From positions 1 to 64,000 of the forward strand of contig NZ_JABBPN010000018.1 in NCBI RefSeq assembly GCF_012933385.1: a DNA stretch of 64,000 nt, in the 5' to 3' direction. The notes beneath the pieces are model-generated. The model made no database searches. It had not been told where the DNA came from and saw only the letters and a program-made list of their open reading frames with translations. A program made the translations under genes and the position numbers. Source of the stretch: Paenibacillus lemnae (lineage in GTDB: Bacteria; Bacillota; Bacilli; Paenibacillales; Paenibacillaceae). Positions 1 to 64,000 of the stretch are shown piece after piece. Each line of letters begins with the position of its first letter. Position 1 is the first letter of the stretch.

Positions 1-14
1 CAAGCAAAATAGTA

Positions 15-59
15 GAGGCTGTCTCATAAGATCTTAGATCTTGTGAGGCAGCCTCTTTT
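15..59 (+). terminator. Long hairpin with T-run, member of a repeated hairpin family
   Basis: Two 19-nt arms (GAGGCTG...AAGATC and GATCTT...CAGCCTC) flank a 3-nt loop, with only G-U type mismatches, and are followed by TTTT. It probably terminates a gene left of the window. A diverged copy lies at 18791-18836. Confidence 0.65.
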
Positions 60-113
60 GCTGCCTAGGGGACGCTTGACCAAAATAGGGGCACCTCCGT
101 GAAGAGGGGAGGG

Positions 114-313
114 AAATAAGCTTGAAATTCAAGCTTATTTGGCTCAATTTTCCGGCTTGATTCCGTTTAAGACTGAATATCAGTCTTAAATTAGCTGAAT
201 CACTAGCTGCAGCGGCGAAATCGGAGTGAAGTACCAAAATAAGCGTGGAAAACAATCTTATTGCGTAAATTTCTTCTGTTTTTGTGAAAATAAGCGTGGA
301 AAACAGGCTTATT
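114..313. repeat. Four-hairpin dispersed element, copy 1
   Basis: Four short inverted repeats of the form AAG-nn-TGAAAA-nCA-nn-CTT lie at 114-140 (13-bp perfect arms), 166-190 (11-bp perfect arms), 238-262 and 289-313. Their starts are spaced 52, 71 and 51 nt apart. The same set with identical spacings occurs at 19217-19415, although the sequence between hairpins has drifted. No ORF is convincing here. Function unknown; it could be a non-autonomous mobile or RNA-forming repeat. Confidence 0.75.
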
Positions 314-660
314 AAGGATGTTATCCTTCTCACTGGGAAGAGTCCAGGCGGACACAAGAGCTTCAACAAAAAACTCGCCACCTCCGGTGCGGCAATATCT
401 TGGCCATCTGCGGTAATGATGGCGGCAATATCTAGTCACCTCCGGTACTAAAGATGGTAATATTTCATCACCTCAATGTGCCCCACGATCCACTTTATTG
501 CGTGCGAACATCATCCTTGTTCCTTACCCTACCAGCCGATGAGGTTGAAGGTTGAAGGTTGAAGGTGGAAGCAGCACTGCATGGAGCTGACCAAATAAGA
601 GGCCCAGGAGTGTAGGACGCAGCCAAGCAACCAAAACCACAATGGTACTGACGTCGTGTT
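314..660. other. Non-coding gap with a 7-bp microsatellite
   Basis: No credible gene is seen: ORFs here are short and lack family features. The only clear structure is a run of four GGTTGAA-type units at 543-570, the last one altered. Two GTCACCTCCGG-like or GCCACCTCCGG-like words occur near 380 and 436. Confidence 0.5.
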
Positions 661-676
661 TTTTTTTATTTTATTT

Positions 677-693
677 TTAGTACCAAGTACTAA
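677..693 (+). promoter_or_regulatory. FapR-type operator upstream of fabH
   Basis: The 17-bp sequence TTAGTACCAAGTACTAA is an almost perfect palindrome and fits the known FapR operator (TTAGTACC-N-N-N-TACTAA). It lies where the -35 region would be for the -10 box at 704-709, so FapR bound here would block the promoter. Derepression by malonyl-CoA is known for the family; its action here is inferred. Confidence 0.85.
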
Positions 694-700
694 AATGTGA

Positions 701-709
701 TGGTATAAT
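701..709 (+). promoter_or_regulatory. Extended -10 promoter for fabH
   Basis: TGGTATAAT is a consensus extended -10 (TGnTATAAT) 25 nt before the fabH start codon. No good -35 is visible; the FapR-type palindrome occupies that place. Confidence 0.7.
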
Positions 710-733
710 GAATGAAAACCCTCGGAGGTATCC

Positions 734-1717
734 ATGCTCATTAAATCCCTATCTAGAATCACAGCAATTGGAACATACGTGCCTGACAAGATCCTGACTA
801 ACAATGATCTGCAGAAACTGGTAGATACCAGTGATGAATGGATCTTGCAGCGTACAGGTATGCGGGAGCGCAGGATTGCCGAACCTGACCAATTTGCCTC
901 AGACCTCTCGCTAAAAGCGGTAGAGGATATGGTGCGGCGTTACGGTGTAACTGTGGAAGATGCGGATATGATCCTGGTTGCGACAAGTACCCCGGAATAT
1001 ATGTTTCCAAGTACCGCTGCTCGTCTGCAGCACAAATTGGGGATCAAACATACCGGTGCCCTTGATGTAAATGCAGCCTGCGCTGGATTCACGTATGCAA
1101 TTCAATTGGCTGATGGCTTGATTACGAGTGGGATGTACCGGAAAATCCTGGTAGTCGGTGCTGAAACGCTGTCAAAAATAACCGATTATACGGACCGGAC
1201 GACCTGTGTTTTGTTTGGCGATGGGGCGGGTGCGATTTTAATGGAGCGTAATATGGATCAACCCTCTTTCTTCGCTTCCATTACGGGTACCTTTGGGGAA
1301 GGCGGCATTAATCTTTATAAAACCGCGCTCGCCGGACACATGGACGGACAGGAATTAAAAAACGGCTCCATTGTACAAAATGGACGTGAAATATATAAGT
1401 GGGCTGTACGCAACGTGCCTGAGGGTATGAAGAGACTGATGGAGCAAGCCCATCTCACGGCAGAGGAAGTAGATTGGTTTGTTCCGCATAGTGCTAACCT
1501 GCGCATGATTGAGGCCATTTGTGAACGAGGCCCGATTCCGTTGGAACGAACCTTAACCAGTGTGGAATACCGCGGCAATACCTCGGCAGCATCAATACCC
1601 CTTGCGCTTCAATTAGGTATTGATGAGGGCAGACTTCAAGCTGGCCAGAATGTGCTTTTGTACGGGTTTGGCGGTGGAATGACGTATGCAGGTACGCTAT
1701 TGCGCTGGACTATCTAA
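734..1717 (+). CDS. fabH: Beta-ketoacyl-ACP synthase III (FabH)
   Basis: This 327-aa protein condenses acyl-CoA with malonyl-ACP to start fatty acid synthesis in the cytoplasm. The thiolase-fold triad is visible: Cys116 in the AACAG motif, His252 in VPHSAN and Asn282 in RGNTSAAS. Length matches the family. The ATG follows a GGAGGT ribosome site. It stands alone, away from a fab cluster, behind a FapR-type operator and before its own terminator. Firmicutes often have two FabH paralogues with different branched-chain primer preference; which one this is cannot be told from sequence alone. Confidence 0.93.
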   Translation: MLIKSLSRITAIGTYVPDKILTNNDLQKLVDTSDEWILQRTGMRERRIAEPDQFASDLSLKAVEDMVRRYGVTVEDADMILVATSTPEYMFPSTAARLQHKLGIKHTGALDVNAACAGFTYAIQLADGLITSGMYRKILVVGAETLSKITDYTDRTTCVLFGDGAGAILMERNMDQPSFFASITGTFGEGGINLYKTALAGHMDGQELKNGSIVQNGREIYKWAVRNVPEGMKRLMEQAHLTAEEVDWFVPHSANLRMIEAICERGPIPLERTLTSVEYRGNTSAASIPLALQLGIDEGRLQAGQNVLLYGFGGGMTYAGTLLRWTI

Positions 1718-1777
1718 AGCAAAAGCTCTCCACGAATCATCTTTATCTTTAACAAATTAAATGATAACTAATACCGA

Positions 1778-1811
1778 CCCACAGCAGATTCACACTGCTG
1801 TGGGTTTTGTT
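1778..1811 (+). terminator. Intrinsic terminator after fabH
   Basis: A perfect 10-bp stem (CCCACAGCAG / CTGCTGTGGG) with a 7-nt loop is followed by TTTTGTT. Confidence 0.9.
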
Positions 1812-1919
1812 GTATCGTAAAAATTTCCACCAACATTCGGAAGTTTACCTCCTCAACTTAAAATCGGTTTTTCGCTAGACTGAAGAAAGAAATAAAACGA
1901 TGTTGAAAGGGGTAGACAC

Positions 1920-3266
1920 ATGTACAGAAACAAGCGATGGACCGCCATGCTGCTCAGCATGATGATGGTTTTCACCGTGGCGCTTACGGGATGTGGAGGA
2001 GGAACTCCGGCAGCAGAAGAAACGCCGCCAAGCACTACCAAAGAAAATACATCTGAGGGTAACGAGGAAAAAGGCACTGACGAAAAAGTCGAGCTCAGCT
2101 TCTGGTCTTTAGGTACGACCAACTATGAAGATCTGGCGAAAGAGTATACGAAAGAGCACCCGAACATTACATTCAAATTTCAAAACACATCGGACCAAAC
2201 GGCACATCACAATAACTTGACGACAGCATTGTCAGCGAACTCCGGGGCGCCTGATATTTTCATGCTTGAGATCGCCTTCATTGAGCGCTTTATTAACGCC
2301 CAAGATAAATTCTACAATCTGTATGATCTGGGTGCTAAAGATATTGAAGGTGACTATCTCGACTGGAAATGGAAACAGGCGACATCCACAGACGGTACCT
2401 TCCAGCTGGGTCTGCCAACTGACGTTGCACCAACAGTCGTTTACTACCGGACCGATCTGGCTGAAGAAGCCGGACTGCCGACAGAGCCTCAGGAATTTAG
2501 TGCTGCCATTGATTCTTGGGATAAATTTGCTGAAGTAGGCAAGCAGTTCAAAGAGAAGACAGGAAAACCTTTTGCGGATCTGACTGATCTGGTGTACAAC
2601 GGACTGCGTGATCAGTCCGAAAATCAAATTTACTTCAATAAGGAAGATGCTTCATTTATCGGAGACACCAACCCGCAGGTGAAAAAAGCATATGACTTCA
2701 CCATTAAAGGCATTCAAGAAGGCTGGGTTGGTGATTGGACACTCTGGTCTCCGGAATGGAACAAAGCGATTAATGACGGAGGATTCGGGGTTCTGCTCGG
2801 ACCGGCTTGGATTGCAGGTACGATCCGCAATGCCAAAGATTCTGCAGGAAAATGGAAGATCGCTCAAATGCCTGAGGGCGCTGGAAACTGGGGAGGCTCA
2901 TTCCTGACACTGCCGAAAGAAGGAAAGCATTCGAAAGAAGCCTATGCCTTCATTTCCTGGCTGGTGAACAAAGACAATCAGCTTAAATCCTTCAAGGAAA
3001 GCGGATTATTCCCGTCCATTCCGTCCGTATATGATGATCCGGCGTTCAGTACGGTGCAGGATGAATTCTTCAGCGGTCAAGTCATCGCAGAAGCTTATGC
3101 TGAAGCTGCGAAAACTGTAAAACCGGTTTATTATGGACCACTGCATGACCAGACCGATACGATCATCAAGAACTCCCTCAAAAATGTGCTGGAGAAGAAA
3201 GCAGATCCGGCTAAAGAATGGGAAAGCGCAATTAAACAAATCAAGGCACTGGTGGATCGCAGTTAA
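1920..3266 (+). CDS. Sugar ABC transporter substrate-binding lipoprotein
   Basis: This 448-aa protein captures a carbohydrate outside the membrane and delivers it to the permeases encoded next. It has a lipoprotein signal with lipobox LTGC at about residues 22-25, then a Thr/Glu-rich linker and a family 1 solute-binding fold (ELSFWSLG near the mature start, DIFMLE, LGPAWIAGTIR). RBS AAAGGGG precedes the ATG. A hairpin between it and the permease genes may raise its mRNA level relative to theirs. No ATPase gene is nearby, so a shared MsmX-type ATPase is likely. The substrate is not evident. Confidence 0.9.
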   Translation: MYRNKRWTAMLLSMMMVFTVALTGCGGGTPAAEETPPSTTKENTSEGNEEKGTDEKVELSFWSLGTTNYEDLAKEYTKEHPNITFKFQNTSDQTAHHNNLTTALSANSGAPDIFMLEIAFIERFINAQDKFYNLYDLGAKDIEGDYLDWKWKQATSTDGTFQLGLPTDVAPTVVYYRTDLAEEAGLPTEPQEFSAAIDSWDKFAEVGKQFKEKTGKPFADLTDLVYNGLRDQSENQIYFNKEDASFIGDTNPQVKKAYDFTIKGIQEGWVGDWTLWSPEWNKAINDGGFGVLLGPAWIAGTIRNAKDSAGKWKIAQMPEGAGNWGGSFLTLPKEGKHSKEAYAFISWLVNKDNQLKSFKESGLFPSIPSVYDDPAFSTVQDEFFSGQVIAEAYAEAAKTVKPVYYGPLHDQTDTIIKNSLKNVLEKKADPAKEWESAIKQIKALVDRS

Positions 3267-3335
3267 ACAACGGGGTCCAATCCCGGTCAAATCCCGGAGG
3301 CCCATGTAACTTATATCATCACTATTATCACAATC

Positions 3336-3382
3336 ATCCGGTTGAGCCTGGAGAGAAAGCATCTCTTCAGGTCCGACCGGAT
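3336..3382 (+). promoter_or_regulatory. Intercistronic stem-loop between binding protein and permease genes
   Basis: Arms ATCCGGT and ACCGGAT with inner pairs AGCCTG-AGAGA / TCTCT-CAGGT form a long hairpin without a proper T-run. Such loops are known to stabilise the upstream message or cause partial termination; which applies here is inferred. Confidence 0.55.
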
Positions 3383-3407
3383 TTATCCTTGACACCGGAG
3401 GTGCATC

Positions 3408-4367
3408 ATGGCAGAACCTGCTGCTGCAGCAACCACATCGCCGAACATGGCGAAACGCAGCTTATTGTCTGAAAGAGGACGAAGCCGATTAACGGCGTAT
3501 TTGTTTATATCCCCGTTCTTTATCCTGTTTGCTATATTCGGATTGTATCCGATTTTATTTACGATTTATTTATCCTTCTACAAATGGGATGCGCTTGGAC
3601 CTATGAAATATGTAGGGTTCAGAAATTATGAATTGATTACAACGGACCCAACCTTCTGGATTTCATTCAGCAATACGCTGATCATGGGACTTATGGGTAC
3701 TTTACCGCAGGTGATCGTGGCGCTTTTCGTAGCGGTCATGTTGAATTCGGCCCTGAACAAGTACAAGAATATATTCCGCATTCTTTATTTCATGCCGAAC
3801 ATTACATCCATCGTAGCCGTTACCCTGGTGTTCAGCACCATGTTCGGCAACAATGGGATGATTAACTGGCTTCTGACAAGCACAGGACTTGATAGTGTTC
3901 CCTTCAATTCCGGCTGGTGGGGAGTGAAAATTGCGATTTCCACTATGGTGATGTGGCGCTGGATGGGGTACAATGCGATTATTTTCTTGTCCGGTCTGCA
4001 AAGTATTCCGACAGATATTTATGAAGCGTCACGCATCGACGGAGCTAACCGCAGACAACAGATGCTGTTTATTACACTGCCGCTGCTGCGTCCATTTATT
4101 CTTTTTGTCACACTGGTGTCAACGATCGGTGCTCTTCAGCTCTTTACGGAGCCTTATGTATTTCTAGGGCAGTCCGGCACAGGATCCACACGTCAAGAGG
4201 GAGTCACCATGGTCACTTACCTTTATAATGAAGCCTTCAAGAACGGATTCTTCGGTACGGCAGCTGCTACAGCAGTGCTGCTGTTGATTGCGACCATCCT
4301 GTTCTCTTTGCTGAATATGATCATCTCCAGCCGAATGGGCGGGGAATCAGGAGGGAAAAAAGCATGA
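3408..4367 (+). CDS. Carbohydrate ABC transporter permease (UgpA/LplB type)
   Basis: This 319-aa inner-membrane subunit has about six membrane segments. It carries the MalF-type cytoplasmic EAA loop around residues 205-225 (EASRIDGANRRQQMLFITLPLL), which contacts the ATPase. RBS GGAGGTG lies 6 nt before the ATG. Its stop overlaps the next permease start by 4 nt (ATGA). With the upstream lipoprotein and downstream permease it forms a CUT1 importer that lacks its own ATPase gene. The adjacent YesM/YesN-type regulators suggest induction by the transported sugar. Confidence 0.92.
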   Translation: MAEPAAAATTSPNMAKRSLLSERGRSRLTAYLFISPFFILFAIFGLYPILFTIYLSFYKWDALGPMKYVGFRNYELITTDPTFWISFSNTLIMGLMGTLPQVIVALFVAVMLNSALNKYKNIFRILYFMPNITSIVAVTLVFSTMFGNNGMINWLLTSTGLDSVPFNSGWWGVKIAISTMVMWRWMGYNAIIFLSGLQSIPTDIYEASRIDGANRRQQMLFITLPLLRPFILFVTLVSTIGALQLFTEPYVFLGQSGTGSTRQEGVTMVTYLYNEAFKNGFFGTAAATAVLLLIATILFSLLNMIISSRMGGESGGKKA

Positions 4368-5227
4368 GCACAGCCATCATGAGCAAAAGAAAACCGGATG
4401 AACCTGGCCTGATCTCGAGAGTGCTATTTTATCTGCTGCTCGGGTTTGGAGCGGTCCTGTCGGTGTTCCCGTTCTACTGGATGTTTGTTGTGGCGAGCAA
4501 CGACAAGACGGCCGCTTTCCAAATCCCGCCGCTTCTGATCCCCGGCACCGAGTTTTTTAATAACTTCTCTCGCGTGTTGGAGCGTACTGATTTTTTTAAG
4601 GCATTGATCAATTCCCTCATCGTTTCGACCACAGTTACCTTGTCCGTGGTATTCCTGTGCACGCTTGCAGGATATGCCTTTGCCAAATTTGAATTCCCTC
4701 TGAAAAAAACACTGTTCGTGTTTGTCATCGGAACCATGCTCGTACCAGCACAGCTTGGTGTGCTCCCGCTGTATGTCATCATGGCCAAGCTCCAGTGGAT
4801 CGACAGCTACAAAGCGCTTATCGTACCTGGAATGGTGAATGCCTTCGGCATCTTCTGGATGAGACAGTACATCTCCTCTGCCGTGCATTCTGAGTTAATT
4901 GAAGCAGGACGAATGGATGGCGGAGGGCATTTCCGGATTTTCTGGAATATCGCTATCCCTGTTGTGACACCTGCGATGGCCACGCTCGGCATTATCAATT
5001 TTATGAATGTGTGGAACGATTTCTTCTGGCCGCTGGTCGTCCTGAAGAACAGGGAGAACTATACGATCCAGATTGCCCTGCAGCAGCTGTTCACCAATAA
5101 AGACGGGCTGGACTATGGCATGATTATGTCCGCTACATTTGCTGCAACGCTGCCGCTGCTCATTGTATTCCTGCTGTTCAGCCGCTGGGTGATCTCAGGC
5201 TTGACATCCGGAGCTGTGAAAAGTTGA
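4364..5227 (+). CDS. Carbohydrate ABC transporter permease (UgpE/MalG type)
   Basis: This 287-aa second permease of the CUT1 importer has six predicted membrane segments and a MalG-like EAA loop (LIEAGRMDGGGHFRIFWNIAIP, about residues 178-199). The terminal segment ends in the usual RWVISGLTSGAVKS. Translation is probably coupled to the first permease through the ATGA overlap. The next gene, a sensor kinase, begins 86 nt later without a visible terminator, so transporter and regulators may share a transcript. Confidence 0.92.
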   Translation: MSTAIMSKRKPDEPGLISRVLFYLLLGFGAVLSVFPFYWMFVVASNDKTAAFQIPPLLIPGTEFFNNFSRVLERTDFFKALINSLIVSTTVTLSVVFLCTLAGYAFAKFEFPLKKTLFVFVIGTMLVPAQLGVLPLYVIMAKLQWIDSYKALIVPGMVNAFGIFWMRQYISSAVHSELIEAGRMDGGGHFRIFWNIAIPVVTPAMATLGIINFMNVWNDFFWPLVVLKNRENYTIQIALQQLFTNKDGLDYGMIMSATFAATLPLLIVFLLFSRWVISGLTSGAVKS

Positions 5228-5313
5228 TTTTTCAGAAAAAGATATGAGTCAGAAGGCAAGGAAGTAAACCATGCCATGAAGAATAATAGACATAGGAGAT
5301 AGGGGGAAAGAAT

Positions 5314-7047
5314 GTGAAACTCCGTCGAAAAATCCTGTTGGCTATTATTCTTCTTGTTTTTATTCCGGTGATCGCCATGGGCAGTGTATCCTATTACAGC
5401 TACTCTCATGTCATGGAGAAGAAGTCCAGTCACTTCTATTGGATTTCTCTGCAGGAGACAGATCGAAAACTGAAGTTCGCATTGAACGAGATTACGACGA
5501 TATCCAATTTGGCCATCAGCCAGCCGCAGCAGGCGGTTCAGCAAATGCTGAAGCAGCCGGAATTGGCCGTGACCTACAACCGCCGCCAGGAAATTAATAA
5601 TCTGATTAATCATCCGATGATTACATCCTTTGCCTTGTATACCCAAGAGAAGCTGTTGTATTCGGACAGTAATGCTTTTTCATATGAAGAGTTAAAGGAA
5701 CAAAGCTGGTATTCCCGTGTAGAGAAAGCGGAAGGACGTCCGGTTTGGGTAGGGCCAGGTGAGAACGGTTCGGCTTCTAGTGAAAGCGGTTCCCCCATGC
5801 TCATTCAATCACGTATCATCAAGGACTACTATTCACTTGAGGATATTGGCACACTGGTGATCTATGTCAAACCGGATCTGCTGGATCAGGTGTTCTGGGA
5901 AGCGGCCACGCTGAAGCAGGGAGATATTCTGCTGGTGAACCAGGATGGGAATGTTGTTTTTGACAAATCCGGAGAACATATTGGCGAGAAAACAAACTTT
6001 CCTTTTTTACAGGATAATTACAGCAACGGCAAAGGGTTTTATGTGGACAAATATCTGGAGAAACCATCGCTCATTACCTACCTGCCGTCTCATAACAAGG
6101 AGTGGTTTCTGGTCGCCATTACCGAGAGCAAGCTGATCGCATCTGAATCCGTATACATTCGAAATCTGGCTCTAATCCTGGGAGGGATTTCGCTGCTGTC
6201 TGCTTTTTTGTTTGACCGCTTTTTTGTACGCCGGATGGTGAAGAGCATCATTGGTGCCGTGAATGGCATGAAGAGGGTCAAGCACGGGATTTTTGTACCG
6301 ATTCCTGTCCAGGGCAAGGCGGATGACGAGACCGATCTGCTAATTGACGGCTTCAACCGGATGAGCACCCAGATTCAGGAGCTGCTGGAACAAATCCAGA
6401 CCGAACAAGCGAGGAAAAAAGAAGCAGAGCTTCAGGCGCTCGTGGCTCAGATCAATCCGCATTTTATTTACAATTCTCTGGAATCCATCAATTCCATGGC
6501 TGTTCTTCAAGGCAACAGGGATATCAGCAAAATGGTCATATCGCTAGGTAAGCTGCTGCGAATCAGTATCAGCGAAAATCAGGAGCTCATACCGCTCAGT
6601 ATGGAACTGGAGCATGTGCGGCATTACATGAACATCCAGAAATTTCGTTTTGAGGACCGGTTTGATTACGAAATCACCATTCCCGAATCACTCAAATTTT
6701 ACGTCACACAAAAGCTGATCGTGCAGCCGATTGTCGAGAATGCGCTGTATCACGCGATTGAGCCGATGGAAACCCCAGGCTTTATCTCCATTACAGTCCA
6801 TGATGCGGGGAATGATCTGCACATTGATGTGAGCGATAATGGACCCGGATTTCCTGCCGAGACCCTGATGCAGCTGTGGAAAGAAGAGCAGGGACCTGTG
6901 AAAAAGTACCGCGAGAACGGGGTGGGGCTTAAAAATGTTCACGAGCGGCTTGCCATCCGGTTTGGCGGATATTACGGCATCATGATCTGTTCAGCACCCG
7001 GTTATGGATCGACGATCCGAATCACCATACCCAAGGTGCAGCCATGA
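5314..7047 (+). CDS. Sensor histidine kinase, YesM/LytS type
   Basis: This 577-aa membrane kinase probably senses the sugar status outside the cell. Visible parts: TM1 (about 8-28), an extracellular Cache-like region (about 30-280), TM2 (about 285-305), HAMP, then a His_kinase domain with His383 in the NPHFIYN motif and an ATPase domain (VENALYHA, DNGPGF, GVGLKNVHERL). The start is GTG, because the alternative ATG at 5312 runs into an immediate stop; RBS AGGGGGAAAG supports it. It is followed by a solute-binding protein and an AraC-type regulator that probably act with it. Confidence 0.93.
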   Translation: MKLRRKILLAIILLVFIPVIAMGSVSYYSYSHVMEKKSSHFYWISLQETDRKLKFALNEITTISNLAISQPQQAVQQMLKQPELAVTYNRRQEINNLINHPMITSFALYTQEKLLYSDSNAFSYEELKEQSWYSRVEKAEGRPVWVGPGENGSASSESGSPMLIQSRIIKDYYSLEDIGTLVIYVKPDLLDQVFWEAATLKQGDILLVNQDGNVVFDKSGEHIGEKTNFPFLQDNYSNGKGFYVDKYLEKPSLITYLPSHNKEWFLVAITESKLIASESVYIRNLALILGGISLLSAFLFDRFFVRRMVKSIIGAVNGMKRVKHGIFVPIPVQGKADDETDLLIDGFNRMSTQIQELLEQIQTEQARKKEAELQALVAQINPHFIYNSLESINSMAVLQGNRDISKMVISLGKLLRISISENQELIPLSMELEHVRHYMNIQKFRFEDRFDYEITIPESLKFYVTQKLIVQPIVENALYHAIEPMETPGFISITVHDAGNDLHIDVSDNGPGFPAETLMQLWKEEQGPVKKYRENGVGLKNVHERLAIRFGGYYGIMICSAPGYGSTIRITIPKVQP

Positions 7048-7060
7048 AAGGAGACAAAGG

Positions 7061-8410
7061 ATGAAAGGCACAAGACGTTTTAAAGAATGGGGATGGATTG
7101 TGCTGTATGTGTGTCTGATGGCGGTTTCCGTAGGATGGGTGGCCTCACAGGACCGGGAGCCAATTGAAGAGGATCAGGAGGAGAAGATCACGCTGACCTT
7201 CCGGCATTTCTGGAACAAGGAGCATGACCGTCAGGTGCTTGAGATCGTGAGTGATGTGATTTCCAGATACCAGGCCGAGCATCCCAATATCAAAATCAAT
7301 TTCGAGGGTATGGATCAGACGATTCATCGTGAGCAGAAGCTGAAAAGCGAGATGGTTACCGGCAACCCTCCTGACATGTTTGTACTGTTCGGAGGTGCCG
7401 AAATCGAGCCTTATGTTAGATCCAACCGTTTGATGGATCTCTCGGATTTTATAGAAATGCAAGGACTGAAGGACCAATTCACGGATCTGCAGCTGTGGAC
7501 ATTTGATAACCGGATTTACGGCCTCCCAATGGAAGGGCATGCAGAGCCGCTTTATTATAACAAAGTGATTTTTGATCGGCTGGGGATGGCTCCGCCGGAA
7601 ACGCTGAAACAGCTGGATGATGTGATAGATACCTTGAAAACAAACGGAATCATTCCGTTCGCAGTGGGCAATGAGGACAGATGGCCTGCCGGTATTTTTG
7701 CGCATTATCTTATGGACCGGTATGCCGGGCCTTCCTTGATACAGCGTCTGGCCCAGGGAGATGACGATGTGAGGTTTCATAATACGCCGTATTTGGAAGC
7801 TTTCAAACATCTTCAGAAATGGATTGCCGGGGAGGCCTTCAGCCCTTCGTCAAACCAGCTGTCTACAGAAGATGCAATCAGCCTGTTTACGAAGGGTGAA
7901 GCGGCGATGTATCTGAACGGGAACTGGGATATCAATCTGTTTCAGAGTGAGAGCGATCCACATTTCCAGCAAAAAGTTGGGGTCATTCCATTCCCTTCAT
8001 TAAATGCTGGTGATGAGAAGTCGATGGCCGGTGGATATACAATTGGCATTGGTTTATCGTCCGAGCTGGAGAACAGTAAAAAAGAAGCAGCACTTGGATT
8101 AATGAAGGCTCTTTATACAAGGGAGGTTCAAGAACGAATTGTGTATGAGGGTCTGCGTATTCCCTCTATGAAAATTCCGTTTGACCCCGAGCGGACAGGA
8201 CCCGTTTTCGCTCAGGTCATTGAGCTTTTGGAACAGAGCCCGAACAGCTTTCTGCCGTATGACAATGTTCTATCGCCTGAGGTGAAAAAATCGTTTCTGG
8301 AAGTCATTGAGGATATGATCAGCGGAAAAACGGATGCTATGACTGCACTGCGGCAAATTCAGCAGTCTTCCGTCACCTACTGGGAATTGCGAAGAAATTC
8401 AGGGGGATAG
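7061..8410 (+). CDS. Membrane-anchored family 1 solute-binding protein within the two-component locus
   Basis: This 449-aa protein has an N-terminal membrane anchor (about residues 11-28) but no lipobox cysteine, so it is probably held by the uncleaved segment. The rest is a sugar-binding fold (LTFRHFW, NPPDMFVLFGG, KGEAAMYLNGNWDI, GGYTIGI). An in-frame start at 7004 lies inside the kinase gene; ATG 7061 has RBS AAAGGAG and is preferred. It sits between the sensor kinase and response regulator, separate from the transporter's own binding protein, so a sensory rather than transport role is likely. Its ligand is unknown. Confidence 0.85.
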   Translation: MKGTRRFKEWGWIVLYVCLMAVSVGWVASQDREPIEEDQEEKITLTFRHFWNKEHDRQVLEIVSDVISRYQAEHPNIKINFEGMDQTIHREQKLKSEMVTGNPPDMFVLFGGAEIEPYVRSNRLMDLSDFIEMQGLKDQFTDLQLWTFDNRIYGLPMEGHAEPLYYNKVIFDRLGMAPPETLKQLDDVIDTLKTNGIIPFAVGNEDRWPAGIFAHYLMDRYAGPSLIQRLAQGDDDVRFHNTPYLEAFKHLQKWIAGEAFSPSSNQLSTEDAISLFTKGEAAMYLNGNWDINLFQSESDPHFQQKVGVIPFPSLNAGDEKSMAGGYTIGIGLSSELENSKKEAALGLMKALYTREVQERIVYEGLRIPSMKIPFDPERTGPVFAQVIELLEQSPNSFLPYDNVLSPEVKKSFLEVIEDMISGKTDAMTALRQIQQSSVTYWELRRNSGG

Positions 8411-8428
8411 CGAAAGGAGGATACCGCT

Positions 8429-10036
8429 GTGCGGGATCGCGAATCACAATACCGTGTTATCCTGGTCGATGATGAGCCGATGATTCTAAGGAGTTTGAAG
8501 GTGGCCATCCCCTGGGAGGAGTTGTCCATGGAGGTCGTCGGGGAGGCCCGCAGTGGAGAGGCAGCACTGGCGCTGGTCCGGGAAATGCAGCCACATATCA
8601 TGATCAGTGATATCCGCATGCCGGGCATGGACGGCATCTCCTTGATGAAAGAAGTGATGATGGAGCATCCTCAGCTGATTTTTATTTTTATAAGCGGTTA
8701 TGGAGAGTTCGAGTATGCCCGTGAGGCGCTGCGGGAAGGTGCATTTGATTACCTGCTGAAACCGATCGACCATGACGAATTGACCGAAACAGTCCGTAAA
8801 GCTCAGGTATCCCTGCAGAAGCAGGCGGAGAACGACAAGCTGATGAATTCTATTCAGACACTCTCCCTGCTGGCCCGGGAACGGATGTTTACGGAGCTGA
8901 TCGAAGGAAGCCGAAGTCCGCTGCTGGATATGCAGTGGCTTTCCCACAATGAGCTTGATCAATGCTGGTACATGGCAGTGCTGCAGCTTGATCAGTACGA
9001 GAAGCTGGAGAGGAAATGGAGCCGGGATGAGAAGAGGCTCTGGCTGTTTGCGATTCGCAATATTCTGGAAGAATGGTTTGAGCAGAGCGGCGGCTTAACG
9101 GTGTTTCCATTTCGAAGCGGCGAGTGGCTGCTGCTGTTTCCGGAAGGATACAAAGAGCACCAGGAGAAGCTGGGACAGGAATTGATTTCACTGATCAAGC
9201 GGAATACGAAGCTTTCAGCCTCCATCGGATTCAGCCGCACGATGGCAGGGATGGAACGACTGGGTGAAGCTTATGAGACTGCTGTCGGGGCGCTGTATCA
9301 GCGATTTTATGCCGACAGTGAGGGCGTATACTGGGCCGCTCCGAGCAGAGATTCTACAATAGAACATGGTTCTTATCCGAAACAGCTGGAAGCCGATATG
9401 CTGGAGAGCATCCGGACACTGGACCGGGAACGGATGATGCATCTGGCCGATGAGCTCAAAGTCTATCTGGAGCATCATGGATTTCAGCGACACGCGGCGG
9501 AGCGGATTCTGGTGGAGCTGTCCGTGGTGCTGTTCAGGCAATTCAGGCATATGAAAACTGGCGGGGATTGGTCCCTTGAAGGCCATCTTCAGGACATTCA
9601 TGTTGCAGGCACACTAAAAGATATGATTGTGGTACTTAAGCTGGCTTTAGAACGCTGGATCCAGGAAAGTATGACAAGACCAGCTAAAGAAGATGTGCAC
9701 TCCGTCATTCACAAGGCCCAGGTATACATTGACGAACATTATCAGAAGGATCTTGCCATTGAAGAAGTGTCAGAAATTACCGAGCTCAGTATTAGCCATT
9801 TCTGCATGCTGTTCAAGCAGGTCACAGGCTATACCTTTGTAGAGTACTTGACCCACTGCCGAATCGAAAAAGCCAAGATGATTTTGAAAAACAGTCAGGT
9901 TAAGGTTTATCAAGTGGCGCCGCTGATCGGATATCAGGATCCTCGATATTTTACCCAGGTATTTAAAAAAATAACCGGCCAAACGCCCTCGGAATACCGG
10001 GAATCGGCTTCGGGAATTGATACAATAAAAAAGTAA
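8429..10036 (+). CDS. Response regulator with AraC-type DNA-binding domain, YesN type
   Basis: This 535-aa regulator has an N-terminal receiver domain with phospho-acceptor Asp61 (MISDIRMPGMDG) and Lys in LLKPID. A central region of about 270 residues follows, then a C-terminal pair of AraC helix-turn-helix motifs (DLAIEEVSEITELSISHFCMLFK and YQVAPLIGYQDPRYFTQVFKK, each longer in reality). The start is GTG with RBS AAAGGAGG. It is the partner of the upstream kinase and probably activates the 1920-5227 transporter. The ATG-rich start and 18-nt spacing from the preceding stop indicate one operon. Confidence 0.93.
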   Translation: MRDRESQYRVILVDDEPMILRSLKVAIPWEELSMEVVGEARSGEAALALVREMQPHIMISDIRMPGMDGISLMKEVMMEHPQLIFIFISGYGEFEYAREALREGAFDYLLKPIDHDELTETVRKAQVSLQKQAENDKLMNSIQTLSLLARERMFTELIEGSRSPLLDMQWLSHNELDQCWYMAVLQLDQYEKLERKWSRDEKRLWLFAIRNILEEWFEQSGGLTVFPFRSGEWLLLFPEGYKEHQEKLGQELISLIKRNTKLSASIGFSRTMAGMERLGEAYETAVGALYQRFYADSEGVYWAAPSRDSTIEHGSYPKQLEADMLESIRTLDRERMMHLADELKVYLEHHGFQRHAAERILVELSVVLFRQFRHMKTGGDWSLEGHLQDIHVAGTLKDMIVVLKLALERWIQESMTRPAKEDVHSVIHKAQVYIDEHYQKDLAIEEVSEITELSISHFCMLFKQVTGYTFVEYLTHCRIEKAKMILKNSQVKVYQVAPLIGYQDPRYFTQVFKKITGQTPSEYRESASGIDTIKK

Positions 10037-10061
10037 GTAACTACTATATTGACAGTTACTT
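10035..10061 (+). promoter_or_regulatory. Inverted repeat AAGTAACT...AGTTACTT at the dioxygenase promoter
   Basis: Two 8-nt arms (10035-10042 and 10054-10061) are separated by 11 nt. The second arm overlaps the -35 box and spacer. This layout resembles operators of HxlR/DUF24-type redox or quinone-sensing repressors; the assignment to that family is an inference. Confidence 0.5.
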
Positions 10062-10077
10062 AGATGTACGGTACATT
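10049..10077 (+). promoter_or_regulatory. SigA-type promoter for the VOC dioxygenase-like gene
   Basis: TTGACA (10049-10054) is separated by 17 nt from TACATT (10072-10077). Confidence 0.7.
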
Positions 10078-10124
10078 TATCATATCAAGAAATACATCTG
10101 ACATTGATAAAGGAGTGCAGAACC

Positions 10125-11096
10125 ATGGAATTCAAAGGCATTCATCACGTATCCGCTATTACGGCAAAAGCTCAGGAGAATCATGCTTTTTATACCAAGG
10201 TTCTAGGCCTCCGCTTAATTAAGAAAACGGTAAACCAAGACGATACCTCGGTGTATCATTTGTTCTATGGGGATGAGAAGGGAACGGCAGGCACGGAACT
10301 TACCTTTTTCGAACTGCCTATGGCAGGACGAAATAGAGACGGGAGCAGCAGCATTTCTGCTGTATCACTCAGAGTCCCTGATAACGGATCACTGCTGTAC
10401 TGGCAGGACAGACTGCGGCAGCACGGGGTAACGGTGGAAGAGATCAAGGAAAGAGCCGGGCGCAAGACACTTGGGTTCAGGGATCCTGAAGGGCAGCGGT
10501 TAATCCTCGTATCCGATGAGTTTAATGATGGAGAGGCCGGAGGCCGTCCGTGGAGCCGGGGGCCAATTACACTCTCCAATGCGATAACTGGCCTGGGTCC
10601 TGTACGTTTGACGGTTCCCGATGCAGAGCCAACAACCATGGTCTTGACCGAAATTCTCGGTTTCCGCCATAAAGGACAATATGCTTCCGATGTGGAAGGC
10701 CAGCCGAATATTCTAGTGTACGAGACCGGTGCAGGCGGCAGTGGTACAGAGGTTCATGTGGAGGAGCGGCATGATCTTTCGCCCGAACGCCTGGGACGTG
10801 GTGGTGTGCATCACGTGGCTTTTCGTGCCGAGGATGAAGAAGAACTTCGCCAGTGGATAGAGCGTATTTCAGCTGCAGGTATTCCTAACTCGGGATTTGT
10901 GGATCGCTTTTACTTTAAATCCCTGTATTTCAGGGAACCGAACGGTATTCTGTATGAAGTGGCAACAGATGGCCCCGGTTTCGCGACAGATGAATCTCTG
11001 GATTCCCTTGGCGAATCCCTGGCGCTTCCACCATTTTTGGAGCCGCATCGCAGTGAAATTGAATCCAAGTTAAAGCCGCTGGATATCACCACATAA
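10125..11096 (+). CDS. VOC-family ring-cleaving dioxygenase-like protein (MhqA/MhqO type)
   Basis: This 323-aa protein has two glyoxalase/bleomycin-resistance folds: GIHHVSAITAKAQENHAFY at the N-terminus and GGVHHVAFRAEDEEEL near residue 225. The metal ligands are visible as His in GIHH and VHHVAF and Glu in YFREPNGILYEVATD. Relatives in Bacillus are induced by catechol or methylhydroquinone and are thought to open the rings. An in-frame start at 10104 exists, but ATG 10125 has RBS AAGGAG and matches relatives. It is a single gene between its own promoter and terminator. A second paralogue lies at 50287. Confidence 0.85.
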   Translation: MEFKGIHHVSAITAKAQENHAFYTKVLGLRLIKKTVNQDDTSVYHLFYGDEKGTAGTELTFFELPMAGRNRDGSSSISAVSLRVPDNGSLLYWQDRLRQHGVTVEEIKERAGRKTLGFRDPEGQRLILVSDEFNDGEAGGRPWSRGPITLSNAITGLGPVRLTVPDAEPTTMVLTEILGFRHKGQYASDVEGQPNILVYETGAGGSGTEVHVEERHDLSPERLGRGGVHHVAFRAEDEEELRQWIERISAAGIPNSGFVDRFYFKSLYFREPNGILYEVATDGPGFATDESLDSLGESLALPPFLEPHRSEIESKLKPLDITT

Positions 11097-11150
11097 AAAA
11101 AGACACCTTACGACGGGGAAGAACCCCATATGTCGGAAGGTGTCTTTTTA
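11096..11150. terminator. Bidirectional terminator between the convergent VOC and GlsB-type genes
   Basis: AAAAAGACACCTT and AAGGTGTCTTTTT arms give A/T runs on both sides, with an inner CGACGGGG/CCCC...GTCG stem. It serves the plus-strand gene ending at 11096 and probably also the minus-strand gene ending at 11204. Confidence 0.9.
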
Positions 11151-11203
11151 TTACAGACGTTTTTTTTTGCTGCAATACCTAAGCACTGCTTAATGTGGTG
11201 TAA

Positions 11204-11464
11204 TTAAGAGCGACGTCCGCGTCTCATCGAACCCATAATCAGGCTGACGATGAATACCAGCACGACCGCACCAATAATGGCTGGTACGATGAAGAAGTCA
11301 CCAATTTCAGGACCCCAGTTACCAAGAATCAAGCTGCCAAGCCATGCACCGATGAAACCGGCAATGATGTTACCGATAATCCCGCCCGGGATGTCCTTAC
11401 CCATAATCAGACCAGCGATCCAACCGATAATACCACCAACAATTAACGACCAAAGAAAACCCAT
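11204..11464 (-). CDS. GlsB/YeaQ/YmgE-family small membrane protein
   Basis: This 86-aa protein is almost entirely hydrophobic with Gly-rich helices (GGIIGWIAGLIMG, GIIGNIIAGFIGAWLG, IIGAVVLVFIVSLIMG) and a basic tail RRGRRS, as in the stress-induced GlsB/YeaQ family (transglycosylase-associated). The GTG at 11473 in the same frame belongs to the ribosome site GAGGTGA, so ATG 11464 is the start. It is a single gene. The family is linked to general or envelope stress, but the molecular role is not known. Confidence 0.88.
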   Translation of the reverse strand: MGFLWSLIVGGIIGWIAGLIMGKDIPGGIIGNIIAGFIGAWLGSLILGNWGPEIGDFFIVPAIIGAVVLVFIVSLIMGSMRRGRRS

Positions 11465-11573
11465 GATTATCACCTCGTATTATAATTTATTTGTCTGTGC
11501 TTTACTATTAACCAAAGAAGCTGTTTTTAAACAGTTAGCTATTTAAAAAATATTGGAGTGCTTTAGAATGGAA

Positions 11574-11603
11574 TTGACGAAAATAACTTTCTCGTTATAT
11601 ATT
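11574..11603 (+). promoter_or_regulatory. Candidate promoter for nanE
   Basis: TTGACG at 11574-11579 and TATATT at 11598-11603 are spaced by 18 nt, 41 nt ahead of the nanE start. Confidence 0.55.
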
Positions 11604-11643
11604 AGTCTTGAAATTTGTTTTCTTTGAAAGGAAGTCGAATCCT

Positions 11644-12333
11644 ATGGGTACATTGGAACTGTTAGGGCTTAAAAGCCAATTGGTGGTTTCATGTCAGGCG
11701 TTAGAGGGGGAGCCTCTCCATAGCTCCTTTATTATGGGGAGAATGGCACTCGCTGCACTGCAGGGCGGGGCAGCAGGTATTCGCGCTAATACCGCAGAAG
11801 ATATTATCGAGATTAAAACACAAGTCAATCTCCCGGTGATTGGTATCGTGAAACGGGATTATCCGGATTCGCCGGTGTATATTACGCCTACAATGAAAGA
11901 GATTGACGAACTTACAGGTGCTGGTGCAGAAATTATCGCTTTGGATGCTACCAGTGATCCTCGTCCCGGCGGGCTTACGCTTGCGGATCTGGTGAAACAG
12001 GTCAGGGATAAGTATCCTGACCAGCTGCTGATGGCGGATATTTCGACAATCGAAGAAGCGGCTGCGGCCGACAGCCTGGGTTTCGATCTCATTTCCTCCA
12101 CCTTGGTGGGATACACGTCCTCAAGTAAGGGACAGAAGGTATATGAGAAGGACTTTGAAATCTTGAAGGCAATCATCAAGGCTGTAAAAGCTCCTGTAGT
12201 TGCTGAGGGTAACATCCTGACACCCGAAATGGCCAAACGCTGTATCGAACTGGGTGCTTACAGTGTGGTAGTGGGAGGCGCGATAACCAGACCGAAGCAG
12301 ATTACGGAACGGTTTATACAAGGGATGAAATGA
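11644..12333 (+). CDS. nanE: N-acetylmannosamine-6-phosphate 2-epimerase (NanE)
   Basis: This 229-aa TIM-barrel enzyme converts ManNAc-6-P to GlcNAc-6-P in sialic acid or ManNAc use. Recognisable segments are GGAAGIRANTAEDI, PVIGIVKRDYPDSPVYITPT, IIALDATSDPRP, MADISTIEEA and VVAEGNILTPEMAKRCIELGA, ending in the phosphate-binding VVVGGAITRP. ATG 11644 has RBS GAAAGGAAG; the TTG at 11608 is not needed. Normal partners nanA/nanK and a sialic acid transporter are absent. The convergent RpiR-family regulator is a plausible local regulator. Confidence 0.92.
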   Translation: MGTLELLGLKSQLVVSCQALEGEPLHSSFIMGRMALAALQGGAAGIRANTAEDIIEIKTQVNLPVIGIVKRDYPDSPVYITPTMKEIDELTGAGAEIIALDATSDPRPGGLTLADLVKQVRDKYPDQLLMADISTIEEAAAADSLGFDLISSTLVGYTSSSKGQKVYEKDFEILKAIIKAVKAPVVAEGNILTPEMAKRCIELGAYSVVVGGAITRPKQITERFIQGMK

Positions 12334-12360
12334 AATCAATTGATATCAAGGAAAATGATA

Positions 12361-12414
12361 AAAATACCCTTTCGGGCAGACATGTTAACATGTCTCTCGA
12401 TAGGGTGTTTTTTG
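12361..12414. terminator. Bidirectional terminator between nanE and the RpiR regulator
   Basis: ACCCT...AGACATGT / ACATGTCT...AGGGT forms a long stem, followed by TTTTTT on the plus strand and by TATTTTT on the minus strand. Confidence 0.85.
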
Positions 12415-12420
12415 TGTTTG

Positions 12421-13257
12421 TTATGGGGTCTCTTCTTCGGCTGCGGTTTGATTGGTTTTGTGATAGAACGCCTTCAGTGTATTTTCACGATTGCGCAGCA
12501 GCTCTGTATCCTCAAGCAGCAGAAAGGTGATCACATCCAGGACATAATTAATCGCCAGCTGGCTATTAATAAATCTGGGTTCACCTGTCCGGTGCATACT
12601 GGGCGTAAAGAGTGAAATGTCAGAAAGATCGGTCAGTTTGGTGTGATTATAATTAGTAATGCTGATGGTTCCCGCTCCATTTTGCCGGGCAGCTGCAAGG
12701 GCATCAATGACTTCCTCGGTTAAGCCGGAATTGGACAGGCCGATCACGAGATCATGTTTGTTCAGCAGGGATGCACTCATGATCATCATATGAGAGTCTG
12801 TAATGGCATCGATGTTAATATTCATGCGCATGAGCCGGTACTTGAACTCCAGGGCGGATAAACCGGAGCTTCCAAGGCCGTAGACCTGCACACGCTGTGC
12901 GGATTTAATGCGCTGAACGACCTGCTCAATCTGGTTCTGCTGCAGCATATCTGCCGTAGCGTTGACAATATCGGTGTACAAGTTCCGAACCTTGGAGAAG
13001 CTGTCATCCGACACATCGGGGTCATCGGTTTCACGGTTTAAACGGATTTTGAAATCGACGAAGCTGTCACACTTGATTTTGCGGCAGAAGCGGGTGATGG
13101 TAGAGGTGGAGGAGTGCGTCTGCTCAGCAAGCTCCCGTATGTTAATATTGTGAATGGTATTTTTAAACCGGATAATATAGTCGGCAATTTCTTTTTCTTT
13201 CATGGAGAAGTTCCGGTATTGAAGCTGAAGCTCATCCATGATGCTGGGCCTTGACAT
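12421..13257 (-). CDS. MurR/RpiR-family transcriptional regulator
   Basis: This 278-aa protein has an N-terminal helix-turn-helix (about 1-75, KEKEIADYIIRF and AEQTHSSTSTITRFCRKI) and a C-terminal SIS sugar-phosphate domain (VYGLGSSGLSAL, LVIGLSNSGLTEEVIDALAAARQNGA). ATG 13257 follows RBS GAAGGTG and gives MSRPSIMDEL; the upstream in-frame start is less likely. RpiR proteins bind sugar phosphates. Lying head-to-head across a terminator with nanE, it may respond to an amino-sugar phosphate. It is divergent from the BceRSAB-type locus. Confidence 0.9.
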   Translation of the reverse strand: MSRPSIMDELQLQYRNFSMKEKEIADYIIRFKNTIHNINIRELAEQTHSSTSTITRFCRKIKCDSFVDFKIRLNRETDDPDVSDDSFSKVRNLYTDIVNATADMLQQNQIEQVVQRIKSAQRVQVYGLGSSGLSALEFKYRLMRMNINIDAITDSHMMIMSASLLNKHDLVIGLSNSGLTEEVIDALAAARQNGAGTISITNYNHTKLTDLSDISLFTPSMHRTGEPRFINSQLAINYVLDVITFLLLEDTELLRNRENTLKAFYHKTNQTAAEEETP

Positions 13258-13349
13258 AGGTTTATTCACCTTCCGGATAAGTAGTGGATTATACAACCCA
13301 TTATAGCGCTAAATGATCGTCAATGAGAAACAGGAAAGGAAGAACAAGC

Positions 13350-14045
13350 ATGTACAAATTGTTGATTGTAGAGGATGACCCCAAACTGGCAGCGCTGCTT
13401 CAATCCCATATTCAGCGGTACGGGAATGAAGCGGTTCTCGTGCAGGATTTTGAACATGTGCTGGAACAGTTTCAGGATATCAGGCCTCATATGGTACTGC
13501 TGGATGTGAATCTGCCAAGTTATGACGGATATTATTGGTGCCGCCAGATCCGGTCGATTTCAACTTGTCCCATCCTGTTCATTTCGGCTCGAGACGGGAT
13601 GCCGGATCAGTTGAGAGCACTGGAAAGCGGAGCGGATGATTATATAACCAAACCGTTTCACTATGATATGGTCATTGCCAAAATTCACAGCCAGCTGCGA
13701 AGAAGCTATGGCGATTATGCGACTTCGTCGCAGGAGCGAAGGGTAGAGAAGGAGGGGCTGGTTCTGTTTCCGGAGCGGATGGAAATGGGCCTTGGGAATC
13801 GGAGTGTAGCATTGACCCAGAAAGAGACGATTCTGCTTGAAACCCTGCTCAGCCGGAGTCCGCGCCTTGTCAGCCGGGAACGCATTTTGGAAAAGCTTTG
13901 GGATGATACTTTTGTGGATGACAACACGCTGAGTGTGAATATTACCCGTGTGCGCAAACGGCTGGCAGAGCTGGGGATTCAGAATGCTCTGGAAACCGTA
14001 CGGGGTTCGGGATACCGATTGAATGTCGTATGGAAGGACAGGTGA
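13350..14045 (+). CDS. OmpR-type response regulator of a BceRSAB-like module
   Basis: The 231-aa length equals the usual BceR size. The receiver domain has acidic residues ED at 8-10 and phospho-acceptor Asp52 (VLLDVN), and Lys in ITKPF. The winged-helix output domain covers about 130-231 (VSRERILEKLWDD, LSVNITRVRKRL, RGSGYRL). ATG 13350 has RBS AGGAAAGGA; the earlier in-frame ATG gives an atypical extension. It is followed directly by its kinase. A TTACA-N4-TGTAA box in front of the ABC genes at 15048 is its probable target. Confidence 0.92.
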   Translation: MYKLLIVEDDPKLAALLQSHIQRYGNEAVLVQDFEHVLEQFQDIRPHMVLLDVNLPSYDGYYWCRQIRSISTCPILFISARDGMPDQLRALESGADDYITKPFHYDMVIAKIHSQLRRSYGDYATSSQERRVEKEGLVLFPERMEMGLGNRSVALTQKETILLETLLSRSPRLVSRERILEKLWDDTFVDDNTLSVNITRVRKRLAELGIQNALETVRGSGYRLNVVWKDR

Positions 14046-14050
14046 GCAGG

Positions 14051-15034
14051 ATGAATAAACTGTTCTGGAGAGAGCATCTGCCCCTGATCCTGTTTTCATC
14101 GTTACAGCTGGGTCTGGTGCTGCTGGTGTTCTGGTTTGACGGCTATAATGATGTTCTGACAGCAGGCTACGCGGTTTTTCTGGGCCTTATGGTGCTCTCC
14201 ATTTATCTGGTTTACCGTTATATCAGCCATCGGGAACTGTACAGGACGCTTTCACGTCCCGTGCATTCGCTGGAGGAATCCCTTCGTCATCATGAATCTG
14301 CACCGCTGTCAGCTGCCTTGAACCACCTGATGGAGGAGCAGTACCGGCAGTACCGGAGTGTGATCGAGGAAAAAGAACGCCGGCAAAAAGAGCATATGAT
14401 GTTCATGAACCAGTGGGTGCATCAGATGAAAACCCCGCTGTCCGTCATCGAAATGATTACACAGGACGATGACAATGATGCTTATCGCAGCATTTCCGAG
14501 GAATCTGACCGAATCCGCAGAGGACTGGACATGGTCCTGTACATGTCGAGACTGGATACGTTCGAACAGGATTTTAGTGTGGAAATCGTGTCTTTATATG
14601 AGGCGGCTGTAGATGCCGTGCATGAGAACAAGCGTTATTTTATCCACAGCGATGTTTATCCCGAAGTGTTGATCGATCCGGAGCTGACGGTGCAGACCGA
14701 TGGAAAATGGCTTCGGTTCATTCTGCTTCAGCTGCTGTCCAACAGCATCAAATATGCTGCCGGGACCGGCAGCAAGGTTACTGTGCAGGCATCCTCTATA
14801 GAAGACGGCGATGTCATGCTGGAAGTATGCGATCGGGGCATGGGCATTCCCAAATCGGACCTGGCCCGAGTGTTTCACCCATTTTATACCGGAGAGAATG
14901 GCAGAAAGCTGAAAGAGTCTACTGGTATGGGGCTCTATCTGATCAAGGAAGCTGCCGATAAGCTGAATCACCCCATCGAGCTGCAATCGACACCGGGTGA
15001 GGGAACCGTGGTGCGGCTGTGGTTCAAGAGGTAA
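14051..15034 (+). CDS. Intramembrane-sensing histidine kinase, BceS type
   Basis: This 327-aa kinase has two N-terminal membrane helices (about 10-30 and 35-55) with almost no extracellular loop, typical of BceS kinases that sense through the ABC permease. The H-box is FMNQWVHQMKTPLSVIEM. The ATPase domain shows LQLLSNSIKYA, DRGMGIP and GMGLYLIKEA. It starts 5 nt after the regulator's stop; an upstream ATG at 14030 overlaps that gene and is less likely. It acts with the Asp52 regulator and the transporter that follows. Confidence 0.9.
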   Translation: MNKLFWREHLPLILFSSLQLGLVLLVFWFDGYNDVLTAGYAVFLGLMVLSIYLVYRYISHRELYRTLSRPVHSLEESLRHHESAPLSAALNHLMEEQYRQYRSVIEEKERRQKEHMMFMNQWVHQMKTPLSVIEMITQDDDNDAYRSISEESDRIRRGLDMVLYMSRLDTFEQDFSVEIVSLYEAAVDAVHENKRYFIHSDVYPEVLIDPELTVQTDGKWLRFILLQLLSNSIKYAAGTGSKVTVQASSIEDGDVMLEVCDRGMGIPKSDLARVFHPFYTGENGRKLKESTGMGLYLIKEAADKLNHPIELQSTPGEGTVVRLWFKR

Positions 15035-15047
15035 TCTGCTTAGAAAC

Positions 15048-15063
15048 CTTACATGAATGTAAG
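15048..15063 (+). promoter_or_regulatory. BceR-type binding site
   Basis: CTTACATGAATGTAAG is a perfect palindrome (7-2-7) and contains TTACA-N4-TGTAA, the motif known for BceR-like regulators. It lies 95 nt upstream of the ABC ATPase start, so phosphorylated regulator probably activates the transporter genes here. Confidence 0.8.
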
Positions 15064-15158
15064 ATTCGTGAAAGGTGGATCGATAGGATAACACCGGATT
15101 CATCGGCTACACTGGATCCATAGATCAACGAAGTGAAATGAAAGAGAGGCTTTTGGCT

Positions 15159-15929
15159 ATGGAAATCTGTTCGGTGCAAAATCTCGGGAAAGTGTACAAA
15201 GGGGCGGTGTCTCAAGTGGCATTGTCCGATATCAATCTCACGATCCAAGCAGGTGAATTTGTAGGTATTATGGGTCCGTCAGGCAGCGGCAAAACCACAC
15301 TGCTTAATATGATATCCACCATTGATACTCCGACATCCGGAAAGATCACGATCAGTGGACAAAATCCATTCACAATGTCCCAGGATGAGCTGGCAATGTT
15401 CCGGCGCAGGGAATTGGGGTTTGTGTTTCAGTCTTTTAATCTTCTCCATACCTTAACCGTTAAAGAAAATATCCTGCTTCCACTTACTCTGGACGGGGTG
15501 AAGGTTGCGGAGATGAACGACCGTATCGCCCATCTTGCAGACAATCTCGGGATCACCCCGATCCTGGACAAGCGTACGTATGAGATCTCAGGCGGCCAGG
15601 CCCAGCGTACTGCAGTGGCCCGCGCTTTGATCCATCAACCTAAGCTGTTGCTGGCGGATGAGCCGACAGGGAATCTGGATTCCAAATCTGCCAGAGATGT
15701 CATGGAGATCATGGAACGGCGCAACAAAGAGAACCGGGACACCATGATGCTGGTGACGCATGATCCGGTAGCAGCCAGCTACTGCAACCGGGTCGTATTT
15801 ATTAAAGATGGACAGCTGTACAACGAGATTCATTGCGGCGACAACCGGGGCGCTTTTTATCAAAAAATCCTGAATGTATTATCACTGCTGGGAGGGACAG
15901 GCCATGAATTTTCGCCAGTTCGCCCTTAA
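15159..15929 (+). CDS. ABC transporter ATP-binding protein, BceA type
   Basis: This 256-aa MacB/LolD-class ATPase has Walker A GPSGSGKTT (about 38-46), Q-loop VFQSFNLL, signature SGGQAQR and Walker B LLLADEPTG, then the H-loop MLVTHDP. ATG 15159 follows RBS GAGAGG; the ATG at 15138 is in frame but forms part of the ribosome site region. The end overlaps the permease start by 26 nt. With the permease it should resist and sense lipid II-binding peptides such as bacitracin; which peptide is not visible. Confidence 0.92.
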   Translation: MEICSVQNLGKVYKGAVSQVALSDINLTIQAGEFVGIMGPSGSGKTTLLNMISTIDTPTSGKITISGQNPFTMSQDELAMFRRRELGFVFQSFNLLHTLTVKENILLPLTLDGVKVAEMNDRIAHLADNLGITPILDKRTYEISGGQAQRTAVARALIHQPKLLLADEPTGNLDSKSARDVMEIMERRNKENRDTMMLVTHDPVAASYCNRVVFIKDGQLYNEIHCGDNRGAFYQKILNVLSLLGGTGHEFSPVRP

Positions 15930-17832
15930 CAACGTCCTGCGCAGCAAGAGAACATATATCGCTCATTTTATGAGCAGTGCTTTCTCTGTTATGGTGTTTT
16001 TCATCTATGCGATGCTTGCCTTTCATCCGAATCTGGAGAATGGGATCATGTCCTCCAGCGGAACCGTAAGCCAGCTTGGTACGATGGGGATGAAGGTTTC
16101 GCAGGTGATTGTGTTCGTGTTCTCGTTCTTTTTCCTGCTCTATTCTGTCGGCGCTTTTATGAAGGTGCGTCAAAAAGAGTTCGGTATTCTGCTCGTGCTC
16201 GGCATGTCGCGCAAGCAGCTGAACCGTATGCTGTTCATCGAGAACCTGGTCATCGGAGCTGCCGCCATTGCAGGAGGCATCGGTGCAGGCCTGATCTTCT
16301 CCAAGCTGACCCTGCTGATTAGTGCAAGCCTGCTTGCGGTGGATGAGGGCCTGCCTTTTTATGTCCCGGGTAAAGCCGTGCTGCTGACGGTAGGGGCGTA
16401 TGCCGTTTTGTTCATTGTGGTCGCGTTGTTTTCATCGATCCTTCTAAGAAAAGGGACACTGATTTCGCTGGTGAAATCAGACGAAACACCGAAATCTGCT
16501 CCCAAAGCGTCGGTCTGGCTTGCCATCCTTGCGGTGCTCCTCATGGGAGGCGGGTATGTGATGGTGATGGTATTTGCAGTGCTGCAGATTTTTTCACTGC
16601 CCCTGCTGTTTGGCGGGGTCGTGCTTGTTATTACAGGAACGTATTTTTTGTACACCCAGTTCAGCGTCTATTATATGAAAAGACTGCAGCGTAAACCGCA
16701 TGTTTTTTTTCGGAAAACCAACCTGCTGACCATATCCGAACTGATCTACCGGATCCGGGATAATGCGGTCATGTTCTTTATGGTTACGATAATTTCAGCC
16801 TCGGCGTTTACTGGCATCGGCACGGCACTCACAGTCGGAGATCCCGGGTTGTCCGGCATGGAAAACCCCTATGCGTTCACTTTTGTTTCTTTTGAAGAAG
16901 ATCGTAAGAAGGGGGAGGAACAGCTGAATATGATTCGTCATGAGCTGGAGCAGTCCGGTATTCAGTATCGTGAAGCAAGTTTTAATTTGATGACCTCCGA
17001 TAACGGATATCCCCTGATCACGTTGAGTCAATATAACGGGCTGCTGGCATCCATGGGGCTCGAGGAAAGTAGTCTAGCAGGAGATGAAAGTATTTTGACA
17101 CCCGGAAGCGTGGGGGAACGCAACCGGCTTCGCCTGGAAGGTGTGGACACCGAGGAAATAGAGATCATGTCCGGTATATTGGCCGAGACCGTAAAGGTGG
17201 TCAGAGCTGAAGAGTTGATCGTAATTCCCCATTTATACGGGAATGCGCTTGTGATTCCCGATGATAGGTTTCAGCGGTTTCATGCTGCTCAAGAGGATGA
17301 GGTGACCGCTCCGGTCCATCACACTTTTTATGTAGAAGATTGGAAGGAAACAGGGGAGGTCTCTTCTGCCATCGCAGCCGCTCTAGATCAAGGTGACGGG
17401 GAATACAGCAGCTATTTTACATCGCTTTACTCGGAATGGAAAAGTTCCCGTCAAGAAAACGGTGTAATGCTCATGGTCAGCGGTTTGATCGGGATCGTGT
17501 TCTTCACCTTCGCAGCCAGCTTTATTTATTTTCGGCTTTACGCCGATTTGTCCCGGGATGAGCAGCAGTACCGGATGATCGCCAAAGTAGGTCTGAGCCG
17601 CCGTGAGCTCCGAAAGATCGTCACACAGCAGCTTGCCATCATGTTCTTTCTGCCGATCGTGATCGCGGTCATCCACAGCGGGGTCGCCTTCCTGGCACTG
17701 CAGCAGCTTGTGGATTTCTCAATCCTGGGCCATACCATCAAAATCTTTATATTTTTCCTGGGTGTTCAGATTCTGTTCTTCTTGATCACTCGCTGGCGCT
17801 ACCTGGACCGGATGTATAAGACGATTCAATAA
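15904..17832 (+). CDS. ABC transporter permease, BceB type
   Basis: This 642-aa permease has the BceB layout: about ten membrane segments with a large extracellular domain (about 315-530) between helices seven and eight, and FtsX-like segments around 15-380 and 545-640. The start MNFRQFALNNVLRSKRTYIAHF is typical of the family. It overlaps the ATPase gene by 26 nt. In such modules the permease captures the peptide antibiotic and passes the flux signal to the kinase. Confidence 0.92.
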   Translation: MNFRQFALNNVLRSKRTYIAHFMSSAFSVMVFFIYAMLAFHPNLENGIMSSSGTVSQLGTMGMKVSQVIVFVFSFFFLLYSVGAFMKVRQKEFGILLVLGMSRKQLNRMLFIENLVIGAAAIAGGIGAGLIFSKLTLLISASLLAVDEGLPFYVPGKAVLLTVGAYAVLFIVVALFSSILLRKGTLISLVKSDETPKSAPKASVWLAILAVLLMGGGYVMVMVFAVLQIFSLPLLFGGVVLVITGTYFLYTQFSVYYMKRLQRKPHVFFRKTNLLTISELIYRIRDNAVMFFMVTIISASAFTGIGTALTVGDPGLSGMENPYAFTFVSFEEDRKKGEEQLNMIRHELEQSGIQYREASFNLMTSDNGYPLITLSQYNGLLASMGLEESSLAGDESILTPGSVGERNRLRLEGVDTEEIEIMSGILAETVKVVRAEELIVIPHLYGNALVIPDDRFQRFHAAQEDEVTAPVHHTFYVEDWKETGEVSSAIAAALDQGDGEYSSYFTSLYSEWKSSRQENGVMLMVSGLIGIVFFTFAASFIYFRLYADLSRDEQQYRMIAKVGLSRRELRKIVTQQLAIMFFLPIVIAVIHSGVAFLALQQLVDFSILGHTIKIFIFFLGVQILFFLITRWRYLDRMYKTIQ

Positions 17833-17914
17833 CCGAGCTTCCAACCAATTGAAAAGGCTCATTACGGGTAAGGTATAAGTAAGAAGCCGTTATGACTGAA
17901 CTGGAGGGATAAAG

Positions 17915-18736
17915 ATGAATGAGCACAGTATGCTGAAAACAGGTACAGTGGAGACCGAAGAGGTAGCTCCGGATATTCTGTCACTGCGTACCGTCATGGT
18001 CAATTTGCTGATGGTGGGGGATCGCCAGGCAGGAGACTGGGTATTAGTGGATACAGGTATGAGTAAATTTGAGGATACCATTGTAGAAACTGCCGAAGAG
18101 CGCTTTGGCAGGCCGCCGGCATGCATCATTTTGACGCATGGACACTTTGATCATGTAGGTAATGTAAAAGAGCTCGCTGACCGCTATAACATTCCGGTAT
18201 TCGCTCACCAACTTGAGCTGCCTTATCTGACTGGGGAGGCGGATTATCCGCCAGGTGATCCCAGTGTCGGCGGCGGGATGATGGCGCGATTGGCGAAGGC
18301 CTATCCGAACGATGCAATTGATCTCGGTTCGACCGTTCAGGCCCTGAACGAAGATGGCAGTGTACCCGCGCTGCCGGAATGGCGCTGGATCTATACGCCG
18401 GGCCATAGTCCCGGGCACATCTCCTTGTTCCGCGAGCGGGATGGTGCCCTGATTGCCGGCGATGCGTTCATCACCGTCAAACAGGAATCCGCGTTGGCCG
18501 TTGTCGGTCAAAAGAGGGAGCTGCACGGCCCGCCAATGTATTTCACGCCGGACTGGGGTGCTGCGGAAGAATCGGTTCAAAAGCTGGCTGCGCTCAACCC
18601 CAAAATAGCCGTCACGGGTCATGGTGTGTCCATGTCCGGCGGCGAGCTGCAGGAGTCCCTGCACCGGCTGGCGACGAATTTCAAGGAGCTGGCCGTACCG
18701 GAGCAGGGCAAATATGTGGAGGACCGTAAGAAGTAG
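17915..18736 (+). CDS. Metallo-beta-lactamase-fold hydrolase
   Basis: This 273-aa cytoplasmic hydrolase has the metal motif THGHFDHVG (about residues 73-81), a further His in YTPGHSPGHISL (about 163-174), Asp in AGDAFI and a C-terminal His in VTGHG. Length and motif spacing fit glyoxalase II-like or broad MBL hydrolases. ATG 17915 follows RBS CTGGAGGG. It is a single gene ended by the hairpin at 18791. The substrate cannot be named from sequence. Confidence 0.88.
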   Translation: MNEHSMLKTGTVETEEVAPDILSLRTVMVNLLMVGDRQAGDWVLVDTGMSKFEDTIVETAEERFGRPPACIILTHGHFDHVGNVKELADRYNIPVFAHQLELPYLTGEADYPPGDPSVGGGMMARLAKAYPNDAIDLGSTVQALNEDGSVPALPEWRWIYTPGHSPGHISLFRERDGALIAGDAFITVKQESALAVVGQKRELHGPPMYFTPDWGAAEESVQKLAALNPKIAVTGHGVSMSGGELQESLHRLATNFKELAVPEQGKYVEDRKK

Positions 18737-18790
18737 GTGGGAATGGATGACTGGAAGATGACTGTGAGAAGTAGATGTGAATTTGCCAAA

Positions 18791-18836
18791 GGGGCTGTTT
18801 CGCAAGATCTTGGATCTTGTGGGGCGGCCTCTTTTT
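18791..18836 (+). terminator. Long hairpin terminator, second copy of the 15-59 hairpin family
   Basis: GGGGCTG...AAGATC and GATCTT...GGCCTC arms form a 19-bp stem allowing G-U pairs and are followed by TTTTT. It shares core AAGATCTTnGATCTTGTG with 15-59. It is the likely terminator of the hydrolase gene. Confidence 0.7.
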
Positions 18837-18871
18837 GCTGTGTGATGGTGGGACGCGTGCGACACGTTAGA

Positions 18872-18965
18872 TAGACTAAAGTTAACAGTTACCGTTCTGG
18901 ATGGCTGCGAGGGCAAGTGATCTTACGACCGCTGCGGCATCTCCCAAATCACTTGTCACCTCCGC
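18872..18965 (+). repeat. 95-bp dispersed repeat, copy A
   Basis: From TAGACT to CCTCCGCT, this stretch matches the reverse complement of 35757-35851 at about 84 of 95 positions by eye. It contains an inner hairpin (CAAGTGAT 18914-18921 region / ATCACTTG near 18948-18955). No coding frame is shared between copies. Function unknown. Confidence 0.75.
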
Positions 18966-19081
18966 TGAAGGTTCCCTTCATAGAGCATCATGAATGGCGA
19001 GTGACTTAGGCCAACTCTAACGGACTCCATGTCCGTTAGAGCCGTTACCACATTCACTCGCTCACTTGCACATCGCAGCCT
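18902..19081. repeat. Nested fold-back structure around dispersed repeat A
   Basis: Outer arms GGCTGCGA-GGGCAAGTGA (near 18903) and TCACTTGCACATCGCAGCC (near 19062) are inverted repeats with one gap. Inside lie GCGAGTGA / TCACTCGC arms and a perfect 11-bp hairpin CTCTAACGGAC / GTCCGTTAGAG at 19015-19041. The segment could fold as one large RNA or cruciform. No gene is seen. Confidence 0.6.
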
Positions 19082-19216
19082 TCATGAAACGGATACATCC
19101 CAGACAATGAAGTTAATGAAGTTATTGACCGACTGTGTATTCGCATGTAATTTATTAGTTCATTCTATATAGATGAGTGAGTCGGATGAGTTGCGTCAGT
19201 CGCGTCAGTCGCTAGG

Positions 19217-19415
19217 AATAAGCTTGAAAATCAAGCTTATTTGTCACATTTTTCCTGCCGCGTATACGTTAAGCCTGAAAAACAATCTTAAACTCGCTGA
19301 AAGTCCGGCTGTGGATGAGAATTTGGAGAAAAGTGGAGAAATAAGATTGGAAATCAGGCTTAATGTGACAATGGCCCTGTTTTTTCAAGAAATAAGCTTG
19401 AAAACCAAGCTTAAT
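19217..19415. repeat. Four-hairpin dispersed element, copy 2
   Basis: Inverted repeats start at 19217, 19269, 19340 and 19391, giving spacings of 52, 71 and 51 nt, exactly as in 115-313. The first has 11-bp perfect arms (AATAAGCTTGA / TCAAGCTTATT); the others are less perfect. The linkers align with copy 1 but are diverged. Open frames across it have no family features. Confidence 0.75.
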
Positions 19416-19430
19416 CATGGATGCTGCTTG

Positions 19431-19478
19431 GGACTGGACTGGACTGGACTGGACTGGACTGGACTGGACTGACTGGAC
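19431..19478. repeat. GGACT pentanucleotide microsatellite
   Basis: Eight perfect GGACT units at 19431-19470 are followed by a slipped GACTGGAC. It lies outside any real gene, directly after the four-hairpin element. Confidence 0.9.
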
Positions 19479-19568
19479 GGGGATAGGCACTGTGGCAGGG
19501 GGCAGCTCGTTGAGAAAGTGATCTACGACCAAAATTGGCAGCGACAATACAACGGCAAAAACGGAACG

Positions 19569-19577
19569 TGGTATAAT
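19569..19577 (+). promoter_or_regulatory. Extended -10 promoter for topB
   Basis: TGGTATAAT (TGnTATAAT) lies 27 nt before the topB start codon; no strong -35 is seen. Confidence 0.6.
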
Positions 19578-19603
19578 AAAAGTTATGAGAAAGGGGGAGG
19601 GCT

Positions 19604-21742
19604 ATGAAAGCATTGGTGTTGGCAGAAAAGCCGTCGGTAGCAAGAGAGATTGCGCGGGTCATGGGGAGCCGCGAGAAGCACAAAAATTATTTTGAAGGAC
19701 CTAAATATGTCGTGACCTGGGCGTTAGGCCACCTGGTGGGGCTTGCAGAGCCGGAAGACTATGATCATAAATATCAGACCTGGGCGCTGGAGGATCTGCC
19801 GATTCTGCCGGAGCGCATGAACCTGAAGGTGCTTCGTGAAACGAGCCACCAATTCAAGACGGTTCAGCATCTGCTGAAGCGCAAGGACATCGACGAGATG
19901 ATTGTTGCAACTGATGCAGCACGTGAGGGTGAACTGCTGGCACGCTGGATCCTTCAAATGGCGAAGTGGAACAAATCGTTCAAAAGGCTGTGGATTTCGT
20001 CGCAGACGGATAAAGCGATCCGAGAGGGCTTCGCTTCCCTAAAGCCAGGCAGTCAGTTCGACCGGCTGTACGAATCGGCGCGCTGCCGTGCCGAAGCTGA
20101 CTGGATGGTCGGGCTTAACGTTACACGTGCATTGACGTGCAAGTTTAATGCACAGCTGTCCGCCGGACGTGTTCAGACGCCTTCGCTCGGGATGATTATG
20201 GAGCGGGAGAAGGAGATCGTAAACTTCCGTTCACAGGAGTACGATACAATTAGCCTCGATTTTGGCGCCTTTGAAGCGGCATGGCGGGGTTCCGGCGGTG
20301 ACGGCCGGATCTTTGACCGCAAGCAGGCCGAACTGCTGAAGGAAAAGCTGGACGGACGAACCGGACGCGTGATCACGGTGAAAAAGAGTGAGAAATCCGA
20401 ACCCCATCCGCTGGCTTACGATTTGACAGAGCTGCAGCGGGATGCCAACCGGCGCTTCGGTTTTTCTGCAAAACAGACGTCCAGCGTGCTGCAGAAGCTA
20501 TACGAACAGCATAAGCTGGTCACCTATCCGCGGACAGACAGCCGTTACTTGACCAGCGATATGGTATCTACTTTAAAAGAGCGGCTGGAGAGCGTAGCGA
20601 TTGGACCGTATGCCGCACTGGCCCGTCCGCTGCTGCGCAAAAATCTGCAGCCTGGCAAACGGATCATCGATGACAGCAAGGTGAGTGACCACCATGCGAT
20701 CATTCCAACCGAGGAGACTGTGCTGCTGAACAAGCTGAGCACAGAGGAACGCAAGCTGTACGACCTGATCGTACGGCGGTTTATCAGCCTGTTCTACCCG
20801 CCGGCTAGATATGATGCTGTATCTGTAACGGTTCAGATCGAGGGAGAACAGCTGTACGCCAAGGGAACGACCGTGAAAGACAGCGGCTGGCGTGAAGTAT
20901 ACGGCGGCGATTATGATGATGAGAGCGACGAGGACAATCAGGACGCGGGCAGTCCCGGGCCTTCCGGGAAGCTGCTGCCGCCGCTAACCGAAGGCGAGCA
21001 GGTCACCGTTCGCCGCTGTATCGTCAAGCCGGGCCGCACCCAGCCTCCGAAGCGTTACACGGAAGCTGCGCTGCTGACCCAGATGGAGAAGCATGGTCTC
21101 GGTACACCGGCGACACGCGCCGATATTATCGAGAAGCTGGTCAGCTCTGATACGATTGAGCGGCAGGGCTCCTCGCTGCACCCGACAGGGAAGGGAAAAC
21201 AGCTGATCGAGCTGGTTGCCTCCTCACTTCGGACGCCGGAACTTACAGCACGCTGGGAAGCTGATCTGGAGCGGATTGCCAAGGGACAAGGCAAGCCTGA
21301 GCCCTTCATCCGCGGAATCCGGGAGATGACAAAGGAACTGGTGGCCGGCGTCAAGGGCAGTGAGGCGGAGTACAAGCCGCACAATGTCTCGAACAGCCAC
21401 TGCCCGGACTGCAATACTCGGCTGCTGGAGAAGAAGACCAAGCGCGGCAAGCTCTTGGTATGCCCGAGCGATGACTGCGGATACAAGCGTTCCGGCGAGA
21501 AGCGATTGTCCAACCGCCGCTGTCCGCAGTGCCACAAGAAGATGGAGATGAAAGAAGGCAAGGCCGGACTCTTCGTCCAGTGTCTGGGCTGCGGCATTAC
21601 GGAGACACTGAACAAGGACAGCAAGCATATCAACAAGCGCGAAGAACGAAAGCTGGTTCAGCAGTACGCAGGCAAGCAGGAATCCGTCGGCAACAACCTC
21701 GGTGAGCTGCTGAAAGCAGCCATGGAGAAAAACAAAAACTGA
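19604..21742 (+). CDS. topB: DNA topoisomerase III (type IA)
   Basis: This 712-aa enzyme relaxes or decatenates DNA by passing strands through a transient single-strand break. The Toprim domain opens with LAEKPSVAREIA and carries DAAREGELLARW. The catalytic Tyr308 lies in VTYPRTDSRYL. The C-terminus has two zinc ribbons (CPDC...CPSDDC and CPQC...CLGC, about 605-685), as in Bacillus TopB. RBS GGGGGAGG precedes the ATG. It is a single gene, with promoter and terminator of its own. Confidence 0.96.
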   Translation: MKALVLAEKPSVAREIARVMGSREKHKNYFEGPKYVVTWALGHLVGLAEPEDYDHKYQTWALEDLPILPERMNLKVLRETSHQFKTVQHLLKRKDIDEMIVATDAAREGELLARWILQMAKWNKSFKRLWISSQTDKAIREGFASLKPGSQFDRLYESARCRAEADWMVGLNVTRALTCKFNAQLSAGRVQTPSLGMIMEREKEIVNFRSQEYDTISLDFGAFEAAWRGSGGDGRIFDRKQAELLKEKLDGRTGRVITVKKSEKSEPHPLAYDLTELQRDANRRFGFSAKQTSSVLQKLYEQHKLVTYPRTDSRYLTSDMVSTLKERLESVAIGPYAALARPLLRKNLQPGKRIIDDSKVSDHHAIIPTEETVLLNKLSTEERKLYDLIVRRFISLFYPPARYDAVSVTVQIEGEQLYAKGTTVKDSGWREVYGGDYDDESDEDNQDAGSPGPSGKLLPPLTEGEQVTVRRCIVKPGRTQPPKRYTEAALLTQMEKHGLGTPATRADIIEKLVSSDTIERQGSSLHPTGKGKQLIELVASSLRTPELTARWEADLERIAKGQGKPEPFIRGIREMTKELVAGVKGSEAEYKPHNVSNSHCPDCNTRLLEKKTKRGKLLVCPSDDCGYKRSGEKRLSNRRCPQCHKKMEMKEGKAGLFVQCLGCGITETLNKDSKHINKREERKLVQQYAGKQESVGNNLGELLKAAMEKNKN

Positions 21743-21783
21743 GTTTGGATGCCTGCAGTATGAACTTCATATGAGATGACGTT

Positions 21784-21827
21784 AAAACCACTGGTGAGGG
21801 TATCAACCTGTCGCCGGTGGTTTTTAT
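21784..21827 (+). terminator. Intrinsic terminator after topB
   Basis: AAAACCACTGG / CCGGTGGTTTTT arms form a stem ending in a T-run. Confidence 0.85.
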
Positions 21828-21889
21828 TGGCTGTTCATGACATCTCAATTGTGGGATAATTAGGAAATTGTTGAAAGGAGGAAGCTTAT

Positions 21890-22681
21890 ATGAATCAAGC
21901 AGAACCTGTTATATCCATTACAGATTTAAGAATGAGATACGGAGATCGGTTTGTGCTGAACGGGATTGATCTTCAGGTCCATCCTGGACAGATCATTGGA
22001 TATATCGGTCCCAACGGGGCCGGAAAGAGCACGACGGTGAAAATTATGCTGGGACTTGTGGAGGGTTACAGCGGCGATGTGCACATTTTTGGGCAGAACA
22101 TTGCGGAGGCCGGGCCTGAGTACAAACGAAGAATCGGTTATGTGCCCGAGGTGGCAGAACTCTACGATACGCTGACAGCCCTCGAGTATTTGAGCTTTGT
22201 GGGTCAGCTGTACGGAATGAATGCCGGGGATGCAGAGTTTAGGAGTTTACATCTAGCTGAAATTCTTGGGATCAAAGATGCATTTAACAGCCGGATATCA
22301 TCGTTTTCCAAAGGAATGAGGCAGAAGGTGATGCTGATCTCCAGCTTGCTGCATAACCCGGATATTTTATTTCTGGATGAGCCGCTCAGCGGTCTTGACG
22401 CCAACAGTGTCATGGTTGTGAAGGAGATTCTGGAGCTGCTGTCCAGCCAGGGGAAGACGATTTTTTATTCCTCTCATATTATGGACGTGGTCGAGAAAAT
22501 CAGCAGCCGCATTATTCTGCTTCATGATGGGCGTATCGCCGCAGACGGCAGCTTTGACGAACTGAAAGAAAAAAGCCTGGAAAGCAGTCTGGAAAATATA
22601 TTCACACAGCTGACAGGCTTTGATCAGCATCGGGAGCTGGCGGAACGGTTTGTTGCTGTGGTGAACGAGGTGGGTGAATGA
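21890..22681 (+). CDS. ABC transporter ATP-binding protein (CcmA/NatA class)
   Basis: This 263-aa ATPase has Walker A GPNGAGKST (about 43-51), the signature FSKGMRQKV, Walker B ILFLDEPLSG and H-loop YSSHIMD. The C-terminal region resembles exporters of the DrrA/NatA class. RBS AAAGGAGG is 8 nt before the ATG. Its end overlaps the following membrane gene by 4 nt (ATGA), so the two form an export pair. The cargo is not evident. Confidence 0.9.
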   Translation: MNQAEPVISITDLRMRYGDRFVLNGIDLQVHPGQIIGYIGPNGAGKSTTVKIMLGLVEGYSGDVHIFGQNIAEAGPEYKRRIGYVPEVAELYDTLTALEYLSFVGQLYGMNAGDAEFRSLHLAEILGIKDAFNSRISSFSKGMRQKVMLISSLLHNPDILFLDEPLSGLDANSVMVVKEILELLSSQGKTIFYSSHIMDVVEKISSRIILLHDGRIAADGSFDELKEKSLESSLENIFTQLTGFDQHRELAERFVAVVNEVGE

Positions 22682-24321
22682 AGGAATTCCGTACGTTAAA
22701 GCTGCTGGACCGGTTTCGGACTCCGCTGGAAAAGATGGGGATTCAGTATCCTCAGCTGAGGCTGATTCTGCAGATCAAGCTGACGATGGACGGGCGCAGG
22801 CCTCCCACCATCGCGGCTCACAAGAAAGATTCCGACAATCTTTTTATATCTTCCTTATGGCTGTATGGATTGGTTGGATTAGTGTTAATTCCGTTCGTGC
22901 TGATGGAAGGCAATGACTTATTCAAAATGAGTATTGTATTCTCCGTTATTTTCTTTATGGTGTCAACCTCACTGATTTCCGACTTCTCCGCTGTGCTGCT
23001 GGATATCCGGGATAAATCGCTGCTGCTGTCCAGGCCGGTCCATGCACGTACGATGAACATGGCCAAAGTCATACATATTCTTGTGTATATGACGCTGGTT
23101 ACGGCTGCGCTTACGCTGCCTTCTCTGCTGGCCTCACTTTTTAAGCAGGGTCCCGCTTTCTTTTTGATTTATTTGGTGGAGATCATATGGCTGGACTTTT
23201 TAGTGATCACCCTGACGGCCCTGCTCTATTTTTTGATTCTTCGATTTTTTAATGGAGAGACCCTGAAGGATATGATTAATTACGTGCAGATTGGACTGAC
23301 TGTTGTCATTACCGTGGGTTATCAGCTGGTGTTTCGTTTATTTAGTTTCTCATCGCTGTCCCTGAGTTTTGAACCTGCGTGGTGGCAGTATCTGCTGCCT
23401 CCCGTCTGGTTTGCCGGACCTTATGAAATGCTGCTGAACAGGCAGGTTACCGGTCATTATCTGGCTTTTACACTGCTTGCCTTGATTGTTCCGATCGTGT
23501 CTCTTGTGATATATATTCGGCTGATGCCTCTCTTTGAGCATCATCTTCAGAAACTTGCCGAACAGGGAGAAGCCGGAAAGCGGCGGCTTGTTACTCTGCA
23601 GAATATCATCGGAAGATGGATTTGCGGGAACAAGGATGAAGCGGTTTTCTTTCATTTTGCTTCAGTCATGATGTCCAGAGAACGGGAGTTTAAGCTGAAA
23701 GTATATCCATCTCTCGGCTTATCGCTCATTATTCCGTTTATATTCATCCTTACGAGCCTGAGTACCGGCAATAGCTTAGCAGAGATCTCGTCAGGCCGAA
23801 GTTACTTATTTATTTATTTCTGCGGGGCGATGATTCCGACGGTCGTTATGATGCTGAAATACTCAGGCAACTATAAAGGCTCCTGGATATTCCAGGCGAT
23901 TCCGCTGAAAGATATGAATGACATCTATAAAGGAACGCTGAAGGCTTTTTTATCCAGATTGTTCATCCCCTTATATCTGTTTGAAGCTGTTGTGTTTGTT
24001 TCTGTATTTGGAACTCGCATTATTCCTGATCTCATCGCAGTGCTTCTTAGTTTGTTCCTGTACACGTACATCTCCTACAAACTCCTGGGCAGGAATATGC
24101 CGTTTGCAGAGCCGTTTCAAAAGGTTCAGGGAGGGGGAACGACAGCCAAACTGTTCGGGATGATGGTTGTTCTGGGCCTGTTTGCCGGTATCCACGTTAT
24201 CGCATCCAGAATGGATTATGGTACCTACTTGTTTATAGTTATATTATTTGCTCTTAACTATCTTGTCTGGAGGCGCGGTTTCGCCGGTCGGGTCGAGCAG
24301 ACTTTGAATAGTGGATTGTAG
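22678..24321 (+). CDS. ABC transporter membrane protein of the exporter pair
   Basis: This 547-aa integral membrane protein has about a dozen hydrophobic segments (for example about 60-110, 135-240, 260-290, 345-400 and 430-530). It carries no extracellular domain and no catalytic motif that I recognise. Its coupling by ATGA overlap to the ATPase shows it is the permease. It resembles uncharacterised Firmicute ABC permeases of similar length; the function is not known. Confidence 0.82.
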   Translation: MKEFRTLKLLDRFRTPLEKMGIQYPQLRLILQIKLTMDGRRPPTIAAHKKDSDNLFISSLWLYGLVGLVLIPFVLMEGNDLFKMSIVFSVIFFMVSTSLISDFSAVLLDIRDKSLLLSRPVHARTMNMAKVIHILVYMTLVTAALTLPSLLASLFKQGPAFFLIYLVEIIWLDFLVITLTALLYFLILRFFNGETLKDMINYVQIGLTVVITVGYQLVFRLFSFSSLSLSFEPAWWQYLLPPVWFAGPYEMLLNRQVTGHYLAFTLLALIVPIVSLVIYIRLMPLFEHHLQKLAEQGEAGKRRLVTLQNIIGRWICGNKDEAVFFHFASVMMSREREFKLKVYPSLGLSLIIPFIFILTSLSTGNSLAEISSGRSYLFIYFCGAMIPTVVMMLKYSGNYKGSWIFQAIPLKDMNDIYKGTLKAFLSRLFIPLYLFEAVVFVSVFGTRIIPDLIAVLLSLFLYTYISYKLLGRNMPFAEPFQKVQGGGTTAKLFGMMVVLGLFAGIHVIASRMDYGTYLFIVILFALNYLVWRRGFAGRVEQTLNSGL

Positions 24322-24419
24322 ATGAAGCGTATAAATCAAAAATATAGTAACTTAACTTTCCAAATGTTAGGATATAATGGAATAATTATGATTTCGAGTG
24401 TACAAAGGAGGAGAAAAAT

Positions 24420-25457
24420 ATGAGTGATAACCAGAAGAATATTCAATGGGGTATTATGGGTACGGGCTGGATTGCCGAAAAGTTTGCAGGAGATTTAAAG
24501 TACGCAGATAACGGGGAATTGGCAGCCTGCGGATCCAGAACGGAAGAGAGTGCTGCAAAGTTTGGCGAGCGGTTCAGCATCCCGCGTACTTACGGCTCTT
24601 ATGAGGAGCTGGTTCAGGCCCCAGATCTGGATGCGATCTATGTGGCGACTCCTCATCCAGTGCATAAAGACAATGTACTGCAGGCACTTCGGGCCGGAAA
24701 AGCCGTGCTGTGCGAGAAGCCCTTTACGGTGAACAGCGGCGAGCTGTCTGAACTGATTGACTATGCCAGAGCACATAAGCTCTTCTTAATGGAAGGCATG
24801 TGGACACGGTTCCTGCCGGCTATCGTCCAGGTTCGTAAATGGGTCAGTGAAGGACGGATTGGCGAGGTTCTTATGGTCAAAGCTGAATTCGGTTTCAAAG
24901 CAGAACTGGACCCGGAACACCGATTGTTCAACAAGGAACTTGGAGGGGGGGCACTGCTGGATGCCGGCATTTATCCCGTATCGTTTGCATCGATGCTGCT
25001 GGGTTCAGATCCAAAAAACATCTACAGCACGGTCCATTACTGCGAAACGGGTGTTGATGACCAGTTTTCCGTACTGCTTGAGTATGAAGACGGCAAGTCG
25101 GCATCCTTGAGCGGCGCAACGCGCCTCAACCTGACGGACGAAGCCGTCATCTATGGTACACACGGGCGGATTCATGTTCCGGGATTCTTATATGCCCATG
25201 AAGCGGTTCTTCATGAAGCAGATAAGGATCCGGAGCACTTCAGACATGAGCGGGAGTTCAGCGGCTATGTTTATGAAGCAGAAGAAGTAGGCCGCTGCCT
25301 GGCCGAAGGCCGGACAGAGAGCAGTGTCATTCCTCTGGAGGAATCGCTGAATATCATGAAGCTGATGGACACCATCCGCGGACAATGGGGACTGAAATAT
25401 CCATTTGAAGATGACTCCCAGCCGCAGCAAGCTTTGGCAGAAAACAATCAGGCATAA
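24420..25457 (+). CDS. Gfo/Idh/MocA-family NAD(P)-dependent oxidoreductase
   Basis: This 345-aa dehydrogenase has a Rossmann start with GIMGTGWIAEKFAGDL (about 12-27) and the family signature CEKPF (about 97-101) containing the conserved Lys. The substrate domain includes GGALLDAGIYPVSFA. Length fits sugar or cyclitol dehydrogenases of this family. RBS AAAGGAGG precedes the ATG, and TATAAT near 24372 may be its -10. No sugar operon adjoins it, so the substrate is open. Confidence 0.88.
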   Translation: MSDNQKNIQWGIMGTGWIAEKFAGDLKYADNGELAACGSRTEESAAKFGERFSIPRTYGSYEELVQAPDLDAIYVATPHPVHKDNVLQALRAGKAVLCEKPFTVNSGELSELIDYARAHKLFLMEGMWTRFLPAIVQVRKWVSEGRIGEVLMVKAEFGFKAELDPEHRLFNKELGGGALLDAGIYPVSFASMLLGSDPKNIYSTVHYCETGVDDQFSVLLEYEDGKSASLSGATRLNLTDEAVIYGTHGRIHVPGFLYAHEAVLHEADKDPEHFRHEREFSGYVYEAEEVGRCLAEGRTESSVIPLEESLNIMKLMDTIRGQWGLKYPFEDDSQPQQALAENNQA

Positions 25458-25503
25458 CCTTGCCTGAAATGGCTCACGCTAGTAACACAGGAGGTGAAGG
25501 GCC

Positions 25504-25641
25504 ATGCCGTTCCACAAGCCGAGAAAAAGTGAAAACCAGCAGAACAAATCCAGTATTCTGGAGGAGAGCAAGACGCTGAAACCTCAGAAGGCCCAGCATG
25601 TGGTTCCAAGCCTGAACGAGATTCCGAAGCAGGAATCCTAG
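25504..25641 (+). CDS. Small hydrophilic protein (45 aa), function unknown
   Basis: An ATG at 25504 follows a perfect AGGAGGTGA ribosome site, 8 nt spacing, and opens a frame of 45 codons rich in Lys, Gln, Glu and Ser (start MPFHKPRKSENQQNK, end NEIPKQES). No membrane segment or cysteine is present. The strong ribosome site and lack of overlap with another gene argue that it is translated. It lies 46 nt after the oxidoreductase and may share its transcript. Family not recognised. Confidence 0.6.
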   Translation: MPFHKPRKSENQQNKSSILEESKTLKPQKAQHVVPSLNEIPKQES

Positions 25642-25672
25642 TAAAGTATCGCAGCTAAAGCATATCTTAGGA

Positions 25673-25745
25673 TGCCCCCTGAATTGTGTTCCATTCCTGC
25701 CGGTTTTATAATAAAGCCAGGGAGAATGCATAAGGGGGCTTTTTG
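25673..25745 (+). promoter_or_regulatory. Promoter inside a GCCCCCT/AGGGGGC fold-back before the DUF1294 gene
   Basis: TTGTGT (25684-25689), 17 nt, TATAAT (25707-25712) form a promoter. GCCCCCT (25674-25680) and AGGGGGC (25733-25739) are perfect complements followed by TTTTT, so readthrough from upstream could terminate while transcripts from the inner promoter cannot form the stem. The second arm doubles as the ribosome site. Confidence 0.6.
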
Positions 25746-25746
25746 A

Positions 25747-26010
25747 GTGAGAACAGCACTGGGGTCATGGTTCGTGTTTATTAATCTGGTAGCATATCTG
25801 GTTATGTCGGAGGACAAGCGCCGTGCGCGTATGGGCAGGGACCGGATCCCGGAAAAAACACTGTTCCTGCTGGCTGCTGCAGGGGGAGCCTTGGGTGTCT
25901 GGGGAGCGATGTACCGCAAGCGGCATAAGACCAGACACTTGTCTTTTACGCTCGGCGTGCCGTTACTGGTGTTCGTGAATGCTGTTTTATATACATATTT
26001 GTGGAAGTGA
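25747..26010 (+). CDS. DUF1294 family small membrane protein
   Basis: This 87-aa protein has three hydrophobic stretches (about 6-21, 40-54 and 68-84) and the family's conserved core: DKRRARMGRDRIPEKTLF, then GGALGVWGAMYRKRHKTRH. The start is GTG with AGGGGG upstream. DUF1294 proteins are uncharacterised, sometimes fused to cold-shock domains. It is a single gene with its own promoter. Confidence 0.85.
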   Translation: MRTALGSWFVFINLVAYLVMSEDKRRARMGRDRIPEKTLFLLAAAGGALGVWGAMYRKRHKTRHLSFTLGVPLLVFVNAVLYTYLWK

Positions 26011-26108
26011 TCTGTTAAGCACAGCGCAGGTGCAGGTTCGTTTCATCTTGTTGAGATCACGGGTAATGGAGAACGACTCTCTTTAACCCAGGAAATGAGG
26101 TGGTACCT

Positions 26109-26543
26109 GTGCTTTTCAAAAATATCTTGCTTGCTTATGATGGATCCGAGGTCTCGGTCAAGGCACTGGGGCGGGCCGTTGAACTGGCCAGAGTTACACC
26201 GGAAGCGTCTCTTGATATTGTGCATGTATATGAATATCCGCGTTTTTTTGTGGGGGAAGGCATTGCGCCGATTCCAGCTTCGGTCAACAAGGAAATTTTC
26301 GACCTGGCAGAACAGACCACGAATGAACTTAAGGAACGGATGGCGGAGGCCGGAGTCGAAGGAAATGTGCATATGATTCAGGGCTCCCCGGCGGACGTCA
26401 TTCTGGAATATACGGTGCAGCATGATGTGGATTTGATCGTCATCGGCAGCCGCGGACTGAACGGAATCCGTGAGTTTGTACTGGGAAGCGTCAGTCATAA
26501 TGTTGTGCAGCATGCGGGTGTGCCGGTGCTGGTCATTAAGTGA
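26109..26543 (+). CDS. Universal stress protein family (UspA)
   Basis: This 144-aa protein is a single Usp domain: NILLAYDGSEVSVKALG at the start and the ATP-binding motif VIGSRGLNGIREFVLGSVSHNVV at about 113-135, which has the G-2x-G-9x-G(S/T) pattern. The GTG at 26109 is chosen because GAGGTGG lies 5 nt upstream; an in-frame GTG at 26100 overlaps that ribosome site. Usp proteins bind nucleotides and help in stress survival; the specific role is unknown. Confidence 0.88.
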   Translation: MLFKNILLAYDGSEVSVKALGRAVELARVTPEASLDIVHVYEYPRFFVGEGIAPIPASVNKEIFDLAEQTTNELKERMAEAGVEGNVHMIQGSPADVILEYTVQHDVDLIVIGSRGLNGIREFVLGSVSHNVVQHAGVPVLVIK

Positions 26544-26569
26544 AGAACAGGATAACGACAAGGACTAGA

Positions 26570-26598
26570 GGGATGCCGGAGGGCATTCCTTTTTTTTG
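26570..26598 (+). terminator. Intrinsic terminator after the Usp gene
   Basis: GGGATGCC / GGCATTCC stem with a short loop is followed by eight or more T residues. Confidence 0.88.
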
Positions 26599-26630
26599 AA
26601 TGGTTCGTAAATATAAGGTTTTACAAAAAA

Positions 26631-26664
26631 CGAACATTAAATTTTACAATTATCTAAACGTTCG
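26631..26664 (+). promoter_or_regulatory. PurR-type box pair upstream of the purine operon
   Basis: CGAACATT (26631-26638) and its inverted partner AACGTTCG (26657-26664) are separated as in the paired PurBoxes of Bacillus (24 nt between CGAAC and GTTCG). A candidate -35 TTGACA lies at 26673-26678, with a weak -10 (TTAAAC) 17 nt on. PurR repression released by PRPP is known for the family; here it is inferred. Confidence 0.65.
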
Positions 26665-26780
26665 TGTTTAGGTTGACATCCAGTGTTAGAGATTGTTAAA
26701 CTGATCATATAAAAGATGAATTTATAACGTAAATGATTTAGAGTATGATTTATAGCATGAAGTGATTAAATAATTTATAT

Positions 26781-26851
26781 GTCTCGTATAACGCCGGGAA
26801 TACGGCCCGGAAGTCTCTACCCGAAAACCGTAAATTTTCGGACTACGAGGG
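26781..26851 (+). ncRNA. Purine riboswitch aptamer, guanine/hypoxanthine class
   Basis: P1 arms CTCGTA (26783) and TACGAG (26844) enclose two hairpins: P2 CCGGGAATACGGCCCGG-like and P3 CCGAAAACCGTAAATTTTCGG-like (each near 20 nt). The junction holds the conserved GTCTCTACC. The specificity base in GGACTACGAG is C (26843), which in this family selects guanine or hypoxanthine; adenine sensors have U. It precedes purE by about 210 nt and should cut expression when guanine is plentiful. Confidence 0.92.
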
Positions 26852-26975
26852 AATACGGCGGACCGGCAGTCAGCTGCCGCCAGAACAGCCTGCCGCTTTG
26901 CCGGCAGCCGCTGTGTGGACGCGTCCTGTGCCTTTTATGATGTTGTCATAGAGAGGGTCCGGTATTCCCTTTAGT

Positions 26976-27020
26976 CCGGGTACCCCTGCGAAATTGCATG
27001 GCGGGAACCTGGTTTTTTTT
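26976..27020 (+). terminator. Expression-platform terminator before purE
   Basis: CCGGGTACCC...TGC and GCA...GGGAACCTGG form a long stem directly followed by eight T residues, 39 nt before purE. With the purine aptamer upstream it is the likely off-switch. GC-rich stretches at 26862-26935 can pair alternatively. Confidence 0.75.
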
Positions 27021-27058
27021 ATAATATAGTTGTTAATCTTGGGGAAAGCGGGTGTAGC

Positions 27059-27544
27059 ATGTCGGTACAAGCAGCAGTCATTATGGGCAGTCAATCGGAT
27101 TGGGAAACCATGTCTCATGCATGTGAGGTGCTGGATGATCTGGGCATAACATATGAGAAAAAGGTGGTGTCCGCTCACCGGACGCCGGATCTGATGTTCA
27201 AGTATGCGGAAGAAGCGGAAGGACGCGGGATTCGCGTCATTATCGCCGGTGCAGGCGGTGCGGCTCATTTGCCAGGAATGGTGGCAGCCAAGACGGTGCT
27301 TCCGGTGATCGGCGTTCCGGTTCAATCGAAGGCATTGAATGGGCTGGACTCGCTGTTGTCTATCGTCCAGATGCCGGGCGGCGTGCCGGTGGCAACCGTG
27401 GCTATTGGCCGCGCAGGTGCGGTCAACGCTGGACTGCTTGCAGCCCAGATTCTGGGGGCTGGTGATGCGTCGATCCGTGCAAGAGTGCAGGAACGCCGTG
27501 ACCGCACCCGGGACGAGGTGCTGAAAGGCAGTGACAGTCTATGA
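27059..27544 (+). CDS. purE: N5-carboxyaminoimidazole ribonucleotide mutase (PurE)
   Basis: This 161-aa class I PurE moves the carboxyl group of N5-CAIR to give CAIR. The family motifs are present: [10 protein letters not shown] at residues 9-18, SAHRTPD with the active-site His at about 42, and [16 protein letters not shown] at 62-77. It is the first gene of the purine operon behind riboswitch and terminator. It overlaps purK by 4 nt. Confidence 0.96.
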
Positions 27545-28737
27545 GTGACGTCAAGGAACGCAGTGGAAACCATGCCGCTCACAATCATGTGCTTCCGCCG
27601 GGCTCGGTCATTGGCGTACTAGGCGGCGGCCAGCTCGGCCGGATGATGGCATTGGATGGTATTGCGATGGGCTATCGCTTCATCACGCTTGATCCGACCC
27701 CTGATTCACCGCTGGGACAGCTCGCACCCCAGATTACCGCATCCTATGACGATGTGCAGGCAGCGAAAGAGCTGTCATCCCGGGCGGATGTGATCACGTA
27801 CGAATTCGAGAACGTGGATGCCGGTGTGGCCTCGCTCCTGGAGGAGCAGTCCTACGTACCGCAGGGAAGCACGCTGCTGTACACGACACAGAACCGGCTT
27901 CGTGAGAAAGCAGCCATCGAAGCAGCCGGCGTACCTGTTGCGCCTTACCGGGAGATTAAGAGTCTGGCTGAACTTGAGGCTGCGGCTTCAGAGCTGGGGC
28001 TTCCTTGTGTGCTGAAGACAGCGACCGGTGGCTATGACGGCAAAGGACAGGCTGTGCTCAGAGAAGGCGGTCAGCTGGAAGAAGCTTATAACAGGCTGTC
28101 TTCAGGCGGTACGCAGCTGGTGCTGGAGAAATTCATTGCATTCAGCAGTGAAATTTCGGTCATTGCGGCACGGACGCCGGCAGGAGAGGTTAGAAGCTTT
28201 CCACCCGCGGAGAATGTGCATGTGGATAATATTTTGCATGTTTCGGTTGTGCCGGCCCGCATTCCAAGCGAGATTCAGCGCAGAGCCTGTCAGCTGGCGG
28301 AGCAGGTGGCCGAAGGTTTAGGAGCTGCCGGACTGCTCGCTGTTGAGATGTTCTTGACAGAACAAGGTGAGCTGTACGTCAACGAAGTGGCTCCCAGACC
28401 GCATAACTCCGGTCATTATACGATGGAGGCATGTGTGACTTCCCAGTTTGAGCAGCATATTCGTGCGATCTGCGGACTGCCTTTGGGGGATACTACACTG
28501 CTAAGTCCTGTGGTCATGGTTAACATTCTGGGACAGCATCTGGAAGAGGCCGTAAACCGTGTGACACAGAGAGATGAATTAGCGGATTCGCTCGGCATTG
28601 TGCCGAAGCTTCACTTATATGGAAAGAGCGAAAGCAAGCACGGCCGCAAAATGGGTCATATCAACCTGCTCTGCGGTGATGTGGAAGATGCTTTGAAGTG
28701 GATAGAGCAGACTAATATTTGGAGGCTTAATCAATGA
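27541..28737 (+). CDS. purK: N5-carboxyaminoimidazole ribonucleotide synthase (PurK)
   Basis: This 398-aa ATP-grasp enzyme carboxylates AIR to N5-CAIR with ATP and bicarbonate. It opens with [16 protein letters not shown] (about 24-39); the ATP-grasp core includes [13 protein letters not shown] and [15 protein letters not shown]. It overlaps purE and purB by 4 nt each (ATGA), so the three genes are translationally coupled. The N-terminus is about 20 residues longer than the Rossmann start. Confidence 0.96.
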
Positions 28738-30029
28738 TTGAACGTTACAGCAGACCGGAAATGCGGGCCGTATGGACCGAGGAAAACAAGTTCAGAGCGT
28801 GGCTGGAAGTAGAATTGTGCGCATGTGAGGCGTGGGCCGAGCTGGGCGTGATCCCGAAAGAGGACACCGTGGCGCTGCGTGAGAATGCTTCATTTGATAT
28901 TGATCGGATTTATGAAATCGAGCAGGAAACCCGTCATGATGTGATCGCTTTTACACGCGCCGTATCAGAAAGCCTGGGCAGTGAGCGCAAATGGGTGCAT
29001 TACGGGCTGACTTCCACAGACGTGGTGGATACAGCGAACGGCTATCTGCTGGTGCAGGCGAATGAAATTCTGGAGCAGGATCTGCTTCGGTTTATCGGAA
29101 TTTTGCGTGAGAAGGCACTGGAATACAAGCACACCCCGATGATGGGCCGCACGCACGGCGTTCATGCTGAACCGACTACGTTCGGTCTCAAAATGGCTCT
29201 GTGGCACGAAGAGATGGTCCGCAACCTGGAGCGTTTCCGCCATGCAGCAGACAATGTACAGTTTGGCAAAATTTCCGGTGCTGTCGGCACGTATGCGAAC
29301 ATTGATCCATTCGTCGAAGAGTTCGTCTGCCGGAAGCTGGGCACCAAGCCTGCGCCGATCTCGACCCAGACGCTGCAGCGTGACCGTCACGCTGAATATA
29401 TGGCGACCCTCGCACTGATTGCGACATCGCTGGACAAGTTCGCCACCGAAGTGCGTGCCCTGCAGAAGAGTGAGGTTCGCGAGGTGGAAGAAGCATTTGC
29501 TAAAGGTCAAAAAGGATCCTCGGCGATGCCGCACAAGCGGAACCCGATCGGCTCCGAGAATATCTCGGGTCTTGCCCGCGTGATTCGCGGACATATGGTT
29601 TCTGCATACGAGAACGTGCCGCTCTGGCATGAGCGCGATATTTCCCACTCCTCCGTGGAGCGGATCATTCTGCCGGATGCGACGATGCTGCTGAACTATA
29701 TGCTGAACCGCTTCGGCAATATTGTGAAGAACCTGACCGTATTCCCTGAGAATATGAAGCGCAACATGGCGCGGACCTTCGGTGTTCCGTTCTCCGGGCG
29801 TGTTATGACGAAGCTGATCGACAAGGGCTTCAGCCGCGAGCAGGCGTACGATACCGTACAGCCGAGAGCGATGCAGGCATGGGAAGAACAGCGCCAGTTC
29901 CGCGAAATCGTGGAAAGTACACCGGAAATTACAGAAGTGCTCAGTGGTGAAGAGATTGAGGATGCCTTTAATCCAAGCTGGCATCTGAAGCATGTGGATA
30001 CGATTTTTGACAAGCTGGGCTTGAAATAG
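28734..30029 (+). CDS. purB: Adenylosuccinate lyase (PurB)
   Basis: This 431-aa member of the fumarase/aspartase superfamily acts twice in purine synthesis: it splits SAICAR to AICAR and adenylosuccinate to AMP. Signature segments are [14 protein letters not shown] (about 85-98), [14 protein letters not shown] with catalytic His, and the mobile loop [11 protein letters not shown] (about 262-272) with the catalytic Ser. Length is as in Bacillus. It is followed by a small GC hairpin before purC. Confidence 0.97.
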
Positions 30030-30034
30030 AACAA

Positions 30035-30053
30035 AGGCCGCTGTCTTACGCGG
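30035..30053 (+). other. Small intercistronic hairpin purB-purC
   Basis: GGCCGC / GCGGCC arms surround a 7-nt loop. No T-run follows, so it is more likely an mRNA structure than a terminator. Confidence 0.5.
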
Positions 30054-30076
30054 CCCCCTCAAAGGGAGTGGAGAAT

Positions 30077-30976
30077 ATGGTGTCTCGCGCGCTGTCCACA
30101 GCTGTGGACCTGATTGATGCGCCGCTGCTGTACAAAGGCAAGGTAAGGGAGCTTTACGATCTGGGGGAACATTTGCTGATTGTGGTCACAGACCGCATCT
30201 CGGCATTTGATTATGTGCTTGATCCGCCGGTGCCTGCCAAGGGAACCGTGCTGAATCAGCTCAGCAGCTACTGGTTTGATCTCACCAAGGGTCTGATCGA
30301 TAACCATGTGGTCCATACCGATGTACGGGAACTGGGTGCTGTCGCCAAGGATCCGGAAGCGCTGGACGGACGGGTTATGGTATCGAGGCGTGCGGAACGC
30401 ATCGATATCGAGTGCGTGGTCCGCGGTTACATTACAGGCGGAGGCTGGCGTCAGTACCAGACCACCGGTGAGGTGAACGGCATCAAGCTGCCGGCGGGGA
30501 TGCGCAAGAATGAGGCGTTTCCGAAGCCGATCTTTACACCGGCTGCCAAGAACGATGTGGGGCATGATGAAGATATCTCCATGGATACCATGAAGGAGAT
30601 GGTCGGCGACGAGCTGGCATTGGAGCTTCAGGAGAAAAGTCTGATGCTGTACAGCTTTGCCCGTGATTACTGCGCCGAGCGCGACATTATTTTGGCAGAC
30701 TGCAAGTTTGAGTTCGGCCTGCTGGACGGCAAGGTCATTCTGATTGACGAAATCTTCACGCCCGATTCCTCAAGATTCTGGGATCAGAGCAAATACGAGC
30801 TGGACATCGAGATTGACAGCATGGATAAAGAGCCGGTCCGCAGCTACTTGGCAGGAACCGACTGGGACAAGAACAGCAAGCCTGAACCGCTGCCGGAGCA
30901 TGTGGTGGATGAAACCACGCGCCGGTATACCGATATTTACCGCCGGATTACGGCATCCGAACTTAATCATTCCTAA
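30077..30976 (+). CDS. purC: SAICAR synthetase (PurC)
   Basis: This 299-aa enzyme joins aspartate to CAIR with ATP. Motifs seen: YKGKVRELYD (about 16-25), TDRISAFDYVL, the family signature around VVRGYITGGGWRQY, and LADCKFEFG. It is longer than the about 240-aa Bacillus enzyme and resembles the longer class with a C-terminal extension (DNSKPEP-like tail, YTDIYRRIT). ATG 30077 with AAGGGAG is preferred over GTG 30068. Confidence 0.95.
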   Translation: MVSRALSTAVDLIDAPLLYKGKVRELYDLGEHLLIVVTDRISAFDYVLDPPVPAKGTVLNQLSSYWFDLTKGLIDNHVVHTDVRELGAVAKDPEALDGRVMVSRRAERIDIECVVRGYITGGGWRQYQTTGEVNGIKLPAGMRKNEAFPKPIFTPAAKNDVGHDEDISMDTMKEMVGDELALELQEKSLMLYSFARDYCAERDIILADCKFEFGLLDGKVILIDEIFTPDSSRFWDQSKYELDIEIDSMDKEPVRSYLAGTDWDKNSKPEPLPEHVVDETTRRYTDIYRRITASELNHS

Positions 30977-31010
30977 TTCATATACGATACCGAGGAGGAA
31001 CAAAGAAGAC

Positions 31011-31256
31011 ATGTTGAAAGCAAAGGTATATGTCACCATTAAGCAGAGCGTTTTGGATCCACAGGGTGTTGCGGTACAAGGCGCACTTCATTCCATGGGT
31101 TTTCAGGAAGTGGAAAGCCTTCGGATCGGCAAGTATATGGAAGTTGAGCTGAACACGGATGACCGTCAAGAGGCGGAAGATCGTCTGAAAGTAATGTGCG
31201 AGAAGCTGCTTGCGAATACGGTGGTTGAAGATTACCGCTATGAACTGGAGGGCTAA
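31011..31256 (+). CDS. purS: FGAM synthetase subunit PurS
   Basis: This 81-aa small subunit of the three-part FGAM synthetase bridges PurL and PurQ. It shows the family pattern: [15 protein letters not shown] at 5-19, ALHSMGF and the end [11 protein letters not shown]. The ATG at 31011 follows CGAGGAGGAA; the longer open frame upstream is in the end of purC and is not coding. It sits directly before purQ. Confidence 0.95.
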
Positions 31257-31261
31257 CAACC

Positions 31262-31951
31262 ATGAGATTTGCAGTACTCGTATTTCCCGGTTCCAATTGT
31301 GATATTGACTGCTACAAGGCGGTAGAACAAACCGTAGGCGAGCCTGTGGATTATGTCTGGCATACCGCAACGGATCTGTCCCCTTATGATGCGATCCTGG
31401 TGCCTGGGGGATTCTCCTATGGTGATTACCTGCGCTGTGGTGCTATCTCCCGGTTTGCCCCGGTGATGAATGAAGTAGCAAAAGCCGCAGAGCAGGGCAA
31501 GTTTATCCTTGGCATCTGCAACGGATTTCAAATCTTGACGGAAGCGGGCCTGCTCCCGGGAGCCCTGCGCCGCAATGAATCGATGAAATTCCGCTGTCAT
31601 GACAGTGTACTGAAGGTTGTTAATAACGACACACCATTCACCCGTCACTATGAGGAAGGACAAGAGATTGTCATTCCGATTGCGCACGGGGAAGGTAACT
31701 ATTATTGTGACGAAGAAACACTGCAGAAGCTGCGTGACAACAAGCAGATCGTGTTCACATACAGCGGCAATCCGAATGGATCGGTTGGCGATATCGCAGG
31801 GATCTGCAATGAGCGCGGTAACGTGCTTGGCATGATGCCGCATCCGGAACGCGCAGTGAACAGCCTGCTTGGCTCCGAAGACGGAAAGGCAATGTTTACA
31901 TCCATCATTCAGACCTGGAGGGATACGCATGGCGCAGCAAGTGTCCGCTAA
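31262..31951 (+). CDS. purQ: FGAM synthetase glutaminase subunit PurQ
   Basis: This 229-aa class I glutamine amidotransferase supplies ammonia to PurL. The nucleophile elbow GICNGFQIL holds the catalytic Cys at about residue 86, and His and Glu are in MMPHPERAV near 195. It also has [10 protein letters not shown] at the start. It starts 5 nt after purS and overlaps purL by 23 nt. Confidence 0.96.
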
Positions 31952-34172
31952 AGAACCTACCGCAGCACAGATTGCGGAACATCGTTTATATGAGCAGATG
32001 GGCGTATCGGACAGCGAGTATGATCTGATCTGTTCGTTCATGGGACGCAAACCCAATTACACAGAAATCGGCGTATTCAGCGTCATGTGGTCCGAGCATT
32101 GTGCTTACAAGAACTCGAAGCCGCTGCTTCGCCGTTTCCCGACCAGCGGTCCGCGGGTCCTCATGGGACCTGGTGAGGGCGCTGGGATTGTAGATATCGG
32201 TGACAATCAGGCCGTAGTATTCAAAATCGAAAGTCATAACCATCCATCCGCTGTAGAGCCTTTCCAGGGCGCAGCTACGGGTGTAGGCGGCATTATCCGC
32301 GATATTTTTTCCATGGGTGCAAGACCGGTAGCGATTCTGAACTCCCTGCGTTTTGGCAGGCTGGAAAGTGACCGTGTGAAATACTTGTTCGAGCATGTTG
32401 TCTCCGGTATCGCGGGTTACGGCAACTGTATCGGTATTCCAACCGTCGGCGGCGAAGTGGTGTTCGATGAGAGCTATGAGGGTAATCCGCTCGTCAATGC
32501 GATGTGCGTCGGTATTATCGATCATGACAAAATCCAGCGCGGTGTCGCCAAAGGTGTGGGCAATCCGGTGTTCTACGTAGGGCCTCCTACCGGACGTGAC
32601 GGTATTCACGGCGCGACCTTCGCGTCGGTGGAACTGACCGAAGAATCGGAAGCGAACCGTACGGCTGTTCAAGTCGGCGATCCGTTTATGGAGAAGCTGG
32701 TCATGGAGTCCTGTCTGGAACTGATCAACTCCGGCATCGTGCTGGGTATCCAGGATATGGGCGCGGCAGGTCTCACATGCTCCAGTGCGGAGATGGCGAG
32801 TAAAGCAGGCAACGGCCTGGAGCTGTATCTTGATCAGGTGCCGCAGCGCGAGGAAGGCATGACGGCATACGAGATGATGCTGTCCGAATCGCAGGAACGG
32901 ATGCTGTTTGTTGTGGAGCCGAAGCATGAAGAGCAGGCACGTGAAATTTTTGAACGCTGGGGCGTCATTTGTGCGAAGGTGGGCAAGGTGACTGACGACG
33001 GACGACTCAAGCTGCTGCATCATGGCGAAGTGGTCGGCGATATGCCGGTCCATGCGCTGGTAGATGAGTGTCCGGTGTACAACAAACCGTCTGCCGAGCC
33101 GGCATATTTTGCAGAGCAGGCTGCAGTGGATACGACCCGTTATGAAGAAGTTAAAGATCTGGGCGGAGCGCTGAAGCAAATTATGGGCTCACCGAGTCTA
33201 GCAAGCAAAGCCTGGGTTTACGATCAGTACGATTACATGGTCCGTACCAGCACAGCGGTGCGCCCTGGTTCTGATGCAGCCGTCGTTACCGTTGACGGTA
33301 CACGCAAAGCCCTGGCGATGACCACAGACTGCAACGGCCGGTATGTATATCTGGATCCGGAAACTGGCGGCAAGATCGCTGTCAGTGAAGCAGCGCGAAA
33401 CATTGTCTGCTCCGGTGCAGAGCCGCTGGCCATTACAGATAACCTGAATTTCGGTAGTCCGGAGAAGCCGGAAATCTTCTGGCAGATGGAACGCGCGGTG
33501 GACGGTATGGCAGAAGCCTGCCGGGTACTGAACGCTCCGGTCATCGGCGGTAATGTAAGTTTATATAACGAGAATGCCAAAGGCGCCATTTTCCCGACCC
33601 CTGTCGTCGGTATGGTCGGCCTGATTCATGACATTGATCATATTACAACACAAGGCTTCAAAGCCGAAGGCGATCACGTATACCTGCTGGGTGAAACCTT
33701 CGCCGAGCTGGGCGGAAGCGAGTTCCAGTCTGTGATGCATGGCGTGTCTGAAGGCCGCCCTCCTGTGCTTGATCTGAATACCGAGAAGAAACTGCTCAGC
33801 GGTGTACTGACAGCCATTCAATCCGGCTTTGTACGCTCTGCGCATGATGTATCGGAAGGCGGAGTTGCCGCAGCGCTGGCCGAAAGTTGTATCAGCGGCG
33901 GTGTTGGTGCAGTCGTTCAGCTGGATACAGAGCTGAGAAATGATGTGGCGCTGTTTAGTGAAAGCCAGTCTCGGATCGTATTGTCGGTCTCTCCAGAGCA
34001 TACATCCAATCTGGAGCAGCTTCTGAAAGAGGCGGGTGTTCCATTTGCAGCCATCGGCCGCGTAGGCGGCAGTGAGCTGAACATCCGCATTAACGGTGCT
34101 TCCGCAGTGCAGGAGCCAGTGGAGGTTTTGAAAGCCGTCTGGGAGGATGCTATTCCATGCCGCATGAAGTAA
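31929..34172 (+). CDS. purL: FGAM synthetase large subunit PurL
   Basis: This 747-aa small-type PurL converts FGAR to FGAM with ATP, working with PurQ and PurS. Visible motifs are [12 protein letters not shown] (about 51-62), the ATP and metal part [40 protein letters not shown] and, in the second half, the partner repeat [14 protein letters not shown]. The ATG at 31929 matches relatives and follows GGAGGG; an in-frame start at 31869 lies well inside purQ. It overlaps purQ and purF. Confidence 0.96.
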
Positions 34173-35635
34173 TACCGCAAGGATTATGGACAGGCGATTA
34201 TTATAACGAGGGTACAGGAAAAAGCGATATCTTTGACAAACTGAAAGAAGAGTGCGGGGTGTTCGGCGTATTTGGACATTCCGATGCGTCTTCACTCTCC
34301 TATTATGGACTGCATGCCCTGCAGCACCGGGGAGAAGAGAGTGCGGGCATCTGTGTTTCAGACGGCGAGGAATTCCGTTATCACCGGGGCATGGGACTGG
34401 TCAAGGAAGTGTTTGACCGGGACATGCTGGAATCGTTGTCCGGCGACATGTCCATCGGCCATGTTCGCTACTCCACCAGTGGTGACAGCAAGATTACGAA
34501 TGCCCAGCCGCTGGTGTTCAAGTATCGCGAAGGCAATCTGGCCATTGCGACGAACGGCAACATCGTCAACGAACCCAAGCTTCGCCATGAACTGGAGAAT
34601 GCCGGCTCGATCTTCCAAACGACCAGTGATACCGAGGTCATCGCGCATTTGATTGCACGGTCGCCGAAAGATTTTGTTGAAGCAGCCAAGGAAGCGCTCA
34701 GCCGTCTTGTAGGCGGGTATGCCTTTCTGCTGATGACGAATGACAAGCTGCTGGTAGCGTCTGATCCGAATGGCCTTCGGCCGCTGACGATGGGACGTCT
34801 GGGTGACGGCTATGTATTTGCTTCCGAGACCTGTGCCATGGAAGTGATCGGTGCGGAACCTGTGCGCGATATTGCGCCTGGTGAACTGCTGATCCTGGAC
34901 AAGGACGGCCTGCATGAAGACCGGTATACCGAGCCGGGCCGCAAGGCACTGTGCGCGATGGAGTACATTTATTTCTCCCGTCCGGACAGTGATATGAACG
35001 GCTCCAATCTTCACTCCGCCCGCAAACGGATGGGCAGCAAGATGGCGTTGGAATCCTTTGTGGATGCCGATGTCGTCACAGGCGTCCCGGACTCCAGTAT
35101 TTCTGCAGCGATCGGTTATGCCGAGCAGACGGGCATTCCTTATGAGCTGGGCCTTATCAAGAATAAGTATACTGGCCGAACGTTTATTCAGCCGAGTCAG
35201 GAGCTGCGCGAGCAGGGTGTGAAAATGAAGCTCAGTGCGGTGCGGCGTGTTGTGGAAGGCAAGCGTGTCGTAATGATTGACGATTCGATCGTACGTGGAA
35301 CGACGTCTCGGAGGATCGTGAATCTGCTGCGCGAAGCCGGAGCGACCGAGGTGCATGTTCGTATCACCTCACCACCGTTCAAGAATCCTTGCTTTTACGG
35401 CATTGACACGCCGGACCGACGGGAGCTCATCGCTTCCTCCAGAAGCGTCGATGAAATCTGCCGGGAGATCAATGCGGACAGCTTGTCCTTCTTGACCCCG
35501 GACGGTTTGATCGCTGCGATTGGGGGCTATGACGAGAGCAGCCCGAACGGCGGTCTGTGTCTGGCCTGCTTCGACAATGATTATCCGACCCAAATTGATT
35601 TTGGCGGCGAAGAAAAAATGGGCTGCAGCTGTTAG
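34157..35635 (+). CDS. purF: Amidophosphoribosyltransferase (PurF)
   Basis: This 492-aa enzyme makes phosphoribosylamine from PRPP and glutamine, the first committed step. The mature N-terminal nucleophile is Cys33 in EECGVFG, so a 32-residue propeptide is expected, longer than in Bacillus. The PRPP site is [14 protein letters not shown]. Cysteines in [14 protein letters not shown] and [10 protein letters not shown] fit the 4Fe-4S cluster of the Bacillus-type enzyme. It overlaps the end of purL by 16 nt. Confidence 0.96.
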
Positions 35636-35654
35636 ATGATCATAGCAGTGCCAT

Positions 35655-35681
35655 CAGGTGCTCCCGATGTGGGGGCACCTG
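35655..35681 (+). other. Stem-loop after purF
   Basis: CAGGTGC / GCACCTG arms, extended by flanking GCAGTGCC / GGCATGCTGC, form a hairpin 20 nt after the purF stop. There is no T-run. It may mark partial termination or mRNA processing inside the long purF-purM gap. Confidence 0.5.
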
Positions 35682-35756
35682 AGGCATGCTGCTTATCTGG
35701 CGAGCTAATATAGATTAATGAGTTTACAGAATGAACTAAAAACAAAACCCTTCTAT

Positions 35757-35851
35757 AGCGGAGGTGACAAGTGATTCTGGAGAAGCGCCAGCGGTCGTAA
35801 GAACACTTGCCATCGCAGCCATGCAGAACGGTAACTTTTTACTTCAGTCTA
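35757..35851 (-). repeat. 95-bp dispersed repeat, copy B (inverted relative to copy A)
   Basis: Read on the minus strand, this stretch matches 18872-18965 from TAGACT to CCTCCGCT with about 11 substitutions and no length change. It occupies the purF-purM gap of 289 nt, where the other pur genes overlap or are closely spaced. Function unknown. Confidence 0.75.
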
Positions 35852-35924
35852 TATTAATTAATGTACTGAGACTTTCAAGGCATGAAACATATCAACCATC
35901 ATTCTCTAAAGGAGTGTATCGCGC

Positions 35925-36965
35925 GTGTCTGATACTTACAAAAACGCCGGTGTGGATATTGCGGCAGGCAATGAAGCCGTCGAGCGTATGAAGAAACATG
36001 TCAAAACCACATTCAGGCCTGAAGTGATGACGGATCTGGGCGGTTTTGGCGCACTGTTCCAATTGAATAAGGGCAACTATGAAGAGCCGGTTCTCGTCTC
36101 GGGTACCGATGGCGTCGGCACAAAGCTGAAGCTCGCATTTGCGATGGACCGTCATGACACCATCGGAATCGATGCTGTAGCGATGTGCGTAAACGATGTC
36201 GTGGTACAGGGTGCGGAGCCGCTCTTTTTTCTGGACTATCTAGCATGCGACAAGGTCATTCCGTCTAAAATCGAGTCGATCGTCAAAGGGATCGCGGATG
36301 GCTGTAACCAGGCTGGCTGCTCGCTGATCGGCGGAGAAACGGCGGAAATGCCGGGTATGTACAGTGAAGGCGAATATGATATTGCCGGTTTCACTGTAGG
36401 AATCGTTGATAAGAGCAAAATGATCAGCGGCCAGCATATTGCAGCAGGTGACACGGTGATCGGCCTTGCATCCAGCGGCGTGCACAGCAACGGCTTCTCC
36501 CTGGTTCGTAAGCTGCTGCTGGAGCAGTCCGGTTACACATTGGAACAGGAACTGCCAGAGCTCGGCGGTCGTCTGGGTGATGTGCTGCTGACCCCGACCA
36601 AAATTTATGTCAAACCGCTGCTGAAGCTGTTGAAAGAGATTCAAGTCAAAGGTATGGCACACATTACGGGCGGCGGATTCATCGAGAACATTCCTCGGAT
36701 GCTGCCGGAAGGTGTGAATGTCGAAATCGACTACGGCTCCTGGCCGATTCTCCCGGTGTTCAAGCTGATGCAGGAACAGGGCAGCATTTCGAACAAGGAC
36801 ATGTTCACTACGTTTAACATGGGGATCGGCATGGTTGTCATCGTATCGGAACAAGATGCGGCACAGGCACTGGATCTGCTGAAAGGAAACGGTGAAGAAG
36901 CGTATGTGATCGGACGCGTTACTTCAGGAGAGCGTGTGGTGACCTTTACGGGGGCGGAAGTGTAA
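35925..36965 (+). CDS. purM: AIR synthetase (PurM)
   Basis: This 346-aa ATP-dependent enzyme closes the imidazole ring of FGAM to AIR. Motifs: [15 protein letters not shown] (about 51-65), [36 protein letters not shown] and [13 protein letters not shown]. The start is GTG with AAAGGAG 10 nt upstream. It follows the only long gap of the purine cluster; its stop shares one base with the purN start. Confidence 0.96.
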
Positions 36966-37582
36966 TGGCGGCTTACCGGATTGCCGTGTTTGCTTCCGGC
37001 ACCGGAAGCAACTTTCAGGCACTGGTGGATGCCCAGCGGCGCGGGGCGCTTCATGGCGGTGAAATTACGCTGCTCGTATCCGACAAGCCCATGGCGCCTG
37101 TTGTGCAGCGTGCCCGGGATGCCGGCATTGACGTTTTTCTGTTCCAGCCAAAAGATTACAGCAGCAGGGAAGATTATGAGCAGGAGATTTTGACAGAGCT
37201 GGAACGGCGTGAGGTCGATCTGATCGTGCTGGCTGGCTACATGCGGCTGCTGACTTCGGTGCTGGTTGAGCCTTACAGCGGGCGGATGATCAACATTCAT
37301 CCTTCGCTGCTGCCTGCTTTTGTAGGGAAGGACGCGGTTGGACAAGCGCTGCAATACGGTGTGAAAACTACCGGCGTTACGGTGCACTACGTCGATGGCG
37401 GCATGGACACAGGACCAGTCATTGCCCAGCGGGCGCTGGATATCCTGCCTGAGGATGATCAGGAGTCTTTGACGAAAAGGATTCACAGTGTAGAACAACA
37501 GCTGTATCCTGAAGTCGTATCCTGGTTCGCACAGGGCCAGGTAAGACTGAACGGCCGTCATGTGAGCCTAAAACGAACGTGA
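36965..37582 (+). CDS. purN: GAR transformylase (PurN)
   Basis: This 205-aa enzyme transfers the formyl group of 10-formyl-THF to GAR. It has the start RIAVFASGTGSNFQAL (about 5-20), AGYMRLL, catalytic Asn/His in NIHPSLLPAF and Asp in HYVDGGMDTGPVI. The stop of purM and this ATG overlap by one base (TAATG), giving tight coupling. Confidence 0.96.
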   Translation: MAAYRIAVFASGTGSNFQALVDAQRRGALHGGEITLLVSDKPMAPVVQRARDAGIDVFLFQPKDYSSREDYEQEILTELERREVDLIVLAGYMRLLTSVLVEPYSGRMINIHPSLLPAFVGKDAVGQALQYGVKTTGVTVHYVDGGMDTGPVIAQRALDILPEDDQESLTKRIHSVEQQLYPEVVSWFAQGQVRLNGRHVSLKRT

Positions 37583-37749
37583 TGCGACAGAATAACTGAT
37601 CCAGCCTATCAGCAGACAAAACTTGTAACGTGGCGGGTCTGTTCGATATTTCTCGGGAAATACTCTTTCATATCCGGGGTATCGACAGCATCACCTCAAA
37701 AAGGATAGCGTGTGAGTTGAACTTTTCAACAAATAGGGAGGAATCTTAC
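37583..37749 (+). other. purN-purH gap, no gene seen
   Basis: The 167-nt gap has an open frame in phase with purH but no family similarity, and purH has its own ribosome site. A short TTGAA-CTT-TTCAA inverted repeat lies near 37718. No terminator or clear promoter is visible. Confidence 0.5.
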
Positions 37750-39297
<1,548 letters not shown>

Positions 39298-39307
39298 ACA
39301 AGGAATG

Positions 39308-39367
39308 AAGGAACCGCATTCCGGAAGCGGGGCGGGAAACTGCGCTTCCGGCGATGGGGTTCTTTTG
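39308..39367 (+). terminator. Terminator-like hairpin between purH and purD
   Basis: GGAACCGCATTCCGGAAGCG and CGCTTCCGGCGATGGGGTTC form a long imperfect stem followed by TTTT. It may cause partial termination before purD, which lies 65 nt further on. Confidence 0.7.
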
Positions 39368-39432
39368 CTGTATAAAACATTTATGCTATAAAAGATGATA
39401 CGGGTTATAACCATGACAATGGAGGGTGAATT

Positions 39433-40701
39433 ATGGATATTTTAGTGATCGGCGGAGGCGGACGTGAGCATGCCATCGTGTGGGCGCTGGCGCAGAGCCC
39501 GAATGCAGGAACGATCTACTGTGCACCGGGAAATGCCGGTATTGCCCAGGTTGCAGAGTGTGTACCGATTGCTGTGGGTGAATTTGAGCAATTAAAAGAT
39601 TTTGCTGTGGAAAAAAAGGTGGGCCTGGTCGTTGTCGGACCGGACGATCCACTCGCGGATGGGATTGTCGACGTGCTGGAAGAGGCTGGACTGGCGGTAT
39701 TCGGACCGCGCAAGAATGCAGCCGAGATTGAAGGCAGCAAAACCTTTATGAAGGATCTGCTGCATAAATACCAGATTCCGACTGCGGCGTACGAAAAATT
39801 CGACAACTTTGAACAGGCACTGGCTTATCTTCAGAGCCAAAAAGCTCCGATTGTCATCAAAGCGGACGGCCTGGCGGCTGGTAAAGGTGTAACCGTAGCC
39901 CGCACGATGGACGAGGCGGAGCAGGCGCTGCGTGACATTATGGAATCGAAGGTATTTGGGGATGCCGGCAGCCGTGTCGTGATTGAGGAGTTTCTGGAAG
40001 GACAGGAGATGTCCATTCTGGCTTTTGTCGATGGTGAGACTGTGAAGCCGATGTCGGCAGCTCAGGACCACAAGCCGGCCTTTGACGGGGATCTTGGACC
40101 GAATACGGGCGGAATGGGTACATATTCCCCGCTGCCGCATATTCCGGAATCCATTATCGAAGATGCGGTAGAAAATATCATCAAGCCGACAGCGAAAGCT
40201 ATGGTGTCTGAAGGACGCCCGTTCCGAGGTGTGCTGTTCGCAGGTTTAATGATTACGCCTGAAGGTCAGGTTAAAACGATCGAGTTTAATGCACGTTTTG
40301 GCGATCCTGAAACGCAAGTGGTGCTTCCTCGGCTGAAAACCGACCTGCTCGAGGTCTTTTTGGCAGCGGTTAACGGTAACCTGGCGGATCTTACTCTGGA
40401 ATGGCGTACAGAAGCTGCTGTATGCGTGATTTTGGCTTCCGGCGGTTACCCGGCATCTTATCCGAAAGGCCTGCCGATTTCGGGTCTGGACAGCACGGAT
40501 GATACGTCGATCGTATTTCATGCCGGAACCTCCACGAATGAAGAGGGAGCATGTGTTACAAACGGCGGACGAGTCCTTGGTGTCGTGGGTCTGGGTGAAG
40601 ATATCACATCTGCCCGCCAGAACGCTTATAAACGCGCGGAGAGCATTACATTTGAAGGCAAGCATTACCGTACGGACATTGCAGCCAAAGCTTTAAAATA
40701 A
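39433..40701 (+). CDS. purD: GAR synthetase (PurD)
   Basis: This 422-aa ATP-grasp enzyme joins glycine to phosphoribosylamine. Segments: ILVIGGGGREHAIVWAL (about 3-19), GPDDPLADGIVD, the ATP-grasp IKADGLAAGKGVTVA, DHKPAFDGDLGPNTGGMGTYSP and EFNARFGDPETQVVLPR. RBS GGAGGGTG precedes the ATG. It is the last gene of the purine cluster, followed by a strong terminator. Confidence 0.96.
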   Translation: MDILVIGGGGREHAIVWALAQSPNAGTIYCAPGNAGIAQVAECVPIAVGEFEQLKDFAVEKKVGLVVVGPDDPLADGIVDVLEEAGLAVFGPRKNAAEIEGSKTFMKDLLHKYQIPTAAYEKFDNFEQALAYLQSQKAPIVIKADGLAAGKGVTVARTMDEAEQALRDIMESKVFGDAGSRVVIEEFLEGQEMSILAFVDGETVKPMSAAQDHKPAFDGDLGPNTGGMGTYSPLPHIPESIIEDAVENIIKPTAKAMVSEGRPFRGVLFAGLMITPEGQVKTIEFNARFGDPETQVVLPRLKTDLLEVFLAAVNGNLADLTLEWRTEAAVCVILASGGYPASYPKGLPISGLDSTDDTSIVFHAGTSTNEEGACVTNGGRVLGVVGLGEDITSARQNAYKRAESITFEGKHYRTDIAAKALK

Positions 40702-40749
40702 AGCGCAGCAACGATGTTTAAATTTTCTCCCGATTAAGGTATAAATGAA

Positions 40750-40779
40750 GGACCTGCTGCATAGCAGGTCTTTTTTTTA
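40750..40779 (+). terminator. Terminator of the purine operon
   Basis: A short perfect stem GACCTGCT / AGCAGGTC with a 4-nt loop is followed by nine T residues. Confidence 0.92.
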
Positions 40780-40785
40780 ATTCAC

Positions 40786-40801
40786 GCGCAAACGTTTGTG
40801 C
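40786..40801 (+). promoter_or_regulatory. LacI-family operator, site 1
   Basis: GCGCAAACGTTTGTGC is a near-perfect palindrome centred on CG, of the GCAAACGTTTGC type used by MalR-like and other LacI-family repressors. It lies about 160 nt upstream of site 2. Confidence 0.75.
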
Positions 40802-40946
40802 AATAATGAGCCATTTTTAGCATTATTCTTGCATGAAAGCTGGCAGTAAGCATATATTTTATTTAAAAAAATGTGATATCTTTCGAAAAAGAGAGAAATC
40901 AGCCGTTATATGAAGATAATTTAAAGTTAGATGGCAAAATCACTAT

Positions 40947-40986
40947 GTGCAAACGTTTTTACAATACCTGACGTCTGTTGTATGAT
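40947..40986 (+). promoter_or_regulatory. Promoter of the sugar importer operon with LacI-family operator site 2
   Basis: GTGCAAACGTTTTTAC (40947-40962) is a second operator overlapping the -35 TTTACA (40958-40963). After 17 nt comes the -10 TATGAT (40981-40986). The overlap means a bound repressor would block RNA polymerase. The leader to the first gene is about 135 nt. Confidence 0.8.
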
Positions 40987-41074
40987 GTTTTCAGTGAATG
41001 AAGCGCTTTCTCATCAAAGATGGCCCAGTTTAATTTCATCTCTACATAAAATAATAGTGAGTATGAAATTTTTC

Positions 41075-41090
41075 TGAAATCGTTTGCGCA
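41075..41090 (+). promoter_or_regulatory. LacI-family operator, site 3
   Basis: TGAAATCGTTTGCGCA is a third, less symmetric operator inside the transcribed leader, 40 nt before the start codon. Three sites permit DNA looping or joint control by CcpA; both are inferences. Confidence 0.6.
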
Positions 41091-41129
41091 GATTTCAAAG
41101 AACGATATATCGAGAGGGGTTATCTTGGA

Positions 41130-42452
41130 ATGAAGATGAAAAAAGTTCTGACACTTGCTGCTGCGTTTACGATGGCATTCTCCATTACAGCATGTGGAGG
41201 CGGAGGTAATACTGCATCACCTGAAACACCTGCACCGGCACCTGCACCGGCAGAAACGGCGAAAACCGATCCGCCTCCTGCAGATGCACCTGAGTTCGCA
41301 CCGGAAGAAGGCGCAAAGCTGGTAGTCTGGGAGAGTAAAGATGAAAGAGCTTATACTGACGAAGTAATTAAAGCGTTTACTGAAAAATATGGTGTAGAAG
41401 TAACTTTGGAAGAGATGGCACCTACTGATCAGCTGACCAAGCTTTCACAGGATGGACCATCCGGTCTCGCAGCAGACGTAGTCATTTTCCCTCATGATCA
41501 GCTGGGCAGAGCTGCATCTTCAAATCTTGTGGCGCCTAACGATGTGTTTGAGGTAGAAACAATACAAGCGAATACAGAGTCTGCGATCCAGGGCGTAACA
41601 TATAACGATACATTATACGGGTATCCTCGCGCGGCTGAAACCTATCTGATGTACTACAACAAAGAATTGATCCAAGAGGCTCCTAAAAGCTTTGAAGAAG
41701 TTATTGAATTCAGCGAAGGATTCACAGACAATGCTAAAAATAAATACGGCGTTATGTGGGAAACAGGGAACCTGTACTTCACGTACCCGTTCCTGGCTTC
41801 GAATGGCGGTTATATCTTCGGAAATAACGGTACAGATGTAAAGGACATCGGTCTTAATAATGAAGGTGCAGTAAAGAGCATGGAGGTTTACCAAAGCCTG
41901 AACAAGGTGCTGCCTGTTAAAGCAGGTGACATCACTCCAGACATCAAGAGATCCCTCTTTACCGCAGGAGATCTGGCGATTGATATTAACGGTCCTTGGG
42001 AGCTGAGCGCTTACAAAGAAGCACTCGGCGACAACCTGGGTGTGGCTCCAATTCCAACGATTGCCGGGCAGCCTGCTGTATCCCTTGCCGGGATCAAAGC
42101 TTGGTATGTCAATGCCTATACTGATTATCCTAAAGCAGCCCGTCTGTTTGCAAACTTCGCAACAAATGAAGAAAATCAGCTGAAACTCAGCAGTCTGGTT
42201 GGCTCAGTTCCGACAAACAAAGCTGCTCAAGAATCTGATCAAATTAAAAATGATCCTTATGTGTCTGCATTCACCGAGCAGTTTAACAGCTCTGTTCCAA
42301 TGCCATCTGTTCCTCAGATGAACAACGTCTGGTCTCCGGTAGGCGCGGCTCTGACTGAAATTTGGGATAACAATAAGGATATCAAAGCTTCCTTGGACAA
42401 CGCTGTGAAACAGCTTCAGGAACTGAACAGCGGAACAGGGGAAGCAAAATAA
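41130..42452 (+). CDS. Maltodextrin- or galactan-type ABC substrate-binding lipoprotein
   Basis: This 440-aa MalE-class protein has a lipoprotein signal with lipobox ITAC (about 20-23) and then a Pro/Ala repeat linker (PAPAPAPAETA). The binding fold shows KLVVWESKDERAYTDEVIKAF, VVIFPHDQLG, YGYPRAAETYLMYYNKELI and DLAIDINGPWELSAY, close to MalE/MdxE/GanS types. It heads an operon with two permeases. The secreted CGTase 5 kb away favours malto-oligosaccharides or cyclodextrins as substrate; galacto-oligosaccharides remain possible. Confidence 0.88.
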   Translation: MKMKKVLTLAAAFTMAFSITACGGGGNTASPETPAPAPAPAETAKTDPPPADAPEFAPEEGAKLVVWESKDERAYTDEVIKAFTEKYGVEVTLEEMAPTDQLTKLSQDGPSGLAADVVIFPHDQLGRAASSNLVAPNDVFEVETIQANTESAIQGVTYNDTLYGYPRAAETYLMYYNKELIQEAPKSFEEVIEFSEGFTDNAKNKYGVMWETGNLYFTYPFLASNGGYIFGNNGTDVKDIGLNNEGAVKSMEVYQSLNKVLPVKAGDITPDIKRSLFTAGDLAIDINGPWELSAYKEALGDNLGVAPIPTIAGQPAVSLAGIKAWYVNAYTDYPKAARLFANFATNEENQLKLSSLVGSVPTNKAAQESDQIKNDPYVSAFTEQFNSSVPMPSVPQMNNVWSPVGAALTEIWDNNKDIKASLDNAVKQLQELNSGTGEAK

Positions 42453-42488
42453 AAAAAGAATAGTAAAAATGTTTGTGAAAAAGATGTT

Positions 42489-42511
42489 CACCCGCCGTAA
42501 GCCGGCGGGTG
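42489..42511 (+). other. GC-rich stem-loop between binding protein and MalF-type permease genes
   Basis: CACCCGCCG / CCGGCGGGTG arms form a tight hairpin without a T-run. As with 3336-3382, it lies just after a binding-protein gene and probably protects that part of the mRNA or lowers downstream expression. Confidence 0.65.
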
Positions 42512-42547
42512 ATTCCTCGATTATACGGAGAGGAGAATGGATGGAGC

Positions 42548-43861
42548 ATGCGTCAACATCGAACAACAGCAGCCGTATTGTCTGCAATATGTATGGGATT
42601 CGGTCAGTTGTATAATCGCCAATGGATTAAGGGAATCATCTTAAGCTTAATTGGAATCGCAGGCTTGTATTTTTTCATTACAAGTATTGGAGGTTACCTC
42701 TGGGGAATTATCACGCTTGGAGAAAAAGGCAATCATTTTGAAATGGTTGACGGAATGAACAAGCTTGTACGAGGCGATCACTCAATTGAACTGATGATTG
42801 AAGGGCTGATCGTACTGCTCTTGCTTGCTCTTTATCTGATTGCATATTATGCAAATATTAAAAATGCATACAACGCGGGAAAGCAAAGGGATTTGGGCCA
42901 AAAGCCTAATACGTTCATGAAAACCCTTAACTATATTTTTGAAGTCAAATTTGCGCAATCCTTTCTAACTCTCCCGGCGATTGGGATTCTATTCTTTACG
43001 ATTATGCCAATTATCTTCATGGTCATGCTGGCCTTTACTAATTATTCCGCACCGAACAATACACCTCCTGCCAATCTTGTGGATTGGGTTGGTTTTGAAA
43101 CATTCACCAGCCTGGTTGCTCTAAAATCGTGGAGCCATACGTTTTATGGCGTACTGATATGGACCCTTATCTGGGCTGTACTGGCTACAGTTACCACATA
43201 TTTCGGCGGTATGATGGTAGCGCTTCTTATTCAGCAAAAAGGCATTCGCTTTAAAGGCGTATGGCGCGTTATTCTCATTATCCCGTATGCAATTCCTCAG
43301 CTGATCTCTCTGCTGGTCATGCGCAACCTGTTTAACGGCCAGTTCGGTCCGATCAACCAATATTTTAAATATTTTGGACTTGATGGTCTTCCTTGGCTGA
43401 CGGATCCATTCTGGGCGAAGGTAACGGTAATTGTCGTTAATATGTGGGTCGGTATCCCGGTATCAATGCTCCTAATTATCAGTGTATTAACAACCATCCC
43501 GAAAGACCTTTACGAAGCAGCGGAGGTTGATGGTGCTACAGGGTACCGGAAATTCAAAATCATTACCCTGCCGATGATCCTGTTCTCGACAGCTCCGGTG
43601 CTGATTGCACAGTTTGCCGGAAACATTAATAACTTTAACGCGATTTTCCTGCTGACCAATGGTAATCCAGTGGTCGGAGACTATCAATATGCTGGAGCCA
43701 CAGACCTGCTCGTTACCTGGCTCTATAAGCTGACACTGGATCAAGAGCGATATAATATGGCCTCTGCTGTCGGCATCATCATTTTCCTGATTATCGCGAG
43801 CTTCTCCATTTACAACTACCGCAGATCGAGATCGTTTAAAGAGGAGGACATGATTCAATAA
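42548..43861 (+). CDS. Sugar ABC transporter permease, MalF/MdxF/GanP type
   Basis: This 437-aa permease has the N-terminal extension of the MalF class (CMGFGQLYNRQWIKGI at about 16-31, two extra membrane helices) and the EAA loop YEAAEVDGATGYRKFKIITLP at about 318-338. ATG 42548 is the only ATG in frame near the start; an alternative GTG at 42509 lies in the hairpin. It overlaps the next permease by one base. Both MdxF and GanP have this architecture, so the substrate is not settled. Confidence 0.9.
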   Translation: MRQHRTTAAVLSAICMGFGQLYNRQWIKGIILSLIGIAGLYFFITSIGGYLWGIITLGEKGNHFEMVDGMNKLVRGDHSIELMIEGLIVLLLLALYLIAYYANIKNAYNAGKQRDLGQKPNTFMKTLNYIFEVKFAQSFLTLPAIGILFFTIMPIIFMVMLAFTNYSAPNNTPPANLVDWVGFETFTSLVALKSWSHTFYGVLIWTLIWAVLATVTTYFGGMMVALLIQQKGIRFKGVWRVILIIPYAIPQLISLLVMRNLFNGQFGPINQYFKYFGLDGLPWLTDPFWAKVTVIVVNMWVGIPVSMLLIISVLTTIPKDLYEAAEVDGATGYRKFKIITLPMILFSTAPVLIAQFAGNINNFNAIFLLTNGNPVVGDYQYAGATDLLVTWLYKLTLDQERYNMASAVGIIIFLIIASFSIYNYRRSRSFKEEDMIQ

Positions 43862-44703
43862 TGGGAATCAAGCTGAAGAACACTATTCGTCTGACGCTCA
43901 GTTACATTCTTCTCGTTATCATTGCTATCTGCTGTATTTATCCAGCTGCTTGGGTAATTCTTTCATCTTTACGTCCAGGTAAGTCCTTGTACAGTAAGAC
44001 GTTCATTCCGGAAACCTTTACAATATCACATTATCAGGAACTGTTTACGTCTAAAACATTTATGTTTACGACCTGGTATGGCAACACATTGAAAATTGCT
44101 GTCATATCCATGCTGATTGGTACCCTGCTGGTACTGCTGACCAGCTACTCGGTCTCCCGTTTCCGGTTTAAAGGACGCAAGAATGCATTGTCCACCATTC
44201 TCGTGCTGGGAATGTTCCCGGGATTTATGAGCATGATTGCGATTTACATTCTGCTGAACTCCCTTGAGCTGCTGAATACGCATATGGCATTGATTATAGT
44301 GTATGCGGCAGGTGCCCCCCTCGGAGGTACATTGATTATGAAGGGATTTCTGGATACCATCCCTCGGAGTCTGGATGAGGCGGCCAAGATTGACGGGGCA
44401 ACGAATTTTGCGATTTTCCGCAAAATCATTCTTCCGCTCTCCAAGCCGATGATCACCTACATGGCACTGACGCTGTTTGTCGGTCCCTGGGTTGATTTTA
44501 TCTTCGCCCGTCTGGTGCTTCGGACACCGGAGAATTGGACACTGGCTGTTGGCCTGTGGGATTTAGTCAACTCTCAGCAGAATAGTAACTTTACGCTTTT
44601 TGCGGCAGCGTCCGTACTCATCGCACTGCCGATTACGATTTTGTTCGTATTCCTGCAGCGTCTGCTGGTAGACGGCATGACGGCAGGAGCAAGCAAAGGC
44701 TAA
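43861..44703 (+). CDS. Sugar ABC transporter permease, MalG/MdxG/GanQ type
   Basis: This 280-aa permease has six membrane segments and an EAA loop (LDEAAKIDGATNFAIFRKIILP at about 172-193), ending in LLVDGMTAGASKG. It overlaps the preceding gene by one base (TAATG). No ATPase gene follows; as in other Firmicutes a general MsmX-type ATPase may energise both importers in this window. Confidence 0.92.
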   Translation: MGIKLKNTIRLTLSYILLVIIAICCIYPAAWVILSSLRPGKSLYSKTFIPETFTISHYQELFTSKTFMFTTWYGNTLKIAVISMLIGTLLVLLTSYSVSRFRFKGRKNALSTILVLGMFPGFMSMIAIYILLNSLELLNTHMALIIVYAAGAPLGGTLIMKGFLDTIPRSLDEAAKIDGATNFAIFRKIILPLSKPMITYMALTLFVGPWVDFIFARLVLRTPENWTLAVGLWDLVNSQQNSNFTLFAAASVLIALPITILFVFLQRLLVDGMTAGASKG

Positions 44704-44743
44704 GTCTTATATATCAATAATTCTACCAAGAGAAATGACATCA

Positions 44744-44779
44744 AGAGACACAGGCTGAATCATGCTGTGTCTCTTTGTT
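44744..44779 (+). terminator. Terminator after the sugar importer operon
   Basis: Perfect arms AGAGACACAG / CTGTGTCTCT with an 11-nt loop are followed by TTGTTC, a weak T-run. Confidence 0.75.
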
Positions 44780-44808
44780 CTAACAGAAGAAAACTGGGGG
44801 TACATAAC

Positions 44809-46842
44809 GTGGATATGAAGCGCTTACAATTTAAGTCGGTTGGAATGAAGCTGTTTGTGGTTTTTTTTGCAGCCATTGTATTGTTGTCTTCAGTATTGGG
44901 GTGGATTTCCTATTCTGTTTCCAGAGACACGGTACTGGAGCAGGTATCGGAGGCTACGTTGGGACAGGTCGCTCAGGCTGGGGACAAGATTGACTTCTTG
45001 TTCGCACAATATGAAGGGTTGTCGAAGCAGCTGGCGGTAGATACGTTACTTCGTGAGGATCTCGTTACGGTCAGTAATCCTGGTGTAGGCATCGTGGAGA
45101 AGACAGCTTCTGAGACGCGAATCCGCGAACGGTTGAATGGCATTGTCAATATGGATAATAAGCTGCAGGGTGTGCGTCTTGTAGCCCTGAATCTCGGAAC
45201 CTCGAACTCGTACAGCTCGGTTGGAGCATCAGGTACCACGTCATCGGAAGCGATTAAGACAAAAATAGATCAGGTTGTGAAGGCCAATGGGCAGACCGTC
45301 TGGTTCCCATCCGAGGCCAAAGGTTTCATGGGAAATGAAACAAAGGCGACAATCAGTATGGGACGTTTGCTGAAGAACCTGAATTTCCCACAGGCGACCT
45401 ATGTATTAGTCATGGATGTGAAGGAACGCGCTATTGGTGACATGCTGGGTAATGTCCAAATTGGTCAGAACGGCAAGCTTCGGGTACTGACAGCGGAAAA
45501 CCGGATTGTTTACGATCCGGATGTGAATAACCTGATGCAGACTTCTGAAATCGTTGTGCCTGCAAATAGCGGAGATCAGGGAACATTTTATACCGAGCAG
45601 GATCAAATGGTCGTGTATCAGCAGATGAAGACCGCACCTTGGCTTCTGGCCGGATATGCGCCTTCCGGGGACTTTTTGCAGGCAACGGACAAGCTGTGGA
45701 TGGTAACACTGATTGTTGTTGGAGCTGCTATTCTCATCGCCGTGCTGATTGGCTTGTATATGATGAGGGATATCGGCAAACCGCTGAACGACATTTGTCT
45801 GTTAATGGAAGAAGGAGAGCAGGGCAATCTGCAGGTAAGGACAAGCTTTCATCGGCAGGACGAAATCGGCAGGCTGGGGAAAAGCTTTAACCGCATGATG
45901 GAGCAGATATCAAACCTCGCGGATCAGACCCGGTTGTCTGCTCAACAGGTGCTGCTAACAGCGGGAGAGCTTGCTGAAGTGTCCCGGAGTACCTCCCAGT
46001 CTGCCGGGGAAATCGCTGCTGCGATGGAACAGATTTCGCAGGGTGCCGGAAGCTTGGCGGTTCAGGCAGAGCAAGAGAATCATCTGGCTGATCATATCGG
46101 AACTCAAATGAGCAGGGTGACAGAGTCCAATACCATTATGCAGGGAGCCGCAGATGATGTGCTTGAGGTTGCCGGTGTGGGCAGCGGGCATATGACCCGA
46201 TTGGTAGAGAAAACGGAACAGATTAATCGTGTGAACCGTAAAATCGTTCATGATGCCGAGCAGCTCAAGGAAAAAACGTCTTCTATTCATAAAATATTGG
46301 AACTCATGAACGAGATCACGAAACAAACCAATATCCTGTCGATGAATGCGACGATTGAAGCAGCCAGAGCGGGCGCGGCAGGAAAAGGATTTATGGTTGT
46401 GGCTGATGAGATCCGGGAGCTGGCCGTGCGTTCCAAGCAATCTATTGGAACGGTAGCTGCCATTACAATGGAGATACATCAGGAGGTTCAGCATGCGGTG
46501 GATGCTCTGAAAAATTCCTCTCCGATGTTTGATGAGCAGCTGCATTCCGTCCAGGAGGCTCAAGAGGTGTTCGGAAATGTGCGGCAGCAGATGGACGGAT
46601 TTCTTTCAGAAATACAGGATTCCACGACATCGATACAGGGACTTCTGGACTCTCAGAAGCTGTTGACGGATTCCATCACATCCGGTGCATCCATTGTGCA
46701 AGAAACGAATGCCGCCACGGAGGAGGTTGCTTCCATGTCCGCCGAGCAGCATCGGGTAAGCGAGAGACTCGTGTCATTGTCCGGCACGCTGGAAAAACTG
46801 TCAAAACAGCTGGAAGAGTCACTGGTGCGTTTTCGGACATAG
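44809..46842 (+). CDS. Methyl-accepting chemotaxis protein
   Basis: This 677-aa receptor has TM1 (about 12-34), an extracellular dCache-like sensor region (about 35-280), TM2 (about 290-315), a HAMP segment, and a cytoplasmic coiled-coil signalling domain. The hairpin tip is ITKQTNILSMNATIEAARAGAAGKGF and binds CheA/CheW. GTG 44809 is chosen because GGGGG lies 8 nt upstream; ATG 44815 is possible. Being next to the sugar importer it may detect the same sugars, directly or through the binding protein. Confidence 0.92.
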   Translation: MDMKRLQFKSVGMKLFVVFFAAIVLLSSVLGWISYSVSRDTVLEQVSEATLGQVAQAGDKIDFLFAQYEGLSKQLAVDTLLREDLVTVSNPGVGIVEKTASETRIRERLNGIVNMDNKLQGVRLVALNLGTSNSYSSVGASGTTSSEAIKTKIDQVVKANGQTVWFPSEAKGFMGNETKATISMGRLLKNLNFPQATYVLVMDVKERAIGDMLGNVQIGQNGKLRVLTAENRIVYDPDVNNLMQTSEIVVPANSGDQGTFYTEQDQMVVYQQMKTAPWLLAGYAPSGDFLQATDKLWMVTLIVVGAAILIAVLIGLYMMRDIGKPLNDICLLMEEGEQGNLQVRTSFHRQDEIGRLGKSFNRMMEQISNLADQTRLSAQQVLLTAGELAEVSRSTSQSAGEIAAAMEQISQGAGSLAVQAEQENHLADHIGTQMSRVTESNTIMQGAADDVLEVAGVGSGHMTRLVEKTEQINRVNRKIVHDAEQLKEKTSSIHKILELMNEITKQTNILSMNATIEAARAGAAGKGFMVVADEIRELAVRSKQSIGTVAAITMEIHQEVQHAVDALKNSSPMFDEQLHSVQEAQEVFGNVRQQMDGFLSEIQDSTTSIQGLLDSQKLLTDSITSGASIVQETNAATEEVASMSAEQHRVSERLVSLSGTLEKLSKQLEESLVRFRT

Positions 46843-46955
46843 GGAATTCAACCAAATATAAATATTAAAGTTGAAATTATAAAAAACCTGTTTTTTTTAC
46901 TATAACTATGTTAGTATCCATATTATTACATGGTACAAAAAGGGAGATGATTCGC

Positions 46956-47423
46956 ATGGATAAAAGATTTGGTTTTTTGTTCATTATCGCTGTAGTTATT
47001 GTTGCTTCATCCTTTTTTTATTTCAACACAACAAGTCAAGCTTCGCCACCAGATGAAAAAGAGGTTAAAGAGATTTTTGAGAAATACTTCGATGCGATTG
47101 AGAAAGGAGATGTTGACACTGCTATTGGTCTTGTTATCGATACGAGGTATCAAGATATAGGAAGCCAACGAGCTGGATATCAAACAGCAGTTAAAGAAGA
47201 TGTAATTTACAGCATTGAAATCGATTCCATTGATCAAGGTGACTCGAGCTTTATGAGCAATGCCGTTAACAAGAGGCTTGCTGAGGAATATGAAGACAGA
47301 TATTTTGTCGATTTGGCTGTAGAGAATAAGACAAATGGAGAGTTTAAAATTACAATGCCAATCGTCAAGAATCAGGGAGAATGGAAAATTTTAATTTTAC
47401 CGACGGAAATTCCAGCTGCTTAA
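46956..47423 (+). CDS. Exported hypothetical protein (155 aa)
   Basis: The N-terminus has basic residues and one hydrophobic segment (about 5-22, FGFLFIIAVVIVASSFFYF) that could be a signal or anchor. The rest is an acidic domain beginning EVKEIFEKYFDAIEKGDVDTAIGLV, a pattern seen in NTF2-like extracytoplasmic domains (DUF4878-type); that match is tentative. ATG 46956 has AAAGGGAG 9 nt upstream; the earlier ATG 46908 gives a poor start. AT content is higher than in neighbours. It is a single gene sharing a terminator with the convergent CGTase gene. Confidence 0.7.
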   Translation: MDKRFGFLFIIAVVIVASSFFYFNTTSQASPPDEKEVKEIFEKYFDAIEKGDVDTAIGLVIDTRYQDIGSQRAGYQTAVKEDVIYSIEIDSIDQGDSSFMSNAVNKRLAEEYEDRYFVDLAVENKTNGEFKITMPIVKNQGEWKILILPTEIPAA

Positions 47424-47431
47424 ATACAATT

Positions 47432-47476
47432 GACCCTCTCACAAGAGTGAAGATCTGTGAGAGGGTCTTCTTATTT
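47432..47476. terminator. Bidirectional terminator between the 155-aa protein gene and the CGTase gene
   Basis: Perfect 12-bp arms GACCCTCTCACA / TGTGAGAGGGTC with a 12-nt loop are followed by TTCTTATTTT on the plus strand; the minus strand is also preceded by an A/T-rich flank. Confidence 0.88.
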
Positions 47477-47508
47477 TGTGGATCAAATTAAGTTGTTTTG
47501 TTTAATGC

Positions 47509-49647
47509 TTACGGCTGCCAGTTCACATTAACTGTAGCTGTTCCGGAGGCTGGAGCTGTGAAGGTACGGTTGCTGCCGCCTTCCCACGTGGTTGTGGAAC
47601 CGCTCTTTTTCAGGAATTTGTAGTTAATGGTTGCTCCGGCTGGAACACTGACATCATAGTACCAGGTTGGATACTGCGTGATAACCTGGTTGTACATTGG
47701 ACCGATGGCCTTGGCAGGATCCCAATTGCCCAGTTCGCTGACACTGCCAGCCAGGTATACATTTTGGCCGAGGGAGGTCGTGGCACCATTCACGATAAAG
47801 CGTACGGTGACCTGCTCTCCTGTAAGAACTTCAAAATTATCGTAAATATTGCTTTGCGTTCCGCCCGCATTGGCTACCTTGACATTGTACTTGCCTGGGG
47901 TAACGGCAGGGATATTTACTTTAATCTGGCTGTCTTCCCAAGCTGTAATGTTCGTTCCTGTAACTGCTGTCGTTCCGAAATATACAGTGCCTTTGGTCGT
48001 ACCGAAGCCGCGTCCATCGATTGTAACGGTTGTTCCGGCTTTCGCCATCATTGGGCCTACATGGCCAATGACTGGTGTAGTTTGAGCATTCGTTTTCTCC
48101 CATACTGCTACAGCGCCTGCACCAAGGGTAAAGGTGTTCACAGCACCGTTACTGCCAGCAGTGATCGAGCTGCCGCCCAGTGTGCCGCCGAGAACATCGG
48201 TGTAAGTTCCAGCAGGCAGGGACGTATTCAAACCGCTGATGGAAGCCGAAGTGCTCAGGTTGCGGTTAATGGCAACAACAGCTGTGCTTGATCCGAACTT
48301 ACGTTCATAGATGATGACATCATTATTGATCCAGCGCTCCTGTGTTGAACCATATGCGATGGCCGGATTGGATTTACGCAATGGAGCTAATTTTTTAACT
48401 ACGTTATAAGCAGTGGTCGATGTGGAGAACGAAGAGATGCGAGCACGGTTAGCAGGATCGTTTCCGCCAGCCATATACTGCTCGGTTCCATAATAGATGG
48501 CTGGTACGCCGCGGGAGGTCAGCGTAAAGGCAAGTGCTTGCTCCAGTTTGCGGTTGATGCCGGTGTGGAATCGTTCCATATCATGGTTATCGATGAAGGT
48601 AACCTGGTCATCAACTTGAGCGTAATCCACTGCGGTACCGTTCAGCATAGCATTCAGGCCGTACATATTATCTGTGCCGTCACGGAATACCTGGCGGGTC
48701 TTCTGAGCAAAGCGGAAATCCAGGAGGCTCATGCCGATTTCGTTTGCGAATTTATGATTTTCCGCGCTTACTTCATTTGCACCCAGAAACCATTCCCCGA
48801 AAGTGAAGACTGGCTTGTAGTTGTTAATCGTGGCCATGAAGCTCTTCTGCCAGCCGAACGGCATATGCTTAACAGCGTCCACCCGGATGCCGTCGATGCC
48901 GAGGTCGAGCCACATTTTCACGGCGTCTTTCAAATACTTGTCTACAGTGCTGTTGTTATGGTTCAGGTCCGCGAGATCATAGAGGTTTTTATAAATGCCA
49001 TTTTCCGTGGAGGAGAAGTCGGTGCCTCCGTTATGATGGAACAGGTTTTGCGTATCGTTCGTGTAGCCGCCGAGCAGGGTGCCGTTATTATACAGCTTGC
49101 CGTTCTCTGCAAAGGATGGGGCATCAGAGGAAGCAGGAGAGGTGTGGTTTGGTGCAAAATCAATGACAACTTTGATATTCTTGGCATGTGCAGCTGAAAT
49201 CAGATTCTGAAAATCGGTGAGGGTACCGTAGGCTGGATTGGTTTTCTTGAAATCCCTTGCCCAGTATCCGTGATACGCCGTGTTGTTCACGCCGGAATAG
49301 TTAATGACACTATAAATATTCTCTACAGGCTGAGAGATCCAGATGGCGGTAATGCCCATGCCGGTCAGGTACCCATCGTTGATTTTGTTAATAATCCCCT
49401 GCCAGTCGCCGCCACAGTACAGCCTAAGATTGGTGCAGGTGCCATCAAATGCCGATCCGGTCGGGTTGTTTGCGGCATTTCCATCGGAGAAGCGATCCGT
49501 GAAGATTTGGTAAATGACGTCTGTGCTGAAGTTCTGCTTGTTGGAGACGGAGGTATCCGGTGCTGCATGGGCTGGTGTGAACAAGCCGGCGGAAAGGGAG
49601 AGGGCGAGTGCTATTGCGGCGGAAATACGGGACCATTTTTTCATCAT
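47509..49647 (-). CDS. Cyclodextrin glucanotransferase (secreted GH13 CGTase)
   Basis: The 712-aa precursor has a Sec signal (1-28, cleavage after AHA). With the signal removed, the catalytic residues fall on the standard CGTase numbers: Asp229 (GIRVDAV), Glu257 (FGEWF) and Asp328 (IDNHD), and the central ring-forming Tyr195 (NLYDLAD). Arg47 is also present, as in beta-type enzymes. Domains A/B/C are followed by an IPT/TIG domain (about 525-605) and a C-terminal CBM20 starch-binding domain (about 612-712). ATG 49647 follows AAGGAGG. It converts starch to cyclodextrins outside the cell. Confidence 0.95.
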
Positions 49648-49763
49648 CGTAAAATGCCTCCTTAAATATGTGGTTTTCTTATGTAGGGCCAAGATGCGGA
49701 TCTCACGACTTGTTCTGTCCTGCAGGCTGGGGCTATCATCCTCCTTGCTATGAAGACCACAAA

Positions 49764-49797
49764 AACCCCGGCGTCTCAAGAAGAGATACCGGGGTTG
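49764..49797 (-). terminator. Terminator hairpin in the CGTase leader
   Basis: On the minus strand AACCCCGG-TATCTC / GAGACG-CCGGGGTT forms a stem followed by TTTTTG. It lies between the CGTase promoter (49865-49894) and start codon (49647), so it would stop transcription before the gene unless an alternative fold or factor prevents it. Confidence 0.7.
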
Positions 49798-49864
49798 TCC
49801 AATCACCTATAAGGCGCTGAAGCATGGCCCTCAAATTAATCTAGTTATTTCCAGTTGCAAGAAT

Positions 49865-49894
49865 ATTTTATGAGAAAGCGCCTTCATTTGTCAA
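49865..49894 (-). promoter_or_regulatory. CGTase promoter with cre site
   Basis: On the minus strand TTGACA (49889-49894), 18 nt and TAAAAT (49865-49870) form a sigma-A promoter. The spacer is TGAAGGCGCTTTCTCA, which fits the CcpA cre consensus closely, so glucose repression is likely. The leader is about 210 nt. Confidence 0.8.
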
Positions 49895-50051
49895 CAAAAA
49901 CAATCAAAATTTTATAATAAAACTTATAATATTCTCAAAAATGTATGATTATAGATCATAAGATGGGGGAATTTGCAGATCTGGATGTCAACTGTATGTG
50001 AATTCGCCTAAAGAGAAAGGAAAGTTTTTGTGAATAGTTCCAATTTATATA

Positions 50052-50080
50052 CTGACACTGCATGATTCCTCTGATATAAT
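50052..50080 (+). promoter_or_regulatory. Strong promoter-like sequence with no gene directly behind it
   Basis: CTGACA (50052-50057), 17 nt and TATAAT (50075-50080). Transcription would start near 50087 and reach the hairpin at 50135-50170 before the mhqO-like gene. Confidence 0.6.
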
Positions 50081-50086
50081 AAATTA

Positions 50087-50172
50087 CGTTACGGGGGAAC
50101 ACGTACGGTATAACTTCAGAGATATAGAACTAGGAGAGGCCTGCCAGTGATGGACAGGTCTCTTTATATTTT
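50087..50172 (+). ncRNA. Candidate small RNA or attenuator leader
   Basis: A promoter (50052-50080) is followed by a non-coding segment ending in a terminator-like hairpin: AGAGGCCTG (50135) / CAGGTCTCT (50155) then TTATATTTT. The 5' part can form a small stem, TACGT / ACGTA around a GGGGGAAC loop. It is either a short stand-alone RNA of about 85 nt or a leader that controls readthrough into 50287. I do not recognise a known RNA family. Confidence 0.4.
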
Positions 50173-50180
50173 CTGATCTG

Positions 50181-50208
50181 TTGCATTTTCAGAAATTCAT
50201 GATATTAT
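50181..50208 (+). promoter_or_regulatory. Candidate promoter of the mhqO/mhqD-like pair
   Basis: TTGCAT (50181-50186), 16 nt and TATTAT (50203-50208). It places the start point at the palindrome 50220-50237. Confidence 0.5.
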
Positions 50209-50219
50209 TAACTCATAAA

Positions 50220-50237
50220 TATCTTAATATTAAGATA
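50220..50237 (+). promoter_or_regulatory. MhqR-like operator
   Basis: TATCTTAATATTAAGATA is a perfect 18-bp palindrome. Its ends TATCT...AGATA match the MhqR operator of Bacillus (TATCTCGAA-type). It lies at the expected transcription start of an mhqO/mhqD-like operon, so MarR-type repression released by quinones is likely. The repressor gene is not in this window. Confidence 0.72.
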
Positions 50238-50286
50238 AATTCAGGGAAGAATAAGCGGTAAACGCAAAAGTCAGGAGGAGAATGAT

Positions 50287-51231
50287 ATGCCAAGAACCAC
50301 AGGGATTCACCATATTACTTCTTTTGTTCAGGATCCGCAGGGTAATGTAGATTTTTACGCAGGTGTGCTGGGGCTGCGGCTTGTGAAGAAGACGATCAAT
50401 TTTGATGCGCCGGATGTGTATCATTTTTATTTTGGAAATGAAGCAGGAAGTCCGGGAACGATCATGACTTTCTTTCCGCATCAAGATGCACGGCGGGGAA
50501 GTGTCGGCGGCGGTCAGGTAGGCATTAGCGTGTTCGCGGTGCCGCCAGGCAGCCTGGATTTCTGGAAAGAGCGGCTGACCGGATTTGCGATCTCCTTCGA
50601 CGTAGTGCAGCGTTTTGGCGAGCAATATATCCGTTTTCATGATAACTCAGGACTGCTGCTGGAAATTACGGAACGTGAAGAAGGCACGGAGAGCAGGTGG
50701 TCGTTCGGGGGCGTGCCGGCGGATAAGGCGATTAAAGGCTTTGGCGGTGCGGTGCTGTTCAGTATGAAGCCGGACCGTACGGGTGAGATCTTGAACGGAC
50801 TGCTCGGGCTGGAGCGCGTGAACGAAGAAGGCGGCTGGGTCCGTTACCAGGCAAGCGGAGATATTGGCCAGATCATCGATATGAACACCAAGGATTTGGA
50901 ATGGGGCCGCGGTGGCGCGGGCACAGTCCATCATATTGCCTGGCGTGCAGCCGATAATGAGCAGCAGGAGCAGTTTCGTCAGGAGGCCGAAGCCGGCCGG
51001 CTTCAGCCAACACCGGTCGTGGACCGGCAGTACTTTAATGCCGTGTATTTCCGGGAACCAGGGGGCATATTGTTCGAGATTGCGACAGATCCGCCGGGCT
51101 TTGCCAATGATGAGCCGGCAGAACATCTGGGTGAGAAAATCATGCTCCCGTCATGGTTTGAACCGCATCGCGAGGAATTGGAACGGAATCTGACACCTGT
51201 TGAAGTACGGGTATTGAAAGGAGCGGAATGA
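50287..51231 (+). CDS. VOC-family ring-cleaving dioxygenase, MhqO type
   Basis: This 314-aa protein has two VOC domains: GIHHITSFVQDPQGNVDFY at the start and GTVHHIAWRAADNEQQEQF near residue 215, with the third metal ligand in YFREPGGILFEIATDP. It is a paralogue of the protein at 10125. RBS CAGGAGGAG precedes the ATG. The gene is followed after one base by the mhqD-like hydrolase, the same pairing as in Bacillus mhqNOP/mhqED regulons. Ring opening of hydroquinones or catechols is the presumed reaction. Confidence 0.88.
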   Translation: MPRTTGIHHITSFVQDPQGNVDFYAGVLGLRLVKKTINFDAPDVYHFYFGNEAGSPGTIMTFFPHQDARRGSVGGGQVGISVFAVPPGSLDFWKERLTGFAISFDVVQRFGEQYIRFHDNSGLLLEITEREEGTESRWSFGGVPADKAIKGFGGAVLFSMKPDRTGEILNGLLGLERVNEEGGWVRYQASGDIGQIIDMNTKDLEWGRGGAGTVHHIAWRAADNEQQEQFRQEAEAGRLQPTPVVDRQYFNAVYFREPGGILFEIATDPPGFANDEPAEHLGEKIMLPSWFEPHREELERNLTPVEVRVLKGAE

Positions 51232-51232
51232 G

Positions 51233-51850
51233 ATGGAGCATCGTCATGTGTATCGCAAAGGCCGTTCGACAGAGGCTCCAACGCTGCTGATGCTTCACGG
51301 TACCGGCGGGAATGAGGAGGACTTGCTGCCGCTGGCGGAAATGTTCTCTCCGGAGTCAGGGGTGCTGGGCGTGCGGGGGAATGTATTGGAAAATGGGATG
51401 CCGCGCTTTTTCCGGAGACTATCGGAAGGTGTCTTTGATGAGGAGGATCTGATCCAGCGTACAGAGGATCTGAAGGCTTTCCTGGATCAGGCGGCAGAGC
51501 AGTATGGGTTTGACCGCAGCCGCGTAGTGGCTGTAGGGTATTCCAACGGCGCTAACATCGCTGCGAGCCTGCTGTTTCACTACGCCGATGCTCTGCGTGG
51601 AGCGGTGCTGCATCATCCGATGGTGCCGCGGCGCGGTATAGAGCTTCCGGACTTGTCCGGTGTGCCGGTGTTTATCTCCGCAGGCAAGCGCGATCCGCTC
51701 TGCACGCCGGAGGAGAGCGAAGAGCTGGAGTCGCTGCTGACAGAGGCGGGTGCAGACGTTAAGCTGCACTGGGAAGCCGGCGGCCACCAGCTTAGCCGCG
51801 CTGAATTAGGCGCGGCGTCGGTGTGGGTTAAAAACCAGATACTAAAATAA
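51233..51850 (+). CDS. mhqD: Alpha/beta hydrolase of the MhqD / carboxylesterase family
   Basis: This 205-aa hydrolase has the phospholipase/carboxylesterase pattern: MLHGTGGNEEDLLPLA (about 19-34), nucleophile elbow GYSNGANIA (Ser near 104), Asp in SAGKRDPLCTP and His in WEAGGHQLSR. Length equals Bacillus MhqD. It starts one base after the dioxygenase stop and is followed by a strong terminator, so the two form one operon under the MhqR-like operator. It probably hydrolyses products of quinone ring cleavage. Confidence 0.87.
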   Translation: MEHRHVYRKGRSTEAPTLLMLHGTGGNEEDLLPLAEMFSPESGVLGVRGNVLENGMPRFFRRLSEGVFDEEDLIQRTEDLKAFLDQAAEQYGFDRSRVVAVGYSNGANIAASLLFHYADALRGAVLHHPMVPRRGIELPDLSGVPVFISAGKRDPLCTPEESEELESLLTEAGADVKLHWEAGGHQLSRAELGAASVWVKNQILK

Positions 51851-51858
51851 TGAACGAA

Positions 51859-51899
51859 AGCCCGTCCGGGGATGAGACATCTCGGACGGGCTCTTTTTT
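51859..51899 (+). terminator. Terminator after mhqD
   Basis: AGCCCGTCCG / CGGACGGGCT perfect arms with a 14-nt loop are followed by CTTTTTTG. Confidence 0.92.
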
Positions 51900-51910
51900 G
51901 CAGCAGCAAA

Positions 51911-52170
51911 TAGGGCCCAAACCCCGCTCACGCACTGAAATGTATGTGGTTTTCCACATACATAGGGCCCAAACCCCGCTCACGTGTGGAAATGTATGTG
52001 GTTTTCCACATAAATAGGGCCTAAACCCCGCTCGCGCCGTGGAATGTATGTGGTTTTCCACATACATAGGGCCCAAACCCCGCTCGTGCGTGGAAATGTA
52101 TGTGGTTTTCCACATACATAGGGCCCAAATCCCGCTCGCGCCGTGGAAATGTATGTGGTCTTATACATAC
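51911..52170. repeat. Five 52-bp tandem repeats
   Basis: Units start at 51911, 51963, 52015, 52067 and 52119, always 52 bp. Each has TAGGGCCCAAACCCCGCTC, a variable 8-9 nt core, and a hairpin with 10-bp arms ATGTATGTGG / CCACATACAT and a TTTT loop. The last unit's hairpin is damaged. 52 is not a multiple of three and no frame is conserved, so it is not coding. It is not a CRISPR array, because there are no unique spacers. Confidence 0.92.
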
Positions 52171-52183
52171 AGCCCCTGGTTCT

Positions 52184-52560
52184 CTAATCCGGTGTCTTGA
52201 TTTGTAAAGGGGGCGGAATAAGCCAGCCTTTTTCCTTGTTCATGCGGAGGATATGGAGGCCAAAACGGGTTTTAGTGACATGGTACTTCGCGAACAATGC
52301 GCCGATATCTTCGCGGATGGATTGGCCCATAGCCATACTGCAGGCAGTATGGCCTGCGGCGTTATCGATGGCGAGTTTGGCAGCGATCTCGGGGTCGGAG
52401 AAGCGTGCGCCTGCTCCAGCATATTCCGCAGCAAATGCTTCAGGTCTTTGTCTCCCGCGTGGTTCAGATACGCCTGGTAACAGGAGATGATACCTTTAGC
52501 GCCCATGGAAGCTGTCCAAAGGCCATAAATTTCACCGTAATGCATCGGCTCGTCTTTCGG
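52184..52560 (-). pseudogene. Decayed DUF3231-family gene
   Basis: The minus strand first reads PKDEPMHYGEIYGLWTASMG and on to KDLKHLLRNMLEQA, then the similarity continues in another frame as GARFSDPEIAAKLAIDN and on to LRMNKEKGWLIPPPLQ before a stop at 52184. Both parts fit one DUF3231 protein of about 165 aa (from memory of the family), lacking a middle section of roughly 30 codons and a start codon. It is therefore a frameshifted, internally deleted remnant. It ends 14 nt from the 52-bp tandem array. Confidence 0.65.
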
Positions 52561-52711
52561 AAGTGCATACAGTAAGAAATGGGATTTAAAATGGGTGAAT
52601 GAAAGGGTCCGAAAGCCGGCTCAAAAGTGCTACAATAGAAAACAGACAGAACATGAAGGCTCGGATCATAAAAAAATCCAGAGTGACAATCGTGAGAGTG
52701 GAGTGGAATCA

Positions 52712-53980
52712 ATGGAAGAAACACATACAGAACCTAAAACGATCGGCATGGAAGACATCGTACGAGCGCATCATATGCTGCGGGAAGTAATTGTGCGGAC
52801 ACCGCTGCAGCGGGATGCTGTGCTGTCGGCCCGATATGGCTGTAATGTATATTTAAAGCGGGAGGATCTGCAGGTCGTCCGTTCTTTTAAAATTCGCGGG
52901 GCCTATAACATGATCCGGAGCTTGACCGAAGAGGAGCGTGCAGCGGGCATTGTGTGCGCGAGTGCAGGCAATCATGCACAGGGAGTCGCTTTTTCATGTA
53001 ATGCTCTGAATATCCGTGGGAAAATCTACATGCCCAGCACCACCCCCAAGCAAAAAGTGAAGCAGGTCAAACGTTTTGGCGGGAGCAGTGTAGAAGTGAT
53101 ACTGATCGGAGATACGTTCGATGACGCTTATGACGAAGCGATCAAGGTGTGTCATGAGCAGGGCATGTCCTTTATCCATCCTTTTGATGAAGCGCGGATT
53201 GTGGCAGGCAACGGAACGATCGGCATGGAGATCATGGAGGAGCTGGATGTGCCGGCCGATTATATGTTTGTGACCATTGGCGGCGGAGGTTTGGCGGCAG
53301 GGGTTGCAACCTACGTCAAAACCGTCAGCCCGCTGACCAAGCTGATCGGTGTCGAGCCGCTGGGTGCGGCATCTATGAGTGAGGCCAAGGACCAAGGGGG
53401 CGTCGTGACCCTGGACGAAATCGATAAGTTCGTGGACGGAGCAGCCGTCAAACGTGTCGGTCATCTGACTTACGATATTTGCAGCCAGCATTTAGATGAC
53501 ATCGTCATGGTTCCGGAAGGTAAAGCATGTACGACGATCCTGAGTCTCTATAACGAAAATGCAATCGTGGCGGAGCCTGCGGGTGCGCTGCCTGTGGCAG
53601 CCCTCGACCTGTATGGCGAGCAAATCCGGGGCAAAAATGTCGTTTGCATCATCAGCGGCGGCAACAATGATATTGACCGGATGCAGGAGATCAAGGAGCG
53701 CTCACTGATCTACGAAGGCCTGAAGCATTACTTTATGATTAACTTCCCGCAGCGGGCGGGTGCACTGCGTGAATTCCTTGAGGATGTGCTCGGTCCGGAC
53801 GATGACATTGCCCGGTTTGAATATACGAAGAAGCATAACAAAGAAGAAGGCCCGGCGCTGGTGGGCATCGAGCTGCTGCATCCGGAGGATTACGCACCGT
53901 TGATCGAGCGCATGAACCGCAAGGGGCTGGAATATACCGAGCTGAACAAAAATATGAATCTGTTTAACCTGCTGATCTAA
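52712..53980 (+). CDS. ilvA: Threonine ammonia-lyase (biosynthetic threonine dehydratase)
   Basis: This 422-aa PLP enzyme deaminates threonine to 2-oxobutyrate, the first step to isoleucine. The PLP lysine is in VRSFKIRGAYN (about 50-60); the phosphate loop is GGGGLAAG and further SAGNHAQGVAFS is seen. A single C-terminal ACT-like regulatory domain (about 335-422, FMINFPQRAGALREFL) matches the Bacillus type. ATG 52712 has GGAG 8 nt upstream; the GTG frame from 52595 adds an unrelated leader. It is a single gene with its own terminator. Confidence 0.93.
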   Translation: MEETHTEPKTIGMEDIVRAHHMLREVIVRTPLQRDAVLSARYGCNVYLKREDLQVVRSFKIRGAYNMIRSLTEEERAAGIVCASAGNHAQGVAFSCNALNIRGKIYMPSTTPKQKVKQVKRFGGSSVEVILIGDTFDDAYDEAIKVCHEQGMSFIHPFDEARIVAGNGTIGMEIMEELDVPADYMFVTIGGGGLAAGVATYVKTVSPLTKLIGVEPLGAASMSEAKDQGGVVTLDEIDKFVDGAAVKRVGHLTYDICSQHLDDIVMVPEGKACTTILSLYNENAIVAEPAGALPVAALDLYGEQIRGKNVVCIISGGNNDIDRMQEIKERSLIYEGLKHYFMINFPQRAGALREFLEDVLGPDDDIARFEYTKKHNKEEGPALVGIELLHPEDYAPLIERMNRKGLEYTELNKNMNLFNLLI

Positions 53981-53987
53981 AGCCATA

Positions 53988-54059
53988 ACAAAACCCTGCT
54001 TCTCGTATGAGGGCGGCACTTGTGCCGATTCTCTTCGAAACAGAAGCAGGGTTTTCGTC
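53988..54059. terminator. Bidirectional terminator between ilvA and the DUF1129 gene
   Basis: AAAACCCTGCTTCT / AGAAGCAGGGTTTT perfect 14-bp outer arms enclose an inner GGCGGCAC / GTGCCG-type stem. A/T runs occur on both sides, serving both convergent genes. Confidence 0.88.
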
Positions 54060-54062
54060 ATT

Positions 54063-54725
54063 TCAGGCACGCATAAAGAACAGCTTCGTGCCGGCCAAGC
54101 CGATTGCGAACAGCGCCAGGCTTACCCATGGCGATACGCTCAGCACGGGCAGCATAGGACTGAGCAGGATGCCTCCGCCTACGATGGCTGCCAAAACAAT
54201 AAGATATACTGCCATGCTGCCAAAGTTTAGACTGCGCTTGTTCTTATCTTTGGTAAAGGTAGTTCTTTTCATCCAGCTCATGACCAGATGAATGAGAACA
54301 AAAGAGCCGCCGGCAATCAGCAGGAGGGTAGACAAGCGGACCTGAGACATTTTTTCCACATCGCCGCCAAACCAGATGGCCAGCAGTCCAGCCAGAGCCT
54401 GCGGCAGAAAAAACCAGGTCAGGGCAACCCACGGAATCATCAGGCTGAGCTTCAGGGTGCTCATTGTATCCGGTTTGGGAAGGTTTTCTACCAGATCCGC
54501 ACAATAAGCCTTGGGATCCGTGCCAAATACGTCTTCAGCGGTTCTGCCCTGCTCCTGTGCCTCGAGAATATGCTGTGCCATTTCCAGCAGGAGCTCCTCG
54601 CCTTGCGTCTCATCGATTTTGCTAAAACGTATGTAGACGACCATATCCTCGTAATAGTTCAGGTTGTCAGGGGTCATTTGCGCCTGCAGCCGGTTGTTCT
54701 CGGCAATCATTTTTTTAACATTCAT
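54063..54725 (-). CDS. DUF1129-like membrane protein
   Basis: This 220-aa protein has a soluble N-terminal half with helices (about 1-85: NRLQAQMTPDNLNYYEDMVVYIR, GEELLLEMAQHILEAQEQG) and four to five membrane segments (about 92-118, 130-150, 168-188 and 195-216). The helix pattern resembles DUF1129/DUF1700 proteins often encoded after PadR regulators. It overlaps the PadR gene by 4 nt (ATGA) and is likely controlled by it. Function unknown. Confidence 0.78.
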   Translation of the reverse strand: MNVKKMIAENNRLQAQMTPDNLNYYEDMVVYIRFSKIDETQGEELLLEMAQHILEAQEQGRTAEDVFGTDPKAYCADLVENLPKPDTMSTLKLSLMIPWVALTWFFLPQALAGLLAIWFGGDVEKMSQVRLSTLLLIAGGSFVLIHLVMSWMKRTTFTKDKNKRSLNFGSMAVYLIVLAAIVGGGILLSPMLPVLSVSPWVSLALFAIGLAGTKLFFMRA

Positions 54726-55066
54726 GATGTGGTTCCTCCCTGTGAAGATAAAATGTGATCAACACTGCTTCTAAGTGTCTCCCAATGCTCATGAAACTGG
54801 GCCAGCGCAGCTCTGCCTTTGTCTGTCAGCGTATAATATTTGCGCGGCGGGCCGCCTGTTCCGCCATCAGACCGCATCGTTCCCGAGATGAGCTGATCTT
54901 TCTGCATACGCAGCAGGAGCGGATAGATGCTGCCTTCACTGACAAAGGTCAGTCCGCTAGCCGCAAGCAGTGTGCTGAGCTCGTAACCGTAAACCTCTCG
55001 GTCTTTCATCAGGGATAAAATACAGCCTTCCAGTATTCCCTTCAGCATCTGGCTTTGTGTGGTCAT
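54722..55066 (-). CDS. PadR-family transcriptional regulator
   Basis: This 114-aa protein is a short (subfamily 2) PadR: MLKGILEGCILSLMKDREVYGYELSTLL, GLTFVSEGSIYPLLLRMQKDQLI with the winged helix, and PPRKYYTLTDKGRAALAQFHEHW. It is divergently oriented to the small gene at 55290 and coupled to the DUF1129 gene. Two near-identical palindromes straddle its promoter, so autoregulation is likely. The effector is unknown. Confidence 0.9.
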   Translation of the reverse strand: MTTQSQMLKGILEGCILSLMKDREVYGYELSTLLAASGLTFVSEGSIYPLLLRMQKDQLISGTMRSDGGTGGPPRKYYTLTDKGRAALAQFHEHWETLRSSVDHILSSQGGTTS

Positions 55067-55289
55067 AGTAAAAGATGACTTCCTCCTTCATCCAACAGCT
55101 GATCGCCTGGACCCCTAGTATATTGCTTAACCAATGTCTTGTAATACAAGTTAGTATAAACTCATCTATATTGTAATGCAAGGCATTGAGAGCAATTTGT
55201 GAATAATAGCCGCAGCACGCATAAATTTCATCGGCCTTTTTCACACTAGTAAGAACCCTAAAGGCCAATATGGAAAGGAACGATGAGAC
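54995..55289. other. Divergent intergenic region upstream of the PadR gene
   Basis: Apart from the PadR promoter and its two palindromes (55138-55182) the non-coding part from 55067 to 55289 shows no clear plus-strand promoter or terminator. A TTTTTCACACT stretch at 55240 and AAAGG at 55274 are the only nearby signals for the small gene at 55290. Confidence 0.4.
55138..55182 (-). promoter_or_regulatory. PadR gene promoter with two operator-like palindromes
   Basis: On the minus strand TTGCAT (55176-55181), 17 nt and TATACT (55153-55158) form the promoter. CTTGTAATACAAG (55138-55150) is a perfect palindrome just downstream of the -10, and TTGTAATGCAAG (55171-55182) is a second, imperfect copy over the -35. 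Two sites at this distance are typical of a self-repressing regulator. Confidence 0.72.
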
Positions 55290-55517
55290 ATGTTTGATGA
55301 TGAGTTCAACGTACAAAACCCGGAACGTCAGCTCAAGGGAGCAGATGGGAAGGAAGCAAAACGCACAGATGCCCAGTCCGAAATGATGAGCGATCCAGCA
55401 GATACGACGACAGCAGCGGCGAGCATGTGGGACCATGAATCCGGCGATGAGGAATGGATGAACAACTGGAGCGGACGCGTAGAGACACACAGCATGTTCC
55501 GCCGAAGCTACGAATAA
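55290..55517 (+). CDS. Small acidic hypothetical protein (75 aa)
   Basis: The frame begins at ATG 55290 with AAAGGAACGATGAGAC upstream. The protein is hydrophilic, acidic and Asp/Glu/Met-rich, with a Trp-containing end (MWDHESGDEEWMNNWSGR). No membrane segment, cysteine or known motif is seen. It could be a small spore or stress protein, but that is only a guess; the ribosome site is moderate. Confidence 0.5.
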   Translation: MFDDEFNVQNPERQLKGADGKEAKRTDAQSEMMSDPADTTTAAASMWDHESGDEEWMNNWSGRVETHSMFRRSYE

Positions 55518-55658
55518 AGGCGTGCTGCGCGTGCGTTCAGACATCCTGAAGCCTTCGCGTTGACAACTTTTATAGAGGATGCTAAGATATTTTTAATTAA
55601 TTCATATTAAACTTATCGGAATTATCCATATATAGGAGAGTCAATGGGAGGAATGGAC

Positions 55659-56486
55659 ATGGAACGGCAGATCACGATTCGTCATGGGCAGCAGGAGTTA
55701 ACAGCCAGTATACATTATCCGGCACAAGAAAAGGAAGCTCGTGAGGGCTGCCGGCGGGTGCCGCTGGCTGTCATTTGCCATGGCTTCGTCGGCAGCCGTA
55801 TCGGTGTTGACCGATTGTTTGTAAAGACAGCGAGAGAGCTGGCAGGAGACGGGTACATGGTCATTCGTTTCGACTATATCGGCTGCGGGGAAAGCACAGG
55901 AAACTACGGTGCGGAAGGACTGGAATCCATGATCGCCCAGACGCGGGCCGTTCTGGACTATGGCATGAGCATTACCGATGTAGATCCCTCTCGTGTGACC
56001 TTGATCGGACACAGTCTTGGAGGAGCCGTAGCCCTCCAAACCGGAGTGCGCGACCGCCGGGTGAAGAACTTGGTGCTTTGGTCAGCCGTCGGGTATCCGT
56101 TTAGTGATATTGTCAAAATTACAGGTCGAAAGGTATACGACGAATCCGTAAAAAGCGGCGCAGCAGATTACCTGGGCTATGACTTTACCCCGGCATTCTT
56201 CGAATCCCTGGCGGCAGGACAGCCGTTTCAGGAAGCTCCAAAGTTCAGCGGTGATGTGCTGGTCGTTCATGGAACCTCGGATGAAGTCATACCGGTCGAT
56301 TATGCGTTCTTGTATCAAAAGGTGTTTTGGACCCGTCCGGAGGGGCGCTGTGATAAAGAAATCATTTTTCAAGCGGATCACACCTATTCAGCAGGAGAAC
56401 CGCGTGCACAGCTGCTGAACCGGACCCGGGAATGGCTGAAAGAACTGGAACAGGTCCAGCGTGACTGGCAGCACTGGAGTATATAG
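55659..56486 (+). CDS. Alpha/beta hydrolase (serine esterase/peptidase-like)
   Basis: This 275-aa hydrolase has the pattern VICHGFVGSRIGVDRLF (oxyanion region), FDYIGCGES, nucleophile elbow GHSLGGAVALQTG with the catalytic Ser, Asp in VHGTSDEVIPV and a C-terminal His in ADHTYS. Three in-frame ATGs occur at 55644, 55653 and 55659; GGGAGG lies 7 nt before the last, which is chosen. The family includes feruloyl-esterase-like and dipeptidyl hydrolases; the substrate is unknown. Confidence 0.85.
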   Translation: MERQITIRHGQQELTASIHYPAQEKEAREGCRRVPLAVICHGFVGSRIGVDRLFVKTARELAGDGYMVIRFDYIGCGESTGNYGAEGLESMIAQTRAVLDYGMSITDVDPSRVTLIGHSLGGAVALQTGVRDRRVKNLVLWSAVGYPFSDIVKITGRKVYDESVKSGAADYLGYDFTPAFFESLAAGQPFQEAPKFSGDVLVVHGTSDEVIPVDYAFLYQKVFWTRPEGRCDKEIIFQADHTYSAGEPRAQLLNRTREWLKELEQVQRDWQHWSI

Positions 56487-56503
56487 ACAGCGGTAAACGA
56501 GAG

Positions 56504-56556
56504 AAAAGACATATCGGTGCCGGGATGATCTCCCTGACACCGACATGTCTTTTTTA
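56504..56556. terminator. Bidirectional terminator between the hydrolase and DoxX genes
   Basis: AAAAGACATATCGGTG / CACCGACATGTCTTTTTT arms form a long stem with A/T runs on both sides, between convergent genes. Confidence 0.88.
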
Positions 56557-56572
56557 TATGAACCTTATTTCA

Positions 56573-57109
56573 TTACACAGCCCGCTTCTTGAAGAACGGG
56601 ATGCCGCCGCCCCGAGGGGTATGCTGTCCGCCGTCTCTGCGGAACAGGCCGCGGAGGTAAGGGAGCAGGAAGCGGTCAAAGCCGATCTTGCCGGCATTAG
56701 CCGCAGCGACGATGATGAGGACTTCCATCAGAAGCAGCTGAACATTGGTGCTCACGGTACCCGATAAGAGGAAGGCGGCATTCATGACCAGACCCATCAG
56801 TGCAGCGAAGGTGGTGAAGGTACCGAGGATGAGTCCAAGACCGACTAGGAACTCACCGTACGGGATCAAGACGTTGAAGAACTTCACACCCGGCAGTGCC
56901 GCACCTTCGAGAAATGCCGCCCACCAGCCCTGTACCGCCGGATGATCGCCAGCCGCTTTACCGATCGCGCCCTGAAGGAATCCCTGAGCATCAAAGCCGC
57001 CCGTCATTTTGTGCCAGCCTGCGGTCAGCCATTGATACCCGACATAGATCCGGATAACGGTCAGCAGCCACATTGCAATTTTATTCTCTCTCAGCCATTG
57101 GTTAAACAT
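56573..57109 (-). CDS. DoxX-family membrane protein
   Basis: This 178-aa protein has four membrane segments (about 10-30, 70-95, 97-115 and 120-140). The DoxX signature is near VIRIYVGYQWLTAGWHKMTGG and further FFNVLIPYGEFLVGLGLILG. ATG 57109 follows AAAGGAGTGG; a longer frame starts at 57193 but has no ribosome site. DoxX proteins are linked to quinone or thiol redox in membranes, without a firm reaction. It is a single gene. Confidence 0.87.
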   Translation of the reverse strand: MFNQWLRENKIAMWLLTVIRIYVGYQWLTAGWHKMTGGFDAQGFLQGAIGKAAGDHPAVQGWWAAFLEGAALPGVKFFNVLIPYGEFLVGLGLILGTFTTFAALMGLVMNAAFLLSGTVSTNVQLLLMEVLIIVAAANAGKIGFDRFLLPYLRGLFRRDGGQHTPRGGGIPFFKKRAV

Positions 57110-57362
57110 AAAAACCACTCCTTTAATGTTTTGTTGTTTTAGTTGGAAGATGATCATCTCTTTCATGTCTTTATTATACGTGAAATAATTCACTTAATGT
57201 GTGATTAAAATCACAAATTTATGGCGAAATGTTGAACATGATTCAGGGACAAACCCGAGTTTTTGTGATTAAATGTAAATAATAGTCGGACGTCGGATGA
57301 ATGAAGAAAAGTGAACATATACGGCCATATGGGAGTGGTCCGTCATACAGGGGGAATTGACC

Positions 57363-58481
57363 ATGATGAATCGTAAAAAGGCCGCTCTGCGGTCAGCGCT
57401 GCTGTCTTTGGCAGCGGCTATGCTGCTGAGTGCATGCAGCGGAGATAAAGCAGCTGAAGCGCCAGCAGTGACGGAGCCAGTCCCGGCACCGCCGCCTGCG
57501 GTGGAAGAGCCGGTGGAAGCACCGCCTGAGGAGGAGAAGGAAGTTACCGCAGCTGAAGCGGCCCCGCTGACCGGACTGGCGGTGGAAGAGGCCTCAAAGA
57601 GACGGCCGCTCGCCGTCATGATCAACAACGCGCCGGCTGCAAGGCCGCAATCCGGTCTCAGTAAGGCGGATATTGTCTATGAAGTACTTGCTGAAGGGGG
57701 CATTACACGTCTGATCGCCATCTATCAGAGCCAGACAGGAATCGAGACTATCGGTCCGGTACGGAGCATTCGACCATATCTGATCAATATCGGGGAGAGC
57801 TTTGGCGGTGTTCTGGTTCATGCAGGCGGCAGTCCGGAAGCCTACTCCATCATCAAGAATCAATCGAAGCAGGATCTCGACGAAATCGGCAGCGCAGGGT
57901 CGTATTTCTGGCGGTCCAGGGATCGCAAAGCACCGCATAACCTCTATACAAGTGAAGAAAATCTGCGACAAGCTGTCGCGAAGCATAATTATCCGCAGGA
58001 AATAGACATACCGGCATTCACCTTTGTGGAAGATAATAAGGCCGACCGGGATGCAGAGCTCATCGATATCGATATCGAGCCAGCCACCCGCGTTGACATC
58101 CACTTTTTGCTCAAAAGCTATTCTGTGGGCTACACCTACGATGATTCAAGCCAAACGTACAAAAGATCCATTAACAACCAGCCGCATATCGATCTGAATG
58201 ATCGTTCCGTGCTGGAAGCTGCGAATGTGGTAGTGCTGGGGGCGGATCACCGGGTGCTGGACGATGTAGGCCGCCTGTCGATTGATTTGCAGCGGGGCGG
58301 GGAAGCCATGCTGTTTCAGCGCGGTCAGGTGATCCGAGGCGAGTGGATCCACAAATCCGGCGATGTGATCCGATTTGTGAAGGACGGGAAAGAGGTGCCA
58401 TTTTATCCCGGAACTACCTATTTTAATGTCGTCCCTAATTCTCCGCCGTTCGAGAGTCATATTACGATCAGCAATCCTTAA
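57363..58481 (+). CDS. yerB: DUF3048 lipoprotein, YerB type
   Basis: This 372-aa protein has a lipoprotein signal with lipobox LSAC (about 19-22), a Pro/Glu/Ala-rich linker (about 30-65) and a two-part DUF3048 domain: PLTGLAVEEASKRRPLAVMINNAPAARPQSGLSKADIVYEVLAEGG and IGPVRSIRPY. Start MMNRKK at 57363 has AGGGGGA upstream. Bacillus YerB lies in the same neighbourhood as yerC and the purine operon. It is extracytoplasmic; the role is unknown. Confidence 0.87.
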   Translation: MMNRKKAALRSALLSLAAAMLLSACSGDKAAEAPAVTEPVPAPPPAVEEPVEAPPEEEKEVTAAEAAPLTGLAVEEASKRRPLAVMINNAPAARPQSGLSKADIVYEVLAEGGITRLIAIYQSQTGIETIGPVRSIRPYLINIGESFGGVLVHAGGSPEAYSIIKNQSKQDLDEIGSAGSYFWRSRDRKAPHNLYTSEENLRQAVAKHNYPQEIDIPAFTFVEDNKADRDAELIDIDIEPATRVDIHFLLKSYSVGYTYDDSSQTYKRSINNQPHIDLNDRSVLEAANVVVLGADHRVLDDVGRLSIDLQRGGEAMLFQRGQVIRGEWIHKSGDVIRFVKDGKEVPFYPGTTYFNVVPNSPPFESHITISNP

Positions 58482-58624
58482 TTCCGCTAAGTCGGCATAT
58501 GTAAAAATGGATGTGTCAGAGTGATACTTTTATGTACACATGGTTATATAGATGTGATAAGATATTCAAGGTTGTTTTCTGTTTTTTCGACATAAAAAGC
58601 AATTATCCGTAAAGGGGCTAGAAT

Positions 58625-59239
58625 ATGAGAGCGAAGAAAAAGGATATATTTTTTCAAAACCTGGAGAACATGGCCGACACCGTTGTACAAGCTGCTGATT
58701 ATTTTTCACAGCATGTCACAGACCTGAAGGATGTTCCGGGATTTGCCGATCAAATGAAAAAGTATGAGTCCCAATGCGATACCTATACCCATACCATTAT
58801 CACCGAGCTCAACAAGACGTTTATTACGCCGATTGAACGCGACGATATTATGGATCTGGCAACGACGCTGGATGATGTGATCGACGGACTGGAGGCTACG
58901 GCCTCCCGCTTCTATATGTACAATCTGGGTCAGCCGGACGAATACATGATTCAATTTGCTGAAATTTTGCGCCAGTCCTCTTACGAGATTCAAAAGGCGA
59001 TTCACCTGCTGTCCCAGAAAAAGCTTCTGGCGATCCGGGAATATACGATTCGTCTGAATGACCTGGAGAACCAGGGTGACGAGCTGCTTCGCATCTGTGT
59101 CAAGGAACTGTTCGCAAACGTAACGGATCCGATTGAACTGATCAAGCGCAAAGAAATTTACGAACGTCTCGAGACCACTACGGACAACTGCGAAGACGTG
59201 GCAAACAAGCTAGAATCTATTATTATGCGTAATTCGTAA
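58625..59239 (+). CDS. DUF47 / PhoU-like accessory protein of the Pit transporter
   Basis: This 204-aa all-helical protein has the DUF47 pattern: KDIFFQNLENMADTVVQAADYF at the start, TFITPIERDDIMDLATTLDDVIDGLEATA (about 60-88) and KRKEIYERLETTTDNCEDVANKLESIIMRNS at the end. It is 16 nt before the Pit gene and is its usual partner, thought to regulate phosphate flux or bind the transporter in the cytoplasm. Confidence 0.92.
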   Translation: MRAKKKDIFFQNLENMADTVVQAADYFSQHVTDLKDVPGFADQMKKYESQCDTYTHTIITELNKTFITPIERDDIMDLATTLDDVIDGLEATASRFYMYNLGQPDEYMIQFAEILRQSSYEIQKAIHLLSQKKLLAIREYTIRLNDLENQGDELLRICVKELFANVTDPIELIKRKEIYERLETTTDNCEDVANKLESIIMRNS

Positions 59240-59255
59240 GGGAGTCCTGTAAACT

Positions 59256-60245
59256 ATGGAAACAACCACGCTTGTACTGGGCCTCGTCGTATTTTTGGCC
59301 TTGTCATTCGATTTTATTAACGGATTTCACGATACGGCGAATGCCATAGCGACCTCGGTATCGACCCGGGCGCTCAAGCCGCGGACCGCGATTATACTGG
59401 CAGCATCTATGAACTTTGTGGGTGCGATGATGTTCACCGGTGTTGCGAAGACCATCGGCGGCAGTATCGCAGATCCGTCCAAGCTGGATAACGGGATACA
59501 GATCGTCATAGCGACATTGATCTCGGCGATTATCTGGAACCTCGTCACCTGGTGGTTCGGCATTCCGTCTTCCTCTTCTCATGCCTTGATCGGCGCGCTC
59601 GCCGGCGGTGTGTTTGTAGGGGCAGGCAGCGACGCGCTCAACTACGGCGGTTTCCGGGATATTATTTTGGCCTTGGTGTTATCACCGTTGATTGCTTTTG
59701 TCGGCGGTTATCTCATTATGCAGCTGCTGAAGGTGATCTTTGCCAAGCGCAGTCCGCATAACGTGAACAAGGGCTTCCGGACCATGCAGATTTTCACGGC
59801 TGCGCTGCAGTCATTCACGCACGGTACGAATGATGCACAGAAAGCGATGGGGATTATAACCTTTGCACTTGTGTCTTCGGGTCGGCTGAATGAGATGGAG
59901 GTCCCCTTGTGGGTAAAGGTGTCGGCTGCGACAGCGATGGCACTTGGTACCTCGGTCGGGGGCTGGAAGATCATCAAGACAATGGGGACGAAAATTTTCA
60001 AAATCGAGCCGATCAACGGTTTTGCTGCTGACTTTACGGGAGCAACCGTCATCTTTGGAGCAACCCTGCTCCACCTGCCGATCAGTACAACACATGCGAT
60101 TACCTCGGCAATCCTGGGTGTCGGTTCCGCAAAACGTTTCTCGGCGGTGAAATGGTCCCTCGCAGGCCGAATTGTGATCACCTGGTTTATTACCATTCCG
60201 ATTACAGCGGTACTGTCGGGCTTAATTTTCAAAATTTTATTTTAA
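59256..60245 (+). CDS. pit: Low-affinity inorganic phosphate transporter (Pit)
   Basis: This 329-aa membrane protein of about ten helices has the duplicated PHO4-family signature GFHDTANAIATSVSTRAL (about 23-40) and THGTNDAQKAMGIITFAL (about 187-205), with conserved Asn/Asp. It imports metal-phosphate by proton symport. RBS AAGGGAG precedes the ATG, and the DUF47 gene lies just upstream in the same operon. Confidence 0.94.
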   Translation: METTTLVLGLVVFLALSFDFINGFHDTANAIATSVSTRALKPRTAIILAASMNFVGAMMFTGVAKTIGGSIADPSKLDNGIQIVIATLISAIIWNLVTWWFGIPSSSSHALIGALAGGVFVGAGSDALNYGGFRDIILALVLSPLIAFVGGYLIMQLLKVIFAKRSPHNVNKGFRTMQIFTAALQSFTHGTNDAQKAMGIITFALVSSGRLNEMEVPLWVKVSAATAMALGTSVGGWKIIKTMGTKIFKIEPINGFAADFTGATVIFGATLLHLPISTTHAITSAILGVGSAKRFSAVKWSLAGRIVITWFITIPITAVLSGLIFKILF

Positions 60246-60280
60246 CATTATAGATATAATATAAAAGAAATAGCTGGAGA

Positions 60281-60305
60281 GCCAATCGGTAGATTGGCTT
60301 TTTGT
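60281..60305 (+). terminator. Terminator after pit
   Basis: GCCAATC / GATTGGC short stem with a 4-nt loop is followed by TTTTTGTTT. Confidence 0.88.
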
Positions 60306-60342
60306 TTAGGCTGCTGATGCTGAGTAGACAGGAGGGACGCGG

Positions 60343-61299
60343 ATGATTCGCACATTGGCGGTGACGAAAGACGACCAGGCGGTGATCGGAGTGCCGCTGG
60401 AGGAGCTGCAGCTGGAGGAATATGCCTGGGTATGGGTGGATTTTAATGCGCCGGATGCGCAAGAGTCTGCGCTGCTGAGCACCTATTTTCATTTTCACCC
60501 GCTGGCGGTCGAGGATTGCCTGCATATTTTGCAGCGTCCAAAGCTGGATTACTATGAGGAGCTGCAGTTTCTGGTGCTGCATGCGCTGGATCCGGTCACT
60601 CTGGGAGCCGTGGAGGTGGACTTTTTTCTGTCACCTAACATGCTGGTGTCGTTTCATATGCAGTCCCTGCCGGAAGTCGATGAAGCATGGGAACGCGTGA
60701 CGGAGCATGCGAAGAAGGCGCTGCCTGTCGAGAACGGATCCACATTTGCAGCCTATACTGTAATGGACAAGCTGGTGGATCAATATTTCCCGAGCCTGTT
60801 TGCAATCGAAGATGAGCTGGCAGAGATCGAGAGCCAGAGTGCGGAGGAGCCGGTGGAGAATCTTATGAGCCAAGTGTTCCAGCTTCGGGCGAAGCTGCTC
60901 AAGCTCCGCCGTACCGTCGTGCCGATGCGTGATCTGCTGTACCGGGTCGTGAACTCGCAGCATGTCCAGCGTCACGGACACCATGCCTATTTCTCCGACG
61001 TGTACGATCATCTGCTGAAGCTGACGGACATGATTGAGGCGGACCGGGAGATGACGTCAGATCTGCGGGACAGCTATATCTCCCTGAACTCCAATCGGAT
61101 GAACAATATTATGAAGACGCTGACGGTCATTACGACCATCTTTATGCCGCTCACCCTGATTGCAGGAATTTATGGGATGAATTTTGACAGAATGCCCGAG
61201 CTGCACTGGCGTTTCGGGTATGGAGCAGTGCTGCTGCTCATGTTTGCACTCGGAGGCGGGATGGTGCTGTGGTTTATGCGGCGCGGTTGGTTTAAGTAG
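60343..61299 (+). CDS. corA: CorA-family divalent cation transporter
   Basis: This 318-aa protein has a cytoplasmic N-terminal domain and two C-terminal membrane helices. The diagnostic loop YGMNF (GIYGMNFDRMPE, about 276-287) is intact and the second helix ends in RRGW. It transports Mg2+, and in some members Co2+ or Ni2+. RBS AGGAGGG lies 7 nt before the ATG. It is a single gene following the Pit terminator. Confidence 0.94.
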   Translation: MIRTLAVTKDDQAVIGVPLEELQLEEYAWVWVDFNAPDAQESALLSTYFHFHPLAVEDCLHILQRPKLDYYEELQFLVLHALDPVTLGAVEVDFFLSPNMLVSFHMQSLPEVDEAWERVTEHAKKALPVENGSTFAAYTVMDKLVDQYFPSLFAIEDELAEIESQSAEEPVENLMSQVFQLRAKLLKLRRTVVPMRDLLYRVVNSQHVQRHGHHAYFSDVYDHLLKLTDMIEADREMTSDLRDSYISLNSNRMNNIMKTLTVITTIFMPLTLIAGIYGMNFDRMPELHWRFGYGAVLLLMFALGGGMVLWFMRRGWFK

Positions 61300-61390
61300 A
61301 TGGTTTCAGATTTGGCAGTTTCTTGCATCTTTGCAAAATCCGATTCAGAGCTTACATGACGGGTAAGCATGAGTAGGAGGGATTAAGCGT

Positions 61391-61753
61391 ATGAACACAA
61401 AACAGGAAATTGCTCAGGACAGCCGGCAAGCGGGTTCCAACGAGCGGCTGCGAACCCGAATGAAGCGCAGACTGGCAGCGGCGGCCCGGAGGAAAAGAAG
61501 GCTGACTGTCACCAATCGGTACGAGACGGGCATGGTGCTGAGCGAGATTGTGACCGGTCTTTTTTTTATCGCCGGAAGCATCTGTATGTTCTATCCGCAG
61601 TCCAAACATATCCCTACCGTCCTGTATCTTACCGGCAGTATTATGATGCTGCTGAGATCCGGACTGAGAGCGTCATACTGGTTCCGTCTAAAAGAGCTTC
61701 AAGCAGAAAATGCGGCCGGCGGGGCCACCGGAGGCGGGGATTGGACACGCTGA
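61391..61753 (+). CDS. YrhK-like small membrane protein
   Basis: The N-terminal 40 residues are strongly basic (ERLRTRMKRRLAAAARRKRR) and are followed by two membrane segments (about 48-66 and 74-90). The core MVLSEIVTGLFFIAGSICMFYP resembles the YrhK domain, a family of unknown function; the match is from memory. RBS AGGAGGG precedes the ATG. It is a single gene ended by the hairpin at 61810. Confidence 0.7.
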   Translation: MNTKQEIAQDSRQAGSNERLRTRMKRRLAAAARRKRRLTVTNRYETGMVLSEIVTGLFFIAGSICMFYPQSKHIPTVLYLTGSIMMLLRSGLRASYWFRLKELQAENAAGGATGGGDWTR

Positions 61754-61809
61754 GAGTCATTGCAGAAAAAACGGGGTGCAGCACAGACGGTGCTCCTTCA
61801 ACATACTTT

Positions 61810-61851
61810 AGCCTGACCGGGGAAATGAACTGCCCAGGTCAGGCTTTTTTG
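61810..61851 (+). terminator. Terminator after the YrhK-like gene
   Basis: AGCCTGACC / GGTCAGGCT arms with an inner GGGG / CCC stem are followed by TTTTTT. Confidence 0.88.
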
Positions 61852-61898
61852 CGGGAATATGATGTATAGGATCACAGACTGGCATATGCAGCTTCCGC

Positions 61899-62462
61899 CT
61901 AGGATTTTGTGCGTTTGCGGGTGCCGGTGTTAGGGCGGCGGGTACCGGATTTTTTGCGGCCCTTGGCGGGGCGGCGTCTGCGCGCGGGATATTGAAATTC
62001 ATCCTGGCCGGGACTTGAGGAAGAGGATTTCTTTTTACCGAGGGCTCCGGCGAAGATCGACATCATAGGCGCAAGCTGCTGAAAGCCCTGCATGACCTTC
62101 TGTACCTTGCCCATATTGGCGATGAGACCATCGATGCCTCCCATGCGGTCAATGATACCTTTTACATCAATGTTGCTGAGATTGAGTCCTCCCAGCAGTC
62201 CTGCCAAACCGCCGCTGGATGCTGCCGGAGTCTGGGGGGCGGAAACGGCCGGTAGATTGGAAACCGCGTCAATCGGCGCTATGGATGGCTGAGTGGAGCC
62301 GGCATAAGAAGGGTAGAAAGAAGACGTCTCCACCCCAGCAGGGTAATCGGAATAAGGCGTAACCTCAACCCCGGGATAGGATGACGCTGGCAGTGACTCA
62401 CTCAGTGCCCGATGGGAGGATCCGTTTCTGCGGTGATGATAGTAATGGTGATGTCCTGACAT
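61899..62462 (-). CDS. His/Tyr-rich hypothetical protein, possibly VrrA/YqfQ-like
   Basis: This 187-aa protein begins MSGHHHYYHHRRNGSSHRAL, then has a Ser/Pro/Tyr-rich low-complexity part (15-95), a helical middle (about 100-155, GIIDRMGGIDGLIANMGKVQKVMQGFQQLAPMM) and a very basic tail (RRRRPAKGRKKSGTRR). There is no signal peptide. The middle recalls YqfQ/VrrA spore-associated proteins, but the match is weak. ATG 62462 has AAAGGAAAGTG upstream; the GTG at 62471 in frame is less likely. Function unknown. Confidence 0.65.
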   Translation of the reverse strand: MSGHHHYYHHRRNGSSHRALSESLPASSYPGVEVTPYSDYPAGVETSSFYPSYAGSTQPSIAPIDAVSNLPAVSAPQTPAASSGGLAGLLGGLNLSNIDVKGIIDRMGGIDGLIANMGKVQKVMQGFQQLAPMMSIFAGALGKKKSSSSSPGQDEFQYPARRRRPAKGRKKSGTRRPNTGTRKRTKS

Positions 62463-62730
62463 GTTTATCACTTTCCTTTGTTGGTTGGTTTACTATACTG
62501 TATGAGTTAGGCGGGCTAATGTACTGGGCGATTGCCCTGCTTTGAGGGGTCAGAGATCCAAACGGGCGGGTGCCTATTAGATTCAATCGAAAAAAAGCTG
62601 GCACCTTTTTCCTGATCTGGCGGGGATCGGACGGACAGTCTTCAACGCGTGAAATCGGTAACGCTTGAAAAGACGGGGTCCGCTCGGGTACAATGAAGGA
62701 ACGAACAAGTAACGGTAGGGGATGAGGCCA

Positions 62731-63021
62731 GTGCAATTAAAAAAATTAAATGATAAAAGCATCGATCAATTGTTCGAAGCGGTTCTAACCTTGAAAAGTG
62801 TGGAAGAGTGTTATGTGTTCTTTGATGACCTCTGCACCGTGAATGAAATCCAATCTTTATCCCAGCGTCTAGAAGTGGCGCGCATGCTCGGGAAGGGTTC
62901 AACATACAACCAGATTGAAGCAGAAACCGGAGCCAGTACAGCGACGATCTCGCGGGTGAAGCGCTGTTTAAATTACGGGAATGACGGGTATAAAATGACG
63001 TTGGAGCGTCTGGGGCGCTAG
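62731..63021 (+). CDS. yerC: YerC/YecD-family TrpR-like DNA-binding protein
   Basis: This 96-aa protein matches Bacillus YerC almost throughout: QLFEAVLTLKSVEECYVFFDDLCTVNEIQSLSQRLEVARML, then the helix-turn-helix TYNQIEAETGASTATISRVKRCLNYGNDGY. GTG 62731 aligns with the YerC start; ATG 62722 would add three residues. It is one base before the chelatase gene. Its regulon is not known. Confidence 0.9.
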   Translation: MQLKKLNDKSIDQLFEAVLTLKSVEECYVFFDDLCTVNEIQSLSQRLEVARMLGKGSTYNQIEAETGASTATISRVKRCLNYGNDGYKMTLERLGR

Positions 63022-63022
63022 G

Positions 63023-63787
63023 ATGATAAAACCAGGCGTACTTGTGATCAGCCACGGCTCCAGATCAGACTCCTGGGTGGCGCTTGTGGAAGAAGCGGTT
63101 TCTTCTTTAGCGGACCGAAGCCACCTGCCGGTGGTATCTTCTTACCTGGAACTGGTGGATGGCAAGCTGATTCAGGACGGGATTACTGCACTGGAAGACC
63201 AGGGTGTCACAGACATGCTGGTTATTCCGTTGTTCGTCTCCTCCGGGAGCACACATGTGGATGAGATTGCTTATGCGATCGGGGCTAAGGCCGAACCGGA
63301 TATGGAGACCGATCTCGCGCCATTTCAGGTGAAGTCCCGGGTGCATTTCGGAATGCCGTTTGACGATGATAACGATATTGCTGCGATGGTATGGGATAAA
63401 GTGAAGGCTTTGTCCGTGGAGCCTTCCCGTGAAGTCATTCTTATGGTAGGCCATGGCAGTCCGCATGAGCTGTTCTGGCGGCGCTGGGAGAAAATTATGG
63501 CTTCTCTGGCTCAGCGGGTGGAGCAGGTCAGCGGCCTGCGGGCGGACGGTGCGCTGCTGAATCCCGGAAATGTCCAGGAGCAGGTGAAGGCATGGCAGAA
63601 ACGCGGGTACGAGGTGATCGTGGCTCCGCTTTTTTTAAGTAAAGGATATTTTACCGAGAAGATTATCCCGGAACGACTAGACGGCTTACTGTGCCGCTAC
63701 TCCGGTGACACGCTGCTGCCGCACCCGCGGCTGCCCGACTGGATGCTGAAGCAGGTGGAACATCTTCTCGGATCTTTGAAATTATAA
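63023..63787 (+). CDS. CbiX/SirB-type chelatase
   Basis: This 254-aa protein carries two CbiX half-domains: VLVISHGSRSDSWVALVEEAV with a metal-binding His (about residue 10) and VILMVGHGSPHELFWRRWEKIM (about 140-161), plus HVDEIAYAIG. The family inserts metal into sirohydrochlorin in siroheme or cobalamin synthesis. It follows yerC after one base, so translation may be coupled. No other tetrapyrrole genes are nearby, so the exact metal is open. Confidence 0.85.
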   Translation: MIKPGVLVISHGSRSDSWVALVEEAVSSLADRSHLPVVSSYLELVDGKLIQDGITALEDQGVTDMLVIPLFVSSGSTHVDEIAYAIGAKAEPDMETDLAPFQVKSRVHFGMPFDDDNDIAAMVWDKVKALSVEPSREVILMVGHGSPHELFWRRWEKIMASLAQRVEQVSGLRADGALLNPGNVQEQVKAWQKRGYEVIVAPLFLSKGYFTEKIIPERLDGLLCRYSGDTLLPHPRLPDWMLKQVEHLLGSLKL

Positions 63788-63807
63788 ATACAGGTGGCGT
63801 ATGGTAC

Positions 63808-64000
63808 ATGAGAAAAGCACGTTTAATCTATAATCCGACCTCCGGGCGGGAGGAAATGAAGCGCCGTCTGGCGGATGTGCTGCAGCGGCTGGATAGTGCC
63901 GGTATTGAAACCTCCTGTCATGCGACGACGGGTGAAGGCGATGCGACCCGTTCTGCGGCGGAAGCTGTGGAACGGGGGTATGACCTCATCATCGCCGCCG
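63808..64000 (+). CDS. dagK: Diacylglycerol kinase (DgkB/DagK), 5' part, cut by the window edge
   Basis: The visible 64 residues begin MRKARLIYNPTSGREEMKRR and continue with CHATTGEGDATRSAAEAVERGYDLIIAA, the start of the DAGK catalytic domain of soluble lipid kinases. The GGDGT motif lies beyond the edge. It phosphorylates diacylglycerol back to phosphatidic acid. RBS is weak (AGGTGG). It lies 20 nt after the chelatase. Confidence 0.9.
   Translation, partial: MRKARLIYNPTSGREEMKRRLADVLQRLDSAGIETSCHATTGEGDATRSAAEAVERGYDLIIAA

Follow-up and report, generated by a model that had tools for sequence, protein, structure and literature searches.

The window analysed in this work, a stretch of 64,000 nucleotides from Paenibacillus lemnae (contig NZ_JABBPN010000018.1), carries on its minus strand a CGTase gene that is separated from its promoter by a leader of about 210 nt. 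The neighbouring gene (50287-51231) is divergent and lies on the plus strand. Elsewhere in the window, minus-strand reading frames at 51828-52168 contain recurring translated units, for example WKTTYIS and ENHIHF, an indication of a short array of direct repeats. The features of the leader and its gene, in the direction of transcription, are the following:

49889-49894, minus strand: -35 hexamer TTGACA (promoter scan)
49873-49886, minus strand: cre-like site TGAAGGCGCTTTCT, between -35 and -10 (sequence, by the cre consensus)
49865-49870, minus strand: -10 hexamer TAAAAT (promoter scan)
49822-49837, minus strand: conserved 5' motif, here AATTTGAGGGCCATGC, with GGG at 49830-49828 and UG at 49824-49823
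49798-49821, minus strand: hairpin P1 (fold and covariation)
49789-49797, minus strand: CAACCCCGG, proposed 3' half of an antiterminator and 5' arm of the terminator
49764-49796, minus strand: intrinsic terminator stem-loop AACCCCGG...CCGGGGTT (fold; the distal stem covaries)
49761-49765, minus strand: terminator U tract (sequence)
49740-49746, minus strand: Shine-Dalgarno-like AAGGAGG, 3' of the terminator and far from the gene start (sequence)
47509-49647, minus strand: CGTase gene, 712 aa, ATG at 49647, with alpha-amylase, TIG and CBM20 domains

Promoter and terminator of the CGTase leader

The promoter hexamers are separated by an 18-nt spacer and match the consensus at 11 of 12 positions, and the position of the -10 hexamer places the probable transcription start near 49858. 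A second promoter-like site on the minus strand (49938-49909, 10 of 12 matches) would likewise place the hairpin inside the leader if transcription started from it. The promoter scan reported 10 promoter-like sites in 6 kb compared with 7.4 (sd 2.6) in shuffled sequences; since this total is not above chance, a listing alone is no proof and the case is carried by conservation. The -35 hexamer is kept in the 18 aligned same-genus leaders (with the variant TTGACT in L019), and so is the -10 hexamer. The core CGCTTNC of the cre-like site is present at the same place in 17 of the 19 orthologous promoters.

In the terminator stem, AACCCCGG (49796-49789) pairs with CCGGGGTT (49771-49764), followed by five T. 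The original prediction had placed this hairpin, at 49764-49797, in a leader of about 210 nt, some 60-90 nt past the start and about 120 nt before the gene. The hairpin has a folding energy of -22.4 kcal/mol and a z-score of -4.79, with none of 200 shuffles as good, and relative to the start deduced above it spans approximately 61 to 94 nt, lying about 117 nt upstream of the ATG, so the predicted geometry holds. For the fold of the whole leader the z-score is -2.41, with 3 of 200 shuffles as good. A simple terminator scan did not include the hairpin among its listed sites in the window; the internal loop of the stem is in our opinion the reason.

The Shine-Dalgarno-like block, which lies about 95 nt upstream of the CGTase gene, recurs as a GGAGGTGA-like block at the same place in the aligned same-genus CGTase leaders. 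By analogy with STAB-SD it may act as an mRNA stabiliser.

Orthologous leaders in the same genus

CGTase was searched in 100 genomes of the same genus. Close orthologues occur in 19 of them, 17 unbroken (76-100% identical) and two, in G061 and G062, in two pieces each (79-89% identical); 13 of the 100 genomes have CGTase relatives of 66-67% identity. The same leader stands upstream of CGTase in all 19 close orthologues and in none of the 13 distant ones. A strict DNA pattern that combines the motif and the terminator matches once per genome in the 19 orthologue-bearing genomes and has no match in the other 81, and promoter, motif and terminator are common to all 18 leaders that were aligned. 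The element was absent from the 12 distant CGTase leaders inspected (L020-L031). These distant leaders have a GAAACCGGTTTC-like palindrome just past the -10 hexamer, which from its sequence resembles a LacI-type operator.

Distribution of the element in Bacilli

A covariance model built from the 19 same-genus elements (R1) gave matches in 195 of 394 genomes of the family with E no higher than 0.05. Many of these are weak, but outside the genus full-length matches reach 6e-13, and a single genome can have as many as nine. In one scan, matches from 39.0 bits down, mostly on the antisense strand of the palindromic terminator, were left unused. Forty loci from this search yielded 75 elements that were kept (alignment A3) and served to build a second model, R2. 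With this model, at E up to 0.001, 97 of the order's 296 genomes gave a match, spread over 13 of 48 genera; in the class 34 of 348 genomes did so, and in the phylum, at 1e-4, only 3 of 299, all three of them Bacilli. Seven of 16 loci outside the order, from five families, carry the element upstream of CGTase; the other nine have the appearance of ordinary terminators and were rejected.

A pattern scan of named genomes returned at least 117 stretches, at least 80 of them as loci. The matches listed come from Paenibacillus, Cohnella, Gorillibacterium, Oceanobacillus, Virgibacillus, Shouchella, Alkalihalobacillus, Amphibacillus, Gracilibacillus, Fictibacillus and Pullulanibacillus, among others. 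Three pattern matches in distant phyla (at most 19.2 bits) were left out, 37 other matches score 39-67 bits, and the remaining ones score at most 35.6 bits and are mostly antisense, L221, L179 and L180 being perhaps weak elements. From the 47 rows of the set A4, five were dropped from the promoter, fold and motif counts, namely four antisense rows and L154, which scores 39 bits, has a departing motif and showed no gene. Genomes G297 and G299 each contain seven elements that score below an E of 1e-5. The original observation is confirmed and turns out wider than first described.

Conserved parts, covariation and competing folds

The element consists, in order, of a promoter, the motif AGGGC-N-[A/C]-UG, the covarying hairpin P1, ACAACCCCG and the terminator. 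A promoter-like site (score of at least 9) is found within 100 nt upstream of 95 of 117 elements, compared with 11% of mononucleotide shuffles, and the distance from the end of the -10 hexamer to AGGG is about 30 nt (median among the sites listed). Together with the -35 and -10 hexamers kept in the aligned leaders, this argues for a start upstream of the hairpin. A start downstream of 49764, which would place the hairpin outside the leader, finds no support in the window, where the scan lists no promoter-like site in the interval from the terminator to the gene.

At least five T occur in the eight bases after the stem in 138 of 159 elements, and fewer than five in the other 21. AGGG is present in all 75 elements of A3; among non-redundant elements, AGGG is found in 151 of 152 and CAACCCC in 148 of 152 (148 of 153 with the dropped row L154 counted), an invariance that is partly built in, since many elements were detected by models or patterns in which the motif is favoured or obligatory. 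Six elements have a departing motif. Two of them (L114 and L139) lie upstream of open genes; for the other four (L071, L116, L164 and L107) a reading-frame search found no gene nearby, as if the element were decaying together with its gene.

When P1 and the terminator are imposed as the structure on A3, 94.0% of cells are paired and 246 cells carry a double change, compared with 66.1 (sd 12.9) in shuffles (none of 500 as high) and a maximum of 54 when the structure is slid along the alignment; nine of the ten P1 pairs vary on both sides. The 36 elements from outside the order (alignment A6) behave in the same way, with 92.1% of cells paired and 100 double changes compared with 35.9 (sd 5.4) in shuffles, none of 500 as high, and a maximum of 24 when slid. 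By these comparisons P1 and the distal terminator stem covary strongly, in alignments that were made by the covariance model and lean towards its own structure. RNAalifold on a free MAFFT alignment of the 19 same-genus elements recovered the terminator stem alone, with zero covariation, because MAFFT aligned P1 poorly, and the covariation of P1 rests on the model-made alignments. Since the sources of A6 came mostly from the motif-requiring pattern, only the covariation of P1 and the stem is independent of the motif in that set.

The terminator base, CCCC:GGGG, is nearly invariant while the distal part covaries, a contrast that points to a further function of the Cs. The proposed function is pairing of CAACCCCGG with the 5' motif, its CA with UG and three of its four Cs with GGG. 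When the RNA is cut at CCCCG, the GGG:CCC pairing is part of the minimum-energy fold in 136 of 161 elements, with UG:CA also paired in the six folds displayed and in that of the window; in the longer RNA the terminator is formed in 153 of 161. The window fold cut at CCCCG (-15.2 kcal/mol, z-score -0.12, 88 of 200 shuffles as good) is not unusually stable. The antiterminator pairs are possible in all 75 elements of A3, and their sole variation is one G-U; because GGG:CCC and UG:CA are invariant they gain no support from covariation, and this pairing is consistent with the data but unproven. The terminator and the antiterminator require the same Cs.

The window and some orthologues also fold with a long-range pairing of AGGGC to bases 3' of the terminator. 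This pairing was considered and rejected, since the best complementarity over 156 elements (10.26) does not exceed that of shuffled sequence (10.28).

Genes downstream of the element

Target genes were assigned by best BLAST hit to annotated proteins for 91 elements in 80 loci, among the matches listed. The targets of these 91 elements are CGTase (38), neopullulanase or cyclomaltodextrinase (14), a PF00756 esterase (13), an AAC(3)-like PF02522 protein (9), MATE (2), a beta-PGM-family HAD protein (2) and a sugar-binding protein (1); the 12 elements lacking an assigned gene comprise seven cut by the locus end, three in distant phyla and two others. Further targets, from loci retrieved with the covariance models, are pullulanases, a CBM21 protein, DrrA-like ABC ATPases, MFS and RpiA. 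A sugar-binding-protein gene lies beside CGTase or neopullulanase in 21 of 31 loci outside the order, and in five loci (L218, L234, L238, L239 and L248) CGTase and neopullulanase each have an element of their own.

The distance from terminator to gene is often short. All nine AAC(3)-like genes have their predicted start 28-47 nt past the terminator stem, and in 11 of 14 neopullulanase genes the distance is 48 nt or less. Such spacing leaves little room for a second promoter, and transcription of these genes is therefore hardly possible except through the terminator.

Several individual arrangements were also observed. In L081, L082, L083, L101, L112 and L146, CGTase and an esterase of about 460 aa of the PF00756 type are divergent, with one element each. 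The genome of the window has a second, weaker element (E 1e-5) upstream of an AAC(3)-like gene at G000:C11:224152-224229 (L136:3153-3230), an arrangement that recurs in other genomes (9 of the 91 elements among the matches listed). In L137 (3059-5470) and L138 the element precedes an 804-aa secreted-looking protein for which neither Pfam (E up to 1e-5) nor NCBIfam (E up to 1e-10) gives a match. In Amphibacillus jilinensis (L221:3881-3946), the Rfam Bacillaceae-1 RNA lies between the divergent elements of a sugar-binding-protein gene and CGTase.

Proposed mechanism and alternative explanations

A stop signal and a competing hairpin, both conserved in leaders before starch and cyclodextrin genes of many Bacillus-like bacteria, look like an uncatalogued switch. 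We consider it probable, at roughly 75%, that the window leader is one of a family of transcription attenuators, so far uncatalogued, that occurs in class Bacilli and acts mainly on genes for starch and cyclodextrin. The original prediction had read attenuation from the position of the hairpin alone; that reading has gained in strength, as motif, P1 and terminator are kept together between promoter and gene start in several families of Bacilli, and invariant bases allow a fold to be drawn that would exclude the terminator. The terminator lies between promoter and gene on the same strand, as in an attenuator, and, as in riboswitches, a covarying structured RNA recurs in the leaders of related genes, with the non-starch targets as exceptions.

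The mechanism we propose is as follows. RNA polymerase would start near 49858 and transcribe in turn AGGGC-N-[A/C]-UG, P1 and ACAACCCC. As the Cs emerge, an antiterminator hairpin could form in which GGG pairs with CCC and UG with CA, followed by P1, these pairings being separated from one another by small conserved internal loops. If the antiterminator is not stabilised, CCGGGG would capture the CCCC arm and the intrinsic terminator would form; if a signal stabilises it, transcription would run on into the CGTase gene. Termination would be efficient and the default, the switch presumably of the ON type, and the signal would reflect starch-derived sugars, sensed either by the RNA directly or by a protein. 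Through the cre-like site, glucose would in addition repress initiation.

Three other explanations of the leader were weighed. The hairpin and the Shine-Dalgarno-like block could together stabilise the 5' end of the mRNA in the manner of STAB-SD, with constitutive readthrough, a role that would suit a hairpin of this strength close to the 5' end and, in the CGTase leaders of the genus, a GGAGGTGA-like block remote from the start codon. We regard it as improbable, since it leaves unexplained the U tract in 138 of 159 elements, the motif 5' of P1 and the short leaders of the AAC(3)-like and neopullulanase genes. Ribosome-mediated attenuation through a leader peptide would begin at the AUG of the motif, which is present in 134 of 159 elements and follows the purine-rich AGGG; the other 25, however, have CUG in its place, AGGG and AUG are only two bases apart, and P1 varies in length. 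A search of the frame from this AUG in the 159 elements found no conserved short reading frame: 33 of the 134 AUG frames end upstream of the terminator, 78 reach a stop codon within or beyond it, and 23 run to the end of the stretch without one. No length is shared among these frames, and we think this explanation very unlikely. Divergent intergenic regions can contain terminators, but that the hairpin ends some other transcript and CGTase has its own promoter downstream is scarcely credible, given that the neighbouring gene points away on the plus strand, zero promoter-like sites are listed from terminator to gene, and promoter and motif are conserved upstream of the terminator.

Partner and signal

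If the leader is an attenuator, the antiterminator hairpin may be bound by a dedicated RNA-binding antiterminator protein, acting as on RAT but of a class other than BglG/LicT. RAT hairpins have a short lower stem that overlaps the terminator, internal loops and an upper stem, and the present hairpin, with its variable upper stem, resembles them; a compact hairpin with invariant loops would also suit protein binding. Known partners were sought in 31 carrier genomes, each at least 90% complete. CAT_RBD (PF03123) has no match in 12 of them, G297 and G299 included, ANTAR has none in 15, and LoaP scores above the cut-off in only seven, so BglG/LicT, ANTAR and LoaP, each absent from many carriers, were rejected as the common partner. 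Among 31 loci, 12 gene clusters are common to at least two loci, and none looks RNA-binding by eye. We hold a protein partner of another class to be a real possibility, somewhat short of an even chance.

Since the known antiterminator proteins do not fit and a leader peptide is not conserved, what remains besides another protein class is direct sensing. The RNA itself might sense a starch product, such as a malto-oligosaccharide, a cyclodextrin or a close sugar derivative, and open the starch and cyclodextrin genes by antitermination; we put this forward tentatively and think it rather unlikely. Judging by the starch targets, the signal would derive from starch. Other targets (AAC(3)-like, MATE, DrrA-like ABC, MFS and RpiA) do not look like starch genes, and the signal may therefore not be a starch sugar; from the AAC(3)-like and exporter targets one may speculate about an amino-sugar-like ligand instead, for example an acarbose-type inhibitor.

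Both CGTase and cyclomaltodextrinase are used industrially, and we know of no account of their induction at the RNA level in the literature covered. An attenuator before their genes would give a direct handle on induction and possibly a tool for controlling expression. The element also offers a test case for sugar sensing by RNA, and its conserved core, about 40-50 nt long, is of a size that suits direct binding and structural studies. If RNA sensing of a starch product is true, it would constitute a riboswitch class for an unmodified sugar; according to one review (PMC9971707), there are no riboswitch sensors for unmodified sugars.

Comparison with known systems

Rfam 15 has no family at or above the gathering score at the element, in agreement with the original reading that found no known riboswitch motif; on the opposite strand, c-di-GMP-I-UAU reaches a chance-level 14.5 bits (cut-off 65.9, E 4.6). 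No description of the element was found in the portion of the open-licence literature covered, and the terms starch, amylase, pullulanase and maltodextrin are absent from the main texts of structured-RNA surveys of 26 and 50 bacterial genomes and of an orphan-riboswitch paper.

Four known systems are similar in part. The RAT sites of BglG, SacY and LicT likewise have a hairpin that overlaps the 5' arm of the terminator, internal loops and a place in the leaders of sugar genes; the element differs in sequence and size, and in that this protein family lacks a match in 12 of the 31 carriers. ANTAR-controlled leaders (eut, nas) share the mutual exclusion of antiterminator and terminator. ANTAR sites consist of two hairpins with hexanucleotide loops, unlike the single hairpin with a variable loop found here, and ANTAR is without a match in 15 of the 31 carriers. 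Small transcriptional riboswitches, among them those for fluoride and preQ1, resemble the element in being compact, conserved RNAs that immediately precede a terminator or lie inside it, and so does the terminator-embedded HMP-PP class (PMC6478431); in contrast to such riboswitches, the element has no Rfam match. The STAB-SD of cry genes is matched by the Shine-Dalgarno-like block far upstream of the start in CGTase leaders, whereas STAB-SD does not include the terminator and the AGGGC/ACAACCCC motif. We judge the element to be a family of attenuators that is new in itself and of a general kind already known.
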